Assembly: GCA_021776565.1 (NCBI GenBank)
Contig: JAJFFQ010000001.1
Location: 1 to 64,000 of the forward strand
Source: Robiginitomaculum sp.
GTDB lineage: Bacteria > Pseudomonadota > Alphaproteobacteria > Caulobacterales > Maricaulaceae
Direction: 5' to 3'
DNA: 64,000 nucleotides
Below are positions 1 through 64,000 of this stretch, piece after piece (within the stretch, counting starts at the first letter, position 1; each line of letters begins with the position of its first letter). The position numbers and the translations under genes were made by a program. Below the pieces are notes generated by a model that saw only the letters and a program-made list of their open reading frames with translations, was not told the DNA's origin and searched no databases.

Positions 1-13
1 TGAAGTGGTCCTG
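1..13. repeat. Left terminal inverted repeat of the IS3 element
   Basis: TGAAGTGGTCCTG is identical, inverted, to 1243-1255. It lies downstream of the orfB stop. Confidence 0.9.
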
Positions 14-62
14 TTTTTCTGCACAGTTTTGCGGCTGAGTTAAGGTGCATTCGGTTTGATTA

Positions 63-914
63 TCATGCCGCTTTTTTCATTTCATCACTGCCGAAGTATG
101 CCTCGTCAGGGGTTTGTTTAGCAAGGGCCGTGTGGGGGCGATCGGTGTTGTAGAATGTGATCCACTTGCTGATTACCCGTTCGGCAACAAATCCGTCGGT
201 TAATTCATGCAGATAGACCGCCTCCTGTTTCAGGGACCGCCAGAGGCGCTCGATAAAGATGTTGTCGAGATAGCGTCCCCGCCCGTCCATGGAGATTTTC
301 ACTTCGGCTTCGCTCAAAGTGCTGATCCAGGCCGATCCGGTAAATTGACTGCCCTGATCGGTATTCATGATCTCTGGCGGGCCGTGTTTGGTAATGGCCT
401 CATCCAGTGCTTCCTTGCAGAAGCTCGCATCCATTGTGTTTGACAGTCGCCACGAGAGCACCTTACGCGTCGCCCAGTCCATGATGGCCACCAGATATAA
501 AAAGCCCCGTTTCACAGGGATATAACTGATGTCCGCGCACCAGACCTGATTGGGACGGGTGATCTGCATGTTTCTGAGAAGATACGGATAAATTCGGTTC
601 TCCGGATGCTTCTTGCTTGTGTTCGGGCGCTTGTAGATCGCCTCCAGCCCCATGATTTTCATCAGACGACGGATGCGGTGACGGCCTGCATAATAGCCTT
701 TTCTCGGCAAATAGGCCGCAATCTGGCGGCTGCCAAAGAACGGATATTGGGTGAATACCCGGTCGATCTGGTGCATCAGTTCCAATGTTTCAGGGCTAAA
801 CCCGACAGGGGTATAGTACAGCGAAGAGCGGCTGATCTTGAGGATTTTGCACTGACGAGACAGGCTGATACCCACTTGCTTGTTGACCATTTGTCGGCGC
901 GCCTTCGGGCTCAT
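63..914 (-). CDS. IS3-family transposase OrfB (DDE integrase core)
   Basis: This 283-residue protein is the catalytic ORF. Residues 1-60 resemble the HTH_21 region (SLSRQCKILKISRSSLYYTP). The rve integrase core follows, with the first Asp in VWCADISYIP, the second in MNTDQGSQFTG and the Glu in FIERLWRSLKQE, giving a complete DDE triad. The C-terminus has the usual YNTDRPHTAL and TPDEAY motifs. It is probably translated mainly as an OrfAB fusion by -1 frameshifting. It looks intact, so the element could still be active. Confidence 0.95.
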   Translation of the reverse strand: MSPKARRQMVNKQVGISLSRQCKILKISRSSLYYTPVGFSPETLELMHQIDRVFTQYPFFGSRQIAAYLPRKGYYAGRHRIRRLMKIMGLEAIYKRPNTSKKHPENRIYPYLLRNMQITRPNQVWCADISYIPVKRGFLYLVAIMDWATRKVLSWRLSNTMDASFCKEALDEAITKHGPPEIMNTDQGSQFTGSAWISTLSEAEVKISMDGRGRYLDNIFIERLWRSLKQEAVYLHELTDGFVAERVISKWITFYNTDRPHTALAKQTPDEAYFGSDEMKKAA

Positions 915-1189
915 CGCTTGAGCCCTCGCGCTAAAAAATCGTTCTCAACCGCCAGCCTCCCGATTTTGGCATGCAGGTCGTTGATCTCGGATTCGCTTGG
1001 GCCTTCTGGCTTGCCTGATCCTGAAAATACGCCAGACAAACCTTCCACAGCCTGCCTCTTCCAGGTGCTGACCTGGGTGGGATGTAACCGGTGCTTCGCT
1101 GCTATCTCATGGATCGTCCGGTCCCCACGTAGTGCTTCAAGCGCAACCTTGGCCTTAAACTGGTCCGAAAACTTCCGTCTCTTCGTCAT
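911..1189 (-). CDS. IS3-family transposase OrfA (HTH protein)
   Basis: This 92-residue protein is the DNA-binding first ORF of the insertion sequence. The N-terminal half reads as the IS3 OrfA helix-turn-helix (RRKFSDQFKAKVALEAL, then HEIAAKHRLHPTQVSTWKRQ). The C-terminal part (about 65-92) is a short heptad-like helix ending LAVENDFLARGLKR. In this family OrfA binds the terminal repeats and also supplies the N-terminus of the OrfAB transposase made by frameshifting. Its stop overlaps the orfB ATG by four bases, and the slippery site lies just before it. The reading frame is undamaged. Confidence 0.93.
   Translation of the reverse strand: MTKRRKFSDQFKAKVALEALRGDRTIHEIAAKHRLHPTQVSTWKRQAVEGLSGVFSGSGKPEGPSESEINDLHAKIGRLAVENDFLARGLKR
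932..938 (-). promoter_or_regulatory. Putative -1 ribosomal frameshift site in the IS3 element
   Basis: On the coding strand this is T TTT TTA, placed in the OrfA frame as GAT TTT TTA. That is the X XXY YYZ arrangement for simultaneous -1 slippage. After slippage the orfB frame is open through the next six codons to the orfB ATG, so an OrfAB fusion is possible. Only the sequence supports this; I did not model a stimulatory structure. Confidence 0.7.
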
Positions 1190-1242
1190 TTTGGTGTTCC
1201 TTCATCGTGTAGGAATACACCTTAACAGACTGTCCAAATTTC

Positions 1243-1255
1243 CAGGACCACTTCA
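1243..1255. repeat. Right terminal inverted repeat of the IS3 element
   Basis: CAGGACCACTTCA is the exact inverse of positions 1-13. It lies upstream of orfA, so the transposase promoter should be between here and 1189. Confidence 0.9.
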
Positions 1256-1465
1256 ATGTTGATAGTAGCTTTTTCGCTAGAATACGGAATTAACCCAATT
1301 TTGGCAGGCATATTTGTATTCCTTCTTCTGGGTATACACAGAGAATGGAAGAGGCGCGCTGTCGCAGTTCTGAACATTCTTGATGTAGGCAATGTTCAAA
1401 TATACGGACTGCGTGATGAAGAGGCGCAAGATTTGGTGGCAAAATTGAATGAGGCAAATCTGTAG
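1256..1465 (+). CDS. Small single-span membrane ORF at the IS border, possibly truncated
   Basis: This 69-codon ORF starts with an ATG that is the first base after the IS right end, so its original 5' end may lie on the other side of the element. Residues 12-28 (NPILAGIFVFLLLGIHR) form one likely membrane segment, followed by basic residues and a soluble tail of about 40 residues (LNILDVGNVQIYGLRDEE). I do not recognise a family. It has no convincing ribosome binding site of its own, because the IS end occupies that position. It may be a remnant rather than a working gene. Confidence 0.3.
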   Translation: MLIVAFSLEYGINPILAGIFVFLLLGIHREWKRRAVAVLNILDVGNVQIYGLRDEEAQDLVAKLNEANL

Positions 1466-1540
1466 CGAACCTGTCTATTGTGACTTCCTTCTCCCTCAGG
1501 CGCGTTTTCGACTTTTATTTGATTTGAGGAAATTATAAAA

Positions 1541-1708
1541 ATGTCAGACAAGAAACTGATTGAGACTATATACGGAAAATATTCCAAATTCGACATATAT
1601 CGAAGCGACAGTTGGGGGACGACTGATTTCTATCTTTATAAGGATGGGAAATCATGGAAAAGCTATTCAACGCTAAGCGGAGCAGTTGCTGAGGCGAAAA
1701 AGCATTGA
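1541..1708 (+). CDS. Small hypothetical protein, 55 aa
   Basis: This short ORF encodes MSDKKLIETIYGKYSKFDI followed by a Tyr/Ser/Lys-rich segment and ends AVAEAKKH. A GAGG lies about ten bases before the ATG, an acceptable Shine-Dalgarno. The alternating aromatic and charged pattern suggests a small beta-rich fold, but I recognise no family. It lies in the AT-rich accessory segment between the IS and the tRNA, with no operon partner on its strand. Confidence 0.4.
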   Translation: MSDKKLIETIYGKYSKFDIYRSDSWGTTDFYLYKDGKSWKSYSTLSGAVAEAKKH

Positions 1709-1846
1709 GTTGCTTTGTTCCAATGGTGCTCAAAGCAAATTGCTAAAGTTTTGTAGTTTGTTGCGAACCAGAAAACAATTATGTATTGGAAAAAATAGCG
1801 CACCAGCAAAACCTGAACTTATGGTCTCAACCTTTGAAGGGGGGAC

Positions 1847-2398
1847 TTATTTTTTAGCCAGCTTCAGGACGTCGAGTTTGAGCTTATCAGTTTCGGGATT
1901 GTTTGGATCAAAGATGTCGCCATACCAGTCTTTGACATTTTTGTGCTCGGGATGTTTTGTATCGGCCATTGCTTCGAGGAAGGCCTCATAGCCGGGTGTA
2001 CCACCCACATCCTCAGGCGGGCATTGGCCAATGACTTCGGTCAGTTTTGGATACAAATCGCCTGAAACGGCATCACTGATTTCCCCCGCTTCAATCCGGT
2101 GCATCCAATCATCACCAAAATCATAAAGGTATCGCAGGGTTTTCATGTTCGTGCTGCCCAACACGTCTTCAAGAGTCGATTCGCTTGCAGGAAGTTCGTC
2201 ACCTCCAAAATCAGGATCGGGAACTCCCCAGCGAGAACCTGCGGCCATAAACATATAGAGATGGGCATTCTCCCATCCCATGGCGGCTTGAATAGTCAAA
2301 TGTAATCGGTCGAGGCGGATTCCAAGCGGAACTTCAACAATCCGTATAACAGTGGGCTTCACATGTTCAAGTGTGATCGTCAGTTCGATGATTTTCAC
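1847..2398 (-). CDS. Plasmid pRiA4b ORF-3-like family protein
   Basis: This 183-residue protein matches the pRiA4b ORF-3 family, a group of unknown molecular function spread on plasmids and islands. The recognisable parts are the N-terminal TLEHVKPTVIRIVEVP strand region, RLHLTIQAAMGWENAHLY, the YLYDFGDDWMHRIE motif and a C-terminal block CPPEDVGGTPGYEAFLEAM followed by HPEH. Length and motif order fit a complete member. The start is a GTG preceded by AGGGGTG. It is isolated, with the IS-linked ORFs on one side and tRNA-Thr on the other, which suits horizontally acquired cargo. Confidence 0.88.
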   Translation of the reverse strand: MKIIELTITLEHVKPTVIRIVEVPLGIRLDRLHLTIQAAMGWENAHLYMFMAAGSRWGVPDPDFGGDELPASESTLEDVLGSTNMKTLRYLYDFGDDWMHRIEAGEISDAVSGDLYPKLTEVIGQCPPEDVGGTPGYEAFLEAMADTKHPEHKNVKDWYGDIFDPNNPETDKLKLDVLKLAKK

Positions 2399-2617
2399 TC
2401 AGCACCCCTCTTTTATGTGTTAGCTTGGTTGAAAGCGTACAAGAGAGTCAACAATGTCTCTTTGAACAAGAATATTCAAGCCAACATTCTTCTACACCTG
2501 AATTTGGCCATTGAAGCAAAAAAGGCAAAGCCGTGCTTACTATGTGCTTACTGGCAATAAATCAAAATTTTACTTGATTTTTGGATTTATTTAAGCTATT
2601 GAAAAATTAAAGGTAAA

Positions 2618-2692
2618 TGGTGCCGCAGGGGAGAATTGAACTCCCGACCTCGTCATTACCAATGACGCGCTCTACCACTGAGCTACTGCGGC
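2618..2692 (-). tRNA. tRNA-Thr (anticodon GGT)
   Basis: Read on the minus strand, this folds as a complete cloverleaf. The acceptor stem is GCCGCAG/CTGCGGC, the D arm has GCTCAGTGGTAGAGC, the anticodon stem CGTCA/TGACG encloses loop TTGGTAA with anticodon GGT, and the T arm is GGGAG-TTCAATT-CTCCC. CCA is encoded (2618-2620). The 3' end faces the accessory segment 1-2617, the usual side for island integration. Confidence 0.96.
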
Positions 2693-2803
2693 CCGACAGG
2701 GCAATGTACAATGGACAAAGGCCTGATCGGCTGCGCATATAGCCCAGCGGCGGCGCGAGATAAAGGGTGCAGCCCCGTTCCATCTGCAAATGAGTGTGAT
2801 TTT

Positions 2804-2923
2804 ATGAAATCTACGCGTAAAGATCAGAAAAAGTCAGGGCCGCAAAACCGTGAGGAGCGCCTGGCGGAAGCCTTGCGGGCCAATCTTCGTCGTCGCAAGG
2901 CAGGGAAAAGTAAACCGTCATAG
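2804..2923 (+). CDS. Small basic protein upstream of murA, 39 aa
   Basis: The ORF gives MKSTRKDQKKSGPQNREERL followed by an Ala/Leu helix and a basic tail with NLRRRKAGK. I recall similar very short lysine/arginine-rich proteins with an EALRANLRRRK-like core next to murA in alphaproteobacteria, so I call the short form real and start it at this ATG. An in-frame ATG at 2711 would add 31 residues with no such character. The function is unknown. The composition suggests a helix with a positive face that could bind nucleic acid or ribosomes, but that is inference. Confidence 0.6.
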   Translation: MKSTRKDQKKSGPQNREERLAEALRANLRRRKAGKSKPS

Positions 2924-2999
2924 CCCTGAACCAGACATTGCCTTGTAATTATCATGTTTTGTGCTTGCGCTGGCCATTTTACCTCTCTAATCCGGTTTT

Positions 3000-4271
3000 A
3001 TGGATCGTATACTTATCAATGGCGGCAATCCCTTAACGGGAACTGTACGCATAAACGGCGCCAAAAATTCGGCACTAAAACTTATGGCTGCCGCTTTGCT
3101 GACCGATGAGCCATTGACGCTAACCAATATGCCCGACCTTGCTGACACCCGCTTTATGGCGCATTTGCTGGCCCACCTGGGTGTTGCGGTAACGCGTAAA
3201 AACGGTACGCAGATGACATTGCATGCCAAAAAACTGGCCGAGCCGTTTGCGCCCTATGATCTGGTTCGTAAAATGCGTGCCACCTTTAATGTGCTGGGGC
3301 CATTACTGGCCCGGCACGGAACTGCCCGGGTGTCCCTGCCCGGTGGTTGTGCCATTGGTGCACGGCCCGTTGATCTACACCTCAAGGCGCTGGAGGCCAT
3401 GGGCGCGCAGATCGATCTGGTCGAGGGCTATGCGGTCGCACTAGCACCCACAGGTCTGCACGGCGCACACATCAGTTTTCCTTTTGTCTCGGTCGGGGCG
3501 ACCGAACATGCCATGCTGGCTGCTGTCCTCGCCCAGGGGGAAACGGTACTGGACAATGCAGCGCGAGAGCCGGAAATTGCCGATCTGGCCAACTGCCTGA
3601 ACGCCATGGGGACGCAGATTGAGGGCGCAGGCAGCGCCAGCATAAGCATTAAAGGTGTTGGCAGTCTGGGCGGCACCGAACACCGTGTTATGCCAGATCG
3701 CATAGAGGCCGGCACCTATGCGCTGGCGGTGGCGGCAACAGGCGGCAATGTGCTTATCGAGAACTGTGACCCGGCTCACCTGGGTGCGCTGTGGGATCGT
3801 ATGCGAGCCATTGGCGTTACCACCGAGCCACAAGGTGTGGATAGCGTTCGCATCATCCAGAACGGTGATCGTTGCAGTGCAGCCGATCTGGAAACCCAAG
3901 CCTATCCGGGTTTTCCTACTGATTTACAAGCGCAATTCATGGCCGTTATGTGCCGTGCCAATGGTGCGTCTATTATTCGCGAAACCATTTTTGAGAACCG
4001 CTTTATGCATGCGCCGGAGCTTTCCCGCCTTGGCGCAGACATAACCGTGCATGGGCGAGAGGCGGTGGTGCGCGGCGTGCCAGAACTACACGGCGCACCG
4101 GTTATGGCAACGGATTTACGCGCCAGCGTAAGCCTGGTTATTGCTGGCCTTGCTGCGCAAGGCCAGACAGAGGTTAACCGAATTTATCACCTTGATCGCG
4201 GCTTTGAAGGGCTGGAGCGCAAACTCGGTGCCCTGGGTGCGAACATAAAGCGTGTATCCGAGGCCGGTTAG
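3000..4271 (+). CDS. murA: UDP-N-acetylglucosamine 1-carboxyvinyltransferase
   Basis: MurA transfers enolpyruvate from PEP to UDP-GlcNAc, the first committed step of peptidoglycan synthesis in the cytoplasm. At 423 residues it is full length. The substrate-binding Lys22 lies in [11 protein letters not shown], and the loop [13 protein letters not shown] places the catalytic, fosfomycin-reactive Cys at 117, so the enzyme should be fosfomycin-sensitive at this position. Other family blocks are [34 protein letters not shown] and the C-terminal [14 protein letters not shown]. It follows the 39-aa gene and overlaps the end of the convergent cytochrome c gene. Confidence 0.97.
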
Positions 4272-4657
4272 TCGTCCAGACCATCGAGATATGCGATCAC
4301 GGCCAGCCGGTCAGCCTCACCCGTAACCTCATCGTTAAGACCCGGGAAAATCATTTTGGTTTTGGTCACCAGATCGCGCGGTTTGGTCAGATAAGTGTTT
4401 AATGTTGCTGCGTCCCAGACCGCACCGGTTTCACCAAAGGCGATCATGGATGCACTGTATTTATAACCCGTAAGCGTGCCAGGTGTCCGGCCAACCACAC
4501 CATAAAGGCTGGGGCCAACTTTCATCTTGCCGTCTTCAATGGAATGGCACACACGGCATTTTTTGAACACATCCTCACCATCAACAGCAAATGAAGGCAG
4601 TGCGCTTGTGGCCAACACCAGGGCAGCACCAATGGACATCATGATCGTTTTATTCAT
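4268..4657 (-). CDS. Class I cytochrome c (c2/c-550 type), exported
   Basis: This monohaem cytochrome c is synthesised as a precursor. The ATG at 4657 has GAGG eight bases upstream, and the next residues, [20 protein letters not shown], are a Sec signal peptide with cleavage probably after SFA. An upstream in-frame ATG at 4681 would spoil the signal. The haem site is CRVCH, followed by [14 protein letters not shown] and GYKYSASM, typical of mitochondrial/c2-type cytochromes. The Met of KMIFPGL is the likely sixth ligand. It is expected to carry electrons in the periplasm. It converges on murA with a four-base overlap. Confidence 0.93.
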
Positions 4658-4863
4658 TATAAATTCCTCTTGTTTGGACATATAAGGCTAGATTTCATGG
4701 ACTAATCAAACACAATACGATCCATAAACCTGTGTTGACCCGAAGATGGTCACAAAGCAAATCCCGATTATTCACATCTGCGTTATTATGCAATCATACC
4801 AACAGGATATTGAACCGCAGATGAATACAGCCGATTTTCCATAATAATTCACCTTATGCAAAC

Positions 4864-4889
4864 CAAAACGCCCACCATAAAGGCGGGCG
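4864..4889 (-). terminator. Rho-independent terminator after the Glu-rich cytochrome gene
   Basis: On the minus strand CGCCCGCC and GGTGGGCG pair (one G-T) around a short loop and are followed by TTTTGGTTT. The hairpin starts about 40 bases beyond the stop codon of the cytochrome gene. Confidence 0.7.
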
Positions 4890-4926
4890 AGATGGGTCAC
4901 AAATACCAATAACCGGCGTGTGCGGT

Positions 4927-5685
4927 TTATTTGGCTGCGTATTCCTTTTGCAGCACATCGACATAGGCGGTCAATGCCGCCAGTTCTTCGGAATCCCAGG
5001 GTAGAGGATTGGCTTCCATAGGCTGTTGCATACAAATTTGAACCATGGTTTCTGCTGTAACCTTTTTCTGACGATAAAGGTCTTTACCCATGGCAACATA
5101 ATGCTTGTACGGATTTTTGAAGGTATCGTTATAGCCTTCAAGGTCTGTGTGGCAGCTATTGCAGCTTAACCCGTTGGAAGACAGAGATGCGTCGTCATAA
5201 AGTTCTTTGCCACGGGCAGCCAGCGTCGTGCTGCCGCCTTTGTATTTCTTGTCAAACATCGAACGTTTGACATCACCAGGGTTACCTTCGGCCTCGCCTT
5301 CGCCTTCTCCCTCAGCTTCGCCTTCTCCTTTGGCCTCACCCTCAGCTTCGCCTTCGGCTTCACCCTCGCCTTTAGCTTCCGCATGGCCTTTCATTTTATG
5401 AGCTTCGGCCTCGCCTTCGCCTTCTCCCTTGGCTTCACCCTCGCCTTTAGCTTCGGCATGGCCTTTCATTTTATGAGCTTCGGCTTTGGCTTCACCCTCA
5501 GCTTCACCTTTGGCTTCTTTCTTGGCTTCACTTTCAGCCTCACCAGCAGCTTGTTCATAGGCCGAAGGCGTAGCATTTTCTGCACTCACCGCCTGACTAA
5601 TGCCAATGCTGGCAATCATCAATGGTGTGGAATACAGCAATCCTTTGGCCAGTTTGCCGAGCAATATCTGACGTTTATCCTGCAT
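4927..5685 (-). CDS. Exported cytochrome c with a long Glu/Ala/Gly/Lys low-complexity tract
   Basis: The 252-residue precursor has three parts. Residues 1-35 are a signal peptide (LLYSTPLMIASIGISQAVSA). Residues 48-134 are a low-complexity tract of almost only Glu, Ala, Gly and Lys, with 29 Glu in 87 positions and no Asp. Residues 140-252 are a cytochrome c domain with one haem motif, CNSCH at 175-179, and a likely Met ligand in CMQQPMEANPLPW. The 17-residue block EAHKMKGHAEAKGEGEA occurs twice, at 69-85 and 94-110. The start at 5685 has AAGGGGA upstream; longer in-frame versions lack a signal peptide. It is divergent from the TTL-like ligase gene. The cytochrome assignment is firm; the role of the tract is unknown. 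Confidence 0.88.
   Translation of the reverse strand: MQDKRQILLGKLAKGLLYSTPLMIASIGISQAVSAENATPSAYEQAAGEAESEAKKEAKGEAEGEAKAEAHKMKGHAEAKGEGEAKGEGEGEAEAHKMKGHAEAKGEGEAEGEAEGEAKGEGEAEGEGEGEAEGNPGDVKRSMFDKKYKGGSTTLAARGKELYDDASLSSNGLSCNSCHTDLEGYNDTFKNPYKHYVAMGKDLYRQKKVTAETMVQICMQQPMEANPLPWDSEELAALTAYVDVLQKEYAAK
5284..5544 (-). repeat. Low-complexity coding repeat (Glu-rich tract)
   Basis: This encodes residues 48-134 of the cytochrome precursor. The DNA is built from GAR-GCN/GGN codon pairs. It contains two copies, 75 bases apart, of a unit encoding AHKMKGHAEAKGEGEA, which points to growth by tandem duplication. Length variation between strains is likely. Confidence 0.85.
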
Positions 5686-5964
5686 GGTCTTCCCCTTGGA
5701 ATTATGGCCGCCAGAGGCAGCATTTGAATAATGTAACCAACTCCAGGCACACGTGGCCCTTTGAAGCCCAAGACTAGGCATATGCTCAGGAAGGAGCAAG
5801 GCACAGACCCCGCCAATCTGGTAACATTTTCGCGAGGTGAGCAGCTTTGGCATATGAATATATGGATTTTCACAAGGATACGCGCTGCAAATGCAATCCT
5901 GCGCTTGACAGACCGCCTGCAAGCCATGCCAGTTTGACACAGCACACAAACACAAGGGTTGATA

Positions 5965-8382
5965 ATGACATCGACAAGCAAGAAACAGCTACGTTACTGG
6001 CTGGCTGGCAATCGCGAACCGGGACAGGACGTTTTTTTTGTTAAGGCGCTCGACAAGACCATATGGAAGCCCGGCAGCGCCGAGCACTGGGATACCTGTT
6101 GGTATACCGGCATGCCTGACCCAAAAGTCTTCGAGCAACTGGGCGATCATAAAACCATCAACCACATTCCCGGCAATAACGGCCTGACAATAAAAGACTA
6201 TCTGCATGAGACATTACGGGCGGCGCGGATGCGCCTGAGCGGCAAGGACAATATAGCGCGCATGGATTATTTCCCGCGCGTTTATGCCATGCCCGATGAT
6301 TATCATGAATTGCAACAATGTGCCGCCCGCAACCCAGACAAAAAATGGATATTAAAGCCCAAAAACTCATCGCGCGGGCGCGGCATAGAAGTGGTGCAGG
6401 ACATTGCCAATATCCCGCTTGATAACAAATGGATGGTGCAGGAATACATCGATAATCCGCATGTGATGAACGAGCGCAAATACGTGCTTCGCCTCTATGT
6501 TCTGGTGACTTCTGTGGAGCCATTAAGGGTCTATCTTCACCGTGAGGGCTTCGCCAAACTGGCCTCCGAACCCTATAATATCGAAGACCCGGACAACCCG
6601 TTTGCCCATCTGACCAATCCCGATATTAACGCCACCAATACAGACGCAGATGCACCGGTGGTGTTTGTCGGACTGTCTGATTATCGCCAATGGTTGCGCG
6701 ATCAGGGCCATGATCATGAGGCTTTATTTGCCAAAATCCGCGACCTGGTGACGCTAACGGTGATTGCCGTTCGCGAAAGAATGCGTAGGCGCGTTAATGC
6801 ACAAAAGGCCTCGGCACGCGGATGCTATGAGCTTCTGGGTATTGATTGCCTGGTGGACGAGCAACTGAAACCCTGGATTCTGGAATGTAATTTAAGCCCG
6901 TCGCTGGAAGTGTGTGCAGGGCCGGATGATGGCGGCGATACGGAAACCACGATCAAGCAAGGCATGGTGGCAGACATGGTATCGCTATTGGGGATCAACA
7001 CACACCCCGGCCATCAAAGCGACGATCCAGGCAAACTAAGCAAGGAAGAGCGCATTGCCCGGGATGCGGCGGATGAACTTTCCCGCGCCGGTGGTTTCGA
7101 GCGGTTATTTCCAGCCAAAGACAGTGTGGAGGATTATCTCAACTTTTTTCCTGTGCCGCGTTATGCCGATATGGTCAGCGCACGCCAGATCACCGGGGCC
7201 GCGCTAAAACCGGTGCGGTTGGTACCAAATCGAACCACTGAAATTGTATCCGAAGACGAACTGGCGCTTTATTTTGAGAAAAACGGCACGCTATACACAC
7301 CCAATCCGGTTTCGGGATGGATATGGCTAAAAATCACCGGCGGGGCAGACCCCGAAGAGATCGCTGCTGAACTTATCGCCTCGCACGAAGCTGCCCATGG
7401 GACGCCCGGCGAGGGTGAACAATGGATGATCCGCGAAAATGTCTGGGATGTGCTGTCCAACTGGGCACAACTTGGGCTTTTGCGCCGCGAAGGTGAAAAT
7501 GAACAACCCATTGAACAACAATCCACAAAATCGTTCACCAGCATCAAACCGGATACCTTGTTGGTGGGAGAGCGCGTCATTGCCCTTGACTATGGCTGTC
7601 CGGCGGTTGCGGCTCGACTTGGCGAGATGTTTGCACCGCTCAAAACAAATAAAAAGCCCGAACTGACCATAGCCATACAGCGTGCGCCTGTGGGGTATGC
7701 CGTGGCGCTTGGCTCACAGCTTATCACCACCGGGCTTGGCCTGGATAATCTTGCCCAGATCGTTAGCCGCGCCCTTTTTGAGCAAGCCCCCGCCAACGAG
7801 CACGAAATTGCAATTGCCGGCTCTCTGGTTTTACTTGGCAATAACGAGGCGATATTGTTTGTCGCCGGGCGCGAAAGCCAATGGGAAGATGCCTTGCCAT
7901 TGCAGTTTTCCACCTCAATCGGCCAAGGTATTGCGGGCGGGGCCAGGCTGGATATGAATATGCACAAAACCGCAATACCCATCGGCCTGCCCCTGCGTAT
8001 CAATGAAGACGACATCAACACGATCGAAGAAACCCTGGATGCGACACTGCCCTCTTATATGCAGAATTGGCTCTCAGGGGGGCAAGGGCGGCTGTTGGCT
8101 TTTGATTGTAGCGCCAATGGTCAACCCGTAACCTTACGAGCGATCATCATCCCGGAACGAAGTGAGCAAGGAAAAATGGCACTGAACAAGGCCAGCGTCC
8201 ACCGGGCACTTGATGCGATTTTGGTCTCTGCGGCGGGCGAGCAAGGCGCAAGCCTGGTTGGTGCACAAGTCAGCGCGTTGAATGACTGGCTGGATGGGTG
8301 CGACCTCTATACATTTGGCTTTGCCGATGCCAATGAGGGGGCTGAAAAACTCGCCGGGGCGCTGGGTATAAACCAGGACTAG
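5965..8382 (+). CDS. TTL-like ATP-grasp ligase fused to PqqD-like and HprK-like domains
   Basis: This 805-residue protein has three modules. Residues 95-345 match the tubulin-tyrosine-ligase/polyglutamylase ATP-grasp family: WILKPKNSSRGRGIEVV (nucleotide-binding Lys), MVQEYIDNP, RKYVLRLYVLVTS, AHLTNPDIN, ELLGIDCLVDEQ and WILECNLSPSLE (metal ligands Asp295, Glu307, Asn309). Residues 416-507 resemble PqqD peptide-binding domains (ELALYFEKNGTLYTPNPVSGW, then DPEEIAAELI). Residues 531-805 resemble HprK-like domains of peptide-modification clusters, but the P-loop position reads VAGRESQWEDA without GK[ST]. Family knowledge predicts ATP-dependent addition of an amino acid to a protein carboxylate. 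The ATG at 5965 is chosen because AAGGG lies six bases upstream; the in-frame TTG at 5959 is too close. It is divergent from the Glu-rich cytochrome gene, a plausible substrate. Confidence 0.85.
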   Translation: MTSTSKKQLRYWLAGNREPGQDVFFVKALDKTIWKPGSAEHWDTCWYTGMPDPKVFEQLGDHKTINHIPGNNGLTIKDYLHETLRAARMRLSGKDNIARMDYFPRVYAMPDDYHELQQCAARNPDKKWILKPKNSSRGRGIEVVQDIANIPLDNKWMVQEYIDNPHVMNERKYVLRLYVLVTSVEPLRVYLHREGFAKLASEPYNIEDPDNPFAHLTNPDINATNTDADAPVVFVGLSDYRQWLRDQGHDHEALFAKIRDLVTLTVIAVRERMRRRVNAQKASARGCYELLGIDCLVDEQLKPWILECNLSPSLEVCAGPDDGGDTETTIKQGMVADMVSLLGINTHPGHQSDDPGKLSKEERIARDAADELSRAGGFERLFPAKDSVEDYLNFFPVPRYADMVSARQITGAALKPVRLVPNRTTEIVSEDELALYFEKNGTLYTPNPVSGWIWLKITGGADPEEIAAELIASHEAAHGTPGEGEQWMIRENVWDVLSNWAQLGLLRREGENEQPIEQQSTKSFTSIKPDTLLVGERVIALDYGCPAVAARLGEMFAPLKTNKKPELTIAIQRAPVGYAVALGSQLITTGLGLDNLAQIVSRALFEQAPANEHEIAIAGSLVLLGNNEAILFVAGRESQWEDALPLQFSTSIGQGIAGGARLDMNMHKTAIPIGLPLRINEDDINTIEETLDATLPSYMQNWLSGGQGRLLAFDCSANGQPVTLRAIIIPERSEQGKMALNKASVHRALDAILVSAAGEQGASLVGAQVSALNDWLDGCDLYTFGFADANEGAEKLAGALGINQD

Positions 8383-8383
8383 T

Positions 8384-9595
8384 CTAACCTGGGGTCTGTG
8401 GACAATCAGGTTTCGGGCGTAATTCTTTAATATATCCCAATGTAAAGAGCACAGCCATGACCAATATGACCGCATTGGCATAGAAAATATAATCTTTGCC
8501 AAGATCATCGTAGATGAAGCCTCCGGCCAAAGGGCCAAGTGCTGCGCCAAGACCGGCGGTCAGTGCCGAAAGGCCAAATGTGCGTCCGGTGGCATCGGCA
8601 CCGGCAATATCAGCAATCCAGGCCGCTTTGGTAAGATCAATCAGCACATTACCGATCGCCGCGATGGTAAAGGCACCGATAAGCCAGATAAAGGTGCTGA
8701 TATGTGGCACGCTGGCATATAGCCCGGCAGCAAGGAGCAGGCCGATACTGACCGTCAGGGCGCGGTTGAGCTTGTTAGTCAACCTGCCAAGCATGCCTGG
8801 CAATATCGCATAAGCGATGCCAATGGGTAAGAACACACCGGCCAGGGCATATACTTCCAGCCCCAACCGCCCACGCAGATAAATCAGATAATATGGCTGG
8901 ATAATGCCACCGGCAAAAGCCGCCAGAAAAATAACAACCAGCAATGGATAATATTTTGCCGGAAACCTGAATTTCGTCAATCTGCGCGCAGAATGATTGC
9001 GATCCAGTGTTTCAGGAATGGTACGCAGGGCAAAAATAATGGCTATCGCTGCAATCGCAGCGTAAATTCCAAAGGCATACGACCAAGCGTAGATTGGCAT
9101 AAAGCCCACCACTGTGAAACCGGCAAACGCGCCGATCATGCCACCGCGCGCCCGACTGGCGATATTCGCCCCCATGGCAGCAGCACGGTCATCACGCTCG
9201 CTTAAATCAGCGGCAATTGTCTCGGCGGTAATGGCGAGGATCGAAAAACCGATACCGTGAAAAGCCCGCGCGATATAAAGCCCGGTAATCGTATCACCGA
9301 TCGAATACAATGAATTGGCAAAAAGATAAAATACCATCCCTGCAATAAAAAACCAACGGCGACCCAGCCGATCAACGCCGATACCAACCAGTGGACGCAA
9401 CACAATCAGTGAGGCGGTAAAAATTGAAAAGAGAATACCAATTTCAAACCCGGTGGCACCAAGATCCTCTGCCCGCAATGGCAGTCCGAACAGAATAAAC
9501 ACCATTGGCATGGAGATCAGAAACAGGCTGCGTCGTATCGGTTTCAGGCCAGGGTTCAAATCAAACTCCTCAGGGGTACGGTAATAATACGACAC
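8384..9595 (-). CDS. MFS transporter
   Basis: This 403-residue protein has about twelve membrane segments and the major facilitator signature between segments 2 and 3 (GIGVDRLGRRWFFIAG). The second-half repeat begins near residue 215 (YYPLLVVIFLAAFAGGI). It should be a proton-coupled carrier in the inner membrane; the substrate cannot be read from the sequence. The start is a GTG at 9595 without a clear Shine-Dalgarno, and the next Met is already inside the first membrane segment. It converges on the TTL-like gene and is divergent from the b-type cytochrome gene across a region with two dyads. Confidence 0.9.
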   Translation of the reverse strand: MSYYYRTPEEFDLNPGLKPIRRSLFLISMPMVFILFGLPLRAEDLGATGFEIGILFSIFTASLIVLRPLVGIGVDRLGRRWFFIAGMVFYLFANSLYSIGDTITGLYIARAFHGIGFSILAITAETIAADLSERDDRAAAMGANIASRARGGMIGAFAGFTVVGFMPIYAWSYAFGIYAAIAAIAIIFALRTIPETLDRNHSARRLTKFRFPAKYYPLLVVIFLAAFAGGIIQPYYLIYLRGRLGLEVYALAGVFLPIGIAYAILPGMLGRLTNKLNRALTVSIGLLLAAGLYASVPHISTFIWLIGAFTIAAIGNVLIDLTKAAWIADIAGADATGRTFGLSALTAGLGAALGPLAGGFIYDDLGKDYIFYANAVILVMAVLFTLGYIKELRPKPDCPQTPG

Positions 9596-9605
9596 ACGAT
9601 ATATT

Positions 9606-9619
9606 GTTTAATGTTAAAC
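9606..9619. promoter_or_regulatory. Palindrome, operator candidate upstream of the MFS gene
   Basis: GTTTAA-TG-TTAAAC is a perfect 14-base palindrome ten bases upstream of the MFS start codon, in the region shared with the cytochrome b gene. The location suggests repressor binding; no regulator is adjacent. Confidence 0.4.
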
Positions 9620-9639
9620 TATTATTTGTTTCCCCATCT

Positions 9640-9664
9640 GTCAATCACTCTTTTTTTGATTGAC
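9640..9664. promoter_or_regulatory. Inverted repeat GTCAATCA-N9-TGATTGAC, operator candidate
   Basis: Two perfect eight-base arms flank a T-rich nine-base spacer in the middle of the divergent MFS/cytochrome b intergenic region. The T-run could also let it act as a weak terminator, but it lies upstream of both genes, so an operator is more likely. Confidence 0.4.
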
Positions 9665-9793
9665 TGAAACACGAAAACCCATAGTTCTGGTTGTTGATAT
9701 TTTCCATTTGAAAAGGCAAGAACCCTCGTAATTTTTACCACGTTTCTGTATAGTTAAGTGATAACCATATTCATTCTTGGGAGCACCAACGCC

Positions 9794-10525
9794 ATGGAAA
9801 AGCAAAATTATAAACCCTATCAGGTTTGGGATGTGCCAGTCCGGTTATTCCACTGGGTGAATTTTGCATGTGTGCTCAGTATGATCGCCATTGGCACCGT
9901 TATCCTGTGCGCCAAATCACTGGGCCTGACGACTGACGGAAAAATCCTGATTAAGACAGTTCATGTTCTTGTCGGCTATATTTTTGTTACCAATCTGGGT
10001 ATTCGTCTGCTCTGGGCTTTTGTCGGTAACCGCTTTGCGCGCTGGAACAGTTTTTTACCTATTGGCAAAGATTATTACGGCAAATTAAAAGCGTATCTGG
10101 CAACCGGAAAAGCCGACAAACCACAATACTATCTTGGCCATAACCCCATGGGGCGCCTGGCGGTTAGTGCGCTGTTTGCAGCACTTCTGACCATGGCAAT
10201 TACCGGGTTAGTGCTGGCCGGAACTGATATTTATTTTCCTCCCTTTGGCGCAATGATACAGGAATGGGTGGCGGCTGCCGGGGTAAATCCGGCGGACATT
10301 GCCCCTTACGTCAAAGACAATGTTGATGCCGAGGCTTTCAAGGAAATGCGGGAATTTCGTAAACCCTTTATCACAACACATTACTGGGCATTTTTTATTG
10401 TTCTGGGGTTGATACTCCTGCACATCGGGGCGGTGGTCTATACCGAGATCAAAGCCGGTGGCGGTATTGTTTCAGCCATGTTTACCGGCAAAAAAGTTCT
10501 TCCATCCGAACCCGAAGATCAATAA
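9794..10525 (+). CDS. Diheme b-type cytochrome (cytochrome b561 family)
   Basis: This 243-residue inner-membrane protein is of the type that pairs with c-type cytochromes. The N-terminus YQVWDVPVRLFHWVNF is the family signature with the first haem His. TVHVLVGYIFV, LGIRLLWAFVG and HYWAFFIVLGLILLHIGAVV carry further candidate ligands and segments. It probably moves electrons between the quinone pool and a periplasmic cytochrome c such as the two encoded at 4268-5685. The ATG at 9794 has GGGAGC nine bases upstream; an upstream in-frame GTG at 9758 is less likely. Confidence 0.9.
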   Translation: MEKQNYKPYQVWDVPVRLFHWVNFACVLSMIAIGTVILCAKSLGLTTDGKILIKTVHVLVGYIFVTNLGIRLLWAFVGNRFARWNSFLPIGKDYYGKLKAYLATGKADKPQYYLGHNPMGRLAVSALFAALLTMAITGLVLAGTDIYFPPFGAMIQEWVAAAGVNPADIAPYVKDNVDAEAFKEMREFRKPFITTHYWAFFIVLGLILLHIGAVVYTEIKAGGGIVSAMFTGKKVLPSEPEDQ

Positions 10526-10680
10526 TGCCCTTTTGGTCGTGAACTCATATTATTGTGGCACGCAACGCCCTCGAGGATGGATCAGGCCAACCAGCCATAA
10601 CTATACCCCAGCGGCGCATAGGGTTGGATAAGTTTGGGGTGTTTGCAATGTATACATTCACAACAAATAATCTTGTCGTT

Positions 10681-10759
10681 CTCCGGCTTGACCGAAGAAT
10701 CCATGGGAACATTCTACATAAAACAGCATTCCAGTATGACCCCTCCGGTCAAGCCGGAG
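10681..10759. repeat. REP-like inverted repeat
   Basis: CTCCGGCTTGACCG at 10681-10694 is perfectly inverted at 10746-10759, with about 50 bases between. The GGCTTGACCG/CGGTCAAGCC core is of the kind seen in dispersed intergenic palindromes. Confidence 0.75.
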
Positions 10760-10781
10760 GGCGACGAATAAAGGAGAAAAA

Positions 10782-10805
10782 GGGGATAACCAACCCCTTA
10801 TCCCC
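10782..10805. repeat. Hairpin GGGGATAA/TTATCCCC
   Basis: Perfect eight-base arms surround an eight-base loop. The GGGGATAAC start recurs at 42391 beside similar C-rich words. Confidence 0.6.
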
Positions 10806-11004
10806 GCTGACCCTTGGGTATCCTTCATCTGCCCCTTAACTGACCCTTATGACGTGATATTTGCCCCTCAAACGCCCCTCATTTAACCCTTATTGTCCCT
10901 TGGTGTCCCTAAGAAATAACGTGCTCATAAGCTAAGCGCCAGCACACTTAGAAAAACTTATACCCACCCGATCAGGAGCAATTATAATTACGCAATTTGG
11001 ATAA

Positions 11005-11020
11005 AGGTTTCAGCAAACCT
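11005..11020 (-). terminator. Weak terminator candidate after gmk
   Basis: On the minus strand AGGTTT-GCTG-AAACCT forms a six-base stem two bases past the gmk stop and is followed by TTATCC. The stem is short and the T-run poor. Confidence 0.35.
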
Positions 11021-11022
11021 GG

Positions 11023-11661
11023 TTAAAACGGCTGGATCAGGTTTCTGACAAATTCGCCCAGCCAGGGTTGACGTTTACGAAGACGTCTCTCGGCGGAGAG
11101 TATCGCGCGTAAATCTTCCATGGAATGTTCCACATCTCCATTGACGATGACGTAATGATATTCGCCCCAATGGTTAATCTCATCACGGGCGCGGGCCATA
11201 CGCCCGGCAATGACACTATCGTTATCCTGATCGCGTTTGCGCAAGCGCGCTTCCAGTTCCCCAAGACTTGGCGGCAAGATAAAGACCTTGACCAGATCAC
11301 TCGCTGCGGCCTGTTTAAGCTGCTGGGCACCTTGCCAGTCAATGTCAAAAAGTACATCGCGGCCTTGAGCCAGTGCGATTTCCACGGCGGCTCGCGGGGT
11401 GCCATAAAAGGCACCAAAAACTGCGGCCCATTCAAGAAAATCACCATTTTTGGCCATGGCCCGAAAAGTGTCATCATCAATAAAGTGATAGTGCTCGCCA
11501 TCGACTTCACCGGGACGCGCAGCGCGGGTTGTCGACGATATGGACAGTTCCATATCCTTGTATTCACTAAGTAAAAGTCTGCTTAAAGCAGTTTTGCCCG
11601 CACCCGAAGGGCCAGAAAGGATCAGCATTAAACCACGCCGTTCGCGTTTATTATTCGACAT
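11023..11661 (-). CDS. gmk: Guanylate kinase
   Basis: Gmk phosphorylates GMP to GDP using ATP, feeding GTP and (p)ppGpp pools in the cytoplasm. The 212-residue protein has the P-loop GPSGAGKT at 17-24, the GMP-binding STTRAARPGEVDGEHYHF block, DFLEWAAVFGAFYGTP and VLFDIDWQGA. The lid region RKRDQDNDSVIAGRMARA is intact. It is the last gene of the fabD-gmk run. Its start lies inside the end of the YicC-family gene (11-base overlap), so translation is probably coupled. Confidence 0.97.
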   Translation of the reverse strand: MSNNKRERRGLMLILSGPSGAGKTALSRLLLSEYKDMELSISSTTRAARPGEVDGEHYHFIDDDTFRAMAKNGDFLEWAAVFGAFYGTPRAAVEIALAQGRDVLFDIDWQGAQQLKQAAASDLVKVFILPPSLGELEARLRKRDQDNDSVIAGRMARARDEINHWGEYHYVIVNGDVEHSMEDLRAILSAERRLRKRQPWLGEFVRNLIQPF

Positions 11662-12535
11662 TGGCGGCTTGCTCCTTCACCTGGTCAATTGTGGTTTTGA
11701 GCGCCAAACCAATTTCGGTCAAGTGCATATCTGATGACTTCGCGCAAAGTGTATTGGCTTCGCGATTAAGTTCCTGAGCCAAAAATTCCAGCTTGCGGCC
11801 AACCGGCCCCTCCCCGGCCAAAAGCGCCCGACCCGCCGTAATATGGGCATCAAGGCGATCCAGTTCCTCTCGGACATCAGCCTTGATCGCCAACAGGGCG
11901 GCCTCTTGTGTCAATCTGTCCGCATTGAACCCCTGCCCGTCCAGTAATATGGAAATCTGATCCTGGAGTTTTTGCTTGATAGCGGTTGGCTGCGCGCTGG
12001 CACAATCCCGGGCGCGGCGGGTCAGTGCTTCAATCTCATCAAGGGCAGAAGCAATGACTTTCTCAGTTGCATCGCCTTCGATATTGCGCGCAGCACTTAA
12101 CGCCGCAAACAAAGGCTCAATACCCTCTGCCATAGCCTCTTGTATAAGGCTTAAGGCCTCAGGGGTATCGCCAATGCGCGGCACATCAACAATACCGCGC
12201 ACCCCTAAAAGTCCGTCCACACTGGCCGGACGGGCAAGGCCATCAATGACCAAAGGTTGAAGCGCAACAACCATTTGCCGGGCAATGTCCTCATGGACAA
12301 CGCGCTCGGCACCACCTTCTCCGCGCTCATATTGCAAACTCACCTGCACATTGCCGCGCCGCAAGGTGGACTTTGCCACCGCCCGCACCTGTGCTTCCAG
12401 CGCCTCAAAACCACCCGGCAGACGCATACGAATATCCAGACCCCGGCCATTGACGCTGCGGGCCTCCCAGGCCCAAGTCCAGCCTTCATACGACCCTTCT
12501 ATGCGGGCAAACCCGGTCATGCTGGAAAGGCTCAT
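11651..12535 (-). CDS. YicC/YloC family endoribonuclease
   Basis: This 294-residue protein begins with the family hallmark SSMTGFAR and has EARSVNGRGLDIRMRLP near the N-terminus. The C-terminus has RELDRLDAHITAGRALL-like and PVGRKLEFLAQELNREANT blocks, the DUF1732 end of the family. Members such as E. coli YicC are reported as endoribonucleases acting on RNA 3' ends and small RNAs. It overlaps mltG upstream by four bases and gmk downstream by eleven, a conserved pairing with gmk in many bacteria. Confidence 0.94.
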   Translation of the reverse strand: MSLSSMTGFARIEGSYEGWTWAWEARSVNGRGLDIRMRLPGGFEALEAQVRAVAKSTLRRGNVQVSLQYERGEGGAERVVHEDIARQMVVALQPLVIDGLARPASVDGLLGVRGIVDVPRIGDTPEALSLIQEAMAEGIEPLFAALSAARNIEGDATEKVIASALDEIEALTRRARDCASAQPTAIKQKLQDQISILLDGQGFNADRLTQEAALLAIKADVREELDRLDAHITAGRALLAGEGPVGRKLEFLAQELNREANTLCAKSSDMHLTEIGLALKTTIDQVKEQAANVE

Positions 12536-13590
12536 TGCCTTGCTCTCTTTCGTTGCCGCTCAATCTTGCGCCATTTGGCTACATTACGCAGGTGCGCCCG
12601 ATAGGTCGAGGCAAATACATGGCCACCAGAGCCATCGGCAACAAAATACAGGTCTTTGGTATGCGCCGGGTGCAAAACCGCCATAATCGCATCGCGGCCC
12701 GGATTGCAAATCGGCGTCGGCGGCAAGCCGTCAATCTGGTAGGTGTTCCACGCGGTTTTGCGGTCTATTTCAGAGCGCCGCAACCCACGCCCCAAAGCGC
12801 GACCGCCGTTTAATCCATAAAGGATGGTGGGGTCACTCTCCAGACGCATGGGACGTTTCAAACGGTTGATAAAAACCGAAGCAACTTGCGCGCGTTCACC
12901 CGCGACACCGGTTTCCTTTTCCACGATTGAGGCCAGGATCAACGCTTCCTCTTTGCTTGCCAGCGGCAAATCCGGGTCACGCCCCGCCCAGGCGCTCTCC
13001 AGCAGGTTGGCCATATCGGTCTGCATGCGTGCCAATAACGCCTGACGGCTGGCACCCCGTGTAACCAAATAGGTTTCGGGCAGCAGTGAGCCTTCAGGTG
13101 GAATTTCAATGACTTCGCCGCTCAAAATCTCGTTATCGCGCACAATGTCCAGGATTTCACGCACCGTGCGCCCCTCGGCAATGGTCACAGAGTACTGGAT
13201 AATTTTACCGCGCTGAAGCTGCTCAAAAATGTCATTGATGCTGGCCTTTGCCGGGATAAGGTATTCCCCGGCTTTTAGCGTTACGCCCTCGCCGGCAAGT
13301 CTGGTTTTAATGCGAAAAAGATAGTCGTGGGTAATCAGGTCAGCGGCTTCCAGTTGTCGGGCAATCGCACCGGCACCGGCTCCCGATGCCACGGTAAAGG
13401 TTTTTTCAACTGCTGAAGGGCCGGGCGAAGACAATTTGTTATGAGTTATATCCCAGCTAAAGAGCAGACCCAAAGGCAGAACAATAACGGGCAACATGAT
13501 TACTATAACAAAGAGTATCATTTTCCGAAGCTTGGCTGGGCCGGGTATCTCTTGTTTTTCTGACCCCATGTCCTGTTTTTCCTGGCTCAC
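12532..13590 (-). CDS. mltG: Endolytic murein transglycosylase MltG
   Basis: MltG cleaves nascent glycan strands in the periplasm and sets their length. The 352-residue protein has a cytoplasmic N-terminus, a single membrane anchor at about 22-47 (KMILFVIVIMLPVIVLPLGL), a LysM-like region, and the YceG catalytic domain with LASIVEKETGVAGERAQVA, where Glu224 is the catalytic residue by comparison with the E. coli enzyme. FINRLKRPMRLESDPTI and TYQIDGLPPTPICNPG are also typical. It overlaps fabF and the YicC-family gene by four bases each. Confidence 0.96.
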   Translation of the reverse strand: MSQEKQDMGSEKQEIPGPAKLRKMILFVIVIMLPVIVLPLGLLFSWDITHNKLSSPGPSAVEKTFTVASGAGAGAIARQLEAADLITHDYLFRIKTRLAGEGVTLKAGEYLIPAKASINDIFEQLQRGKIIQYSVTIAEGRTVREILDIVRDNEILSGEVIEIPPEGSLLPETYLVTRGASRQALLARMQTDMANLLESAWAGRDPDLPLASKEEALILASIVEKETGVAGERAQVASVFINRLKRPMRLESDPTILYGLNGGRALGRGLRRSEIDRKTAWNTYQIDGLPPTPICNPGRDAIMAVLHPAHTKDLYFVADGSGGHVFASTYRAHLRNVAKWRKIERQRKRARQ

Positions 13591-14876
13591 GGATATGCAG
13601 TCAGCACCAGCGACGCGTTGGTGCCACCAAAGCCAAAGGAATTACTCAACGTCGCACGAACCGGTTTTTTAACTGCCCTTTTTGGTGCCAGATTGATGAG
13701 CGTTTCAATAGACGGGTTATCAAGGTTCAAGGTTGGCGGACACATACCATCCCGTATGGCCAGAACGCAAAATGCAGCTTCCACCGCGCCAGCAGCGCCC
13801 AGCAAATGCCCAATGGAGGATTTGGTGGACGACATGACAAGTCCATCCGCAGCTTCGCCAAACATGCGCTCTACAGCTTTAAGTTCGATCTCGTCACCCA
13901 GCGGGGTCGAGGTGCCGTGGGCGTTGACATAGTCAATGTCTTTTGGCTCAAGACCAGCACGGTTTAACGCCATTTTCATGGAACGAAATCCACCATTGCC
14001 ATCCGGGGCCGGTGCGGTGATGTGATAGGCGTCGCCGGAAAGACCATAGCCGCTAACCTCAGCCAGGATATTAGCCCCGCGTGCCAGTGCATGCTCCAGT
14101 TCTTCCAGAACCATAATGCCGGCACCCTCACCCATAACAAAGCCATCACGATCCTTGTCCCAGGGGCGCGATGCTTTTTCTGGTGCATCATTATTGGCCG
14201 TCGACAGCGCCCTTGAAGCGGCAAAACAGCCAATACCCAAACGGCAGATGGCCGCCTCGGCACCGCCAGCTATCATAACGTCGGCATCATCTCGGCGGAT
14301 CATCTCGGCGGCATCACCAATCGCATGCGCACCGGTAGAACAGGCAGTGACCACCGCATGGTTTGGCCCCTTGAAACCATAACGCATGGAGACCTGCCCC
14401 GAAGCCAGATTTACCAGCATTGAAGGTACTACAAATGGGCTAAGGCGGCGTGCGCCCTTCTCACGAATGGTCAGGGATGCCTGATAGGTTGTCTCCAACC
14501 CGCCAATGCCTGAGCCAATGGTGACACCGGTGCGCTCTCGCGATGCTTCATCCTCCGGCGTCCATCCGGCCATGGCAATGGCTTCGTCGGCGGCGGCCAC
14601 ACCATAAAGAATAAATTCGTCAACACGCTTGCGATCCCGTGCAGACATAACCGTATCAGGGTCAAACACCCCCGGGCTGTTTGCACTGCCACCACCACGC
14701 CCGTCGATACGAGGAACATAGCCCGCGATTTTGCAGGTCAGGTCGCTAATGTCGAAATTTTCAATTGGGCCAATACCGGACTTTCCGGCAAGCAAGGCAG
14801 CCCACGCTGGCTCTACACCCACCCCCAAAGGGGTGACGAGGCCCAACCCGGTTATGACGACGCGGCGTTTTGTCAT
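13587..14876 (-). CDS. fabF: Beta-ketoacyl-ACP synthase II
   Basis: FabF condenses malonyl-ACP with acyl-ACP during fatty-acid elongation. The 429-residue protein has the nucleophile Cys179 in VVTACSTGAHAIG, the first active-site His in VNAHGTSTPLGDE and the second in SSIGHLLGAAGAVEA, giving the Cys-His-His triad. The glycine-rich C-terminus NSFGFGGTNASLV is present. It follows acpP by 21 bases and overlaps mltG by four. Confidence 0.97.
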   Translation of the reverse strand: MTKRRVVITGLGLVTPLGVGVEPAWAALLAGKSGIGPIENFDISDLTCKIAGYVPRIDGRGGGSANSPGVFDPDTVMSARDRKRVDEFILYGVAAADEAIAMAGWTPEDEASRERTGVTIGSGIGGLETTYQASLTIREKGARRLSPFVVPSMLVNLASGQVSMRYGFKGPNHAVVTACSTGAHAIGDAAEMIRRDDADVMIAGGAEAAICRLGIGCFAASRALSTANNDAPEKASRPWDKDRDGFVMGEGAGIMVLEELEHALARGANILAEVSGYGLSGDAYHITAPAPDGNGGFRSMKMALNRAGLEPKDIDYVNAHGTSTPLGDEIELKAVERMFGEAADGLVMSSTKSSIGHLLGAAGAVEAAFCVLAIRDGMCPPTLNLDNPSIETLINLAPKRAVKKPVRATLSNSFGFGGTNASLVLTAYP

Positions 14877-14897
14877 GGGATCAAAAGGGTGACTGAC

Positions 14898-15134
14898 TCA
14901 GCCAGCCTTTTCGGAGATGAATTTGACAGCATCGCCAACTTTTTGAATGTGCTCGGCAGCATCATCAGGAATTTCAATATCAAATTCTTCCTCAAACGCC
15001 ATAACCAGCTCAACATTGTCGAGAGAGTCAGCGCCAAGGTCATCAATAAAACTTGCACTTTCGGTGACTTTGGCTTCTTCGACGTCCAGGTGTTCGATAA
15101 CAATTTTTTTAACACGATCCAAAATGTCTGACAT
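14898..15134 (-). CDS. acpP: Acyl carrier protein
   Basis: This 78-residue acidic helical protein carries acyl chains on a 4'-phosphopantetheine attached at Ser37 within [12 protein letters not shown]. Helix 1 is [24 protein letters not shown] is the recognition helix region. The length and motif are canonical. It lies between fabG (129-base gap, possibly holding an extra promoter for high acpP expression) and fabF. Confidence 0.98.
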
Positions 15135-15263
15135 GCTATTGGCCTTCTCTCGTTTCTATATTCGCCGTCAAGGCGCTTGGGTTAATTAAACACATTTAAT
15201 GTGGTTGCGCGACGCCTATCATACTTTTCTTTACCACGCCAAGTGCGGACGTGCGAAAAGCCC

Positions 15264-16004
15264 CTAGAACATCGCCATGCCGCCGTTCACATGCAAGGTT
15301 TGCCCGGTCATATACCCTGCCTCCTCGGAAGCAAGATAAAGCGCAGCGGCAGCAATATCGCTACCCTGGCCCAGCTTCCCGGCAGGTATTGTGCCTAATA
15401 TAGCCTCACACTGCTTTTCATTCAGAGCATCGGTCATGGGCGATTCTATAAACCCGGGCGCAATGCAATTGGCCGTTATGTTTCGTTTGGCTGTTTCAGC
15501 CGCAATCGCCTTGGTAAAGCCGATCATCCCGGCCTTGGAGGCCGCATAGTTTGCCTGCCCTGGATTACCGGTCACGCCAACAATTGAGGTAATACCGATA
15601 ATGCGGCCCCAGCGCGCCTTCATCATGCCGCGCATAGCCGCCCGGGTCAGGCGAAAGTATGCCTCCAGATTGACTTTAAGAACCAGATCCCAGTCCTCGT
15701 CTTTCATCCGCATGAGCAAACCATCACGGGTTATTCCGGCATTGGAAACCAGAATGTCCAGCCCGCCCAGTGCATCTGTGACCCGCCCCGGCAAGGCATC
15801 AACACTGTCTGCATCGCCAAGATTGGCAGGCAAAACTGCAACGCGCTCACCCCCAAGCTCGGCCGCAAGGGTTTCCAGCTTCTCGGCACGGGTTCCCGAA
15901 AGCGCAACACTGGCCCCGGCGTCATGCAAAGCCCGGGCAATGGCGCCGCCAAGACCGCCGGTTGCGCCGGTGACCAGCGCGCGTTTTTGGCTTAAATCAA
16001 ACAT
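15264..16004 (-). CDS. fabG: 3-oxoacyl-ACP reductase
   Basis: FabG reduces 3-oxoacyl-ACP with NADPH. The 246-residue SDR has the cofactor motif TGATGGLGGAIA at 13-24, the NAG motif VSNAGITRD, and the Ser140-Tyr153-Lys157 catalytic set in GITSIVGVTG and NYAASKAG. The C-terminus GQTLHVNGGMAMF is typical of FabG. It is 11 bases downstream of fabD, in the order conserved across bacteria. Confidence 0.97.
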   Translation of the reverse strand: MFDLSQKRALVTGATGGLGGAIARALHDAGASVALSGTRAEKLETLAAELGGERVAVLPANLGDADSVDALPGRVTDALGGLDILVSNAGITRDGLLMRMKDEDWDLVLKVNLEAYFRLTRAAMRGMMKARWGRIIGITSIVGVTGNPGQANYAASKAGMIGFTKAIAAETAKRNITANCIAPGFIESPMTDALNEKQCEAILGTIPAGKLGQGSDIAAAALYLASEEAGYMTGQTLHVNGGMAMF

Positions 16005-16015
16005 AGGTTTTGCCT

Positions 16016-16972
16016 CTATTCCTGTAACTCTGCATTGTACATTTTTGCAAATTCTTCAATCGTCTCGGGGGTGTTGAGCGTGATGCCTTTAGATTCCTTT
16101 GATATTCGCCGCACCAGCAGCGTCAGTACTTTGCCAGCACCTGGCTCGACAAAGGTATCTACCCCGTTGCTGGTCATCCACGATATGCTTTGTCGCCAAT
16201 GCACCCGCCCGGTGATTTGCTCGACCAGTTGGCGACGAATGGTTTGCGGATTGATCGTCGGTGCCGCCGCAATGTTGGTCACCACGGGCACAATGGGCGT
16301 GCGTATGGCCACGTCGGCCAAAGCCTCCTCCATCTCCAGCGCCGCTGGCCCCATCATGGACGAATGAAACGGCGCCGATACGGGCAAGATAACTGCCTTT
16401 TTGACACCACGACCCTTGGCCGCAGCGGCGGCAGCCTCTATGGCTGCGGTTGCACCCGATATCACCACCTGACCCGGCGCATTATCATTGGCCAGCTCAC
16501 AAATGCCATGAACACTGCCCAGAACACACAGATCAATCGCCTGTTCTTCGGTGGCACCCAGCAACGCCGCCATCGTACCTTCGCCCACTGGCACAGCGCG
16601 CTGCATGGCCTGTCCCCTATGGCGCAATAGCGTTGCTGCATCGCTAAACGTCAGCGCCTTTGCGGCGGCAAGGGCGGTGTATTCTCCCAATGAATGGCCG
16701 GCCACATGCGAGGCCGCCTCAACACCAATACCAAAGTCTTCGCGCAGCACCGCCATAACCGCCATTGATGTTGCCATTAGCGCCGGTTGCGCGTTTTGTG
16801 TCAGGGTCAGCGTATCTTCCGGGCCTTCCCAGATAATTTTCGATAACGTTTCGCCCAGCGCCTCATCCACTTCGTCAAAAACGGCCCTGGCAGAGGCAAA
16901 AGTCTCTGCCAGTTCCTTGCCCATGCCCACGGCCTGGCTGCCCTGTCCGGGAAAGGTGAAAGCGATCGCCAT
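16016..16972 (-). CDS. fabD: Malonyl-CoA:ACP transacylase
   Basis: FabD loads malonyl groups onto ACP. The 318-residue protein starts IAFTFPGQGSQAVGMG and has the nucleophile elbow GHSLGEYTALAA with Ser94. The catalytic His is in VSAPFHSSMMGPA, and the C-terminal VDTFVEPGAGKVL fits. It is the first gene of the fab operon; the promoter should lie between 16973 and the divergent rpsF leader. Confidence 0.97.
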   Translation of the reverse strand: MAIAFTFPGQGSQAVGMGKELAETFASARAVFDEVDEALGETLSKIIWEGPEDTLTLTQNAQPALMATSMAVMAVLREDFGIGVEAASHVAGHSLGEYTALAAAKALTFSDAATLLRHRGQAMQRAVPVGEGTMAALLGATEEQAIDLCVLGSVHGICELANDNAPGQVVISGATAAIEAAAAAAKGRGVKKAVILPVSAPFHSSMMGPAALEMEEALADVAIRTPIVPVVTNIAAAPTINPQTIRRQLVEQITGRVHWRQSISWMTSNGVDTFVEPGAGKVLTLLVRRISKESKGITLNTPETIEEFAKMYNAELQE

Positions 16973-17080
16973 ATGCGCGCCCCTTGATTGTTAATCCAGC
17001 GTTTAGCGTTATAGCAAATCCGCGCTTGTGTGAATATGCCAAACGCGCACAGTGCATGTGTGATTTATGCGCCCGTGCCC

Positions 17081-17108
17081 TTGCCAGCACAGGCTTTGTG
17101 CCTATAGT
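17081..17108 (+). promoter_or_regulatory. Promoter candidate for rpsF-rpsR-rplI
   Basis: TTGCCA (17081-17086) and TATAGT (17103-17108) are separated by 16 bases. Transcription from here would give a leader of roughly 120 bases before rpsF, room for the S6:S18 autoregulatory structure known in other bacteria; I did not identify that structure with confidence. Confidence 0.45.
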
Positions 17109-17237
17109 GCGCCGCCTTATTGGTGCGGTCTTTATAACGCAAAAGCTGGACACAGGGTTCACCTTGTTATCAAGAGCCACCGTGGTCGCGGAACATACCC
17201 TGTCCGCACTGCGCCGCACCAAAGCAAAGGGAAGTCT

Positions 17238-17591
17238 ATGCCATTATATGAGCACGTTCTTATTGCGCGCCAGGATATATCCTCGCAGCAAGTGGACACC
17301 ATTACCGAAGAACTACAAACCTTTATCGAGGAAAACGGCGGCAAGGTCTGCAAGGTCGAATACTGGGGTTTGCGCTCCATGGCCTATCGCATGAACAAGA
17401 ACCGCAAGGGTCATTACGCATTGCTGAACATCGACGCACCATCCGAAGTGGTGCAGGAAATGGAACGTAAATTGCGCATCAATGAAGATGTTTTGCGCAG
17501 CCTGACCATCCGCGTTGACGAACACAACGAAGACCAGTCACCCATTCTTATCAAGCGCGAAGAGCGCAAACGTCGTCACGAAAGGTTTTAG
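17238..17591 (+). CDS. rpsF: 30S ribosomal protein S6
   Basis: S6 forms a dimer with S18 on the platform of the 30S subunit. The 117-residue protein starts [15 protein letters not shown] and has the family block [22 protein letters not shown]. The ATG at 17238 has AAGGGAAG directly upstream. It is the first gene of the S6-S18-L9 operon, followed by rpsR after nine bases. Confidence 0.97.
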
Positions 17592-17600
17592 GAGGTTATC

Positions 17601-17861
17601 ATGGCAGCCGTCAAAACAAACATTACCAACCTGCCTTCCCGTCGGCCATTTGCCCGCCGTCGCAAGGTTTGCCCGTTTTCTTCGGACACTGCACCGAAGA
17701 TCGACTATAAAGACCCCAAATTGTTACAGCGTTATATGTCCGAGCGGGGCAAGATTGTCCCTTCACGGATCACCGCTGTATCCCTTAAAAAGCAACGCCT
17801 ATTGTCTCGTGCCATTAAACGCGCGCGCTTTTTGGGCCTGTTGCCTTACGCGCTGAAATAG
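17601..17861 (+). CDS. rpsR: 30S ribosomal protein S18
   Basis: This 86-residue basic protein has the S18 signature [20 protein letters not shown] and [18 protein letters not shown], and ends with [15 protein letters not shown] strong AGGAGG lies just before the ATG. A Cys is present in the N-terminal KVCPF, but not the full Zn ribbon of the C+ type. Confidence 0.97.
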
Positions 17862-17870
17862 GAGGCCAAC

Positions 17871-18515
17871 ATGGATATTGTTCTACTGGAACGTGTTGAA
17901 AAACTTGGCTCCATCGGCGATGTGGTTACCGTCAAGGATGGTTTCGCCCGCAATTTTCTGCTGCCTCAGGGCAAGGCCCTTCGTGCCAATGCCGGTAATA
18001 TCGCCCGTTTTGAACGTGAACGCGAAGCCATTGAGGCCCGCAATGCTGAAAAGCGTACCGACGCGCAATCCGCTGGCAAAAGCCTTGATGGCGAACGCTA
18101 TATCCTGATCCGTCAGGCTGGCGAATCCGGTCATCTTTATGGCTCTGTTTCGGCCAAGGATATTGCCGACGCCGTTGGCGAAGGCATTGTTCGTGCGCAA
18201 GTTGTGCTGAACAGCCCGATCAAATCGGTTGGCATCCACGATGTGCGCATCAGTCTGCACCCCGAAGTGTTCATCACTGTGGGCATCAATGTTGCCCGCA
18301 CCCCCGATGAAGCCGAGCGCCAGAACAAGGGCGAAAACGTCATTGACGCGGCCCGCGATGAAGATCGTGCCGCCGACAAGGACGTGGCCGAAGAACAGGC
18401 CGCCGCCATGTTTGAGCCGGATGCAGAAATTGAGCTGGAAAGCACTGCCCAAAGCGAAGATGGTGCGAAAGCTGAAGACAGCGCAGACGAAGTTAAAGAC
18501 GCCAAAAAAGACTGA
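17871..18515 (+). CDS. rplI: 50S ribosomal protein L9 with acidic C-terminal extension
   Basis: L9 binds 23S rRNA domain V at the L1 side and helps maintain reading frame. Residues 1-150 are the canonical protein (DIVLLERVEKLGSIGDVVTV, FARNFLLPQGKA). The gene continues to 214 residues with an Ala/Asp/Glu/Lys tail (from about 165), longer than the roughly 149-residue E. coli L9. Extended acidic tails are common in alphaproteobacterial L9. A GGAGG precedes the ATG, and a terminator follows the stop. Confidence 0.95.
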   Translation: MDIVLLERVEKLGSIGDVVTVKDGFARNFLLPQGKALRANAGNIARFEREREAIEARNAEKRTDAQSAGKSLDGERYILIRQAGESGHLYGSVSAKDIADAVGEGIVRAQVVLNSPIKSVGIHDVRISLHPEVFITVGINVARTPDEAERQNKGENVIDAARDEDRAADKDVAEEQAAAMFEPDAEIELESTAQSEDGAKAEDSADEVKDAKKD

Positions 18516-18542
18516 ATCTTCTTTTTCATTTCCAAAACACGA

Positions 18543-18571
18543 AAAGCGGGCCTTACTGGCTCGCTTTTTTT
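18543..18571 (+). terminator. Rho-independent terminator of rpsF-rpsR-rplI
   Basis: AAAGCGGGCC and GGCTCGCTTT pair over ten positions with one G-T, loop TTACT, followed by a run of seven T. It sits about 30 bases after the rplI stop. Confidence 0.85.
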
Positions 18572-18667
18572 GTGGGGGCGACTGTTTGCCCCTTACCTTA
18601 TTTCTCTTCCATAAAGAGGAAGCACCCATTCCATAAATTAGTTTGGTGCGCCAACTCCAACTCATTT

Positions 18668-19522
18668 TTACAATGGTTTATCAGACCAATGGGTTTTGCA
18701 GTCGTCAAAATATGTTTGCAGACAATTTGTTATGAGAGATACCCCATCTTTTCCAACAAATGGCCGCCTTGGCCATGTCATTTCACTATCGCATTTGGGA
18801 AACACACGTGTAGATTCCCAAAAGGGTATAATATTTATTTTTTCTTCGATTTCAAAGTCGCATACCCGAGCTGCATTTATGTGAATAAGCACAGCACCCA
18901 TAATAAATGTTAATGTCTGCACATTCTTACTAACCCCATCAAGCTGAGGGTTTGGACCATCAGGGCTAAACGCTATGGTATGAGAATGCCTAATATACCA
19001 AATCTTAGATTCTGTGACATGATTACCAACATAAATTTTATAGTATTCGGGGATAATATTTTGGTTCTTTAATGCTCTACGATCATTTTGCGGTGTTAAA
19101 TTACTATTAGGTTTGTCATTTTCAGCAACCATACACTTCATCGCAATCCACCGGCACAAAACGCCGATATTTTTTTTGGAATGAGTGACGGATTCACCTT
19201 TAATTAGAGGCGTTAAAATAGATGAAACCTCCTTTTCGAGAAGACTCATCCATCCGTTGTTACAGTTTCTGCAAACCGCGCGAATTTGTATGCTTTTCAC
19301 TCCACCCGGTCGTTTTGAAAAGCCTTTTGTAACTACGCCAGTGCTTGGGTGAAAATTATGTTGTAAACGTTCATGAGTACTTAGAGCAGTGATGCTAGGT
19401 AATAGGTCATGCATCCATTTTGGCCAGAAGTGTTCCTTGCTATTTGCAGGGTTCTCACAAAATATGCACTTTCTACTTTTGATGTATTTTTCCTCTGCTT
19501 TGAACACGTGTATGCAGCCCAA
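18668..19522 (-). CDS. HNH-like zinc-motif protein, horizontally acquired
   Basis: This 284-residue protein has a split metal motif: CIFC with a following EHFWPKWM (Cys19, Cys22, Glu30-His31), then AVCRNCNNGWMSLLE (Cys84, Cys87, Asn88). The CxxC...EH...CxxCN pattern is that of HNH-type nuclease folds. The rest (residues 100-284) is unassigned. The gene is visibly AT-richer than its neighbours, consistent with transfer. The start is uncertain: a TTG gives the longest form, a GTG at 19507 is an alternative. It lies 12 bases downstream of an orphan HigA-type regulator on the same strand. The nuclease call is tentative. Confidence 0.6.
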   Translation of the reverse strand: MGCIHVFKAEEKYIKSRKCIFCENPANSKEHFWPKWMHDLLPSITALSTHERLQHNFHPSTGVVTKGFSKRPGGVKSIQIRAVCRNCNNGWMSLLEKEVSSILTPLIKGESVTHSKKNIGVLCRWIAMKCMVAENDKPNSNLTPQNDRRALKNQNIIPEYYKIYVGNHVTESKIWYIRHSHTIAFSPDGPNPQLDGVSKNVQTLTFIMGAVLIHINAARVCDFEIEEKINIIPFWESTRVFPKCDSEMTWPRRPFVGKDGVSLITNCLQTYFDDCKTHWSDKPL

Positions 19523-19534
19523 AAGAATCTTGTG

Positions 19535-19825
19535 TCAAGCCGCATTCAGACGTTTCAAACCTTTGGTCAACCCCGCATTATGGTTACGGATTTGCGCCAG
19601 ATCATAGGCGTTTTGCATCCTTAGCCAGTGGCTGGCTGTTGAACCTAAAACCACTTCCAGCCTGACCGCCATTTCAGACGAAATGGCGCTTTGCCCGCGC
19701 ATAATGCGGTATAGCTGAGACCGGGTAACGCCTAGCGCCTCTGCGCCCCTGGCAACTGAAACACCCAGTTCTTCAAGGTCTGCCTTAATCAATTGCCCCG
19801 GGTGTGCAGGTGAGTGCATGACCAT
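19535..19825 (-). CDS. HigA/VapI-type XRE antitoxin, no adjacent toxin
   Basis: This 96-residue helix-turn-helix protein has the HigA signature HPGQLIKADLEELGVS, ARGAEALGVTRSQLYRIMRG, MAVRLEVVLGSTASHWLRMQ and the Tyr-Asp-Leu-Ala end. HigA proteins repress their own operon and neutralise HigB toxin. Here no HigB-like ORF lies upstream or downstream. I chose the ATG at 19825, seven bases after AAGGAG; the first ATG at 19831 is only one base after it. It precedes the HNH-like gene by 12 bases and probably controls it. Confidence 0.88.
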   Translation of the reverse strand: MVMHSPAHPGQLIKADLEELGVSVARGAEALGVTRSQLYRIMRGQSAISSEMAVRLEVVLGSTASHWLRMQNAYDLAQIRNHNAGLTKGLKRLNAA

Positions 19826-19923
19826 AATCATACTCCTTCCCTAAAGTAATTTTATCGCCAGTTTGAGGGCGTACTGTCGCACCACATGCGACAATCATCA
19901 AAATTTATTTTCTGCTCAGGCTT

Positions 19924-20004
19924 GTCATTGCCGGGCTTGTTCCGGCAATCCAGTCGGGCTTTTCTCATGAAATACTGGATTACCCGGATGAACCGGGTAA
20001 TGAC
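19924..20004. repeat. REP element, double hairpin
   Basis: Two adjacent hairpins (stems TTGCCGG/CCGGCAA and TTACCCGG/CCGGGTAA) lie between outer GTCATT and AATGAC arms. This is a common alphaproteobacterial intergenic palindrome. A related copy at 55165-55400 is interrupted by an insertion. Confidence 0.85.
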
Positions 20005-20090
20005 ATCGGAGTTTATTTTTAATAGTGGCGTAAATTGTAGAGACAGAAGAAATGTTATAATGAACAAGATACGCACAGCATGCCAACAGC

Positions 20091-20110
20091 TTATCCACAA
20101 CTTATACACA
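20091..20110 (+). promoter_or_regulatory. Two tandem DnaA boxes upstream of dnaB
   Basis: TTATCCACA (20091-20099) is a perfect DnaA box, and TTATACACA (20102-20110) fits the TTWTNCACA consensus in the same direction two bases later. They lie about 120 bases before the dnaB start codon, so DnaA may control dnaB transcription. Confidence 0.6.
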
Positions 20111-20226
20111 TGTTATTAGCTGCCTGCTCAGGTCACTTCTTCACAAATTCAAATGATCTGTGAAAAACGATAGAAGAAAGGCATTTACCCCTCGCCGTAA
20201 TACGCACACTTCGCTAGGTTATCCTC

Positions 20227-21702
20227 ATGGCTGTAGATTACGAAGTTCCCCAGGACGCTGCGAGCGCGGCACCGCACAATATTGAGGCCGAGCAGGCGCT
20301 GCTGGGCGCGTTGCTGCTGGACAACGAGATTTATTTTCGCGCTGCCGATTATCTACGCACCGATCATTTTTACGATCCGGTTCACGGGCAGATATTTGAC
20401 GCCATTGCCAAGACCATAGGCAAGGGTTTGCTGGCCGATGCCATCAGCCTGAAAACCACACTGGAACACCATGAGGGGCTGGCGCAAATTGGTGGGCTGG
20501 AATATCTGGCGCGATTGCTCAGCGAAGCGGCCAGTTCGGCCAATGCACCCGAATATGCCCGCCTGGTTTATGATCTGGCCCTGCGCCGGGATCTGATGCG
20601 TATTGGCGACAGCATATTGAAAGAAGCCGTTGACCCGGTGGAGCCAAAATCCGGCCCGGAACTGATCGAGGATGCCGAACAGCTATTGTTCAGCCTGGCC
20701 GAAACTGGCGGTATTTCGCGCGGGTTTCGCCCTTTCAATGAGGCCTTAAAAGAAAGCATGGACATGGCCACCGCCGCCCACAAGCGCGAAGGCGGATTGT
20801 CTGGCGTTGCCACGGGCTTAAAAGACCTGGACCACAAACTGGGCGGCATGCACAAGTCTGACCTGATTATCATTGCCGGACGGCCCTCAATGGGCAAAAC
20901 CGCTTTGGCCACCAACATCGCCTTTCATGTTGCGCGCAATTACAAATACGAGGTCAGGGACGGCGAACGACACACCACAGATGGTGGCGTGGTCGCATTT
21001 TTTTCACTCGAAATGTCATCCGAGCAATTGGCCACGCGCCTGATTGCTGAACATTCGGGCATATCATCCTCGACCATTCGCCGGGGTGAGCTGGGTGAGG
21101 GTGATTTTGACAAACTGCTGGATAGCGCCGCAGAGCTGAACGCCATTCCTTTGCATATTGATGACACTGGTGGCTTGCCGGTGGGCGCATTGGCAGCGCG
21201 GGCACGGCGGCTGAAACGTACCTCCAAGGGACTGGATCTGATTGTTGTGGATTATCTGCAATTGGTCACCGCCGAATCGCGGCGCAAGGATGGCCGCGTG
21301 CAAGAGGTCAGCGAGATCACCCAGCGCCTGAAATCACTGGCCAAGGAACTGGATGTGCCGGTGATTGCCCTGTCGCAGTTATCGCGGCAAGTGGAACAGC
21401 GCGAAGATAAAAAGCCACAGCTTTCGGATTTGCGCGAGTCTGGCTCGATCGAGCAGGACGCCGACGTGGTTATGTTTGTCTATCGTGAGGCTTATTATCT
21501 GGGGCGGACGCAACCGCCCTTTAACACGCCCGAACACGCCGAATGGCAAGTGCAGATGAATGAAGTGCGCCGACGGGCAGAGATTATAATTGGCAAACAG
21601 CGCCATGGCCCCATTGGCAATGTAGACCTCTCCTTCCGTGAAGAATTGACCAAGTTTGGCAACCTCACCCAGGACGGTCGCTATGATGACAGCGCGCATT
21701 AG
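20227..21702 (+). CDS. dnaB: Replicative DNA helicase
   Basis: DnaB is the hexameric 5'-3' helicase of the replication fork. The 491-residue protein has the N-terminal domain (HNIEAEQALLGALLLDNE), Walker A in IIAGRPSMGKTALATN, LDLIVVDYLQLV as Walker B and SQLSRQVEQREDKKPQLSDL as the DnaB H4 motif with LRESGSIEQDADVVMF. It is complete, with no intein. The start has only a weak AGG upstream. It follows the DnaA boxes and precedes alr. Confidence 0.97.
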   Translation: MAVDYEVPQDAASAAPHNIEAEQALLGALLLDNEIYFRAADYLRTDHFYDPVHGQIFDAIAKTIGKGLLADAISLKTTLEHHEGLAQIGGLEYLARLLSEAASSANAPEYARLVYDLALRRDLMRIGDSILKEAVDPVEPKSGPELIEDAEQLLFSLAETGGISRGFRPFNEALKESMDMATAAHKREGGLSGVATGLKDLDHKLGGMHKSDLIIIAGRPSMGKTALATNIAFHVARNYKYEVRDGERHTTDGGVVAFFSLEMSSEQLATRLIAEHSGISSSTIRRGELGEGDFDKLLDSAAELNAIPLHIDDTGGLPVGALAARARRLKRTSKGLDLIVVDYLQLVTAESRRKDGRVQEVSEITQRLKSLAKELDVPVIALSQLSRQVEQREDKKPQLSDLRESGSIEQDADVVMFVYREAYYLGRTQPPFNTPEHAEWQVQMNEVRRRAEIIIGKQRHGPIGNVDLSFREELTKFGNLTQDGRYDDSAH

Positions 21703-21724
21703 GAACACGCCATGCACCTCTATG

Positions 21725-21848
21725 TGTCATCCCGGAAAACCCTCTACTCCTTGTCATACCGGAAACCGGTAGGTTATCCGGGACCCATTGTGCAGTAAAT
21801 ATTCACTATAGGCCCCGGATAATTTCTGGCGAAATTTCCGGGGTGACA
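21725..21848. repeat. REP-like palindrome between dnaB and alr
   Basis: TGTCATCCCGGAAA (21725-21738) is inverted, with one mismatch, at 21835-21848. Inside it, TTATCCGGG and CCCGGATAA form a second stem. The element follows the dnaB stop by about 20 bases. Confidence 0.75.
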
Positions 21849-21875
21849 CGGTACAGATTTATATTTTCATCCCGA

Positions 21876-21911
21876 CCTTCTCCCTCCCCAAAGCAAAGAA
21901 GGGGGAGAAGG
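21876..21911. repeat. CT/GA-rich hairpin upstream of alr
   Basis: CCTTCTCCC pairs with GGGAGAAGG across an A-rich loop. It has no T-run on the plus strand and probably belongs to the repeat cluster at 21725-21848. Confidence 0.5.
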
Positions 21912-21958
21912 AGCAGCAAAGTGATGACGCCGCGTGCCTCGCACGCTATAGCAAGTTT

Positions 21959-23038
21959 ATGGATTCTGTTGCCCCCCTTCCCTCCTCTCCCCGTCTGATC
22001 GTTGATCTGGATGCTGTGCGTTCAAATTACCGGCTGATGGCGGAGCGGTCTGGCAAGGCAAAAACCGGCGCGGCGATCAAGGCCGATGCTTACGGGTTAG
22101 GGCTGGAGAGAATTGCCCCGGTACTGGCCCGTGAGGGCTGCACCAGCTTTTTCTGCGCCCATCTTAGCGAAGCGGTCGCGGCGCGCAGTGCGCTGGATTA
22201 TGACGCAGAGATTTTTGTACTAAGTGGCGTCAGTTATGGCGAAGCCCCGCTTTTGCGGCAAAAACACCTGACACCGGTATTAAACACCCATGAGCAAATT
22301 CTGCTATGGCGCGAGGCCGGAGGTGATGACCCGGCTGCCCTGCATATTGATACCGGGATAAACCGTCTGGGGCTGGATTGGCACAATTTTGCCCCGGCCA
22401 TGGCAGAAGGGTTGAACCTTAGCCTAGTCATGAGCCATTTTGCCTGCGCCTCTGATCCTGCACACGCCCTGAATACCAAACAATTAGAGCGATTTACCAC
22501 TATCCGAAATGCCTTTCCCAACGTGCGGGCAAGTCTTGCCAATTCTGCCGGAATATTACACGGGGCCGAAACACATTTTGACCTGACCCGGCCCGGCATT
22601 GCGCTTTATGGCGGTGCACCACTGGATACCGGCGGGCCGTCCCTGACCCCGGTAGCCCGCATTGAGGCACCGGTATTACAGGTTCGACATCTTCGCAAAA
22701 ATCAAAACATTGGTTATGGAGCCAGCTTTACTGCACCACGCGATATGACCATAGCCACAGCTGCCATTGGTTATGCCGATGGCGTACCGGTCGCCGCCAG
22801 TAATTGCTGGTTTGGGCGCATTGAAGGCCAGAAAACCCCGCTCCTGGGGCGGGTATCCATGGATCTATGTGTGTTTGATGTCGGCCATTTGCCCAGCCCG
22901 CCCCAACCTGGTGATATGTTATCACTGCTGGGCCAAGACCTTGAAGTGCTTGCTTCCCTCTCCGATACCCTGTCCTATGAATTGCTCACCCGGCTCGGCC
23001 CCCGTTTTGTTCGTGAATATAAAGGACGCAGTGCATGA
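21959..23038 (+). CDS. alr: Alanine racemase
   Basis: This PLP enzyme interconverts L- and D-alanine for peptidoglycan. The 359-residue protein has the cofactor lysine in GAAIKADAYGLGLER, the strand IDTGINRLGLDW, SLANSAGILHG, DLTRPGIALYGGAP and the catalytic Tyr region IGYGASFTAPRDM. GRVSMDLCVFDV is also conserved. The start codon has a weak ribosome site. The stop overlaps mlaE by four bases, suggesting a shared transcript. Confidence 0.95.
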   Translation: MDSVAPLPSSPRLIVDLDAVRSNYRLMAERSGKAKTGAAIKADAYGLGLERIAPVLAREGCTSFFCAHLSEAVAARSALDYDAEIFVLSGVSYGEAPLLRQKHLTPVLNTHEQILLWREAGGDDPAALHIDTGINRLGLDWHNFAPAMAEGLNLSLVMSHFACASDPAHALNTKQLERFTTIRNAFPNVRASLANSAGILHGAETHFDLTRPGIALYGGAPLDTGGPSLTPVARIEAPVLQVRHLRKNQNIGYGASFTAPRDMTIATAAIGYADGVPVAASNCWFGRIEGQKTPLLGRVSMDLCVFDVGHLPSPPQPGDMLSLLGQDLEVLASLSDTLSYELLTRLGPRFVREYKGRSA

Positions 23039-23802
23039 ACCCGCTTGCACTTATTGGACACACTATTTTGGCGCTAACCCGTGAAGCCGGTGCCATATCC
23101 ATGTTTGCCTGGCGTGGTGTTAGTTCGGCATTGGCCCCGCCCTGGTATTTTAACCAGTTAGGCGCGCAACTTTTGCGTATTGGTTATTTTTCGCTACCCG
23201 TTGTGGGGCTGACCGCGATTTTTACCGGGGCCGCCCTGGCCTTGAACATCTACACAGGTGGCGCGCGCTTTAACGCCGAACAATTTGTACCCAATATCGT
23301 TGTACTGGGCATCACCCGCGAGCTAGGCCCGGTGCTGGCATCGCTGATGCTAGCCGGGCGAGTCAGTGCCGCCATGGCCGCCGAAATTGGCGCCATGCGC
23401 GTGACCGAGCAAATTGATGCCTTGAAAACCCTGTCCACCGATCCGTTTCGGTTCTTGGTAGGGCCACGCATCCTCGCGGCGGTTATCTCCGTGCCAATTC
23501 TGGTACTGGTGGCTGATATTATCGGTGTGATGGGCGGTTGGGCCGTTTCCACCCAGATACTTGGCTTTAATGGTGCCACCTACATACGCAATTCCATAGA
23601 TTTTGTAACTGAATGGGATGTGGTGTCCGGCCTTATCAAGGCCGCCGTTTTTGGCTTCATCATTGCGCTCATGGGCTGTTATCACGGCTACAACTCTGCC
23701 CGGGGCGCGCAAGGGGTGGGCCGGGCAACCACCAATGCCGTGGTCAGTGCCGCCATATTGATCTTTGCCGCCAATTACGTTCTCACAACATTATTTGTTT
23801 GA
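23035..23802 (+). CDS. mlaE: MlaE-type ABC transporter permease
   Basis: MlaE is the membrane subunit of the Mla phospholipid transporter that moves lipids between inner and outer membranes. The 255-residue protein has about five membrane segments and the family core ITRELGPVLASLMLAGRVSA, then AAEIGAMRVTEQIDALKTL, the EQID motif that contacts the ATPase. The C-terminal GCYHGYNSARGAQGVGRATT is typical. It overlaps alr by four bases and is one base from mlaF. No MlaD-type MCE gene follows here; it must lie elsewhere. Confidence 0.94.
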   Translation: MNPLALIGHTILALTREAGAISMFAWRGVSSALAPPWYFNQLGAQLLRIGYFSLPVVGLTAIFTGAALALNIYTGGARFNAEQFVPNIVVLGITRELGPVLASLMLAGRVSAAMAAEIGAMRVTEQIDALKTLSTDPFRFLVGPRILAAVISVPILVLVADIIGVMGGWAVSTQILGFNGATYIRNSIDFVTEWDVVSGLIKAAVFGFIIALMGCYHGYNSARGAQGVGRATTNAVVSAAILIFAANYVLTTLFV

Positions 23803-23803
23803 T

Positions 23804-24583
23804 ATGACTGAAACTCTAGAAACCCCCAAAATTTCCATCCGTGATGTACATAAATCCTTTGGCAACAACCATGTGCTTAAGGGCGTTGATCTGGACGTAT
23901 CGGCGGGGCGTTCCATGGTGGTCATCGGTGGTTCTGGCACCGGTAAATCCGTTTTACTCAAATGTATTTTAGGGCTTATCAAGCCCGATAGCGGCACCAT
24001 CAGTATTGATGGCGAAGCAGTTACCGGACTTAGTGAGCGCGGGCGTACCAAGGTCATGGCCCAATTTGGCATGTTGTTTCAGGGCGGTGCATTATTCGAT
24101 TCTTTAAGCGTTTGGGAAAACGTTGCCTTTCGGCTTCTCTATGCCGATGGCGTAGGCCGCGCAAAGGCCAAAGTACGGGCTATTGCCGCACTCGCCCAGG
24201 TCAATCTGGGGCCAGAGATCGTCACATTAAATCCCGCAGAGCTTTCCGGCGGCATGCAAAAGCGTGTGGGTCTGGCCCGGGCCATTGTCGCCAAGCCGGA
24301 AATCCTGTTCTTTGATGAACCGACCACCGGCCTAGATCCGATAACTGCCGATGTGATTGACAACCTCATCCGCCGTCAGGTCAGCGCCCTTGGGGCCACC
24401 GCCGTTTCCATTACCCATGACATGGGTTCAGTGCGCAAAATTGCCGATGATGTAGCCATGATCCATGAAGGCAAAATCATCTGGCGCGGTCTGGCCAGGG
24501 AGGTGGACAATTCCGGCAATGCTTATGTCGAACAATTCGTAACAGGTAGCGAAGACGGGCCAATCAAAGTCCTGGCGCGTTAG
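23804..24583 (+). CDS. mlaF: MlaF-type ABC transporter ATP-binding protein
   Basis: This is the ATPase partner of the upstream permease. The 259-residue protein has Walker A GGSGTGKSVLLK, the signature LSGGMQKRVGLARAI, Walker B EILFFDEPTTGLDP and the switch His in SITHDMGSV. I start it at the ATG of MTETLETPK, one base after the mlaE stop; a longer upstream form would run through mlaE. It ends convergent with the AidB-type gene, overlapping by four bases. Confidence 0.94.
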   Translation: MTETLETPKISIRDVHKSFGNNHVLKGVDLDVSAGRSMVVIGGSGTGKSVLLKCILGLIKPDSGTISIDGEAVTGLSERGRTKVMAQFGMLFQGGALFDSLSVWENVAFRLLYADGVGRAKAKVRAIAALAQVNLGPEIVTLNPAELSGGMQKRVGLARAIVAKPEILFFDEPTTGLDPITADVIDNLIRRQVSALGATAVSITHDMGSVRKIADDVAMIHEGKIIWRGLAREVDNSGNAYVEQFVTGSEDGPIKVLAR

Positions 24584-26262
24584 CACTCAACCCAGCTTGT
24601 CAGCCTATCAATCAAAGTATCGCCATCGACTTGCGCCGCATTGGCACCCCAAAGGTGCGAAGGGGCCATAAGACGAAGCGTGATATAGGCATCGCGCACC
24701 GGGCCTTCGGGCAAGGCATCAGCGGAGAAAACCAGCGCAGCACGTTCGGCAAACAGACGCGGGTCGGCATCCCTGGTTTGCACCACCCAATCGGTCAATC
24801 CTTTAAGGGCAGGAACATCGCTGCCAATACGGTCTATTTCTTCGTTAAAGGCGGAGGCAATTGTTTCATCCCCAAGGGCGCGCACAATATCCAGGGCAAT
24901 CACATTGCCCGAGCCTTCCCAAATGGCGTTCAGCGGCGCCGCCCGGTATAGCCGGGCCATGCCAATTTCCTCAACAAAACCGATGCCGCCAAAACATTCC
25001 AGTGCCTCATTGATAACCGATGGCTGACGCTTGCAAACCCAGTATTTGGCAATCGGTGTCAACACCCGGGAGAGTGCGGCCTCGTGAGCATTTTTGACGC
25101 TGGCGTCAAAGCTGACCCCAACGCGCATGGCCAGCGCCAGTGCGGCCTCGGTTTCCAGCGCCAGGTCAGCCAATACATTGCGCATAAGCGGTTGATCGAT
25201 CAATTTCTTTTGAAAGGCTGTGCGTTGGCGAACATGATTGGCGGCCATGACCACCGCCTTGCGCATGGCCCCGGCAGAGCCGGTGGTGCAGTCATAGCGG
25301 GTGTGGTGGGCCATGGTGATAATGGTGGGAATACCGCGCCCCGGCGCGCCCACCCTTCGTGCCCATGCGCCGCGATACTCAATCTCGCTGGAAGCATTGG
25401 AACGATCGCCCAGCTTGTCTTTCAGGCGTTGTATCTCCATTTGATTGCGTGTGCCGTCGGGACGCCAGCGCGGCACCAGAAAACAGCTTAATCCCGCATC
25501 CTCATAGGCCCCAGAGCCTTCATAAGCCAACGTTAAAAACGCATCGCACATGGGCGCAGAGCAAAACCATTTATGCCCGGTTAGTTCCACCTCGTCATCG
25601 TTCAGGGCGTGGGCTTTGGTGGTGTTGGCGCGCAAATCCGACCCGCCCTGTTTTTCGGTCATGGCCATGCCCATGGTTGTGGCGGTTTTCTGGCTGGCCG
25701 GTATCACCCGGGGGTCATAGCCAGCAATAGTGACACGCGGCAACCATTCACCCCGTGTCCAGTCATGGCCTTTAAGAACCGAAGCGACAGCATAGGTCAT
25801 CGATTGTGGGCAACATACCCCGCCATCAGTCCAGGCCATCATGCTCATGAGTGCACCATGAGTGATATGCCCGCCATCAACATGCGTCCACGCCCGGCTG
25901 GCCAGACCTCTCTCCAGCCCCAATGCCATGAGATCATGGTAAGCGGGATGAAACTCAATCTCGTCAATGCGCTGGCCCCGGGCATTAAAAGCGCGCAGTC
26001 CGGGCGGGTTCTCATCGGCCAGACGACCCAGTTCTCGCGCCGCCTCACTTCCGGCGCGTCTGCCAAAGTCAGCGATATGATCGCTTTGGTTGGTGCGTGC
26101 TGCCAGCGTAAAATTTTCGTCAACATGAGAGAGCCTTGCAAAGGCATTGTCCACGGCGTCTCGCATTGCCGGATCAGTATAAAGAGACACATCGCCCAAA
26201 GCCTCGGGCTGATTGCTGACATCATGGCTGGCAAGATTGGCGCGGGGGCGAAAACTGGACAT
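24580..26262 (-). CDS. AidB-type acyl-CoA dehydrogenase family protein
   Basis: This 560-residue flavoprotein follows the AidB pattern closely: N-terminal SNQPEALGDVSLYTDPAMRD, LGRLADENPPGLRAFNARGQR, FHPAYHDLM, MAMTEKQGGSDLRANTT, GHKWFCSAPMCDAF, LKDKLGDRSNASSEIEY, ECFGGIGFVEE and APLNAIWEGSGN. E. coli AidB binds FAD and DNA and is part of the alkylation response, though its substrate is unclear. No Ada-type gene is adjacent. It is divergent from the LdtR-like gene, which may regulate it. Confidence 0.9.
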   Translation of the reverse strand: MSSFRPRANLASHDVSNQPEALGDVSLYTDPAMRDAVDNAFARLSHVDENFTLAARTNQSDHIADFGRRAGSEAARELGRLADENPPGLRAFNARGQRIDEIEFHPAYHDLMALGLERGLASRAWTHVDGGHITHGALMSMMAWTDGGVCCPQSMTYAVASVLKGHDWTRGEWLPRVTIAGYDPRVIPASQKTATTMGMAMTEKQGGSDLRANTTKAHALNDDEVELTGHKWFCSAPMCDAFLTLAYEGSGAYEDAGLSCFLVPRWRPDGTRNQMEIQRLKDKLGDRSNASSEIEYRGAWARRVGAPGRGIPTIITMAHHTRYDCTTGSAGAMRKAVVMAANHVRQRTAFQKKLIDQPLMRNVLADLALETEAALALAMRVGVSFDASVKNAHEAALSRVLTPIAKYWVCKRQPSVINEALECFGGIGFVEEIGMARLYRAAPLNAIWEGSGNVIALDIVRALGDETIASAFNEEIDRIGSDVPALKGLTDWVVQTRDADPRLFAERAALVFSADALPEGPVRDAYITLRLMAPSHLWGANAAQVDGDTLIDRLTSWVEC

Positions 26263-26347
26263 TGTGATTATTTTCCTGACTTTAAGAGGATTTTATATCT
26301 TCTGCGCTAATAGTGCAGACAACAAGAAAAAAAATAAGGGTGAGGCC

Positions 26348-26854
26348 ATGACGCTAGCGCAGAAAACGCAACCGCTAATGGGAAAAGACGAACAGGGCAT
26401 ACAACAAGGATATTTAAGCACATTGATGCTGGTCGAACGACTGCACAGACAATTGCTGGATGTCGTAAAAGACGAACTGGAACGGGAGCGCCGCGATGAC
26501 ATCAATAGCGTACAGGCGCTGTTGCTGTTTAACATTGGTGATGATGAACTAACTGCCGGAGAGTTGCGCACACGCGGGCATTATCTTGGCTCCAATGTTT
26601 CGTATAATCTGAAAAAACTGGTCGATGGTGGCTATCTCAGCCATCAACGCTCGGCAAAAGACAAGCGTGCCGTGCGGGTGCGCCTGACCAGTGAGGGTAA
26701 CAAGGTAAGCACCATGGTATCTGATCTGTTTGATCGTCAGCTAAAAAGTCTGGGGCCAGTTGCCAATCTTGGCGGTGATGAGCTGGATCATCTCAACGGA
26801 GCTTTGATGCGCCTGGAGCGTTTCTGGACTGACCACATCCGCTATCGTCTCTAA
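26348..26854 (+). CDS. LdtR-like MarR-family transcriptional regulator
   Basis: This 168-residue winged-helix protein has the LdtR pattern YLSTLMLVERLHRQLLDVVK, VQALLLFNIGDDELTAGEL, RGHYLGSNVSYNLKKLVDGG and RSAKDKRAVRVRLTSEG. In Rhizobiales, LdtR controls an L,D-transpeptidase and stress tolerance; no transpeptidase gene is nearby here. The ATG at 26348 has AAGGG upstream, and longer in-frame versions would overlap the divergent gene. It shares an 85-base control region with the AidB-type gene. Confidence 0.85.
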   Translation: MTLAQKTQPLMGKDEQGIQQGYLSTLMLVERLHRQLLDVVKDELERERRDDINSVQALLLFNIGDDELTAGELRTRGHYLGSNVSYNLKKLVDGGYLSHQRSAKDKRAVRVRLTSEGNKVSTMVSDLFDRQLKSLGPVANLGGDELDHLNGALMRLERFWTDHIRYRL

Positions 26855-26912
26855 AGCATTGCTTTGACTAACCGGTTCTGGCACCCTGACATAAACAGGC
26901 GGGGGTCGGGCT

Positions 26913-27467
26913 TTGCTATATTTAATTGCTGGCATCATTCTTTTTTTCGGGATGCATCTCGTCCCTGGTTTTGCCGGGGTCAAGGCAAACTTGATAACGC
27001 GCTTTGGCGAGATGGGTTATCGAGGGCTATTTTCAATAATTGCGGCGTTGGGTCTGGGTTTGATAATCTGGGGCCGGGCAAGTGCCGGGCATGATCCGGT
27101 TTATGCGCCCCCCGATTGGGGCAGACACGCCCCGCACCTTTTCATGTTGCCAGTTTTCATTCTTTTGGCGGCGGCAAACATGAAAGGCCGTATTCGCAAA
27201 ATCACCCGCCATCCGATGTTGCTGGGAGTGCTGATGTGGGCGGCGGCACACTTGCTGGTCAATGGCGATGTGGCCAGTATATTATTATTTGGCAGTTTTG
27301 CCGCTTTTAGCGTGGTTGATATGGTCTTGGCTAATGCACGAGGGGATGCGCCTGTTTATGTACTCAAGCCGGTGCATGACCTGATGGCCATTGTTGGTGG
27401 GGCGCTGGTGTATCTGGTTTTTCTGTTATTTGCACACAGTTTTCTATTTGGCGTGCAGATAATATAG
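26913..27467 (+). CDS. nnrU: NnrU family membrane protein
   Basis: This 184-residue protein has about five to six membrane segments and the NnrU landmarks GMHLVPGF, RHPMLLGVLMWAAAHLLVNGD and a His in PVHDLMAI. NnrU was first noted beside nitric-oxide/denitrification genes, and homologues occur widely with haem-linked or isomerase-like roles (related to NnrU/15-cis-zeta-carotene isomerase). No denitrification gene is nearby. The start is a TTG with GGGGG upstream. Confidence 0.88.
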   Translation: MLYLIAGIILFFGMHLVPGFAGVKANLITRFGEMGYRGLFSIIAALGLGLIIWGRASAGHDPVYAPPDWGRHAPHLFMLPVFILLAAANMKGRIRKITRHPMLLGVLMWAAAHLLVNGDVASILLFGSFAAFSVVDMVLANARGDAPVYVLKPVHDLMAIVGGALVYLVFLLFAHSFLFGVQII

Positions 27468-27552
27468 GGCCGTAATGCATCCATTTGTGATGTGTCCTGC
27501 ATCTTATAATTAGACGGCATCTATGCCGCGATAAAATAATGGAGAATAAAAA

Positions 27553-27936
27553 ATGGGTTTTGAGATTCTGGTGCCGTTGGCACCATTTGTTATGGTGATT
27601 GCCATTGTCTGGTTTGCGTCTCAGGCAAAGGCAAAATCCAATGTGGCGATACAAAAAACTGTACAAAAGGCCATTGAAAAAGGTGTTGAGTTGACACCCG
27701 AAACCGTTAAAGCCCTTGGCGTACAACCAGATCGCAATCCACACCGGGATTTACGTACTGGCTTGATCCTGATTGCCGTTGCCCTGGGCCTGGTTGTTAT
27801 GGGTACTGGTATTGGTTATGCCGATGGTGACGAGGAAATTATGCCAATTTTTGCTGGTATTGCGGCTATTCCGGGCTTTATTGGCCTGGCACTGCTTGGC
27901 ATGCATGTCTTTATCAAGAACGATAAGTCCGAATAG
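27553..27936 (+). CDS. DUF6249-type small membrane protein
   Basis: This 127-residue protein has an N-terminal membrane segment (LVPLAPFVMVIAIVWFAS), a charged middle with QKAIEKGVELTPETVKALG, and two more segments (GLILIAVALGLVVMGTGIGY; FAGIAAIPGFIGLALLGM). This is the DUF6249 layout, often found next to ECF sigma factors. It is 21 bases upstream of the sigma gene and probably co-transcribed. Function is unknown. Confidence 0.75.
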   Translation: MGFEILVPLAPFVMVIAIVWFASQAKAKSNVAIQKTVQKAIEKGVELTPETVKALGVQPDRNPHRDLRTGLILIAVALGLVVMGTGIGYADGDEEIMPIFAGIAAIPGFIGLALLGMHVFIKNDKSE

Positions 27937-27957
27937 TCATTACGGAGTTATTGAGGG

Positions 27958-28506
27958 ATGGCTGCGCAAGATCTGGAACTGGTGGGGCTGGTCGTCGCGA
28001 CGGGCGACCGGCACGCCTTTGGCGTTCTTGTTGAACGCTACCAGATACTTGTGCGGGCCATGCTCACCCGAATGACCGGCAATCATGCGCTGGCGGATGA
28101 TCTGGCCCAGGATGCCTTTATCAAGGCCTATCGTAAAATAGGCACATTTACCGGTCAGGGTAGTTTCAAAAGCTGGCTGTGCCGCATCGCCTATACAGAG
28201 TTTTTACAGGCGGCGCGTAAAAGAAAGTCTGCCGAGGCGGCGATGGAGCGTTATAAAGCCCACGAAGAAGTGGAAACGCGCGAGACAAACTGGGATACCG
28301 GCGATGCCATGGATCTGGATAGGGCGCTAGCGCAATTAAGTGAGGTGGAACGCACCGTGATTGTATTATGCTTTTCTTCTGGCATGAGCCATCCTGAGGC
28401 CGCCGCCGTTACCGGCTTGCCTTTGGGCACGGTTAAGTCGCATATTATGAGAGGCAAGGCGAAAATGCGCGCCTTGCTGGAAGACAAGGAGGCAGTGAAG
28501 GCATGA
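27958..28506 (+). CDS. ECF-type RNA polymerase sigma factor
   Basis: This 182-residue protein has sigma region 2 (residues about 20-90: GVLVERYQILVRAML, ALADDLAQDAFIKAYRKI, FKSWLCRIAYTEFL) and region 4 (about 120-175: ALAQLSEVERTVIVLCF, MSHPEAAAVTGLPLGTVKSH). Region 3 is absent, as in ECF factors. It overlaps the next gene by four bases, which suggests that protein is its anti-sigma partner. The signal is unknown. Confidence 0.93.
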   Translation: MAAQDLELVGLVVATGDRHAFGVLVERYQILVRAMLTRMTGNHALADDLAQDAFIKAYRKIGTFTGQGSFKSWLCRIAYTEFLQAARKRKSAEAAMERYKAHEEVETRETNWDTGDAMDLDRALAQLSEVERTVIVLCFSSGMSHPEAAAVTGLPLGTVKSHIMRGKAKMRALLEDKEAVKA

Positions 28507-28835
28507 TGACCTATGATGATGGATTTGATGCACGCTTAAGCGCCGCCTTTGAAAAAGCGGATGCTGAGATCACACCGGATATACGCTTTACCCAGCGTAT
28601 AGAAAGCCGCCTTGGTTCTGTTATGAACCCGCGCACAATGGTGTTGGGTGGTGCCGGGGCCAGTGGTTCAGCTTTGGCCGCAACCCAGCTGGAAAACCTG
28701 GCAGACGGGGTGGTGTTTAACAACCCGATACTGACGCAGGTTTTTGATATGATTGGCGGACAAAGCATTGTTGCCATTGTCTTTGCCCTCATGGCCGCCA
28801 CTTTTGTCTATATCCTGCCCGGCAGACGGGCCTGA
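28503..28835 (+). CDS. Small single-span membrane protein, putative anti-sigma partner
   Basis: This 110-residue protein has a charged N-terminus (DDGFDARLSAAFEKADAE), a Gly/Ala-rich middle and one membrane segment at about 85-106 (SIVAIVFALMAATFVYIL). I recognise no anti-sigma domain family. The four-base overlap with the ECF gene and the cytosolic-tail-plus-one-span layout support that role by context only. Two ATG codons in a row begin the gene, with AAGGAGG upstream. Confidence 0.6.
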   Translation: MMTYDDGFDARLSAAFEKADAEITPDIRFTQRIESRLGSVMNPRTMVLGGAGASGSALAATQLENLADGVVFNNPILTQVFDMIGGQSIVAIVFALMAATFVYILPGRRA

Positions 28836-28934
28836 CCGCTTTACACTGTTGCTGTTTGGATAGCGTAAGGCTAGGTTCGCCCGCCAATCATGGTATCCCA
28901 CCGGACGCCTATTAGAACCGCAGAGTAAATATCC

Positions 28935-29636
28935 GTGTCAGACGTATTTAATGAAGTTGATGAAGAGCTGCGCCGCGACAAGGCCAGTGAGCTTTTTGAA
29001 CGTTATCGCCCTCTGATGATTATCCTGACTGCCGCCATTGTGCTTGGTGTCAGTGGCTATAAAGGCTGGGAGTGGTATACGCTTCAACAACAATCACGTG
29101 CAGCAGAAACTTATGATGCGGCCACTGAATTACTGAATTCTGGTGACTTTGCCGGAGCCGAGGCAGCTTTTGCTGACTTCGCTGCCAATGCGCCAAGGGG
29201 CTATGCAGGGCTAGCCATGATGCAACAGGCATCGGGACAAGCCCAAACGGGAAAAATGGCCGAAGCGGCGGCGCTTTATACCCGTGCAGCAGAGCAATTT
29301 ACCGACCCGCTTTACAAGGATCTGGCAACATTGCGTGCGGTGCTGGTGGTGGTTGATGATCTGACATTGGCAGATCTGGATGCCAGACTTGCCGCATTAA
29401 CTGCGCCCGGGCAGCCCTTTCGCTTTACCGCAAGAGAATTATTGGCTGCCAAAGCCTTTGAAGAAGGCAATAGCACCCGCGCACGCGAAGACTATTCCTA
29501 TCTTTCACTGGCCCTTGACGCCCCGGCAGGTGCGCGCACCCGTGCGGGGCAGGCTTTGGCACTATTGGGGCCAGCACCACAAACCGCACAAAAAGATGTT
29601 ATTGCTGATACAGATAATGAGGAAACCACGCAATGA
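28935..29636 (+). CDS. Membrane-anchored TPR protein (YfgM-like)
   Basis: This 233-residue protein has a cytosolic N-terminus (EVDEELRRDKASELFERY), one membrane anchor at 26-43 (LMIILTAAIVLGVSGYKG) and tetratricopeptide-like helices (LLNSGDFAGAEAAFADFAA; KMAEAAALYTRAAEQF). This is the TPR_21/YfgM layout; YfgM in E. coli sits at the SecYEG translocon with PpiD. It starts at a GTG and overlaps bamB by four bases. The TPR-bamB-der order is conserved in proteobacteria. Confidence 0.88.
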   Translation: MSDVFNEVDEELRRDKASELFERYRPLMIILTAAIVLGVSGYKGWEWYTLQQQSRAAETYDAATELLNSGDFAGAEAAFADFAANAPRGYAGLAMMQQASGQAQTGKMAEAAALYTRAAEQFTDPLYKDLATLRAVLVVVDDLTLADLDARLAALTAPGQPFRFTARELLAAKAFEEGNSTRAREDYSYLSLALDAPAGARTRAGQALALLGPAPQTAQKDVIADTDNEETTQ

Positions 29637-31069
29637 AACGCATTGCCTTGGGCTTATGCGCCCTGATGCTCCTGGTGGGCGGCTGCTCAACCGTTGGCAA
29701 GGTCATCCCCTTTGTCGGCGGGGATAGTGAAGAAAAGAAAAAAGCCAAACAGGGCATTTTGCCTGATGAAGAACGGCGCATATCCATCCTCACTTTCGAG
29801 CAGGAATTACAGGTTGATACCGATGCTGCCAACACGCCGATTACCTTGCCGCCGTCTTACGTTAACGCAGACTGGGTACAATCAGGTGCCTTTCCCAGTC
29901 ATGCGCCTCAGCATTTGAGTGCCAAAGCCGGGCTTACCAAAGTCTGGAAACGCAAAATTGGCAGATCCAGCTATACAAAAGGTCGTATTGTGGCCCCGCC
30001 AGTTGTTGCAGGCGGCATGCTGTATGTGCTGGATGCCAAAGGCACGATCAGAGCCATTGATACGGCAACAGGGCGGACAAAATGGCGAAAAGTCGTTCGG
30101 CCAGAGAAAAAAGTTCTGCCCAAGGAAGATCGCCGTGGCCGGTTTGGCGCGGGCTGGCGAGGTGTATTGCGTTTGGGTCTTGGCACAGCCCGCGAGGGAT
30201 ATGGCGGTGGTCTTGCCATATCCGGCGGACGCTTGTTCATGGTTTCCGGTTATGCTCTGGCGGCAGCACTGGATGTAAACACTGGTGAAGAGATTTGGCG
30301 CACCGAAACCCCGACACCAATGCACAGTGCCCCCAGCATTGCAGAAGGGCGCATTTTTGCTGTCAGTCAGGACGATGAGCTGTATACATTCGATGCCGAT
30401 ACCGGTGAGATATTATGGACGTATCAGGGCATTACAGAGCCAGCACGTATTCTGGCCGCATCCAGCCCATCGGTTTACGGTGAAATCATTGTTGCTCCGT
30501 TTGCCTCAGGTGAACTGGTAGCTCTACGGGTGCAAAATGGCCGCAATATGTGGACAGACTCGTTAACCCGCCAGTCAGGTATGACCGCATTGGCGGAACT
30601 GAATGATATTGCTGGCGCACCGGTCATTTTTGACCGCACAGTTTATGCCATTAGCCATTCTGGCCTTCTGGCCGCCGTTGATATGCGTTCTGGCACCCGT
30701 ATCTGGGCGCGACAGGTGGGCGGGATCAATATGCCATGGCTTGCCGGCGACAACCTGTTTGTGGTGACCAATGACGGACAGGTTTCGGCGCTTTCACGTC
30801 ATGATGGCCGGGTACGCTGGGTGCGTGATTTGCCACGTTATCGCAAAGAAAAAAAGCGCAAGGGCCGTATTTCCTGGGCCGGGCCGGTTTTGGCTGGTGG
30901 CAAACTGGTGCTGGTTTCCTCACGGGGTAATGTCCTGCACCTTTCGCCGTCAAACGGCGAGACAATGGCTGAAACACGGTTCAAGGATGCCTTTTTCATC
31001 GCACCAATAGTAGCTGATGAAAATTTTTATCTGCTTTCTGACAAGGCGATGCTCTATAAACTGCACTAG
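29633..31069 (+). CDS. bamB: Outer-membrane assembly lipoprotein BamB
   Basis: BamB is the beta-propeller lipoprotein of the BAM complex that folds outer-membrane proteins. Residues 1-18 are a lipoprotein signal (ALMLLVGGCS, lipid Cys18). The rest has repeated PQQ-propeller blades such as LYVLDAKGTIRAIDTATGRT, LYTFDADTGEILWTY, LLAAVDMRSGTRIWARQ and VSALSRHDGRVRWVRD. At 478 residues it is longer than E. coli BamB (392), mainly from an N-terminal linker. It is followed by der. Confidence 0.93.
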   Translation: MKRIALGLCALMLLVGGCSTVGKVIPFVGGDSEEKKKAKQGILPDEERRISILTFEQELQVDTDAANTPITLPPSYVNADWVQSGAFPSHAPQHLSAKAGLTKVWKRKIGRSSYTKGRIVAPPVVAGGMLYVLDAKGTIRAIDTATGRTKWRKVVRPEKKVLPKEDRRGRFGAGWRGVLRLGLGTAREGYGGGLAISGGRLFMVSGYALAAALDVNTGEEIWRTETPTPMHSAPSIAEGRIFAVSQDDELYTFDADTGEILWTYQGITEPARILAASSPSVYGEIIVAPFASGELVALRVQNGRNMWTDSLTRQSGMTALAELNDIAGAPVIFDRTVYAISHSGLLAAVDMRSGTRIWARQVGGINMPWLAGDNLFVVTNDGQVSALSRHDGRVRWVRDLPRYRKEKKRKGRISWAGPVLAGGKLVLVSSRGNVLHLSPSNGETMAETRFKDAFFIAPIVADENFYLLSDKAMLYKLH

Positions 31070-31104
31070 GCAGATGCGCACAAACAGGCGCTGTGGAATA
31101 CATT

Positions 31105-32463
31105 ATGTCGTTAAAGTTGGCCATTACCGGACGCCCCAATGTGGGCAAGTCCACCCTGTTCAATCGTCTGGCCGGGCGAAAAATGGCCATTGTCCATGAT
31201 CGCCCCGGTGTAACCCGTGATCGCCGCGAGGGCTTTGGCCGCTTTGGCGATCTGGATTTGTCTTTGGTTGATACAGCCGGACTAGAAATGGCCAAAACCG
31301 GCATGGAGGCCGACATGCGGGCGCAAACCTTGCACGCCGTTGGTGATGCAGATGTCTGCTTGTTTTTAGTCGATGCGCGCACAGGCATAACACCTCTGGA
31401 TGAGGTATTTGCCGACATATTGCGTAAATCCGGTCGACCCGTTGTTCTGGTCGCCAACAAAACCGAGGGCCGCGCCGGGCGTGATGGTATTCTGGATGCC
31501 TATTCAATCGGTCTAGGCGAGCCGGTGGCGATCTCGGCAGAGCATAATGAAGGCATGGGCGAGTTATTTACCGCCATCATTGAGGCCGCCAAAGCCGCCG
31601 GATTGGAAACCGAGGATACCGGGGAAGAGCAAAACGACGCCGATAAACCCATGCGTATTGCCGTTATCGGTCGCCCCAATGCGGGCAAATCCACCCTGAT
31701 AAACAGTTTGATCGGTGAAGAACGGCTCATCACTGGCCCGCAAGCAGGGGTAACGCGCGATTCCATCGCTGTGGACTGGTCATGGGATGGCCGCCCGGTG
31801 CGCCTTGCCGACACAGCCGGTATGCGCAAAAAAGCCAAAATCATTGATAACCTGGAGAAAATGGCGGTGGGCGATAGCCTGAAAGCCATTATGTTTGCCG
31901 AAGTGGTTGTCGTGGTAATGGATGCACTATCACCCCTGGACAAGCAGGATATGCAACTGGCCGACCTCGCCGAGCGCGAAGGACGCGCAGTGGTTTTTGC
32001 GGTGACCAAATGGGATTTGGTAAAAGACAAGGCCGAATTGCTGGCGCATTTGAAAGAGCGTCTGACGCGCCTGTTGCCGCAATTACGCGGGGCACCATTG
32101 GTTACCCTGTCTGGCCTGACCGGGCGCGGCTTAAAACGCCTTATGCCCGCCATTGAAGGGTTGCATAAAGACTGGAACGCCAAGGTAAAAACCCGTGATT
32201 TGAATGACTGGCTACACGCCATGACCCAGCGCCACCCGCCACCTGCGGTGCAGGGGCGACGCATCAAACCACGCTATATCAGTCAAACCAAAAACCGCCC
32301 GCCGACCTTCGTATTGATGTGTTCCCGGGCCAAACACTTGCCTGAGGCGTATAAACGCTATCTCATTAACGGTCTGCGTGATGATTTTGATCTCTTGGGT
32401 GTGCCGATACGCCTCATCGTCAAAGCCGGTAAAAACCCCTATGAAGACAAGAAACCGGATTAG
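31105..32463 (+). CDS. der: Ribosome-assembly GTPase Der (EngA)
   Basis: Der has two tandem GTPase domains and a KH-like domain and acts in 50S maturation. Domain 1 has GRPNVGKSTLFNR and LVDTAGLE; domain 2 has GRPNAGKSTLINS, LADTAGMRKKAK and FAVTKWDLV. The C-terminal KH part has PPAVQGRRIKPRYISQTKNRPP. I start at the ATG of MSLKLAITGRPN; an in-frame GTG four codons earlier (31093) is possible. Length is 452 residues, normal for the family. Confidence 0.96.
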   Translation: MSLKLAITGRPNVGKSTLFNRLAGRKMAIVHDRPGVTRDRREGFGRFGDLDLSLVDTAGLEMAKTGMEADMRAQTLHAVGDADVCLFLVDARTGITPLDEVFADILRKSGRPVVLVANKTEGRAGRDGILDAYSIGLGEPVAISAEHNEGMGELFTAIIEAAKAAGLETEDTGEEQNDADKPMRIAVIGRPNAGKSTLINSLIGEERLITGPQAGVTRDSIAVDWSWDGRPVRLADTAGMRKKAKIIDNLEKMAVGDSLKAIMFAEVVVVVMDALSPLDKQDMQLADLAEREGRAVVFAVTKWDLVKDKAELLAHLKERLTRLLPQLRGAPLVTLSGLTGRGLKRLMPAIEGLHKDWNAKVKTRDLNDWLHAMTQRHPPPAVQGRRIKPRYISQTKNRPPTFVLMCSRAKHLPEAYKRYLINGLRDDFDLLGVPIRLIVKAGKNPYEDKKPD

Positions 32464-32483
32464 ATTTACACACCAGACAAGTC

Positions 32484-33836
32484 ATGAAACCTGCACATAA
32501 AAAATATGCTCTGGCCGAAGTACCGCGCTATACCAGCTACCCGACCGCCGTTCAGTTTCATGATGGCATCGATGAGACTGATTATCGCCAATGGCTGTCA
32601 AATATTGCTGTGGGCGAGCCGCTATCGCTTTATCTGCACATCCCCTTTTGCCAGAAAATGTGCTGGTATTGTGGATGTCATACCAGTGTTGCGCACACCT
32701 ATGATCGCGTTGGCCTATATGCACAGGATTTAATTGCCGAGATCGATTTACTGGCATCGGCACTGCCAGACCATCATGGTGGTCTGGCCCATGTGCATTT
32801 TGGTGGTGGTAGCCCGACATTGTTAAGCGACGATGATTTTGCCGCAATTTGTGCAAAAATCATGATGGGGTTTGGTGCTCGGGATAATATGGAATTTGCG
32901 GTCGAGATCGATCCGCGCACCATGAATGCGCAAAAGGCAAAGGCGCTGGCCAATGCCGGCATTACCCGGGCTTCTTTGGGGGTGCAGGACTTTAACACCC
33001 ATGTGCAGGAGAAAATCAACCGTATTCAGCCATTCTCAATGGTTAAACAAAGCGTAGACTGGCTGCGCAGTGCGGGTATTGCAGCGATTAATTTTGATCT
33101 GATTTACGGTCTGCCCGGCCAAAGCGTGGCAGATGTGCGCCATAGCACAGAGCTGGCGCTTTCCTTATCTCCTGACCGGCTGGCAGTTTTTGGTTATGCC
33201 CATGTACCCTGGTTCAAAAAACATCAGGAAATGATTGTCACCTCTGATCTTCCGGGCATGGAGGAACGCTTTGCCGAAGCTAAAATGGTCGGCACTGTGT
33301 TGGAGGATGCGGGCTATATTGCCGTGGGCTTTGACCATTATGCCCACGCCGATGACGACATGGCAAAGGCGGTGAAGGGCGGCACTTTACGCCGTAATTT
33401 TCAAGGCTATACAACCGATACCACGGATACATTGCTGGGGCTTGGCGCATCATCCATTGGCGCGCTGGAGCCGGGATATGTGCAGAACTCCCCCTCGCTG
33501 GATCAATGGCGCAATACCATACATGCGGGAAAATTACCGGTCGTGCGCGGCGTGAAACTAGAAGGTGAGGACGCCATGCGCCGCGCCGCGATTATGACTT
33601 TGATGAGCGCCATGATGCTTGATCTGGGTACCCATGCGCTCGCCTTTGGTGCGCCGGAAAATACCCTGGATGATGTGCTGCCCAAACTTGCATCATTGGC
33701 CGAAGATGGTCTTGTGCGTATTGCCGGACGGCAGATCACGATCACCGATGAGGGCCGTACTTTTGTGCGCAATATCGCCGCCTGTTTTGATACCCATTGG
33801 CAGGCCAGTGCAGGGCGCCATTCCCGGGCGGTTTAA
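32484..33836 (+). CDS. hemN: Oxygen-independent coproporphyrinogen III oxidase
   Basis: This radical-SAM enzyme decarboxylates coproporphyrinogen III to protoporphyrinogen IX without oxygen. The 450-residue protein has YLHIPFCQKMCWYCGCHT with the cluster cysteines 56, 60 and 63 (CxxxCxxC), VHFGGGSPTLLSDDD, EIDPRTM, RASLGVQDFN and NFDLIYGLPGQS. The extended N- and C-termini mark true HemN rather than HemW. It starts 20 bases after der, and I see no FNR-type dyad in that gap. Confidence 0.96.
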   Translation: MKPAHKKYALAEVPRYTSYPTAVQFHDGIDETDYRQWLSNIAVGEPLSLYLHIPFCQKMCWYCGCHTSVAHTYDRVGLYAQDLIAEIDLLASALPDHHGGLAHVHFGGGSPTLLSDDDFAAICAKIMMGFGARDNMEFAVEIDPRTMNAQKAKALANAGITRASLGVQDFNTHVQEKINRIQPFSMVKQSVDWLRSAGIAAINFDLIYGLPGQSVADVRHSTELALSLSPDRLAVFGYAHVPWFKKHQEMIVTSDLPGMEERFAEAKMVGTVLEDAGYIAVGFDHYAHADDDMAKAVKGGTLRRNFQGYTTDTTDTLLGLGASSIGALEPGYVQNSPSLDQWRNTIHAGKLPVVRGVKLEGEDAMRRAAIMTLMSAMMLDLGTHALAFGAPENTLDDVLPKLASLAEDGLVRIAGRQITITDEGRTFVRNIAACFDTHWQASAGRHSRAV

Positions 33837-33855
33837 GCATATGGATAATTTACCT

Positions 33856-33924
33856 TCATCCTTCGACAAGCTCAGGATGAGGTCGTTATATTATTTCTCT
33901 CATCCTGAGCTTGTCGAAGGATGA
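33856..33924. repeat. REP palindrome with 25-base perfect arms, likely bidirectional terminator
   Basis: The arms at 33856-33880 and 33900-33924 are exact inverses around a 19-base loop. The core CTTCGACAAGCTCAGGATGA is a dispersed REP seen in many proteobacteria. It fills the gap between the convergent hemN and SDR genes, a position where it can stop transcription from both sides. Confidence 0.9.
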
Positions 33925-33941
33925 AAACCGACAGCAATGTT

Positions 33942-34679
33942 TCAAATCTGTCTCGTTTTCCAGTCTGGAAAATCCACCCATTGCCCATGTTGGGTACAAT
34001 CCTCGCTGCATAATTCAAGAAACAACGGCACGATGTCTTCTGGTGCTGGAACGGTGTTAGGGTCTTCGCCGGGCATGGCCTTGCGCCGCATGGCTGTGCG
34101 CGCCGGGCCAGGGTTTAGAAGATTAACCCGAAGCGGCAGTTTTTCAACTTCTTTGGCGTAACAGCTCACCAGGGCATCAAGGGCAGCCTTGGAGGCGCTA
34201 TAGAGCGCAAAAAACGGTCGCTGATTACGGGCGGCCCCCGATGTTACAAATACCGCCCGCCCCGCCGGGGCCACCCGCAACAAGGGATCCATGGCGCGAA
34301 TGAGACGCCAGTTTGCATCCACATTAACCTGCATCACCTCATGCCAGACTTTGGGATCAATATGTGCGGTTGGCCCAAGCATGCCCAACTGGCCGGCATT
34401 GCCGATAAGAATATCCAGATGCCCCCAGCGTTCGGCAATAACCCCGCCAAGCCTGTCTATGCCTTCCAGATCATTCAAATCGGCGGGCACCAGTGAGGCA
34501 GAACCACTCAATGCGCCAATGGCATCGTCCAGTTCCTCCAATGCGCCTTGCGTGCGGCCAAGGGCAATGATGTGCGCACCGCGCGCCGCCAGTGCCAGCG
34601 CGGCAGCGCGGCCAAGCCCGCGTGTGGCACCGGTAACAAGGGCCACTTTGCCCTCAAAATTTTGTTCAGGTGATGTCAT
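33942..34679 (-). CDS. SDR family oxidoreductase
   Basis: This 245-residue short-chain dehydrogenase has the cofactor motif VTGATRGLGRAAALALA, LIGNAGQLG, and Ser-Tyr-Lys in FVTSGAARNQRPFFALYSASKAAL. The substrate is unknown. The ATG is three bases after the purF stop, and an SDR after purF is a common alphaproteobacterial arrangement. It probably ends the radA-cvpA-purF operon. Confidence 0.9.
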   Translation of the reverse strand: MTSPEQNFEGKVALVTGATRGLGRAAALALAARGAHIIALGRTQGALEELDDAIGALSGSASLVPADLNDLEGIDRLGGVIAERWGHLDILIGNAGQLGMLGPTAHIDPKVWHEVMQVNVDANWRLIRAMDPLLRVAPAGRAVFVTSGAARNQRPFFALYSASKAALDALVSCYAKEVEKLPLRVNLLNPGPARTAMRRKAMPGEDPNTVPAPEDIVPLFLELCSEDCTQHGQWVDFPDWKTRQI

Positions 34680-34682
34680 GGT

Positions 34683-36170
34683 TCAGGCGACTTCCGATAA
34701 CAGGGATAATTGTTTGGCCTTGTCGGCATTATGCTCATCATAATCGCGCAACCGTGTCGGGTATTCCCCGGTAAAATAATGATCAGCAAAGACCGGTGCA
34801 TCATCGTCGCGGCGTTCCTCGCCCATTGCCCAGTAAAGCCCATCAACAGAGAGAAAACCCAAGCTGTCCACCTCCAGCATTTGTTCCATTTTTTCATGAG
34901 TATGTTTGGCGGCCAGCAGGCTATCGGCATTTGGCATATCAATGCCATAAAAATCAGGAAAGCGGATAGGCGGGCTGGCTGATCGAAAATGCACCTCTTT
35001 GGCACCGGCTTCGCGCACCATGCGCACAATTTTCAGCGACGTGGTGCCTCGTACAATCGAATCGTCAACCAGCAACACCCGTTTGCCCGCCACAACCGCC
35101 CGGTTAGCCGCATGTTTCAGGCGCACCCCCATATCGCGAATGGACTGGCTGGGCTGTATAAACGTGCGGCCAACATAATGGTTACGAATAATGCCCAGCT
35201 CGAACGGTGTATTTGAACCTTGCGCAAACCCGATGGCCGCAGGCACGCCACTATCCGGTACCGGCACAATAACATCCACATCCGCCGGGTGCTCTTGTGC
35301 CAGACGCAACCCCATCCGCTTGCGCACCTCGTAAACACTCTTGCCGTCCACAACAGAATCTGGCCGGGAAAAATATACAAATTCAAACACGCAGGGGCGT
35401 GGGCGTACCCTGGCAAAGGGGCGATGGCTTTCTATGCCCGCCTCTGTGATGACAACCATTTCGCCTGGCTCGATATTGCGCACAAAACATGCGCCAACCA
35501 TATCAAGCGCACAGGTTTCCGAGGCCAGCACCGGCGCGCCATTCAGATCGCCCAGCACCAATGGACGGATGCCATAGGGATCACGCACACCGATCAGCTT
35601 TTTGTTGGTCAGCGCCACCATTGCATAGGCACCCTCGATTTGTTTGAGGGCATCAATGAACCGGTGTACCAGATTTGTACGGCGCGAACGGGCAACCAGT
35701 TGCAGCACCACTTCGGTATCCGAGGTGGACTGAAATATAGCTCCACCCGTGACCAGCATTTCCCGCAATGCGCGGGCATTGGTCAGATTACCATTATGGG
35801 CAACAGCAAAACCGCCGGATTTCAGGTCAGCATAAAGCGGCTGTACATTACGCAACACCGTTTCGCCGTGGGTGGAATAGCGCACATGGCCAATAGCTGC
35901 GTTGCCCGGCAAGCGCGTCGCCACATCTGTGCCGCCAAAATTGTCACTGACCAGTCCCATATGGCGTTCTGAGTGAAACCGCTTGCCGTCATAAGAGGCT
36001 ATGCCGCATGCTTCCTGTCCCCGATGCTGCAAGCCGTGCAAACCCAACACGGTGAGCGGCGCCGCATCGGCCAAGCCATAGACACCAAAAACCCCGCATT
36101 CCTCGCGGGGTTTGTCATCTGTTGGGTCGATCAGTAATGAAGGCAAAGAATCATGTTTTGAACTCATCAC
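34683..36170 (-). CDS. purF: Amidophosphoribosyltransferase
   Basis: PurF makes 5-phosphoribosylamine from PRPP and glutamine, the first step of purine synthesis. After a short propeptide the nucleophile Cys25 lies in EECGVFGVYG, matching the Class II amidotransferase fold (GLQHRGQEACGI, AHNGNLTN). The PRPP loop is RVLLVDDSIVRGTTS. A Cys-rich C-terminal cluster is not obvious beyond scattered positions. The start ATGATG overlaps the cvpA stop; either Met may be used. Confidence 0.96.
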   Translation of the reverse strand: MMSSKHDSLPSLLIDPTDDKPREECGVFGVYGLADAAPLTVLGLHGLQHRGQEACGIASYDGKRFHSERHMGLVSDNFGGTDVATRLPGNAAIGHVRYSTHGETVLRNVQPLYADLKSGGFAVAHNGNLTNARALREMLVTGGAIFQSTSDTEVVLQLVARSRRTNLVHRFIDALKQIEGAYAMVALTNKKLIGVRDPYGIRPLVLGDLNGAPVLASETCALDMVGACFVRNIEPGEMVVITEAGIESHRPFARVRPRPCVFEFVYFSRPDSVVDGKSVYEVRKRMGLRLAQEHPADVDVIVPVPDSGVPAAIGFAQGSNTPFELGIIRNHYVGRTFIQPSQSIRDMGVRLKHAANRAVVAGKRVLLVDDSIVRGTTSLKIVRMVREAGAKEVHFRSASPPIRFPDFYGIDMPNADSLLAAKHTHEKMEQMLEVDSLGFLSVDGLYWAMGEERRDDDAPVFADHYFTGEYPTRLRDYDEHNADKAKQLSLLSEVA

Positions 36171-36838
36171 CTTTTATCACCTTTTGGCTTGTCGGAATCA
36201 CCATCTGCTTCTTCTGTAGAGGTTGAGATAAGCTGGTCAAGGCTTTGACGCTCACCACGATCATAGCCCTGGTCTGAATTGTCTGCCTTGGTCGCCTTGG
36301 TGGTTTTTGCCTCTGCCGAGGCACTGATCGGGCGATCATTCACCGGCGCCGAAGATGGGGCCAGAGCCTGAAGCGCCCGAGCGGTGGCATTGATAGCAGG
36401 ATAAAGACGGGCATTGACCAACCAACCCGGCATCCGCTCACGCGGGGTTAGCTGATTAAACAGGATCAGCGCCAGACCCAGCAACGCAATGCCGCGCACA
36501 ATGCCAAAGATAAAGCCCGCACTGCGATCCAGCGCGCCTACATCCGATCCGCCACGTAATTGATTGTTGAAATGGTGAGTGACCAGGGTCACGGCCATAT
36601 AGACGAGGATAAACACCCCCGCAATTGTTGCCGCATCGGCTGCCCAGCCCGGCGTGATGAGGCCGCGCATGGGAATTTTGAACGCCGGATAGGCAAATAT
36701 GGTGGCCATGGCGGCTACAACAAATGCTGTCACAGACAGGGCTTCGCGAATAAAGCCGCGCGTTAACGCCAGTATGCCAGACAAAAACAATAGCCCTAAC
36801 GCAAAGGCATCAAACGCGGTTACTACACTACCGTCCAC
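36167..36838 (-). CDS. cvpA: CvpA family membrane protein
   Basis: CvpA-family proteins have four membrane segments; in E. coli the gene is needed for colicin V production and lies next to purF. The 223-residue form has TAFDAFALGLLFLSGILALT, RGFIREALSVTAF and GFIFGIVRGIALLGLALIL. Residues about 170-223 are a charged, disordered tail. I start at the GTG at 36838, preceded by GGAGTAAGG; an in-frame GTG at 36868 would overlap radA by 26 bases. purF overlaps its end. Confidence 0.85.
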   Translation of the reverse strand: MDGSVVTAFDAFALGLLFLSGILALTRGFIREALSVTAFVVAAMATIFAYPAFKIPMRGLITPGWAADAATIAGVFILVYMAVTLVTHHFNNQLRGGSDVGALDRSAGFIFGIVRGIALLGLALILFNQLTPRERMPGWLVNARLYPAINATARALQALAPSSAPVNDRPISASAEAKTTKATKADNSDQGYDRGERQSLDQLISTSTEEADGDSDKPKGDKR

Positions 36839-36842
36839 ACCC

Positions 36843-38240
36843 TTACTCCCGGGCTGCAATCGATTCACTGGTGTCGATCAAGTCTATAAGATCGCTCAAT
36901 TTGCCCAATTTCGCAATGGTGCAGTCGAAATTACGTTCAGTTTCCTTAGAATTACGGCTCACAGGACCGATGGCAGTGGTAAAACCCAGCTTGTTTGCTT
37001 CCTTTAAGCGTGCGGCCATGCGTGACACCGGGCGAATGTCACCTGACAGAGCAATTTCACCAAAAACTACCGCTTTTGGCGGCAAAACAACATCAAGGGC
37101 AGAAGAAACAAGCGCAGCCGCCACCGCCAGATCGGCGGCCGGTTCAGATATTTTTAACCCCCCCGCAACATTCAAATAGACATCCTTGCCGCCAAAGCTG
37201 AACCCGCAGCGGGTTTCAAGAACGGCCAGAACCATGGCCAGGCGACTATTGTCCCAGCCCACAACAGCGCGGCGCGGGGTGCCAAACGCCGCCGGTGCCA
37301 CCAATGCCTGAATTTCGGTGAGCACCGGGCGCGTGCCTTCCAGCCCGGCAAAAACGGCGGTGCCGGTGGCGCAATCCTCGCGACCATCCAGAAACAGTGC
37401 CGACGGGTTAGCGACCTCACGCAAACCCGCATCGGACATTTCAAACACGCCGATTTCGTCGGTGGGGCCAAAGCGATTTTTGACGGCCCGCAGAATACGA
37501 AACTGATGGCCGCGCTCGCCCTCAAAATAGAGCACGCTATCAACCATGTGCTCGACCACGCGCGGCCCGGCAATTTGCCCGTCCTTGGTCACATGCCCGA
37601 CCAACGCCACAGCGCAGTTGCGTTTTTTGGCAAACCGGGTCAGTTCCTGCGCACAGGCCCGCACCTGACTAACCGTACCCGGAGCCGCGCCAAGCGCATC
37701 GCTCCACAGGGTCTGGATCGAATCAATCACCACAAAGTCCGGTTTTTCATGTTTCAAAGCATCCAGTATCGGCCCCAATGCGGTTTCCGTGGCCAGCATC
37801 ACATGGGTATCGGCAATGCCCAGTCTTCGTGCCCTGATACGCACCTGGTCAATGGCTTCCTCGCCGGATACATAGGCCACTTTGGCCCCGGATTTGGCCA
37901 GCGCCGATGCCGCCTGTAATAACAGCGTCGATTTACCAATGCCCGGATCGCCGCCAATGAGAAGCGCCGAGCCGGCTACAATACCGCCGCCGCACACCCG
38001 GTCAAACTCGGCAATGCCGGTTTGCATGCGAGGCAAAGGTGGCTCGCTACTTTGCAAATCATGAAATGCCACACCCCGCGATGTTTTGCTGCGTGCCCTG
38101 GGTTTGGTGGACGTTGGTCCGGTATCAATGGTCTCCTCAACCAGCGAGTTCCACCCGCCGCAACTCTCGCACCGCCCCGACCATTTGCCATGGGACACCC
38201 CGCAGGATTGGCATACATAAAGAGTGGCTAGCTTGACCAT
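36843..38240 (-). CDS. radA: DNA repair protein RadA
   Basis: RadA (Sms) is a RecA-like branch-migration helicase that assists recombination. The 465-residue protein has the zinc finger Cys10/Cys13/Cys24/Cys27 (YVCQSCGVSHGKWSGRCESC), Walker A GGDPGIGKSTLLLQ, Walker B DFVVIDSIQTLWS, the RadA-specific KNRFG motif in VKNRFGPTDEIGVFEM, and the Lon-like C-terminal domain (YLNVAGGLKISEPAADLAVA). It is first of the radA-cvpA-purF-SDR set and has an SOS box 20 bases upstream. Confidence 0.96.
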   Translation of the reverse strand: MVKLATLYVCQSCGVSHGKWSGRCESCGGWNSLVEETIDTGPTSTKPRARSKTSRGVAFHDLQSSEPPLPRMQTGIAEFDRVCGGGIVAGSALLIGGDPGIGKSTLLLQAASALAKSGAKVAYVSGEEAIDQVRIRARRLGIADTHVMLATETALGPILDALKHEKPDFVVIDSIQTLWSDALGAAPGTVSQVRACAQELTRFAKKRNCAVALVGHVTKDGQIAGPRVVEHMVDSVLYFEGERGHQFRILRAVKNRFGPTDEIGVFEMSDAGLREVANPSALFLDGREDCATGTAVFAGLEGTRPVLTEIQALVAPAAFGTPRRAVVGWDNSRLAMVLAVLETRCGFSFGGKDVYLNVAGGLKISEPAADLAVAAALVSSALDVVLPPKAVVFGEIALSGDIRPVSRMAARLKEANKLGFTTAIGPVSRNSKETERNFDCTIAKLGKLSDLIDLIDTSESIAARE

Positions 38241-38259
38241 GACGAATCACATCCACATT

Positions 38260-38274
38260 GTTCATGTTATGTTC
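38260..38274 (-). promoter_or_regulatory. SOS (LexA) box upstream of radA
   Basis: GTTCATGTTATGTTC is an exact GTTC-N7-GTTC, the alphaproteobacterial LexA operator. It lies 20-34 bases before the radA start. It closely resembles the box before uvrA (GTTCATATTATGTTC). Confidence 0.8.
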
Positions 38275-38338
38275 TAGTATGGTTTTGAGGTGATGGCAAG
38301 AGGTTATATTTTAGATATTCAATACCTTGAACAGATTA

Positions 38339-38914
38339 TCATATCGGTTTACCAGGACCATTAGAGCCGGGAAATCGTAAGCCCATATGGGTGACGGTAT
38401 TGATTACCACACAGGCTAATTTAGCCGTAACTTGCTGTGTATCTTTTACGAATTTGACATCTATGGGTGTAGTCCATTGCTCTTTTTGTCGATTACAGAA
38501 AAAAGGGGTCGACGCTTTATTTTTGTCAGGATAACGCCAAGAACCATGACATAAAACATTTCGTAATTTGGATATTTTGCGCAAGTCATCAATCAAATCG
38601 TCTAAATTTTCGATACTTGCATCTTGATGCTTACGAACATAACTTGCGTAAGTATCAATTAGGTTTCCCAGTGGATCGCTTAAGGCTCTTTCAAGGGTAG
38701 GCAGCCATTTTTCGTATGCTTCTTCGACGCGCTCGGGAGCATACTTGCGTGTTGCAGAAAATGCGAAGATAGCTCGTCCCAAGACTTCCTCTAAGAAACC
38801 AAAAGTAGCCACTGCCCGGCCCAAAGCTTCCCAGAATAAAGGTTCATGGTAATTTGTAGGGTATTGTTCTGGTAAATTATCAAGGTCGATAATGTGTCGT
38901 TTTTTGACCACCAT
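38339..38914 (-). CDS. HEPN-motif protein paired with an orphan HigA regulator
   Basis: This 191-residue protein is mostly helical. LRNVLCHGSW contains Arg118-Asn119-x3-His123, the R-N-x3-H signature of HEPN RNases. The N-terminal GRAVATFGFLEEVLGRAIFA resembles a widespread family of HEPN-like hypotheticals. It starts six bases after the HigA-type gene, with AGGG upstream, so the two are co-transcribed. HEPN proteins are often toxins or RNA-directed effectors, but many are not; no MNT partner is present. The gene is AT-richer than its neighbours. Confidence 0.6.
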   Translation of the reverse strand: MVVKKRHIIDLDNLPEQYPTNYHEPLFWEALGRAVATFGFLEEVLGRAIFAFSATRKYAPERVEEAYEKWLPTLERALSDPLGNLIDTYASYVRKHQDASIENLDDLIDDLRKISKLRNVLCHGSWRYPDKNKASTPFFCNRQKEQWTTPIDVKFVKDTQQVTAKLACVVINTVTHMGLRFPGSNGPGKPI

Positions 38915-38920
38915 GCTACC

Positions 38921-39214
38921 CTACATCCCCGCAAAACGCTGAACACAAACTTGCGCCTCCCGTTCGCGCATCTGGTGCGCATCAAAACGTGTCTGCATCC
39001 GCAGCAGGGTGTCCATCTTTACGCCAAAGGCTTTTTCAATGCGCAGCGCCATTTCCGGTGAAAGCGAGGCATTTTCATTCAAAATGTTCGACAGCGCCGG
39101 GCGACCGACGCCGAGCGCCCTGGCGGCGGCAGTGACGGACAGCCCATCGGGCAAGACAGAACGTCTGATAAACCCGCCCGGATGAACTGGCTTCATATTT
39201 ATTTTAATCGCCAT
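38921..39214 (-). CDS. HigA/VapI-type XRE antitoxin, no adjacent HigB
   Basis: This 97-residue helix-turn-helix protein has HPGGFIRRSVLPDGLSVTAA, LGVGRPALSNILNENASL and MALRIEKAFGVKMDTLLRMQ, the HigA signature. It starts at an ATG with GGAG upstream. No HigB-like ORF lies beside it; instead the HEPN-motif gene follows after six bases. The layout mirrors the HigA-HNH pair at 18668-19825. Confidence 0.9.
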   Translation of the reverse strand: MAIKINMKPVHPGGFIRRSVLPDGLSVTAAARALGVGRPALSNILNENASLSPEMALRIEKAFGVKMDTLLRMQTRFDAHQMREREAQVCVQRFAGM

Positions 39215-39242
39215 TATTATGCTCCTGCCAGTCAGTGGTTCG

Positions 39243-39590
39243 TTAACTTTGCCATTCGGCCAGCAGTTTTTTTGGTGCAGCGTTGCGCCAGGCGATCATC
39301 AGAGCTGATTTGGCTGTATCATGATCGACAAACGCAAAGTGCATCGTCGTACAGCCATTCTCCCCCCATTTGTTGGGTATACGGGTAAAAGTTTCAGGTT
39401 CAGCCCCCATCAACATTTCCTGCTCGTCGCGTAACAGCATCAGATTGGCATCTTTGGCATCTGGCCCCATGGTCGCGAAAATTTTGCCACCCTTGCCGTC
39501 GACACGAAATGATGTTCGGTTGAAATGTGGTTTTTCTATCGCACCTGGCAATGATAAGGCGATGTCCCGAAACATGGCATGGTCGATCAT
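39243..39590 (-). CDS. MmcQ/YjbR family protein
   Basis: This 115-residue protein has the YjbR fold pattern MFRDIALSLPGAIEKPHFN, TSFRVDGKGGKIFATM and the C-terminal LMIAWRNAAPKKLLAE. Members have a CyaY-like fold and are proposed to bind DNA. I start at the ATG at 39590; an in-frame ATG at 39608 is possible and neither has a good ribosome site. It is divergent from the ArsR gene. Confidence 0.85.
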   Translation of the reverse strand: MIDHAMFRDIALSLPGAIEKPHFNRTSFRVDGKGGKIFATMGPDAKDANLMLLRDEQEMLMGAEPETFTRIPNKWGENGCTTMHFAFVDHDTAKSALMIAWRNAAPKKLLAEWQS

Positions 39591-39633
39591 GACCAGAATT
39601 CTAGCCATCGATCAAACCGAGTGCAAGCACATA

Positions 39634-39663
39634 TTGACAAGAAACCTAAAGGTTCCTTATAAA
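39634..39663 (+). promoter_or_regulatory. Promoter with an embedded dyad, upstream of the arsR-type gene
   Basis: TTGACA (39634-39639) and TATAAA (39658-39663) are 18 bases apart. AACCT-AA-AGGTT (39643-39654) lies between them, where a bound ArsR repressor would block RNA polymerase. The arrangement predicts autoregulation of the arsR-SRPBCC pair. Confidence 0.6.
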
Positions 39664-39683
39664 GAGAAACGAAAGGGTTCCCT

Positions 39684-40001
39684 ATGGTTGAAACGGCTAG
39701 TATTTTCAAGGCTATCGGTGATCCCACCCGACAGGAAATTGTCGGCATGCTGGCACGCCGGGCCATGGGCGTGGGTGAAATCGCGCGAGAATTCCCCATA
39801 ACGCGCCCGGCCATTGCCAAGCATCTGGCGATTATGCGCCGCTGCGGACTGGTCAGTATGGAGGTGCGCGGACGTGAACATATTCACCATCTGCACGTTG
39901 AAAAATTACAGAACGCACAAAACTGGCTAGAGCAGATGAGCATGTTCTGGGATAATAAACTGGAGGCCTTGAAACAGGCCGTGGAGGAAGACAATGGGTA
40001 A
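39684..40001 (+). CDS. ArsR-family transcriptional regulator
   Basis: This 105-residue winged-helix protein has SIFKAIGDPTRQEIVGMLA, ITRPAIAKHLAIMRRCGLVS and a wing GREHIHHL. No metal-binding CxC motif is visible, so it is probably of the ArsR group that pairs with SRPBCC proteins rather than a metal sensor. It overlaps the SRPBCC gene by eight bases. Confidence 0.92.
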   Translation: MVETASIFKAIGDPTRQEIVGMLARRAMGVGEIAREFPITRPAIAKHLAIMRRCGLVSMEVRGREHIHHLHVEKLQNAQNWLEQMSMFWDNKLEALKQAVEEDNG

Positions 40002-40413
40002 TATGACACTGGTAAAAATGGTGATGCTGAAAGCAACGCCCGAAAAAGTGTTCAGGTTTCTGACCAAAAGCGACCTTTTGGCCACATGGTTTCATGCCGC
40101 CGATGCTGATCTGGCCGAAGGAAAACCTTATGCCTTGATGTCGAATGATAATCCGGATCAAAAACTGTGCTGGGGCGAGGTGCTGGAGATAAACGCGCCA
40201 GAACGGGTGGTTTACACCTTCACCCATAACCATTTACAGGAACACCCAAGCCGTGTGACCTTCGATCTGGAACCATGCGCCGGTGGAACAAAATTGACCC
40301 TCACCCACGAAGGCCTGGGCGATGGCCCGGCGGACGCCCTGGAAATGCTGTGTGGTCATGATGAAGGCTGGGATGAGCATACTGCCAAATTGCGAAAAGC
40401 AGTTGAGGGCTAA
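39994..40413 (+). CDS. SRPBCC (AHSA1-like) domain protein
   Basis: This 139-residue protein has the START/AHSA1 pattern ATPEKVFRFLTKSDLLATWF, LCWGEVLEINAPERVVYTFT, SRVTFDLEP and LTLTHEGLGD. Such proteins bind hydrophobic ligands; the ligand here is unknown. The ATG at 39994 has GGAGGAAG upstream. It is translationally coupled to the ArsR gene and ends two bases before the convergent queA stop. Confidence 0.9.
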   Translation: MGNMTLVKMVMLKATPEKVFRFLTKSDLLATWFHAADADLAEGKPYALMSNDNPDQKLCWGEVLEINAPERVVYTFTHNHLQEHPSRVTFDLEPCAGGTKLTLTHEGLGDGPADALEMLCGHDEGWDEHTAKLRKAVEG

Positions 40414-40415
40414 AA

Positions 40416-41507
40416 TCAGCCCCCGCTTTTACGCCACAAAAGCGACGCATCACCATAGGAATAAAACCGGTAATTGCCCGTAATGGCGTGGGCATAGGCG
40501 GCGTGCATCTCCTCAAGGCCCGCAAACGCGCAAACCAGCATGAACAGCGTTGAACGTGGCAAGTGAAAATTGGTCAAAAGCCCGTCCACGGCGCGAAATT
40601 TATACCCCGGCGTGATGAAAATTTCGGTGTCGCCTGACCCGGCATGAATAATCCCCGCCTCGTCGGTTATACTTTCCAGCGTACGCAAGGCCGTGGTTCC
40701 GGCGGCAATGATGCGCCGCCCCTCGGCCCGGGCAAGGTTTAGGGCGCTGGCGGTTTGCTCGCTTACCTCATAGCGTTCGCCGTGCATTTTGTGACTGGTT
40801 GTGTCCTCGGTTTTTACCGGCAGGAACGTCCCCGCCCCGACATGCAGGGTCAGGCTCTGGCGCTCCACATCCCGCGCCTCAAGGGCGGAAAACATGGCGT
40901 CGGTAAAATGCAGACTGGCCGTCGGAGCCGCCACCGAGCCGGGGTCTTGGGCAAAAATGGTCTGGTAATCATGCTCATCTCGTGCATCCACGGCGCGTTT
41001 GCGGGCAATATAGGGCGGCAATGGCATCTGCCCGTGCCGGGCAATGGCCTCATCAAGGATGGCCCCGGAAAAATCAAAGGCCAAGGCCATTTCACCGCCC
41101 ACGCCTTTTGCTGTGACATGAGCATCCAGCACACCCGCCAGGCAAACCTCATCCTCACTACCAAACTGGATAACATCGCCAATACGCAGCCGTTTTGCCG
41201 GGCGCACAAAGGCCAGCCAGGTGCTGTCATCCTGACGTTTATGTAAATTGACCTCTATGTGTGCCGGGCCACCGCCGCCCTTCGCCCGCGCCGCACGAAG
41301 CCCGTAAAGCGCGGCAGGCAACACCTTGGTATCATTCAAAACCAGCACATCACCGGGACGCAGGCAATTTGGCAAATCAGTAAACATCCGGTCTGCCAAT
41401 GGCTGACCCGGCATGACCTCTAAAAGACGCGAGGCATCACGCGGCACTGCCGGGCGCAGGGCAATGCGCGCCTCTGGCAGGTCAAAATCAAACAGGTCAA
41501 CGCGCAT
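40416..41507 (-). CDS. queA: S-adenosylmethionine:tRNA ribosyltransferase-isomerase
   Basis: QueA transfers the ribosyl moiety of SAM to preQ1-modified tRNA, making epoxyqueuosine. The 363-residue protein has [66 protein letters not shown] and the C-terminal [17 protein letters not shown]. It lies downstream of the DUF2335 islet; in most relatives it follows the cyclophilin genes directly. Confidence 0.96.
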
Positions 41508-41549
41508 GGTTGCAACAACTTTTGCCTTTTAGGCTGCAAGCCCAAACAT

Positions 41550-42104
41550 TTATTTTTCTTCTGAATCTTTATGTGAATCTAATTGATCCGTTTTTGCATT
41601 TTCCCGAGGGCCATCAATCAGCCGCCCAACAAGTCCTATTGCGGAAGTGCCAACTAAAGCAACAGCCACCACGGTTTGTCCTAGAAATGCACAAACTACC
41701 GAACCTGAAACCAACAAAATGCTGACAAATAAACCACCGTACATGCCCACATTGCCTTTGTGAATTTCACTGCTAAAAGCATGATCATTCCAGTTGTGCT
41801 GGTGATCTTGAGACTTTTCAGCCATAGAAATGATACGATCAGCTGCGCCGGGCTGGGCTTTTTCAAATTGCGCAAGACTCTGCGGGCTTGGAAGCGGCCC
41901 TGAGAATTGACGACTAACCATGACACTGCGCACAATTTCTACTGCTTGCGCAGCCTGAGCAGGCTCGAGATGCAGCTCCATCTCAAGTTGCCCTTCAAGA
42001 TCAATAATATCCTGATCGTTGTTGGTCGTTTTTATCAGCCCTTTTTTGTTTTTTGGTTTTGATTTTGCAGGTGTTTTTACGTCAGGCGCTTTCTTTTTGG
42101 TCAA
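41550..42104 (-). CDS. DUF2335 membrane protein
   Basis: This 184-residue protein has a Lys/Pro-rich N-terminus, then the DUF2335 hallmark FSGPLPSPQSLAQFEKAQPG and ADRIISMAEK, a charged stretch with HNWNDH, and two membrane segments near the C-terminus (YGGLFVSILLVSGSVVCAFL; VVAVALVGTSAIGLVGRL). Function is unknown. The start is a TTG. It overlaps the upstream small gene by 23 bases, suggesting a two-gene unit. Confidence 0.85.
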   Translation of the reverse strand: MTKKKAPDVKTPAKSKPKNKKGLIKTTNNDQDIIDLEGQLEMELHLEPAQAAQAVEIVRSVMVSRQFSGPLPSPQSLAQFEKAQPGAADRIISMAEKSQDHQHNWNDHAFSSEIHKGNVGMYGGLFVSILLVSGSVVCAFLGQTVVAVALVGTSAIGLVGRLIDGPRENAKTDQLDSHKDSEEK

Positions 42105-42303
42105 AATCTCTCACCGCTTCCTTTAGAAAGCCACCAACTTCAGACCAGGCATCCTGAATGTCGTTTCCTGGGTAAACTTTGGGTGAAAATCTGTGACTCC
42201 AAAACTCTACAGGCGCACCCATCCCGCGAAAAAAATGCATAACGACTGGTCGGCTGTTGCCGCTCACAAACACTACTTTGCGTTTCTCTTTTTTCGATTC
42301 CAC
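42082..42303 (-). CDS. Small hypothetical protein upstream of the DUF2335 gene
   Basis: This 73-residue protein begins MESKKEKRKVVFVSGNSRPV and has VEFWSHRFSPKVYPGNDI and a C-terminal helix SEVGGFLKEAVRDF. I recognise no family. A GTG start with AAAAGGCG upstream and the 23-base overlap with the DUF2335 gene support it as real. It lies in the AT-richer islet between queA and the AhpD-like gene. Confidence 0.5.
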   Translation of the reverse strand: MESKKEKRKVVFVSGNSRPVVMHFFRGMGAPVEFWSHRFSPKVYPGNDIQDAWSEVGGFLKEAVRDFDQKESA

Positions 42304-42390
42304 CGTTATACGCCTTTTCTCAATCTACGATAAACGCAGTGTTCTAGTATCACACCACAATCTTCCAACATAGGCAATCCTACCATACAT

Positions 42391-42448
42391 GGGGATAACA
42401 AATGGTTTTCCCACCCCCTTATTTGCCCCTCACTTTGAAGTGGGAAAA
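42391..42448. repeat. Inverted repeat with C-rich words, related to 10782-10910
   Basis: TTTTCCCAC (42406-42414) is inverted at 42440-42448. The stretch begins GGGGATAAC and contains CCCCCTTAT and GCCCCTCA, the same words in the same order as in the gene-free region after the cytochrome b gene. It lies just past the stop of the AhpD-like gene and may help termination. Confidence 0.5.
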
Positions 42449-42456
42449 TTGAAACC

Positions 42457-43062
42457 CTATTCATGCACCATGTTTTTTGGGTCGCTTTCATCGCCCGGGG
42501 ACAGCCCCAGCAACTCACCGGCGGTTTTTACCCCAAGGCCCAGAACGGTGCGGTTGGCATAGGAAAAATAGGCAGCAACCTGATTGATCTCCAAAATCTG
42601 ACCATCATCAAAACCGGCCTGGCGCATGTCATGAATATCCTGCTCGATCAGGGCATTTGGTGACTGGGTCAGGGTGCGCACATATCGAAGCGCGACCTGC
42701 TCGCGCAAATTGAACACAGGCTCCAGTATATTACTTTCCAGGGCTTTGCGCATACGCTCGGCCAGATCGTCATCTTCAAGAAGACGCTTTAGCCCGGAAA
42801 AATGATGCTCCACACAATAGCGGCAACCATTAAGCGCACTGACATACACACCAACAGTTTCAAGGAATGATTTGGTCAGGGTATTGGCACTGTGATGCAG
42901 CGTATTTTTATAAAGTGCCAAATGACCTTCCAGCGTATGCGGGCGCAGGGAGTGTGCGGTAAGAATGTTATCAAGCTGACCGGACGGGCCGCAAATGCGC
43001 TCATACATTCGGCGTAAACGACCCGTAGACTCGTTGAATAATATTCGCTTGATCCAGCTCAT
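42457..43062 (-). CDS. AhpD-like/carboxymuconolactone decarboxylase family peroxidase
   Basis: This 201-residue helical protein has the AhpD-type redox centre NGCRYCVEHH: Cys80, Cys83 and His87, with Glu68 nearby. The family reduces peroxides or regenerates peroxiredoxins through the CxxC pair. The length matches the peroxidase-related (PA2844-like) branch. GGAGACAGGT precedes the ATG. It follows the cyclophilin gene by 11 bases on the same strand. Confidence 0.88.
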   Translation of the reverse strand: MSWIKRILFNESTGRLRRMYERICGPSGQLDNILTAHSLRPHTLEGHLALYKNTLHHSANTLTKSFLETVGVYVSALNGCRYCVEHHFSGLKRLLEDDDLAERMRKALESNILEPVFNLREQVALRYVRTLTQSPNALIEQDIHDMRQAGFDDGQILEINQVAAYFSYANRTVLGLGVKTAGELLGLSPGDESDPKNMVHE

Positions 43063-43073
43063 ACCTGTCTCCG

Positions 43074-43526
43074 TTATGCCACGCTGGCGCTGATGATCGT
43101 TCCCGGCTCTGCCGGTGGCTCACCCTTGGGCAGCGCATCGACGGCATCCATGCCCTCGATCACCTCGCCCCAGACCGTATACTGGTTATCCAGAAAAGTT
43201 GCATCATCAAGGCAGATAAAAAATTGTGACGAGGCACTGTCAGGGCTTTGCGAGCGCGCCATAGAGCACGCACCGCGTTTATGTGGCTCATCACTGAATT
43301 CAGCCTTCAGGTTTTGGCCGGAGCCGCCCATGCCGGTGCCATCAGGGCAGCCGCCCTGTGCCATAAACCCATCAATGACCCGGTGAAAGGTGAGGCCATT
43401 ATAATACCCCGAATTGGCAAGCTCTGTGATGCGTGTCACATGGCCAGGTGCCAGATCAGGCCGCAGCCGGATTTTAACCTCACCGGTAGAAAGCTCAAAA
43501 GTCAGGGTTTGATCGTTATCACTCAT
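43074..43526 (-). CDS. Cytoplasmic peptidyl-prolyl cis-trans isomerase (cyclophilin)
   Basis: This 150-residue cyclophilin has FELSTGEVKIRLRPDLAPGH, YYNGLTFHRVIDGFMAQGG, GACSMARSQSPDSASSQFFI and VWGEVIEGMDAVD. The catalytic Arg is in FHRVI and the Gln/Phe/Met pocket is conserved. It has no signal peptide. I start at the ATG at 43526; longer in-frame versions lack similarity. It follows a second, exported cyclophilin gene. Confidence 0.93.
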   Translation of the reverse strand: MSDNDQTLTFELSTGEVKIRLRPDLAPGHVTRITELANSGYYNGLTFHRVIDGFMAQGGCPDGTGMGGSGQNLKAEFSDEPHKRGACSMARSQSPDSASSQFFICLDDATFLDNQYTVWGEVIEGMDAVDALPKGEPPAEPGTIISASVA

Positions 43527-43555
43527 TCCTGGTTTTCCTGTTGTTGTGACTGTGT

Positions 43556-44527
43556 TTACTCGCTGGCCCATTGCACATAAACCGGTACCGCAATTTTGCA
43601 AACCCCGGGCAATGTCCCGCTCGTATCTTTTTGCTGCTCCAGGTATGTGGCAAAAGCTGTGCTGTCTGTGCGCAAAACCCATACCCGCGCCCGTTTCTCT
43701 GCTGGCATTTCATTGCCAAGGGTCAATCCGTCAATCATGTCCGGCGGATAGGCAGGCGCGCCAAGTTTAATTTCATTAACCGCCAACTGCCCGGCACGGA
43801 CACGGCCCCAGGCAGTATATTGCCCGTTTAGCCATTCGGGGTATCCGGTGGTGATATAAAATTGTGCGTTGGCACTATTGGGATCGCTTGTTCTGGCCAT
43901 AGCCGCAGCGCCCTGACAGTGCAAAGCCCAGGCACGAACTTTGCCATCTGCCGTCATCATCGCCAGGGCATCGGGTTGAGAGGCCACGGCAAAGCCGTCA
44001 ACAAAGCCGGTATTGGCACTGCGATCCTCGCCCACAACGACCATTTTTTGTTCCGGTGAACGGCGAAACTTGAACTCCCCCGGCATAGTCGGCGTGGTGG
44101 GGTCTGGGCGACGGACAAGTGTGTGATCGCCCGCCTGCGCCATAAAACCCTTGATGACACGGTGAAATGGCAGACCAATGAAATACCCGTTGCTGGCCAG
44201 ATCACGCATACGTTGCACATGGTTTGGGGCAAACTCCGGGGCCATTTCTATCAAGGTTATGCCATGCAGGGTTTTCATATACAGCAAGTTCTCTGGCAGA
44301 ACTTCACGCCATAGCTGCGCAGCATCAATGGGCGTTGGCACACCCTCAGGTAACGCAGCACCAAGTGGATGATTTGGATCGGCCTCAACAACCGATGCAT
44401 CAACACCGTCAGTATTATTCACCGTGCTCTGATCGGTTTTGTTTTCTTGTGCCTTGGCAGTATCAACCTGACTGGGCGCACCGCAGGCCCAAAGCACCAG
44501 GGCCAGAAAAAGAATTATTTTACGCAT
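43556..44527 (-). CDS. Lipoprotein cyclophilin (peptidyl-prolyl isomerase)
   Basis: This 323-residue protein starts with a lipoprotein signal (ILFLALVLWACGA, lipid Cys15), so it should sit on the periplasmic face of a membrane. A linker is followed by a cyclophilin domain with LIEMAPEFAPNHVQRMRDL, YFIGLPFHRVIKGFMAQAG, AMARTSDPNSANAQFYI and WGRVRAGQ. It probably assists folding of envelope proteins. The start lies inside the end of coaD (eight-base overlap). Tandem cyclophilins after coaD are common in alphaproteobacteria. Confidence 0.92.
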   Translation of the reverse strand: MRKIILFLALVLWACGAPSQVDTAKAQENKTDQSTVNNTDGVDASVVEADPNHPLGAALPEGVPTPIDAAQLWREVLPENLLYMKTLHGITLIEMAPEFAPNHVQRMRDLASNGYFIGLPFHRVIKGFMAQAGDHTLVRRPDPTTPTMPGEFKFRRSPEQKMVVVGEDRSANTGFVDGFAVASQPDALAMMTADGKVRAWALHCQGAAAMARTSDPNSANAQFYITTGYPEWLNGQYTAWGRVRAGQLAVNEIKLGAPAYPPDMIDGLTLGNEMPAEKRARVWVLRTDSTAFATYLEQQKDTSGTLPGVCKIAVPVYVQWASE

Positions 44528-45014
44528 TGTTCCTGATCTTCTCCATGAGTTGCCCGGCGATATAGGGCGACACAAACGGGGTTATGTCCCCACCCAAACG
44601 AGCAATTTCTTTTATCAGACGCGAGGCAATGGCCTGATACTGTGGGTCAGCCATAAAAAACACGGTTTCTATGTCCGTATTAAGGCGCTGGTTCATACCG
44701 GTCATTTGAAATTCATACTCAAAATCAGAAACCGCCCGCAGACCCCGAATAATAACCTGCGCACCTACGTCCTGTGCAAACTGAATGAGCAACCCGGTCA
44801 TGGGGCGCACCTCTATGTCTGCCATGTCTTTGAATTGTTCAGCCTCGGTGCGCATCATTTCAACCCGCTCGTCCAGGCTGAACAAAGGCTTTTTGGCGGC
44901 ATTGCTGGCCACACCCACGATCAGCTTGTCCACCAGCTTGACTGCACGGCTCAATATATCAATATGGCCGTTGGTTGCCGGATCAAATGTGCCAGGATAG
45001 AGGCCGATTTTCAT
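44520..45014 (-). CDS. coaD: Phosphopantetheine adenylyltransferase
   Basis: CoaD makes dephospho-CoA from 4'-phosphopantetheine and ATP, the penultimate step of CoA synthesis. The 164-residue protein has the TxGH motif in GTFDPATNGHIDI (residues 14-17), VGVASNAAKKPLFSLDERV, IIRGLRAVSDFEYEFQM and FMADPQYQAIASRLIKEIA. Length is typical. It lies between the LysE-type gene and the lipoprotein cyclophilin. Confidence 0.97.
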   Translation of the reverse strand: MKIGLYPGTFDPATNGHIDILSRAVKLVDKLIVGVASNAAKKPLFSLDERVEMMRTEAEQFKDMADIEVRPMTGLLIQFAQDVGAQVIIRGLRAVSDFEYEFQMTGMNQRLNTDIETVFFMADPQYQAIASRLIKEIARLGGDITPFVSPYIAGQLMEKIRNNA

Positions 45015-45038
45015 ATAACTTTGCCTGTAATAGTCGCG

Positions 45039-45668
45039 TTAACCGGGCGAGCGGCGGGTCAGCACCAAAATACCCATGACCAGATACACAAGACCCGACA
45101 CCCAGTTCAAGCCATTTTGCACGCCTGGGTGCTTTAACATGCGTTGCATGCTGCCCATTCCCACGGCCCAAACGCTATCAAGGCACCAGGCAACCAGTAA
45201 AAAGCTGATCGCCAATACAATCAATTGCGGGACAACCGGATAGGCGCTGGACACAAACTGTGGAAGAAATGCCGCGTGAAACAACATGGTTTTTGGATTG
45301 GCCAGCGCCACCATTATGCCGCGCCGAAACAGATGAGATGATGTTGGCATCGGGGGCGCACTTGTCTGGCCAACACGTTTTTTGGCGTGCACGAACGCCT
45401 GAACCGCCAGCCAGAGCAGATACCCGCCACCCAGCACTTTCAACACCATATAGGCCGCGCCCCACAGGGAAAGCAGGGCCGAAAGCCCCAGCAAAACCAG
45501 TGACACCTGCACAAGCTGACCCGTCGTCAGACCCAGAACAATCAACAGGCCTGCACGGCGACCATACGTTGCGCTTTGCACCGCGATCAACAGCACATTT
45601 GGCCCCGGAATGGCAATCAGAATGGCGCTGGCCGCAAGAAAGCCAAAAAATAAAGCAACATCAATCAT
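45039..45668 (-). CDS. LysE family exporter
   Basis: This 209-residue membrane protein has about six segments and the LysE N-terminal signature [20 protein letters not shown], then [20 protein letters not shown] and [16 protein letters not shown]. It should export an amino acid or related compound; the substrate is unknown. Its start overlaps the gyrA stop by eight bases, so it is inserted between gyrA and coaD, genes often adjacent in the class. Confidence 0.93.
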
Positions 45669-48474
45669 CTGCCTGATCCGTCTTGTCAGCAGTATTCAGC
45701 GTATCGCTGTCTTCATCCTCATCCTGATCGGTTTCGACAATACGCTGCACCGCAACCACGTGTTCATCATTTTTAAGGCGAATAATGGTCACACCGGCGG
45801 TGGCGCGCCCGGCAATACGAATGCCGTGAGTGGGGACACGGATAAGCTGGCCACCATCGGTGACCAGCATAATGCCGTCACCATCATTAACCGGGAATGA
45901 GGCGGCCAAATGTGCGCCATCCATTTTGGCCAAACGTAAATCATGAGCAAACAGACCTTTGCCGCCGCGCCCGGAAACCCGGTATTCATAGGCGGATGTT
46001 CGTTTGCCATAACCATTATCCGAAATTGTCAGAACGAACTGTTCTGCCGCATCCAGCGCCGCAATGCGTTCAACTCCAAGGGCCAGGTTTTCATCAACAC
46101 CGTCCTCATCATCTGAAACGGCTGGTGTGTCTGCCTCGTCATCTTCGCCAATGGCCCGGCGCATGGCGCTGGCATGTTTGAGATAGGCCCGCGCTTCGGC
46201 GGGGATGATGTCCATATGGCGCAGGATGGCCATGGAAATCACCTGGTCATCACCAGCCAGTCTTATGCCGCGAACACCCGTTGAGGTACGCCCGACAAAC
46301 ACCCGCACGGCACCCACAGGAAAGCGGATACACTTACCATTACGCGTGGTTAGCAGTACATCATCATTGGCCGAACAGGCCTTCACCCCAACAATACCAT
46401 CGCCCTCATCGGGTTTCATGGCAATTTTGCCATTGCGCATGACATTGGCAAAGTCGGAAAACTTGTTGCGGCGCACATGGCCGGAGCGCGTGGCGAACAT
46501 TACATCCAGTTCGCCCCAACTTGCTTCATCTTCTGGCATAACCAGAATAGAGGTAATGGTTTCACCCTTGTCCAAGGGTAGAAGATTGACCAGCGCCTTG
46601 CCCTTGGTGCGTGGATCGCCCTGGGGCAAACGCCAGACCTTCATGGTATACACCATGCCCGTTGACGAGAAACACAGGATCGGCGCGTGAGTTGAGGCGA
46701 CAAAAACCTCGGTCACATAGTCTTCATCCTTGGTCGTCATGCCGGCCCGGCCCGTGCCGCCGCGGCGTTGTTCCCGGTAGGTATCCAGCGCGGTACGCTT
46801 CGCATAACCACCAGAGGTTATGGTCACCACCATGTCCTCACGAACAATCAGTGACTCGTCATCAATTTCCAGCTCTGCATCAATAATTTCAGTACGGCGT
46901 GGCACGGCAAACCGGTCTTTGCTTGTCCGAAGTTCTTCGCGAATAATGTCCATCACCCGGTCTCTGGATTTTAGAATGTCCAGCAAATCGGCAATGGTTG
47001 AGGTGATTTTCTTGGCTTCCTGGCCAATTTCTTCACCGCCCAGCGCCGTCAGTCTTTGCAAGCGCAGATCAAGAATGGCCTTGGCCTGTTCCAGCGTCAG
47101 GCGTATATCGCCATTATCGTCAAGACGAGAACGCGGATCGGCGATCAGTTCCACCAATGCCCCCATATCCCGGGCCGGCCAGGCGCGACCCATCAAGACA
47201 TCACGGGCAGAGGCCGGATCCGGTGCAGTGCGGATCAGGGCAATCACCTCGTCTATATTGGCCACCGCCACCGCCAGCGCCACCAGCACATGAGCACGAT
47301 CGCGCGACTTGCCCAGTTCAAACCGTGTGCGCTTTGCCACCACTTCTTCACGAAAGGCAATGAACGCCTCCAGCATTTCGCGAACATTCATCAATTGCGG
47401 GCGGCCTCGATGCAGTGCCAGCATATTGACGCTAAAATTGGTCTGCAATTGCGAATACCGATAGAGCTGATTGAGAATCACATCGGCATTGGCATCACGC
47501 TTGATCTCGATCACCACGCGCAAGCCATCGCGATCAGACTCATCGCGCAGATCGGCAATGCCCTCTACGCGCTTGTCACGCACCAGTTCAGCAATTTTCT
47601 CAATCATCGAGGCCTTGTTCACCTGAAAAGGTATTTCGGTGACAATAATGGCATCACGACCTTTGCGAATTTCCTCGACATTGCAGCACGCGCGCATCAC
47701 CACCGAGCCACGCCCCGTAGTCACGCCAGAGCGCGGCCCCGCACGACCAACAATTTGCGCACCCGTCGGAAAATCCGGCCCGGGCACCATCTCAAGCAAG
47801 GCTATGTCATCAAGTGCCGGGTTATCAATCATCGCCAAAGTGGCATCAACAATTTCGCCAAGATTATGGGGGGGTATATTGGTCGCCATACCCACAGCAA
47901 TGCCGCCCGCTCCATTGACCAGCATATTGGGATAGCGTGTGGGCAGAACCGCAGGTTCACTCTCGGAGCCGTCATAGTTTTCAATAAAGTCGACAGTACC
48001 CTTGCCAATATCGGTCAGCAGCGCCTCGGCAGAGCGGCCCATGCGCACTTCGGTATAACGCATGGCCGCCGCACGATCACCATCGAGCGAGCCAAAATTG
48101 CCTTGCCCGTCCAGCAGCGGCAGCGACATGGAAAAATCCTGTGCCATACGCACCAGCGCATCGTAAATCGCCTGATCGCCATGGGGGTGATATTTACCCA
48201 TCACATCGCCGACGATGCGGGCGCATTTGCGATAGGCCTTGTCATGGGTATAACCAGACTCGTGCATGGCATAAATGATGCGTCTATGCACCGGCTTCAA
48301 GCCATCGCGCACGTCAGGAATAGCACGGCTGACGATCACGCTCATGGCATAATCGAGATAGGATTTGCGCATTTCCTCGACAATGGAAATCGGCGCTACG
48401 CCGTCTTCATCGCCCGGGCCGCCGGGGCCATCATCTTCAGGGTTATCAGGTGTCTTGTCGCCCGCTTCTGTCAC
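45661..48474 (-). CDS. gyrA: DNA gyrase subunit A
   Basis: GyrA breaks and rejoins DNA in type IIA topoisomerase. The 937-residue protein has [18 protein letters not shown], the catalytic Tyr140 in [12 protein letters not shown] and six C-terminal beta-pinwheel repeats including the GyrA box QRRGGTG. An acidic insert (about 775-800, [15 protein letters not shown]) lies within the C-terminal domain. The quinolone region reads [14 protein letters not shown], with Gln101 at the position of E. coli Ser83 and Asp105 at that of Asp87. The GTG start has AAGGGG nine bases upstream. Confidence 0.97.
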
Positions 48475-48702
48475 TAAATAATCCCCTTAAAACCCTAACA
48501 AAAACACGGCCCGGTCATGATGCTCGAATCGGGCAAATTCCTAGTGAATAAACTAGCAGCATGACAGCTGATGAGCCAGTGTCAGAGGCAGGAAAAAGCG
48601 GGGTGTTTTACGTTTGAAGCCTACCATCAAGATTGCCAATATTTCATACTATCAAGCATCATATTTACGCTATGATTGATCTTCGCCAATATGGAGAAAG
48701 CC

Positions 48703-49719
48703 ATGGCATTTTTACTTTCACGCCGTCAGGTGCTGGCACACGTCCCGGCAGCAGCTTGTGTGGTCGGTGCCATGCCGGCGCAAACAAAAACCTTGCCAGG
48801 CACATGGCGCACCGGCCCCGACTTGCCCTTGCAGGTTCAGGAGATATATCCTGCCGCCTTTAATGGAAATCTACACCTTGCAGGCGGCATGTATCGCACG
48901 TCTGCCGGATTACCTGCCAGTGACCGTCATGTGGTGTTGGCAGCAGACAAAACCAGATGGCACGATGCCGCGCCCCTGCCCGAGGCCCGTCATCATCCGT
49001 TTTTGATTGCCACCAACAACGCACTCTATGCCATTGGTGGTTTCACTCGCGCCGGGCAAGGCTGGGCAATGCAGTCGCAGGTTTGGCGTTATGATGCCGA
49101 TCAAGACCAGTGGCACGATGCCTCCGCCTTGCCAGCGCCACGCGGGGAAACCACGGGCGGTGTTGTGGATGGGCGCATCCATCTGGTCGGTGGACGTATA
49201 CCCAAAGGCGCTGGCAACAGCGCATGGAGCGACCATAAAGATGATAATGCTCATGTGGTTTTTGATCCGGGAACAGGTCTTTGGCAAACGGCAACCCCGG
49301 CGCCAACGGCGCGCAACTCTGCGGCGGGTATAGTGATAAACGGCCTGTTTTATGTTGTTGGTGGCCGTCAGGCTGGCAGAGGCAATATCGCCATGACCGA
49401 GATTTATGACCCGGACGAAGACAAATGGCGCACCGGCGCACCCATGCCACGCGCCCAAGGTGGTCTGGCCGCAGCCAGTGTAGGAGGCAAGCTTTATGCC
49501 TTTGGCGGCGAGTATTTTGGTGCCGGTGGTGGCGGCGTTTTCAAGCAAACCTGGGAATATGACCCGGCAAAAGATAAATGGCGAGCCATGGCCCCCATGC
49601 CAACCCCGCGTCACGGTCTTGGCGCTGTTGCCATCGGGCAGAAAATATACGTTATCGGTGGGGCGACACAGGCAAGCGGCAGAGGCACATCTGCCAAAGT
49701 TGAGATATTTATGCCTTAA
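48703..49719 (+). CDS. Exported Kelch-repeat protein
   Basis: This 338-residue protein begins MAFLLSRRQVLAHVPAAA, a twin-arginine-like signal (Ser-Arg-Arg-Gln-Val-Leu). Repeated Kelch blades follow: LYAIGGFTRAGQGW, IHLVGGRIPKGAGN, FYVVGGRQAGRGN, LYAFGGEYFGAGGGG and IYVIGGATQASGRG, each with Gly-Gly and a later Trp (WRYDADQDQW, WEYDPAKDKW). It should fold as a six-bladed propeller in the periplasm; its ligand is unknown. GGAG lies six bases before the ATG. It converges on the DUF2269 gene. Confidence 0.9.
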   Translation: MAFLLSRRQVLAHVPAAACVVGAMPAQTKTLPGTWRTGPDLPLQVQEIYPAAFNGNLHLAGGMYRTSAGLPASDRHVVLAADKTRWHDAAPLPEARHHPFLIATNNALYAIGGFTRAGQGWAMQSQVWRYDADQDQWHDASALPAPRGETTGGVVDGRIHLVGGRIPKGAGNSAWSDHKDDNAHVVFDPGTGLWQTATPAPTARNSAAGIVINGLFYVVGGRQAGRGNIAMTEIYDPDEDKWRTGAPMPRAQGGLAAASVGGKLYAFGGEYFGAGGGGVFKQTWEYDPAKDKWRAMAPMPTPRHGLGAVAIGQKIYVIGGATQASGRGTSAKVEIFMP

Positions 49720-50186
49720 AAATCAGGTTTAAGGATCATCAGAATATAAATTCCACCAACGCTGAAAAATGCGGGCCAGCCCAACACAAACCAGATACGC
49801 ATCAGTTTATGAAACTCGGCAGACAAGGCGTTGCCTGATTGAACGGCATCCTCTGCTATCCGGCGCACCCGCAGCTGTATCCACACCACCGGCAGCCAAA
49901 ATGCGCCCGTCAACACATACAATGCGTAGACAGCGATCAACCATGGCGCAAAAGGATCATGTCCGGCCAACCGGATCAAAACATAACCGCTTATTGGTTG
50001 CACGATAACGGCTGTGCTGGTGAAAATATAATCGGCCAACACCACCGTGCGCGCCGTCAAGGCGGTGTGCAGTGCATTGTTTGTGCGCCACGCCATCAGC
50101 ATAAAAAAGGCAATGCCTACACCCGTGCCGAACAATATTGCCGCAGAAAGAAAATGGATCAGGCGGGCAATCTCGAAAACGCTCAT
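49716..50186 (-). CDS. DUF2269 family membrane protein
   Basis: This 156-residue protein has four membrane segments and the DUF2269 pattern IARLIHFLSAAILFGTGVG, ADYIFTSTAVIVQPISGY and WIQLRVRRIAEDA. A His near the N-terminus and another in FHKLMRIW could bind haem, but that is unproved. It overlaps the SDR-DoxX gene by four bases and converges on the Kelch gene with a four-base overlap. Confidence 0.85.
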   Translation of the reverse strand: MSVFEIARLIHFLSAAILFGTGVGIAFFMLMAWRTNNALHTALTARTVVLADYIFTSTAVIVQPISGYVLIRLAGHDPFAPWLIAVYALYVLTGAFWLPVVWIQLRVRRIAEDAVQSGNALSAEFHKLMRIWFVLGWPAFFSVGGIYILMILKPDF

Positions 50187-51481
50187 CGTTCACCCTCCAG
50201 TGCCGCAATTAGTGCCGCCAGCGCCATCATGGGAAACACCTTTAACACCGAGGCAAGCGGATCCAGCCACAATGTCGGCATGGTGTACGATATTATTCCC
50301 ACATAACCGATGGTCAAAAGGATCATGGCCGCACAAACACGCCTGACATACACACCAAACAACAACATCCCGCCTAACAAAATATCAGTCAGAGCACCAA
50401 ACAACCAAATCGCCCAATAGCTATTTTGCGGAAAACCTGCGCCAGCCAATAAGGCAAATGATCCTTGTTTTGAAAACAACAGGGGGATCAGGCCAGACAA
50501 CAACCAATATAAAGACAAGACAATCCGGGCGAATAATGAAATCAAACCTGAACGGGCCTGCATACGGTCACCTAATGTGGCCGGTTGGCTCTGAAAACAG
50601 GCCTCGATGGGGCGGCTCTTATAGCCAAGCAATTTTTCAACCTGGCCAGGATCACCACCCACATCAAATTGCATTTGTTTTTTTGCTGTCGAGCGTAAGG
50701 CATTGCGGATACCCATGAACCCCAGGGCATCCCCGAGACCAAAAACCGGGGCCACCAACCAGCCTGGAACATTAACAAATCTCGCGACACCAAACCCAAG
50801 CCAACGCCTGATGATATCGATAATCTGCTGCAGCGTCAGGGTTTCAGGCCCGGCAATTTCCACCTGCACCTGAACAGGTGCATCTTCACATAAAAACCGC
50901 CCCACAATTTGTGTAAGGTCACCCATATATACGGGTTGGAATTTGGTTTTGCCGTAAACCAGTGGAATCAGTCCCGGTAACCCCGCCAGGGTACGTATGA
51001 GCGCAGAGCCTCCATAGACGTTCCGATCCAGCACCAGTGAAGGCTCTAAAACTACCCATTCAAGTTTTGAGCGACTGACAAGGCTGGCACCTTCATGTTT
51101 GCTTTTGGCATATTTAGTTCCCGCTGCCGCATTAGCACCGATCGCTGATAAATGGATGAACTTGTCAACACCGGCCATTTCACAAGCCGTCAGCAAGGCT
51201 TGCAGGCCAGTAACATGAGCGTTTTGGGTATTGTCACGGCCACCATCTTGCAGAACACCCACACAATTGACCACAGCATCAATGTCTTGCAGCCTATCAA
51301 GCCAGTCTTGAGGTTTTGTATCCTGATTGAAATCGCAAGACACCCAGCGCCAGGCAGGGAAGCGCCGCCGCGCCCAGCCTGTTCTCCTGCCGCAGCCAAT
51401 GACCTCATGCCCCTGGGCAAACAGCCGCGCACAAATGGCCGCGCCTATGAACCCATACCCACCAGTGACGAGAATACGCAT
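50183..51481 (-). CDS. Atypical SDR fused to a DoxX-like membrane domain
   Basis: Residues 1-290 are an atypical NAD(P)-binding SDR of the NDUFA9/UbiA-accessory type (ILVTGGYGFIGAAICARLF, DAVVNCVGVLQDGG, HLSAIGANAAAGTKYAKSKH). Residues 310-432 are a DoxX-like four-helix membrane part (FARIVLSLYWLLSGLIPLL, ALTDILLGGMLLFGV). Such fusions are found with DUF2269-type partners, as here, where translation is coupled by a four-base overlap. The substrate is unknown; respiratory or quinone-related roles are plausible. Confidence 0.85.
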   Translation of the reverse strand: MRILVTGGYGFIGAAICARLFAQGHEVIGCGRRTGWARRRFPAWRWVSCDFNQDTKPQDWLDRLQDIDAVVNCVGVLQDGGRDNTQNAHVTGLQALLTACEMAGVDKFIHLSAIGANAAAGTKYAKSKHEGASLVSRSKLEWVVLEPSLVLDRNVYGGSALIRTLAGLPGLIPLVYGKTKFQPVYMGDLTQIVGRFLCEDAPVQVQVEIAGPETLTLQQIIDIIRRWLGFGVARFVNVPGWLVAPVFGLGDALGFMGIRNALRSTAKKQMQFDVGGDPGQVEKLLGYKSRPIEACFQSQPATLGDRMQARSGLISLFARIVLSLYWLLSGLIPLLFSKQGSFALLAGAGFPQNSYWAIWLFGALTDILLGGMLLFGVYVRRVCAAMILLTIGYVGIISYTMPTLWLDPLASVLKVFPMMALAALIAALEGER

Positions 51482-51531
51482 GTGCTAAGTCATGGCCTTT
51501 TCCTGCTGGCATATGCCTCTCTAAAATCGGC

Positions 51532-52017
51532 CTAAAACGGGATATCGTCATCCATATCCCGGTCAAAGTTTTCTTCCTTGCCGCCGCTTTGCTGGCTTCC
51601 ACCACCGGAACCGCCAGAGGATGAACCACCTCCACCACCGCCATAAGAACCACCACCGCCGCCTTCGCCGCGACTATCCAGCATTTGTAACTCACCACGA
51701 AAGCGGTTTAACACAATCTCGGTGGTATATTTGTCCTGGCCGTCGCGATCCTGCCATTTACGGGTGGTCAACTGGCCCTCAATATACACTTTGGAGCCTT
51801 TTTTGAGATAATTCTCGGCGACCTTGGCCAGGTGTTCATTAAAAATCACCACCCGGTGCCATTCGGTTTTTTCACGCCGTTCACCCGATTGCTTGTCTTT
51901 CCAGTTTTCCGAGGTGGCAATACGTAAATTAACCACCGGATCACCTGAATTCATCCGACGAACCTCCGGGTCTGCACCCAGATTGCCCACCAAAATTACT
52001 TTATTCACACCCGCCAT
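51532..52017 (-). CDS. ssb: Single-stranded DNA-binding protein
   Basis: SSB coats single-stranded DNA during replication and repair. The 161-residue protein has the OB fold ([60 protein letters not shown]), a Gly/Ser-rich linker and the acidic tip DDDIPF that recruits partners. The ATG at 52017 has GGGAGAG upstream; longer versions are not family-like. It is divergent from uvrA across a LexA box. Confidence 0.97.
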
Positions 52018-52166
52018 TATTCTCTCCCCGACGTTAATTCCTGATTCTGGCCGATGGTGCATGTCCACCGCCCCAGCGTCCAGCCCAAACCTGATATTCC
52101 CCCTCGAATATGAGAAGAAATAATGCTTGGATAGCCAGACTGAAAGCCCTTTACATATTTCATTTT

Positions 52167-52181
52167 GTTCATATTATGTTC
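52167..52181 (+). promoter_or_regulatory. SOS (LexA) box between ssb and uvrA
   Basis: GTTCATATTATGTTC is an exact GTTC-N7-GTTC, the alphaproteobacterial LexA operator. It is 28 bases before the uvrA start and 150 bases before that of ssb. Confidence 0.85.
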
Positions 52182-52209
52182 TTTTCGTCAAGTGAGTCTC
52201 AATTTATCC

Positions 52210-55098
52210 ATGCCTGATCCACTGAAATTCATCCGTGTTACCGGCGCCCGCGAGCACAATCTGCGTGGTGTTAATGTGGACATCCCTCGCGACAAGCTGG
52301 TGGTCATTACCGGGCTGTCGGGTTCGGGAAAGTCATCGCTGGCCTTTGACACCATCTATGCGGAAGGGCAGCGACGCTATGTCGAGAGCCTGTCGGCCTA
52401 TGCCCGGCAATTTTTGGAACTGATGGCCAAACCCGATGTGGAAAGCATAGAGGGGTTGTCACCAGCCATCTCGATCGAGCAAAAAACCACCTCGCGTAAT
52501 CCACGCTCAACCGTGGGCACGGTGACCGAGATTTACGATTATATGCGCCTCCTTTGGGCACGTATTGGCGTGCCATATTCACCGGCAACGGGTAAGCCCA
52601 TTGAAAGCCAGACCATTAGCCAGATGGTTGACCGCCTGATGGCGCTTCGCGAAGGCACGCGGCTTTATTTGCTGGCCCCGATTGTGCGCGGTCGCAAGGG
52701 CGAATACCGCAAGGAATTTGCCGAACTGATGAAGCAGGGCTTCCAGCGCCTGAAAGTTAATCGTGAGTTTTACGCCATTGAAGACGCACCGGAACTGGAC
52801 AAAAAATACAAGCACAATATCGATGTGGTGGTGGATCGTGTCGTGATCCGCCCGGATCTGGAGGCCCGCCTGGCCGACAGCCTGGAAACCTCCTTACGCC
52901 TTGCCGACGGACTGGCCGTGGCCGAGTTTGCTGACAAGCCGTCCTTGGAGACGCCGCCTACGTCGGCTCCTCAGGATGAGGGGATAGATAAAGAACGCCT
53001 GCTTTTTTCGGAGAAATTTGCCTGCCCGGTGTCCGGTTTTACCATTGCAGAGATCGAGCCACGGCTGTTTTCCTTCAACAATCCGTTTGGCGCTTGCCCG
53101 TCTTGTGACGGGTTGGGCAAACGACTGGAATTTGATGCGGTTCTGGTGGTGCCTGATGAAGAAAAGAGTTTGGAAAAAGGCGCCATAAAACCCTGGTCGT
53201 CCGGCACATCGCGCATGTACCGCCAGACGCTGGAGGCATTATGCCGTCATTTCAAAGCCGACATGAATGTACCGTGGTTTGACCTGCCCGAAGACTTCAG
53301 GAACAAGCTACTTTACGGCACAGGCGAGGAAACCCTGTGTTTTATTTATACCGAGGGCAAACGAAAATTTGAGACCGAAAAAACCTTTGAGGGGATTGTT
53401 CCCAATCTGGAGCGCCGCTGGCGCGAAACCGATAGTAGCTGGGTGCGTGACGAGTTGGGCAAATACCAGTCCGCCGCCCCCTGCCCCGCCTGTCATGCCA
53501 AACGCTTAAAGCCCGAAGCCCTGGCGGTTAAACTTGGTGGTCTTGATATTTCCGATGCGGCTGGCAAATCCATAAAAGACGCCGATGCCTGGTTCACCGC
53601 CCTTGAAAATGAGCTGACGCCCAAGCAACAATCCATTGGTGAGCGGGTGCTAAAGGAAATTCGCGAACGCTTGTCTTTCCTGAACAAGGTCGGGCTGGAT
53701 TACCTCTCTCTGTCTCGCGGTTCTGGCACGCTTTCGGGCGGAGAGAGCCAACGCATCCGCCTGGCCAGCCAGATCGGTTCGGGTCTGACCGGTGTCTTGT
53801 ATGTGCTGGATGAGCCAAGCATTGGTCTGCACCAGCGCGATAATGCACGGCTGCTGGAAACCCTGAAAAATTTGCGTGACCTGGGTAATTCAGTGCTTGT
53901 GGTTGAACATGATGAGGAGGCCATCCTCACCGCAGACCATGTTATTGATATGGGGCCATTGGCCGGTGTGCATGGCGGTGAAGTGGTTGCCGAAGGCCCG
54001 CCAGCAAAAATCCTCAAATCTGCAAAAAGCCTCACCGGGAAGTATCTTAGTGGCAAATTATCTGTACCCATCCCGGCAAAGCGACGTGAGGTTAACCCCC
54101 GCAAGGTGCTGCGTATTGAGGGCGCATGTGGCAATAACCTCAAAAACGTCAATGCGGAATTTCCTCTGGGACTGTTTGTCTGCATTACCGGGGTGTCGGG
54201 GGGTGGCAAATCCACCCTCACCGTTGAAACCCTGTATAAGGCCGTAGCCCGCAAGCTCAACGGCGGCTCGAAATTCCCCATGAAGCATGAGTTTCTGGAA
54301 GGCGTGGAGCATCTGGACAAGGTGATTGATATTGACCAGTCGCCCATTGGCCGCACGCCGCGCTCAAACCCGGCCACCTATACCGGGGCGTTCACCCCGA
54401 TTCGTGACTGGTTCGCCGGCCTGCCCGAAGCCAAAACACGCGGCTACAAGCCCGGAAGATTTTCCTTCAACGTCAAGGGCGGACGCTGTGAGGCCTGTCA
54501 GGGCGATGGTGTTTTGAAAATTGAAATGCACTTTTTGCCCGATGTTTATGTTTGTTGCGATGTCTGTCATGGTGCGCGGTATAACCGCGAAACCCTGGAG
54601 GTTTTGTTCAAGGGAAAGTCCATCGCCGATGTTCTGCACATGACCGTGGATGAGGCCGCAGAGTTCTTCAAGGCGGTGCCAAGCGTTCGCGATAAAATGC
54701 TGACCCTGCAACGTGTGGGGCTTGGCTATATCCATGTGGGACAATCGGCAACCACGCTGTCGGGCGGCGAGGCCCAGCGGGTCAAATTATCCAAGGAATT
54801 GTCCAAACGCGCCACCGGGCGCACGCTATACATTCTGGATGAACCGACCACGGGTCTGCATTTTGAAGATGTGCGCAAACTGCTCGAGGTTTTGCAGGAA
54901 CTGGTCGACACCGGCAATACTGTCATCGTCATCGAGCACAATCTTGATGTCATCAAACAGGCTGACTGGATTTTGGATCTTGGCCCCGAGGGCGGGGATG
55001 GCGGCGGGGAAATTGTCGCCGATGGCACACCTGAAGAGGTGGCGCAGGTCAAGGCAAGCTGGACGGGCCGTTATCTGAAACCACTTCTGGCACGCTAG
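52210..55098 (+). CDS. uvrA: Excinuclease ABC subunit A
   Basis: UvrA recognises DNA damage in nucleotide excision repair. The 962-residue protein has two ABC modules: Walker [16 protein letters not shown] and [15 protein letters not shown], signatures [15 protein letters not shown] and [17 protein letters not shown], and Walker [15 protein letters not shown] and [14 protein letters not shown]. Zinc modules include [28 protein letters not shown] and [10 protein letters not shown]; the first pair is CPVS rather than CPxC. I start at MPDPLKFI; a longer upstream version would overlap the LexA box. Confidence 0.97.
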
Positions 55099-55215
55099 CA
55101 GGTATGCTCACGATGAACTGAAGTCGTGTTATAAATTACCTTCAATGTGTCATCACACAGCTTGTCCGGGTGATCCAATCAAGCCTGAACATCGCTCTGG
55201 ATTACCCGGATAAAC

Positions 55216-55380
55216 CCACTACTGTCCGGTCTAGATTTTTCTCCAGCCAGAAATAGTAATAAACACAATTTGTTATGGTAAAAAGGTTTTCCAGGACTCC
55301 GGCTTTGCCTCGCCGATTTTTCCTCCCCTGCTTTTCGCGGGGGAGGAAAACAAAAAGAATCGCTTAACCGGACAGTAGTG
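55216..55380. mobile_element. MITE-like element inside a REP
   Basis: CACTACTGTCCGGT (55217-55230) is perfectly inverted at 55367-55380. AAAC occurs on both sides (55212-55215 and 55381-55384), as a target duplication would. The 165-base interior has no ORF but includes a strong hairpin at 55317-55350. It is probably a non-autonomous transposon; the parent IS is not in this window. Confidence 0.7.
55317..55350. terminator. Strong hairpin with A/T flanks inside the MITE-like element
   Basis: TTTTCCTCCCCTGC and GCGGGGGAGGAAAA pair over 14 positions around TTTTC. The U-rich arm and A-rich arm would terminate transcription in either direction, for example that coming from uvrA. Confidence 0.5.
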
Positions 55381-55528
55381 AAACAAGCCCGGTAATGACA
55401 ATCAGTCGTTTGCGATCCTCTTAACCCTGTAAACGCAACCACAACGAATACCTGCGACTCAAATATGGTTGTTTTGGGGGCAGATTTCTCTATAGTTCTC
55501 AGACACGAAGCTGAAAGTAGATAAGAAC

Positions 55529-55885
55529 ATGTATGTCAACGGATATATCCTGAGCGTACCCGAGCAAAATAAAGATGCCTATATCGCGATGGCAAAAATA
55601 TTCGCCGAGGTCGCCAAGGAGTTCGGGGTAGTTGAGATTTTCGAGAACTGGGAACTGGAAGTTCCCGATGGCGAACACACTGATTACCGCCGTGCTGTCA
55701 AAGCCTTGCCAGGTGAAAAGATAGTCTTTTCCTGGGCCGTATGGCCCGACAGGAAAACCTGCGCAGTCGCCCATAAAGGCATGATGACCGACCCTCGTAT
55801 GAAGGACGTGGGCGAAATGCCCTTTGATGGAAAGCGTATGATAATGGGCGATTTTGAGCCGATCCTTGCTTTTCACAAGAGCTGA
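55529..55885 (+). CDS. DUF1428 family protein
   Basis: This 118-residue protein starts MYVNGYILSVPEQNKDAYIA and has FGVVEIFENWELEVPDGEHT, VFSWAVWPDRKTCAVAHKGM and DGKRMIMGDFEPIL, the DUF1428 (YbaA-like) pattern. It should have a dimeric ferredoxin-like alpha/beta-barrel fold; the function is unknown. The ribosome site is weak. It converges on the CPBP operon. Confidence 0.9.
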   Translation: MYVNGYILSVPEQNKDAYIAMAKIFAEVAKEFGVVEIFENWELEVPDGEHTDYRRAVKALPGEKIVFSWAVWPDRKTCAVAHKGMMTDPRMKDVGEMPFDGKRMIMGDFEPILAFHKS

Positions 55886-55888
55886 GGT

Positions 55889-56824
55889 TCAGCGCAAACG
55901 ACGCCACAGAAAAACAGAGACCAGCAAAGCAAGACCGCCTTGCACAAATCCTTCAGCACTCAAATTTTGCGGCTGGGTGCTCATCTCATAGGCCGTGTTT
56001 AGCCCGGCCAGTGGCCCGTCCGCTTCGCCGGTACCCAGAATTACCGCCAGTGTGATGCCAAACACCAATGAATTAAACGCGCCGTGCATACCAGCAGCAC
56101 CCATTATGGAGCGTTCCCCCAAGGCATAAAGGCCAAGCATAACCCCCATCAAGGTGACAGAGGCAAGGGCCACCAGCCCGGCGGCCACATTGCCAAAAAA
56201 TAAAAAATGTATGTGCAGCGAACCAAACATGAGCGCGCTGGCCACCAGCCCGACAACCCGACCGTGGCGCATGGTAATGCTGGATAATAACCAGCCGCGA
56301 CAGATGATTTCCTCGGCTGCACTTTGCACCAGCAAGCCCAAGATCAACACCATAAACACCAGCACGGTCATTGGGCGAGTGAGCACTGTCCATGAAAAAT
56401 CTTGCATGGCTTCATCCGTCTGCCCCGGCAGCAAAGCTGCGGTCAGTGCACCAACCATGACAAGAGCAAGGGCAAAGGCTGCGCCCCAGACCAGGCCGCG
56501 AGCATATCGGCCCATTGCCCCGCGCCAAACCAACCCGGCACTGGCAAAAGAACGGCGCTCATAAACCCTCAGCCAGATCAAGGCACAGGCGGCAAAAACA
56601 CTGAACATCACATAAAGGGTAGCAATAATAACCAGCCCCATGGTTTGCGGCCCGGCCCCCTCGCCCGCCAGCAAGGCCGGTGCCATGACCAGAAACACAA
56701 TGGGCGCCGTTGCCACATTGGCAATCAGCCAGAACGTCCACAACAAAATAAACGCAGCCCACAAAGGGGTGTATCTGGCCGGCCTGGCACCATGTGCATT
56801 ATCCGGGCCGGCAAACGCAATCAT
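55889..56824 (-). CDS. CPBP intramembrane metalloprotease (fifth gene of membrane operon)
   Basis: This 311-residue protein has about eight membrane segments and all CPBP (Abi, Rce1-like) motifs: EExxxR at 171-176 (AAEEIICRGW), FxxxH at 200-204 (FGSLH) and HxxxN at 247-251 (MHGAFN). Such proteins are intramembrane glutamic/metallo-endopeptidases; in bacteria they mature bacteriocins or anchor proteins. It is the last gene of a five-gene operon, overlapping the previous gene by four bases. Confidence 0.9.
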   Translation of the reverse strand: MIAFAGPDNAHGARPARYTPLWAAFILLWTFWLIANVATAPIVFLVMAPALLAGEGAGPQTMGLVIIATLYVMFSVFAACALIWLRVYERRSFASAGLVWRGAMGRYARGLVWGAAFALALVMVGALTAALLPGQTDEAMQDFSWTVLTRPMTVLVFMVLILGLLVQSAAEEIICRGWLLSSITMRHGRVVGLVASALMFGSLHIHFLFFGNVAAGLVALASVTLMGVMLGLYALGERSIMGAAGMHGAFNSLVFGITLAVILGTGEADGPLAGLNTAYEMSTQPQNLSAEGFVQGGLALLVSVFLWRRLR

Positions 56825-57771
56825 GCAGGTTTGCTATCAGCATCTTTTGGGTCATCTTGGGCAACAACCAGGCACGCACCGACGCCCGCCCCCATGGCAT
56901 AACGAAGATATTCAAGGGTTAAACCTGAAACCATAATGACCAGCAATGGCACCATGGACAGGGCAATATAGGCCCCGACATTATTCATGCTGGGTTCGCT
57001 CCAGCCAAACATGGCCACCCCTATCCCCAGAAATGGTAATGACACCAACAAGGCAACAAAAATAAGGGCAAGAGAAGCGGCTATGATGACAAAAAACTGC
57101 AAGAGATAGGCAAGAAACAAGCCCCAGAAATGACCTTTGCTGACCGCGAAGGCCTCAAATACCTGTATCTTGCCGCGTTTAACCGTCAATGCCACCGCAG
57201 GAGACAGACGCACGGCAAACCAGACCCAGAAAAACAGCCAACTCAGTATTGTAAGAATTATCAAAATTATCGCCGGGCCTTTTTGCAATACACTACCCAG
57301 AGCCTCATGCATCACTAACAAAATAATAATTGGAATAAACGAGAAAATTGCGCCAAATGCAATCACCACACTAACGGCGATCAACACCACCAGCACATGC
57401 AATTCCTGATCGCCAAAACGAAGGCCAAACCATTTATCCCCCGATTGTCCGTGGATCATCCAGCGCAATAGCGCCGTATAAATGGATGTGAACAAGGGAA
57501 GAAAAATCACCCCGGCCAACAGGCCAATCGCCTGCATGACATTGGCAAATGACTGAATTTTCAGGGTGAATTCGGTCGATTCCGGATCCATATCCAGCAG
57601 ATCAGGTAACATTCCGATCAAAAAGGGCGCGGCAATAGCGATCACCATAAGGGATAAAATGAGCCGCCCGAGAACATAAGCCGTGCCCAGACGCCGCAGC
57701 GCCGATTTGTTCTCACGTTTATCAAAAACAAAAAAGGCGGCTCTGTCAGCTGAAAATATAGTATTGCTCAT
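56821..57771 (-). CDS. Multi-span membrane protein, paralogue 3 of the operon
   Basis: This 316-residue protein has about seven hydrophobic segments. It shares with the proteins at 58720 and 59670 the block VRLSPAVALTVKRGKIQVFE followed by SKGHFWGLFL, and the earlier FGDQELHVL; the layout resembles GPDPase membrane-domain or DUF975-type proteins. Function is unknown. The ATG at 57771 has AAGGAT upstream; an upstream in-frame ATG overlaps the CPBP gene more. It overlaps both neighbours by four bases. Confidence 0.7.
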   Translation of the reverse strand: MSNTIFSADRAAFFVFDKRENKSALRRLGTAYVLGRLILSLMVIAIAAPFLIGMLPDLLDMDPESTEFTLKIQSFANVMQAIGLLAGVIFLPLFTSIYTALLRWMIHGQSGDKWFGLRFGDQELHVLVVLIAVSVVIAFGAIFSFIPIIILLVMHEALGSVLQKGPAIILIILTILSWLFFWVWFAVRLSPAVALTVKRGKIQVFEAFAVSKGHFWGLFLAYLLQFFVIIAASLALIFVALLVSLPFLGIGVAMFGWSEPSMNNVGAYIALSMVPLLVIMVSGLTLEYLRYAMGAGVGACLVVAQDDPKDADSKPA

Positions 57772-58706
57772 GATCCTTTTCCTTTCTTTGGCACCAGGAA
57801 CCACAGGCATCCTGCAAACAGCAGGATACTGACGACGATACTGCCCTCAGGCCCAAAAGTAGAGCCTGTAAGCCAGTCCACCACATCGGTCTTGGTGTCA
57901 AAATCTACAAGCAGGGCCGGCAGGTCTACCGTCTGACCACTAACCTCCAGACCAAAGCCCAAACTCATCAACCAGTTCCACGCAGCATGAAATCCGCACA
58001 CGCCCAAAAGAGAGGTTTCACGGATCGCGTAAAGCGACAGAAATACACCGACCAGAACAATGTTGGCCATGGCAATCCAGTTGATATGATCCAGTCCCTC
58101 ATTGCCAATGTGCAAGAGCGCGAAAACTGATGAATTAACGGCAATGGCAATGACCAAACCAAAGCGCGCGGCCATGGCCGACATCACCCAGCCGCGCATG
58201 AGTATTTCTTCAGAAGATCCCTGAACAATAAACCCAAGAAATAACAGCCCGATCATCACAAGAGCAGTAGACGATTGCAAGGCGGGCGTTATCGCCACAA
58301 TTTCATATCCGCCCAACGCAAAAATAACGAAAACAGCAATTGCATTAAAAGCAAAGCCCAGCAAAAGACCACGCATAAAGCGCGACAACGCCGCCTCTTT
58401 GCGTAATCCCATACTGGCAATTGGGCGGTTCTCGACAAAGCGCACCCACAGCATTGACGCAATCGCAGCCATACCAAAGCCAAAAACCAGCAGATACAAC
58501 ATGGCGTTCGGGTTATTGCCGTCGCCCTGCTCGATGATGCCAAGAAGCACGCCCGGCATCATTCCCATGCCTTGCGCAATAACCATAACAAATACGGCCA
58601 CAACGACGACCAAAGCCGCATACACCGGATGCAATCGCGGCGCCGGGCCGTAATCACCAAAGGGTTGCGCCTTAATGGGGCGTATTTTCTTAACTTTATC
58701 TGTCAT
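57768..58706 (-). CDS. CPBP intramembrane metalloprotease (third gene of membrane operon)
   Basis: This 312-residue protein has about eight membrane segments and the CPBP motifs EExxxR at 166-171 (SSEEILMRGW), FxxxH at 195-199 (FALLH) and HxxxN at 240-244 (FHAAWN). It is only distantly similar to the other CPBP gene in the operon, so the two probably act on different substrates or as a pair. It follows paralogue 2 by 13 bases and overlaps paralogue 3. Confidence 0.9.
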   Translation of the reverse strand: MTDKVKKIRPIKAQPFGDYGPAPRLHPVYAALVVVVAVFVMVIAQGMGMMPGVLLGIIEQGDGNNPNAMLYLLVFGFGMAAIASMLWVRFVENRPIASMGLRKEAALSRFMRGLLLGFAFNAIAVFVIFALGGYEIVAITPALQSSTALVMIGLLFLGFIVQGSSEEILMRGWVMSAMAARFGLVIAIAVNSSVFALLHIGNEGLDHINWIAMANIVLVGVFLSLYAIRETSLLGVCGFHAAWNWLMSLGFGLEVSGQTVDLPALLVDFDTKTDVVDWLTGSTFGPEGSIVVSILLFAGCLWFLVPKKGKGS

Positions 58707-58719
58707 GGTTTTCTCCTGA

Positions 58720-59673
58720 TTATGCTATTTCTTTTGCTAGCTCTGCCGATGCGTTTTTAATCTCTTGCAAGGCAAAAAGAGACGCGCCATTAAAGGCTGC
58801 GGCTTGCAAAACATTGAGCAAGGTTCCGGCAAAGATAACCCAGGCGAACGCTATAATTGTTCTGGTACTGAGAAAAGTTTCACGTAGTAGTATTGGTAAA
58901 TCGTCTGGATCCAGGTTTTCAAGCATTTCAGGATCGCCCAGCCACCCGGTTGATTGCTGCGCATAAAACAAAACATTCGCCGGTGTGGTAATCAACATGG
59001 AAACCAGGCCAAACAAAATATACAAAACTGCAAAGGTCAAAAACAGCACCCAAAAATGCCCGCGAGTCTGCCGCCAACTGGTGAAAACCCGCAATCGTTT
59101 TTGCGTAAACGTCAACGCAAAAGCCAGAGACAGCCTGACACCAAAATAGGCCATGCACACCGGCAATAGAAAAAAAATGCCAAGAACCAGGGCCACGATC
59201 GCCCCATAAGAGCTTATCTTCAAAACCATAATAATCGCTGATACCAGCAACGCGGTAGGCAGGAGTATTGCCACAAACATCACCAACAACAGAGCCACAT
59301 ACTGTCGAACCTCATCGGCACCAAATCGAAAGGCAAAAAAAGCCCCTTTTAGTCCAGCGCCGGTATGGAACCGAAACAGGGCCGCGCTGGCCAGTGATGC
59401 CGGCACCAGCGCCACAATAATCAAGCCTGCATAGGCGGCAAAAACAGGATATAGCTTGGTAACATCGGACATATTCCCCGTCAGCACCTCACCCAACACA
59501 GGACTCAAGGCGGAAAACAACAGCCAGCCCATGGCACCAACAAGCACCAGACTGGTCAAAAGATAAGGGACACCAACCCTGAACAGCAAGGGTCGCCAAT
59601 GTGCTTTCAACGGCTTGAACCCTGCGGAAAGTATCTCGCCAATTTCCAGTTTTGTATTCAAACTCTCGCTCAT
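58720..59673 (-). CDS. Multi-span membrane protein, paralogue 2 of the operon
   Basis: This 317-residue protein has a short cytosolic start (KLEIGEILSAGFKPLKAHW) and about six membrane segments. It shares FGADEVRQYV and VRLSLAFALTFTQKRLRVFT-like with TRGHFWVLFL, aligning with paralogues 1 and 3. The sequence LAFALT...RVF...TRGHFW resembles GPDPase membrane-domain proteins. Function is unknown. It overlaps paralogue 1 by four bases. Confidence 0.7.
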   Translation of the reverse strand: MSESLNTKLEIGEILSAGFKPLKAHWRPLLFRVGVPYLLTSLVLVGAMGWLLFSALSPVLGEVLTGNMSDVTKLYPVFAAYAGLIIVALVPASLASAALFRFHTGAGLKGAFFAFRFGADEVRQYVALLLVMFVAILLPTALLVSAIIMVLKISSYGAIVALVLGIFFLLPVCMAYFGVRLSLAFALTFTQKRLRVFTSWRQTRGHFWVLFLTFAVLYILFGLVSMLITTPANVLFYAQQSTGWLGDPEMLENLDPDDLPILLRETFLSTRTIIAFAWVIFAGTLLNVLQAAAFNGASLFALQEIKNASAELAKEIA

Positions 59674-60548
59674 GACGGATTGTCCTTATTGGCACGAAGC
59701 CCACGATAAAACGTAACATAAAGCCCGCTAATGGTGCCGTTGGAGGCAGGCCAGACAAGCGCAGACAATATAAAGAACCACAATAAAGGTCGCATATCGA
59801 TCTCGATTGTGGATAAGGATTGTGCCTCTTCACCTGCCGGTATGCTAGCCAGAACAAGCTGTGCATATTGTACCATTCCCGGCGCCAGCAGGAGATAAAA
59901 CGGCAAGCTGGTCAGGATGATGGCCAGTGCCATGCGCCAGCCCTGCCCCTTGCTCCACACCGCCGCCTCAAAAACCACAACACGACCCTCGGCAATCACC
60001 GCAGCATAAGCAGGAGAAAACCGGGCAAGCGTATAAAGCCCCAGTGCTGCAACACCAACACCCAGAAAAACCGCAGCGATCATGCCCGTGGCACCGGCAT
60101 GGGCAAAAGCACTTGCCGGTTCGGCCTCGATAATGGCGGGGTCAACAACACTGCCGACCACAGCACTGAGGGCAAAAACGCCAACCATAGCACCCAAAAA
60201 AATGATAAAGGCGGTAACCGCGCCCACGGCAAACATGGTCAGGAACAGACGCAATTCATCAACGCCCAATTGCAAACCCAACAGCCCCCCAGACGCCATG
60301 CCCAGTCCACGGCGCAAATACGCCGCAAACAACATCACCACCAGTGGAATGAGAGCAATGCCAAGCAATGAACCAATACCGGCCAAACCTGGCGATGTTG
60401 GATAAAACAGGCTCACCCATGTGCTTGTCAGATTGACCAGCACATAAATACCACCCACCCAGTAAAACCAGGCGAGATTACGCCGTAGGAATACAAATGC
60501 AGATATGACGCACCGCAACACCGGCACCTGATCTGAATTTTCTGTCAT
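59670..60548 (-). CDS. Multi-span membrane protein, paralogue 1 of the operon
   Basis: This 292-residue protein has about six membrane segments. LGVDELRLFL and RFSPAYAAVIAEGRVVVFEA with SKGQGWRMAL align with the equivalent blocks of the two paralogues downstream. It is the first gene of the operon; the promoter should be in the 150-base gap to the divergent gene at 60700. Function is unknown. Confidence 0.7.
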   Translation of the reverse strand: MTENSDQVPVLRCVISAFVFLRRNLAWFYWVGGIYVLVNLTSTWVSLFYPTSPGLAGIGSLLGIALIPLVVMLFAAYLRRGLGMASGGLLGLQLGVDELRLFLTMFAVGAVTAFIIFLGAMVGVFALSAVVGSVVDPAIIEAEPASAFAHAGATGMIAAVFLGVGVAALGLYTLARFSPAYAAVIAEGRVVVFEAAVWSKGQGWRMALAIILTSLPFYLLLAPGMVQYAQLVLASIPAGEEAQSLSTIEIDMRPLLWFFILSALVWPASNGTISGLYVTFYRGLRANKDNPS

Positions 60549-60699
60549 GCCAAACTTTCTTTATCGTTATTCGATATGGAACCGGTTTGTTCAAAAAGTC
60601 AACCAATAACACCCATTCGGTCAAGCCAGGGTAAGCACTCCTTAACCGACACAATGCAGACTATACGCTCTTTTCTGGCATACGGGTTATAAAAATCTT

Positions 60700-61809
60700 A
60701 TGGCAATTGCAGAACCGGAATTTTCCAACACCAAAGAAGACAAGAAACGCCTTGCGGTTATTGGCGCAGGTTTTTTGAACGAATTAAAAAACCCGGCCCG
60801 TTGCATACGCTCACCCGGGTTTGATGCCCTGGTATTTTTTGGCTCGCCAATTTTGTGCCTTCTGGTTTGTCTGGGTCTGGCACAAACGCCTTTATGGGAT
60901 ATGCAGGCAATTCCGTTTCATGAAGATGATGCGATATTGAATACCTTTGGCGGGGTTTTGACTGCCTCTCATTTGTTTGCGGTGTTTTATCGCTCGCATG
61001 GCAATAGCGATGTTTTCTGGCGCTGGCCTTTACGATTTACCCTGATCCCGGTTTTGTTGTTTTTTGCTTTGGGGTTTGTGCCCTGGTTTATGGTTGTCAT
61101 GTCGGTTCTGGCAACGTTTTGGGATATTTATCACTCTGCCATGCAAACCTTCGGGCTGGGACGTATTTATGACATGAAGGCCGGAAATTCACCCAATACC
61201 GGGCGTATGCTGGATAGCTGGATCAACTATGTGTTTTATGCCGGGCCAATTGCCGCCGGAATGGCCTTGATGGATCATGTTGAGGATTTTGGTGAGTTTG
61301 AAGAAATTGGCTGGGCGGCGCTGGCGGCATTTCCACAAACGGTCGAAGGCATGGCGGGCACCATCCGGTTGTGGGTTATTGCCGGGTCACTGCTCATTGT
61401 TGCCATTTATGTTGTGGGGTATTGGCGACTGGCCAAAAATGGCTACAAAATTTCGGCGCAAAAAGTAATGTTGCTGTCCAGCACAGCGATCACCTCGATC
61501 ATCGCCTGGGGGTTCAACCCGTTTTTTATCGCCTTTGTGGTGATGAATGCATTTCACGCCATACAGTATTTTGCCATTGTCTGGCTCAAAGAGGGCAAGT
61601 CACTCACCAAACGCATAGGCTTACAGAAGTCACCTCATAAAAAGTGGTTGCCGTTTGTCCTTTTCCTGCTGCCACCCATTGTCTATGGCATCGTGCAGGA
61701 ATACGTCGAAATTCCCTCCAACTGGCTTTACGCCTTCATCCTCACCGTTGTGACGCTGCATTTCTGGTATGATGGTTTCATCTGGTCGGTGCGCAAGAAA
61801 CACGTTTGA
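60700..61809 (+). CDS. Unknown multi-span membrane protein with conserved His motifs
   Basis: This 369-residue protein has about eight membrane segments. Histidines cluster near membrane borders: TASHLFAVFYRSHGN, WDIYHSAMQTFGLGRIYD, MNAFHAIQYFAIVW and VVTLHFWYDGFIWSVRK. The pattern H...H, HxxQ, FHxxQY and LHFxxDG is reminiscent of membrane-bound di-iron or carotenoid-type enzymes, but I cannot assign a family. It is divergent from the five-gene CPBP operon and could share its control. Confidence 0.65.
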   Translation: MAIAEPEFSNTKEDKKRLAVIGAGFLNELKNPARCIRSPGFDALVFFGSPILCLLVCLGLAQTPLWDMQAIPFHEDDAILNTFGGVLTASHLFAVFYRSHGNSDVFWRWPLRFTLIPVLLFFALGFVPWFMVVMSVLATFWDIYHSAMQTFGLGRIYDMKAGNSPNTGRMLDSWINYVFYAGPIAAGMALMDHVEDFGEFEEIGWAALAAFPQTVEGMAGTIRLWVIAGSLLIVAIYVVGYWRLAKNGYKISAQKVMLLSSTAITSIIAWGFNPFFIAFVVMNAFHAIQYFAIVWLKEGKSLTKRIGLQKSPHKKWLPFVLFLLPPIVYGIVQEYVEIPSNWLYAFILTVVTLHFWYDGFIWSVRKKHV

Positions 61810-61822
61810 GTTATAGCGCCTC

Positions 61823-62911
61823 TTATTTTCTCGTTTGAAATATAAACGGCGTCTGGATAAATTCCCGGCACTCCGCAGGAACACCTGACATAGGCTCTGC
61901 CCTCCAGGTCGGCACAACTTCCTCAGCATATTTGCCAAACATGGGCATGGGTACTTCTGCAGCAACCTCTATGTCTTTTGGTATCCCGTCTTCACCTATA
62001 GTGAACTGAACCAGAGCCGCACCAACATAACCCTTCTGGGCAAGATTTTGTGGATATTCAGGTGCAGTGCGATGTATCCACTCCATTTTTGGGCAATTCT
62101 CAGGTCGTCCGGTTGCTGGTGGAATGGTGACATCAATCAGTTTTTTCGTTATTGTATTTCGCGATCTTTGCATGGCATTTGCGGCCAGTGTCCATGCACG
62201 AGCCGTCAATATCAGTTGATTTGGTCGATCATAAGGTTGCGGCCCCAGAGCATCAAAAATCGCTTGTAGTTCTTCTTGTGCTTCATCTGTGCCTTTGAAG
62301 TCCGATTGTATCAACATGGCAGCAACATCAAATAGTTTTAGCGAAGCCAAAGAGGACGGTTCATCCATGTCCATGATCTTATAGGCTTCTTCGGCGGCTT
62401 TGGATTGCTCACGGGTAAGTCGCCAATACCGTTGGCTGCTGGCATCTCTCATCAGCTCAAAATGCGCGCGAAAAACAGGGTAGATCATGTCCAGTTCCGC
62501 CGTATCAAAGGCCTTTAGCGACCATTTCAAAGCCCGGCGTGTGTTTTTATCTTGCCTGCTCATAAAGTCGGTCAGCGACTTCAGAACCCGGGTGCTTTGC
62601 AACGCAAGTGCGGGTTTGGATGATGATTTGGTCAGAGAAAATGCACGATTGGCTGGCTTTGCCGCGTCTGCATCCGGTAGATAACGCACGCGCAATTCAG
62701 CCAGATTATACGCCAGAATGGCGCTGTATCGCTCATTCTTTGCCTGTTCTGCTGCTTGCCAGGCTTTTTCACCCTCAACATCGGCGGTGATAATATCGCC
62801 CGTTTCCAGCGCCGCCATATACGCCTTATAGGCCTCAACCATTGGTGACGCAGCCTGCGCCATCCCCGAACATAACAATGTTGCAGATATAATCAGATAT
62901 GCCAGCCGCAT
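61823..62911 (-). CDS. Secreted protein with a TonB C-terminal domain
   Basis: This 362-residue protein has a Sec signal peptide (LAYLIISATLLCSGMAQAAS), a helical region with TPR-like spacing, and a C-terminal TonB-like domain (APEYPQNLAQKGYVGAALVQ, FTIGEDGIPKDIEVAA, PTWRAEP). Apart from the signal no membrane anchor is visible and there is no Pro-rich linker, so it is unlikely to be a classical TonB. The ATG at 62911 has GGGGGG upstream; longer in-frame starts lack a signal peptide. Confidence 0.85.
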   Translation of the reverse strand: MRLAYLIISATLLCSGMAQAASPMVEAYKAYMAALETGDIITADVEGEKAWQAAEQAKNERYSAILAYNLAELRVRYLPDADAAKPANRAFSLTKSSSKPALALQSTRVLKSLTDFMSRQDKNTRRALKWSLKAFDTAELDMIYPVFRAHFELMRDASSQRYWRLTREQSKAAEEAYKIMDMDEPSSLASLKLFDVAAMLIQSDFKGTDEAQEELQAIFDALGPQPYDRPNQLILTARAWTLAANAMQRSRNTITKKLIDVTIPPATGRPENCPKMEWIHRTAPEYPQNLAQKGYVGAALVQFTIGEDGIPKDIEVAAEVPMPMFGKYAEEVVPTWRAEPMSGVPAECREFIQTPFIFQTRK

Positions 62912-63000
62912 AACTAACCCCCCATTTTTTACCACCCGTACCCGGAATACCATGCCAACATGACTTGACGCAAGCCGGCGAGGCCTGAATACCGAGCCAC

Positions 63001-64000
63001 ATGACCATAAAACCAATACATATTATCGGCGGTGGACTGGCGGGTTGCGAAGCAGCCTGGCAATGTGCCGGGGCCGGTATACCAGCGACCCTTCATGAAA
63101 TGCGCCCCGAACGTAGCACAGATGCCCATGTGACAGACAAGCTGGCCGAACTGGTTTGCTCCAATTCGTTTCGCTCCGACGATCATGAGAACAATGCCGT
63201 TGGCCTTCTACACGAAGAAATGCGCCGCACTGGCTCGCTTATCATGTCCTGCGCAGATCAGCATAAAGTACCGGCGGGCGGCGCACTGGCGGTAGATCGC
63301 GAAGCCTTTGCCGATGCAGTTGGTGCCGCACTGATAGCCCACCCGCTTGTCACCATTGAGCGCGGGGAAATTGCCGGTCTGCCACCCTCAGACTGGGATA
63401 ATGTTATTATTGCCACCGGGCCGCTAACCTCGCCCGCGTTGAGCCAGGCCATACTGGATCTAAGCGGTGAGGACGCGCTGGCCTTTTTTGATGCCATTGC
63501 GCCCATACTCCATCGCGACAGCATAGATATGGATACCGCCTGGTTTCAGTCGCGTTATGACAAGGGCGACGGCGCAGATTACATTAACTGCCCCATGGAC
63601 AAGGCCCAGTATGAAGCGTTCATCGATGCGCTATTATCGGGTGACAAAACCATTTTCAAGAATTGGGAGCAAAACACCCCCTATTTTGAGGGCTGCCTGC
63701 CTATCGAAGTGATGGCGATGCGTGGCCGCGAAACCTTGCGTTATGGCCAGATGAAACCGGTTGGCCTGACCAATGAACATGACCCCACTGTAAAAGCCTA
63801 TGCCATTGTGCAATTGCGCCAGGATAACGCCCTGGCCACGCTATATAATATGGTCGGGTTTCAAACCAAATTGAAATATGGCGCACAGCAGGATATTTTT
63901 CGCACCATACCGGGCCTTGAAAACGCAGAATTTGCCCGCCTTGGCGGTATACACCGCAACACGTTTTTGAATTCACCGATAGTTCTGGATCAGACCTTGT
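63001..64000 (+). CDS. trmFO: Methylenetetrahydrofolate-tRNA-(uracil-5-)-methyltransferase TrmFO, cut by window end
   Basis: TrmFO makes ribothymidine at position 54 of tRNA using folate and FAD. About 333 codons are present and open to the window end. The N-terminus [18 protein letters not shown] binds FAD; then [58 protein letters not shown] and [15 protein letters not shown] follow. The region [20 protein letters not shown] is also typical. It is a genuine partial gene; the stop lies outside. Confidence 0.95.

What the first reader, a model, noticed from the sequence alone, without database searches (positions are those of the whole stretch)
5965..8382. Bacterial TTL-like ligase fused to PqqD-like and HprK-like domains
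Seen: one protein joins a TTL/polyglutamylase-type ATP-grasp (WILKPKNSSRGRGIEVV, RKYVLRLYVLVTS, AHLTNPDIN, WILECNLSPSLE), a PqqD-like segment (416-507) and an HprK-like C-terminus (531-805). Known: eukaryotic TTL/TTLL enzymes ligate Tyr, Glu or Gly to tubulin tails; PqqD domains bind leader peptides; HprK-like domains occur in peptide-modification clusters. Inference: a self-contained protein-tail-modifying enzyme that recognises its substrate through the PqqD-like part.
Basis: partly seen in the sequence, partly recalled or inferred. Interest (0 to 1): 0.85.

Follow-up and report, generated by a model that had tools for sequence, protein, structure and literature searches.

The report
Bacterial tubulin-ligase-like peptide modification system
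A bacterial relative of the enzymes that decorate the tails of our tubulin carries its own peptide-grabbing domain and is nearly always found with secreted glutamate-rich partner proteins, which suggests that bacteria have a tubulin-tail-like modification system of their own.

Summary
The 805-aa protein joins a TTLL6/7-type ligase domain, a PqqD/RRE leader-binding domain and an HprK-related domain. Two details change: the HprK-like part has lost its P-loop (0 of 53 homologues keep it), and the enzyme is not self-contained. Such leader-plus-Glu-rich proteins lie within 5 kb of the enzyme in 55 of 59 loci. In one genus the enzyme occurs in 27 of 124 genomes and the leader in exactly those 27. 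There the orthologous cytochrome has a Glu-rich tail in 27 of 27 carriers but a Cys-rich tail in 18 of 20 non-carriers read (of 33). Eukaryotic TTLL enzymes glutamylate such Glu-Gly repeats (tubulin tails, RPGR), and a key active-site residue is of the branch-initiating type. Best reading: a RiPP-like system that adds glutamate (less likely glycine) to Glu side chains of secreted peptides and cytochromes. The pairing is strongly supported; chemistry and physiological role are inferred. The searches made showed no earlier description.

The parts
5965..8382 (+). TTL-RRE-HprK-like modifying enzyme, 805 aa
6058..7131 (+). TTLL6/7-type ligase domain with its helical extension (about aa 32-389; Pfam TTL aa 62-316 = 6148-6912); K131, R137, R176, K198, N218, D294, E307, N309
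   Evidence: TTLL6 E 4.9e-67; residue counts; fold match to TTLL6 E 2.9e-29
7219..7485 (+). PqqD/RRE leader-binding domain (about aa 419-507)
7552..8361 (+). HprK-related domain without P-loop (about aa 530-799)
4927..5685 (-). proposed substrate: exported c-type cytochrome (252 aa from the ATG at 5685) with leader and Glu-rich tail, divergent from the enzyme
   Evidence: (SoxA-TsdA cytochrome c, E 3.3e-9)
5578..5685 (-). leader / signal peptide (MQDKRQILLGKLAKGLLYSTPLMIASIGISQAVSA) with the shared motif; the signal-peptide reading is by eye
5290..5544 (-). 85-residue tail: 28 E, 19 G, 19 A, 12 K; proposed site of modification
4930..5280 (-). SoxA/TsdA-like cytochrome c domain with one CxxCH
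5686..5964 (.). 279-bp divergent intergenic region
   Evidence: coordinates; one promoter-like match on the minus strand, against 0.4 expected

Best explanation
The enzyme is the maturase of a RiPP-like protein-glutamylation system. Its RRE domain binds the conserved leader, which doubles as the signal peptide ([K/R]xxLLxxL[S/A][R/K]GLxYxxP), of a partner protein, either a small secreted peptide/lipoprotein or a c-type cytochrome. Its TTLL-type ATP-grasp domain then activates a Glu carboxylate in the partner's Glu/Gly/Ala repeats with ATP and ligates an amino acid, most likely glutamate, to the side chain as eukaryotic initiating glutamylases do. The HprK-like domain without a P-loop helps hold or position the substrate. 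The product is exported as a hyper-anionic tail on a periplasmic peptide or cytochrome. Shown here: domain architecture, kept catalytic residues, physical linkage, shared leader, co-occurrence, tail swap. Inferred: leader-RRE binding, the ligation, the amino acid added, the role of the HprK-like part and of the tail.
For: TTL domain closest to glutamylases: profile E 4.9e-67 TTLL6 (engineered chain 6vzq; 4.1e-65 for wild-type 6vzt), 1.5e-57 TTLL7, against 6.4e-19 for 5vlq (a TTLL3-type glycylase, recalled) and 2e-17 for TTL. Catalytic residues 53 of 53. Position 137 is R in 47 and K in 6 of 53 where elongase TTLL6 has Q180; Arg there favours gamma-linked glutamylation (PMC7970040 passage; mapping). 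RRE. Leader plus Glu-rich partner in 55 of 59 loci, 46 within 350 bp, 53 within 1.5 kb; two unconvincing detector hits in 396,636 control bases. Enzyme and leader in the same 27 of 124 genomes. Cytochrome domain in 3 of 200 genomes of the window's order, all carriers. Glu tail in 27 of 27 carriers, Cys tail in 18 of 20 non-carriers read, of 33. One non-carrier has a decayed Glu-tail cytochrome. Eukaryotic parallel: RPGR Glu-Gly repeats glutamylated by TTLL5 after docking elsewhere (PMC13052805 introduction).
Against: No biochemistry. 4 of 59 loci show no partner: L029 and L057 have short flanks on one side, but L046 and L047 (both Pararhodobacter) have full ones. In two Halomonas-type loci (L036, L070) the nearest partner is 4.9 kb away. 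The leader detector was written after seeing the data, gave one false hit inside L032 as well as the two in the control, and part of its motif is fixed by its own pattern; 3 plain Glu-rich ORFs occur in the own-genome control. Co-occurrence counts are not phylogenetically independent. In G257 the leader match is in the cytochrome gene, with no small peptide found at that threshold. One non-carrier (G286) has a Glu tail, at a contig edge. Position 310 is L in 53 of 53 where TTLL6 has H362, but the passage is unclear on what a change there means, so it is not used. A Glu-rich tail could be needed for another reason. The amino acid cannot be read from sequence.
Confidence: 0.74

Rival explanations
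1. Same enzyme-substrate pair, but glycine (or another amino acid) is ligated, or Glu side chains are joined to the tail's own Lys or amino terminus (isopeptide cross-links, as in graspetides). The rivals listed are not all mutually exclusive.
For: TTLL relatives include glycylases (PMC12340829 passages). Pooled peptide cores are 5% K and 25% G; the window tail has 12 K in 85.
Against: The profile is far nearer to glutamylases than to chain 5vlq; several cores have no K, S or T at all (for example L031).
Confidence: 0.17
2. The enzyme ligates residues to the peptide carboxy terminus (chain extension, like RimK on S6 or TTLL11) rather than to side chains.
For: Many small partners end in the Glu-rich stretch, EAEG being the commonest ending; TTLL11 and TTLL6 can extend primary chains (PMC12366701 passages).
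Against: In 29 of 55 loci with a partner at least one partner has a cytochrome domain after the tail, as in the window, so there the tail is internal.
Confidence: 0.12
3. The Glu-rich proteins are linked neighbours but not substrates; the enzyme modifies something else, for instance a small molecule or a cell-wall peptide.
For: No direct test; the tail could simply be an acidic linker.
Against: Shared leader on peptides and cytochromes, RRE in the enzyme, 27 of 27 against 0 of 97 co-occurrence, tail exchange with enzyme presence, and partners on other contigs or far off in some carriers.
Confidence: 0.06
4. The HprK-like domain is an active kinase that phosphorylates the peptide before ligation.
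For: Homology to HprK-related kinase A.
Against: Walker A absent in 53 of 53; the kinases' GKST stretch aligns with W-EDAL.
Confidence: 0.02

Closest known systems
Eukaryotic TTLL glutamylases (TTLL4/5/6/7), above all TTLL5 with RPGR
   Same: TTL ATP-grasp domain with helical extension, catalytic residues, Glu-Gly repeat substrate, docking through a separate domain
   Different: Bacterial; docking would be by a PqqD/RRE domain on a leader instead of a CID helical bundle; substrate exported; HprK-like domain without P-loop added; tubulin was not looked for
RiPP pathways with discrete or fused RREs (lasso peptide B1 such as TbiB1, PqqD)
   Same: RRE fold and sequence match, leader plus low-complexity core, gene linkage
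   Different: A TTL-type ligase as maturase; leader acts also as signal peptide; core can be internal to a folded cytochrome; no dedicated protease or exporter recognised
HPr-rel-A systems (HprK-related kinase A with PqqD-family chaperone; the pairing is recalled)
   Same: PqqD-like plus HprK_rel_A-like domains
   Different: Here fused to a TTL ligase and without a P-loop
Graspetides (ATP-grasp macrocyclases)
   Same: ATP-grasp ligase acting on a precursor peptide (start of abstract of PMC8939145 in a listing; use of Glu carboxylates recalled)
   Different: Different ATP-grasp family (TTL); pooled cores are poor in Ser, Thr and Lys
RimK (ribosomal protein S6 polyglutamylation)
   Same: Bacterial ATP-grasp protein glutamylation (PMC4431377 passages)
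   Different: RimK extends a C-terminus; that it has no RRE and no leader is recalled
SidJ (bacterial protein polyglutamylation by a pseudokinase fold; title and abstract start in a listing)
   Same: Shows that protein polyglutamylation by a bacterial enzyme is known
   Different: Unrelated fold and setting; no TTL domain (recalled)

Membership tests
TTL/TTLL ligase family | TTL domain by curated model | tested here: met
   PF03133 E 1.4e-60, 205.5 bits against a cut-off of 20.1; fold match to TTLL6 E 2.9e-29
TTL/TTLL ligase family | ATP-grasp metal and phosphate ligands | tested here: met
   K131, R176, K198, N218, D294, E307, N309 in 53 of 53; their roles are recalled from the TTL family
TTLL glutamylases, initiating type | Arg, not Gln, at the TTLL6 Q180 position | tested here: met
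   R 47, K 6 of 53; meaning from a PMC7970040 passage
TTLL glutamylases | glutamate ligation activity | not testable with these tools
   needs an assay
TTLL glutamylases | tubulin or microtubule binding | not tested
   homology runs through the helical extension to profile position 389; tubulin was not looked for
RiPP pathway | RRE domain in the maturase | tested here: met
   PqqD 47 of 53; TbiB1 by profile and fold
RiPP pathway | linked precursor with conserved leader and repetitive core | tested here: met
   55 of 59 loci; leader statistics
RiPP pathway | leader removed after modification | tested here: inconclusive
   leader looks like a signal peptide, lipobox-like in 10 of 55 loci; no dedicated protease recognised among recurrent neighbours, though a C92-type peptidase recurs in 10 loci
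RiPP pathway | modified product | not testable with these tools
   needs mass spectrometry
Graspetides | core with Ser/Thr/Lys acceptors paired with Asp/Glu (recalled) | tested here: not met
   as a family-wide feature: pooled peptide cores (1,746 residues) are E 40.5%, G 24.7%, A 23.5%, K 5.2%, S 1.5%, T 0.5%, some without any K/S/T; the window tail itself does have 12 K
HPr kinase | P-loop (Walker A) | tested here: not met
   0 of 53
HprK-related kinase A superfamily | profile-level homology over the domain | tested here: met
   hhalign probability 96.6%, E 5.5e-10, 258 columns

The most novel reading that the evidence does not exclude
A bacterial 'tail code': TTLL-type glutamylation, docked by a RiPP recognition element, builds branched polyglutamate brushes on exported peptides and c-type cytochromes. 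The brush is a metal- or charge-handling module that replaces the Cys-rich tail of the orthologous cytochrome where the enzyme gene is present, so one electron carrier alternates between two kinds of tails.
Probability: 0.35. Interest if true: 0.93.

Novelty: new variant of a known kind. Interest (0 to 1): 0.86.

Why it matters
TTLL enzymes and Glu-Gly tails are mostly studied as part of the eukaryotic cytoskeletal and ciliary toolkit. A compact bacterial version, with enzyme, docking domain and substrate encoded side by side, would give a tractable model for TTLL initiation chemistry, a new RiPP class built on a TTL ligase, and a function for Glu-rich tails on bacterial cytochromes. The paired leader and RRE make the substrate directly testable, which is rare for an orphan ligase.

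Tried and rejected
Rejected: active HprK kinase (no P-loop); self-contained enzyme (partner proteins); virus- or plasmid-borne element (a viral scan that reaches close relatives only, plasmids by tblastn at E <= 1e-10: no match in either); graspetide membership (core composition). An early idea, from 8 sequences and still in my first notebook entry, that W640-D642 is an invariant replacement of the P-loop did not hold in 53 (W 28, D 43). An idea that the neighbouring radical SAM gene is the maturase of the Cys-rich tails is unproven: it sits in loci with and without the enzyme. An idea that L310 marks an initiator was dropped because the passage is unclear about H362. Literature: of ten searches, searches were aimed at a bacterial TTL or TTL-RRE system; at TTLL specificity; at Cys-rich tails. 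No listed title or abstract start described such a system, but only the top rows were listed where many papers held the terms (20 of 69, 12 of 57), and most subscription papers are not held. The 2009 amidoligase survey of the Aravind group (recalled) could not be opened, nor the TTLL6 structure paper. The leader detector was written after seeing the first loci; three of its 65 distinct leader windows are misreads (L018 and L035 wrong start codon, one spurious ORF in L032). The column counts are partly fixed by the pattern (L, S/A-R/K, P); the R/K at -7 (62 of 65, misreads included) is not.

Full report
What is at the coordinates. The ORF 5965-8382 (+) encodes 805 aa. Residues 62-316 match Pfam TTL at E 1.4e-60 and residues 435-506 match PqqD at E 1.1e-4, just below the Pfam cut-off. 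The best-scoring solved structure by sequence is TTLL6. It is the only TTL-domain match in the host genome. In the window's order, 7 of 200 genomes (the window's own included) carry a homologue, in 3 of 41 genera, each over nearly the whole length. PF03133 at E <= 1e-10 is rare in the phylum: 4 of 398 genomes, own included, one of the four much weaker.

Homologues. A scan of the genome-contig collection with the first alignment returned 58 loci, from Robiginitomaculum, Parvularculaceae/Marinicaulis, Marinobacter, Halomonas-type genera, Aquisalimonas, Ectothiorhodospiraceae, Pararhodobacter, Arenicella and others. Its two peptide patterns favour close members. I aligned 53 proteins: the window's and 52 of the 58; L049, L050, L057, L065, L067 and L074 were left out as partial or broken. 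The residues K131, R176, K198, N218, D294, E307 and N309 are present in 53 of 53.

TTL domain. The 53-sequence profile finds TTLL6 (E 4.9e-67 for the engineered chain 6vzq, 4.1e-65 for wild-type 6vzt; profile positions 32-389, so including the helical extension after the catalytic core), TTLL7 (1.5e-57) and TTLL11 (4e-32). Chain 5vlq (6.4e-19; that it is a TTLL3 glycylase is recalled) and TTL itself (2e-17) are much weaker. The AlphaFold model of the whole protein (mean pLDDT 90, pTM 0.86) has TTLL6 as its best fold match, E 2.9e-29. In TTLL6, Q180 is a main determinant of elongation against initiation, and Arg there favours gamma-linked glutamylation (PMC7970040, one passage; PMC12366701 passages). 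The alignments put R137 of the window protein at that place; the engineered chain 6vzq has R there and the wild type Q. The family has R in 47 and K in 6 of 53. The second position named, H362, is L310 here in 53 of 53, but the passage is unclear on its meaning and I do not use it. The Arg points to an initiating, side-chain-linked glutamylase; it is an inference from one residue and overall similarity.

RRE domain. PqqD matches 47 of 53 members at E <= 0.1, best 1.8e-10, and a lasso-peptide PqqD model matches 27 of 53. The family profile matches TbiB1, the lasso RRE, at E 3e-4. A separate model of the C-terminal 402 residues (pLDDT 92) matches TbiB1 crystallised with its leader peptide (five chains listed, target TM-scores 0.78-0.88).

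HprK-like domain. No HprK model appears among the matches of the 53 members. Comparison with an alignment of six HprK-related-kinase-A homologues gives hhalign probability 96.6% over 258 columns, with the kinases' GKST stretch opposite W-EDAL. PEP carboxykinases are the commonest fold matches of the C-terminal model, top one E 1.8e-4, TM about 0.4 (their kinship with HprK is recalled). GxxxxGK[ST] occurs in 0 of 53. So the domain is homologous but should not bind nucleotide in the usual way.

The partner. The divergent gene in the window, 4927-5685 (-), is an exported protein with a leader, an 85-residue tail of 28 E, 19 G, 19 A and 12 K, and a SoxA/TsdA-type cytochrome c domain. With a simple composition filter, 53 of 58 fetched stretches contain a Glu-rich ORF (a few of these lie over 4 kb away and look unrelated). 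A detector for leader plus Glu-rich stretch finds a partner in 55 of 59 loci (58 and the window): 46 within 350 bp, 53 within 1.5 kb, and two (L036, L070) at 4.9 kb. Partners are small peptides (in 39 loci), tailed cytochromes (in 29) or both; 10 loci have lipobox-like leaders. The four without are L029 and L057 (short flanks) and L046 and L047 (full flanks, both Pararhodobacter). The detector gave 2 hits in 396,636 control bases, neither leader-like by eye, and plain Glu-rich ORFs occurred 3 times in the own-genome part of it; it also gave one false hit within L032. The own genome has no second copy of the leader (next match E 0.2).

The leader. Among 65 distinct leader windows (three are misreads, see Tried and rejected), position -7 is R or K in 62, which the pattern did not demand. 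The consensus is [K/R]xxLLxxL[S/A][R/K]GLxYxxPL. The same leader precedes short peptides and cytochromes alike.

Co-occurrence. In the genus of G200 (the genome of L035, Marinobacter sp. ATCH36), 27 of 124 genomes carry the enzyme, and the leader at E <= 1e-4 is found in the same 27 handles and none of the other 97. In 26 of the 27 the match is a small peptide; in G257 it is the leader of the tailed cytochrome. Fifteen chosen carriers searched whole gave matches in 15 of 15, best E from 3.1e-38 to 2.6e-4. In Halomonas-type genomes some partners lie on other contigs or 15-30 kb off, so recognition would work in trans. In the window's order the cytochrome domain occurs in 3 of 200 genomes, all enzyme carriers (the same draw, judged by the handles shown). 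These counts are not independent by descent.

Tail swap. The cytochrome domain is in 60 of 124 genomes of that genus, 33 of them without the enzyme. I read the tails of all 27 carriers: Glu-rich in 27 of 27 (four needed a looser pattern). I read 20 of the 33 non-carriers: 18 have a different leader (by eye) and a Cys-rich tail with NPCAAKNPCA-type repeats, one (G286) has a Glu tail at a contig edge where the enzyme could lie beyond the end, and one (G260) has a decayed Glu-tail gene with an in-frame stop and a haem motif that has lost a cysteine. Thirteen were not read. Both versions can sit beside the same sigma-factor, flavoprotein and radical-SAM genes. The simplest reading I have is that tail and enzyme work together.

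Mechanism and parallels. In retina, RPGR carries nearly 400 residues of Glu-Gly repeats, likened to tubulin tails, that TTLL5 glutamylates after docking on a separate basic domain (PMC13052805, introduction). The bacterial set would have the same logic with an RRE and a leader as the docking pair. The amino acid, the number added and the role of the product are not shown. A metal- or charge-handling role is suggested only by the exchange with a Cys-rich tail and the redox setting.

Novelty. Seven searches of the held library aimed at such a system listed no paper on it; long result lists were seen only in part. The 2025 RRE survey does not contain 'tubulin' or 'TTL' in its main text. Protein polyglutamylation by a bacterial enzyme of another fold, SidJ, is known (listing), as is RimK. 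No NCBIfam model matches the enzyme or the precursors tried over its cut-off. Subscription papers are mostly not held, so prior mention is possible.

Noticed in passing
L106-L120, L123-L125 (enzyme-free genomes of the genus of L035): Orthologous SoxA/TsdA-like cytochromes carry a Cys-rich NPCAAKNPCA repeat tail and a different leader; what, if anything, modifies this tail is unknown.
   Followed up: partly
L126-L129 and L037: radical SAM gene near the cytochrome: A radical SAM protein, a MerA-like flavoprotein with a VTT domain and an ECF-type sigma / zinc-finger anti-sigma pair occur near the cytochrome in loci with and without the enzyme.
   Followed up: partly
L129:7300-8900 (G260): A decayed Glu-tail cytochrome (in-frame stop, CxxGH in place of CxxCH) in a genome without the ligase.
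   Followed up: yes
16 loci, e.g. L032:9649-10353: A maleylpyruvate-isomerase-like (MDMPI_N) protein recurs near the enzyme in 16 loci, gammaproteobacterial by their titles.
   Followed up: no
10 loci, e.g. L039:13387-14193: A C92-type permuted papain-like peptidase recurs some 3-6 kb from the enzyme; also present in an enzyme-free locus.
   Followed up: no
L100, L101, L102: In Halomonas-type carriers, leader-plus-Glu-rich peptides lie on other contigs or some distance away, so substrates can be unlinked.
   Followed up: partly
G265:C10 and G282:C55: In two carriers the enzyme gene appears split into two matches (frame break or sequencing error), although leader peptide and tailed cytochrome are present.
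   Followed up: no
L056, L064, L068, L073: Parvularculaceae-type partners are lipoprotein-like with EEAAEEA-type rather than EG-type repeats.
   Followed up: no
window:63-1189 (-): Two overlapping ORFs that look like an IS3-type transposase (by eye) at the left end of the window.
   Followed up: no
window:4268-4681 (-) and window:9758-10525 (+): A second cytochrome c and a cytochrome b561 lie near the pair; in L010 a b561-like gene (by eye) follows the enzyme directly.
   Followed up: no
window:18668-19522 (-): An HNH-like protein (by eye) between housekeeping genes.
   Followed up: no
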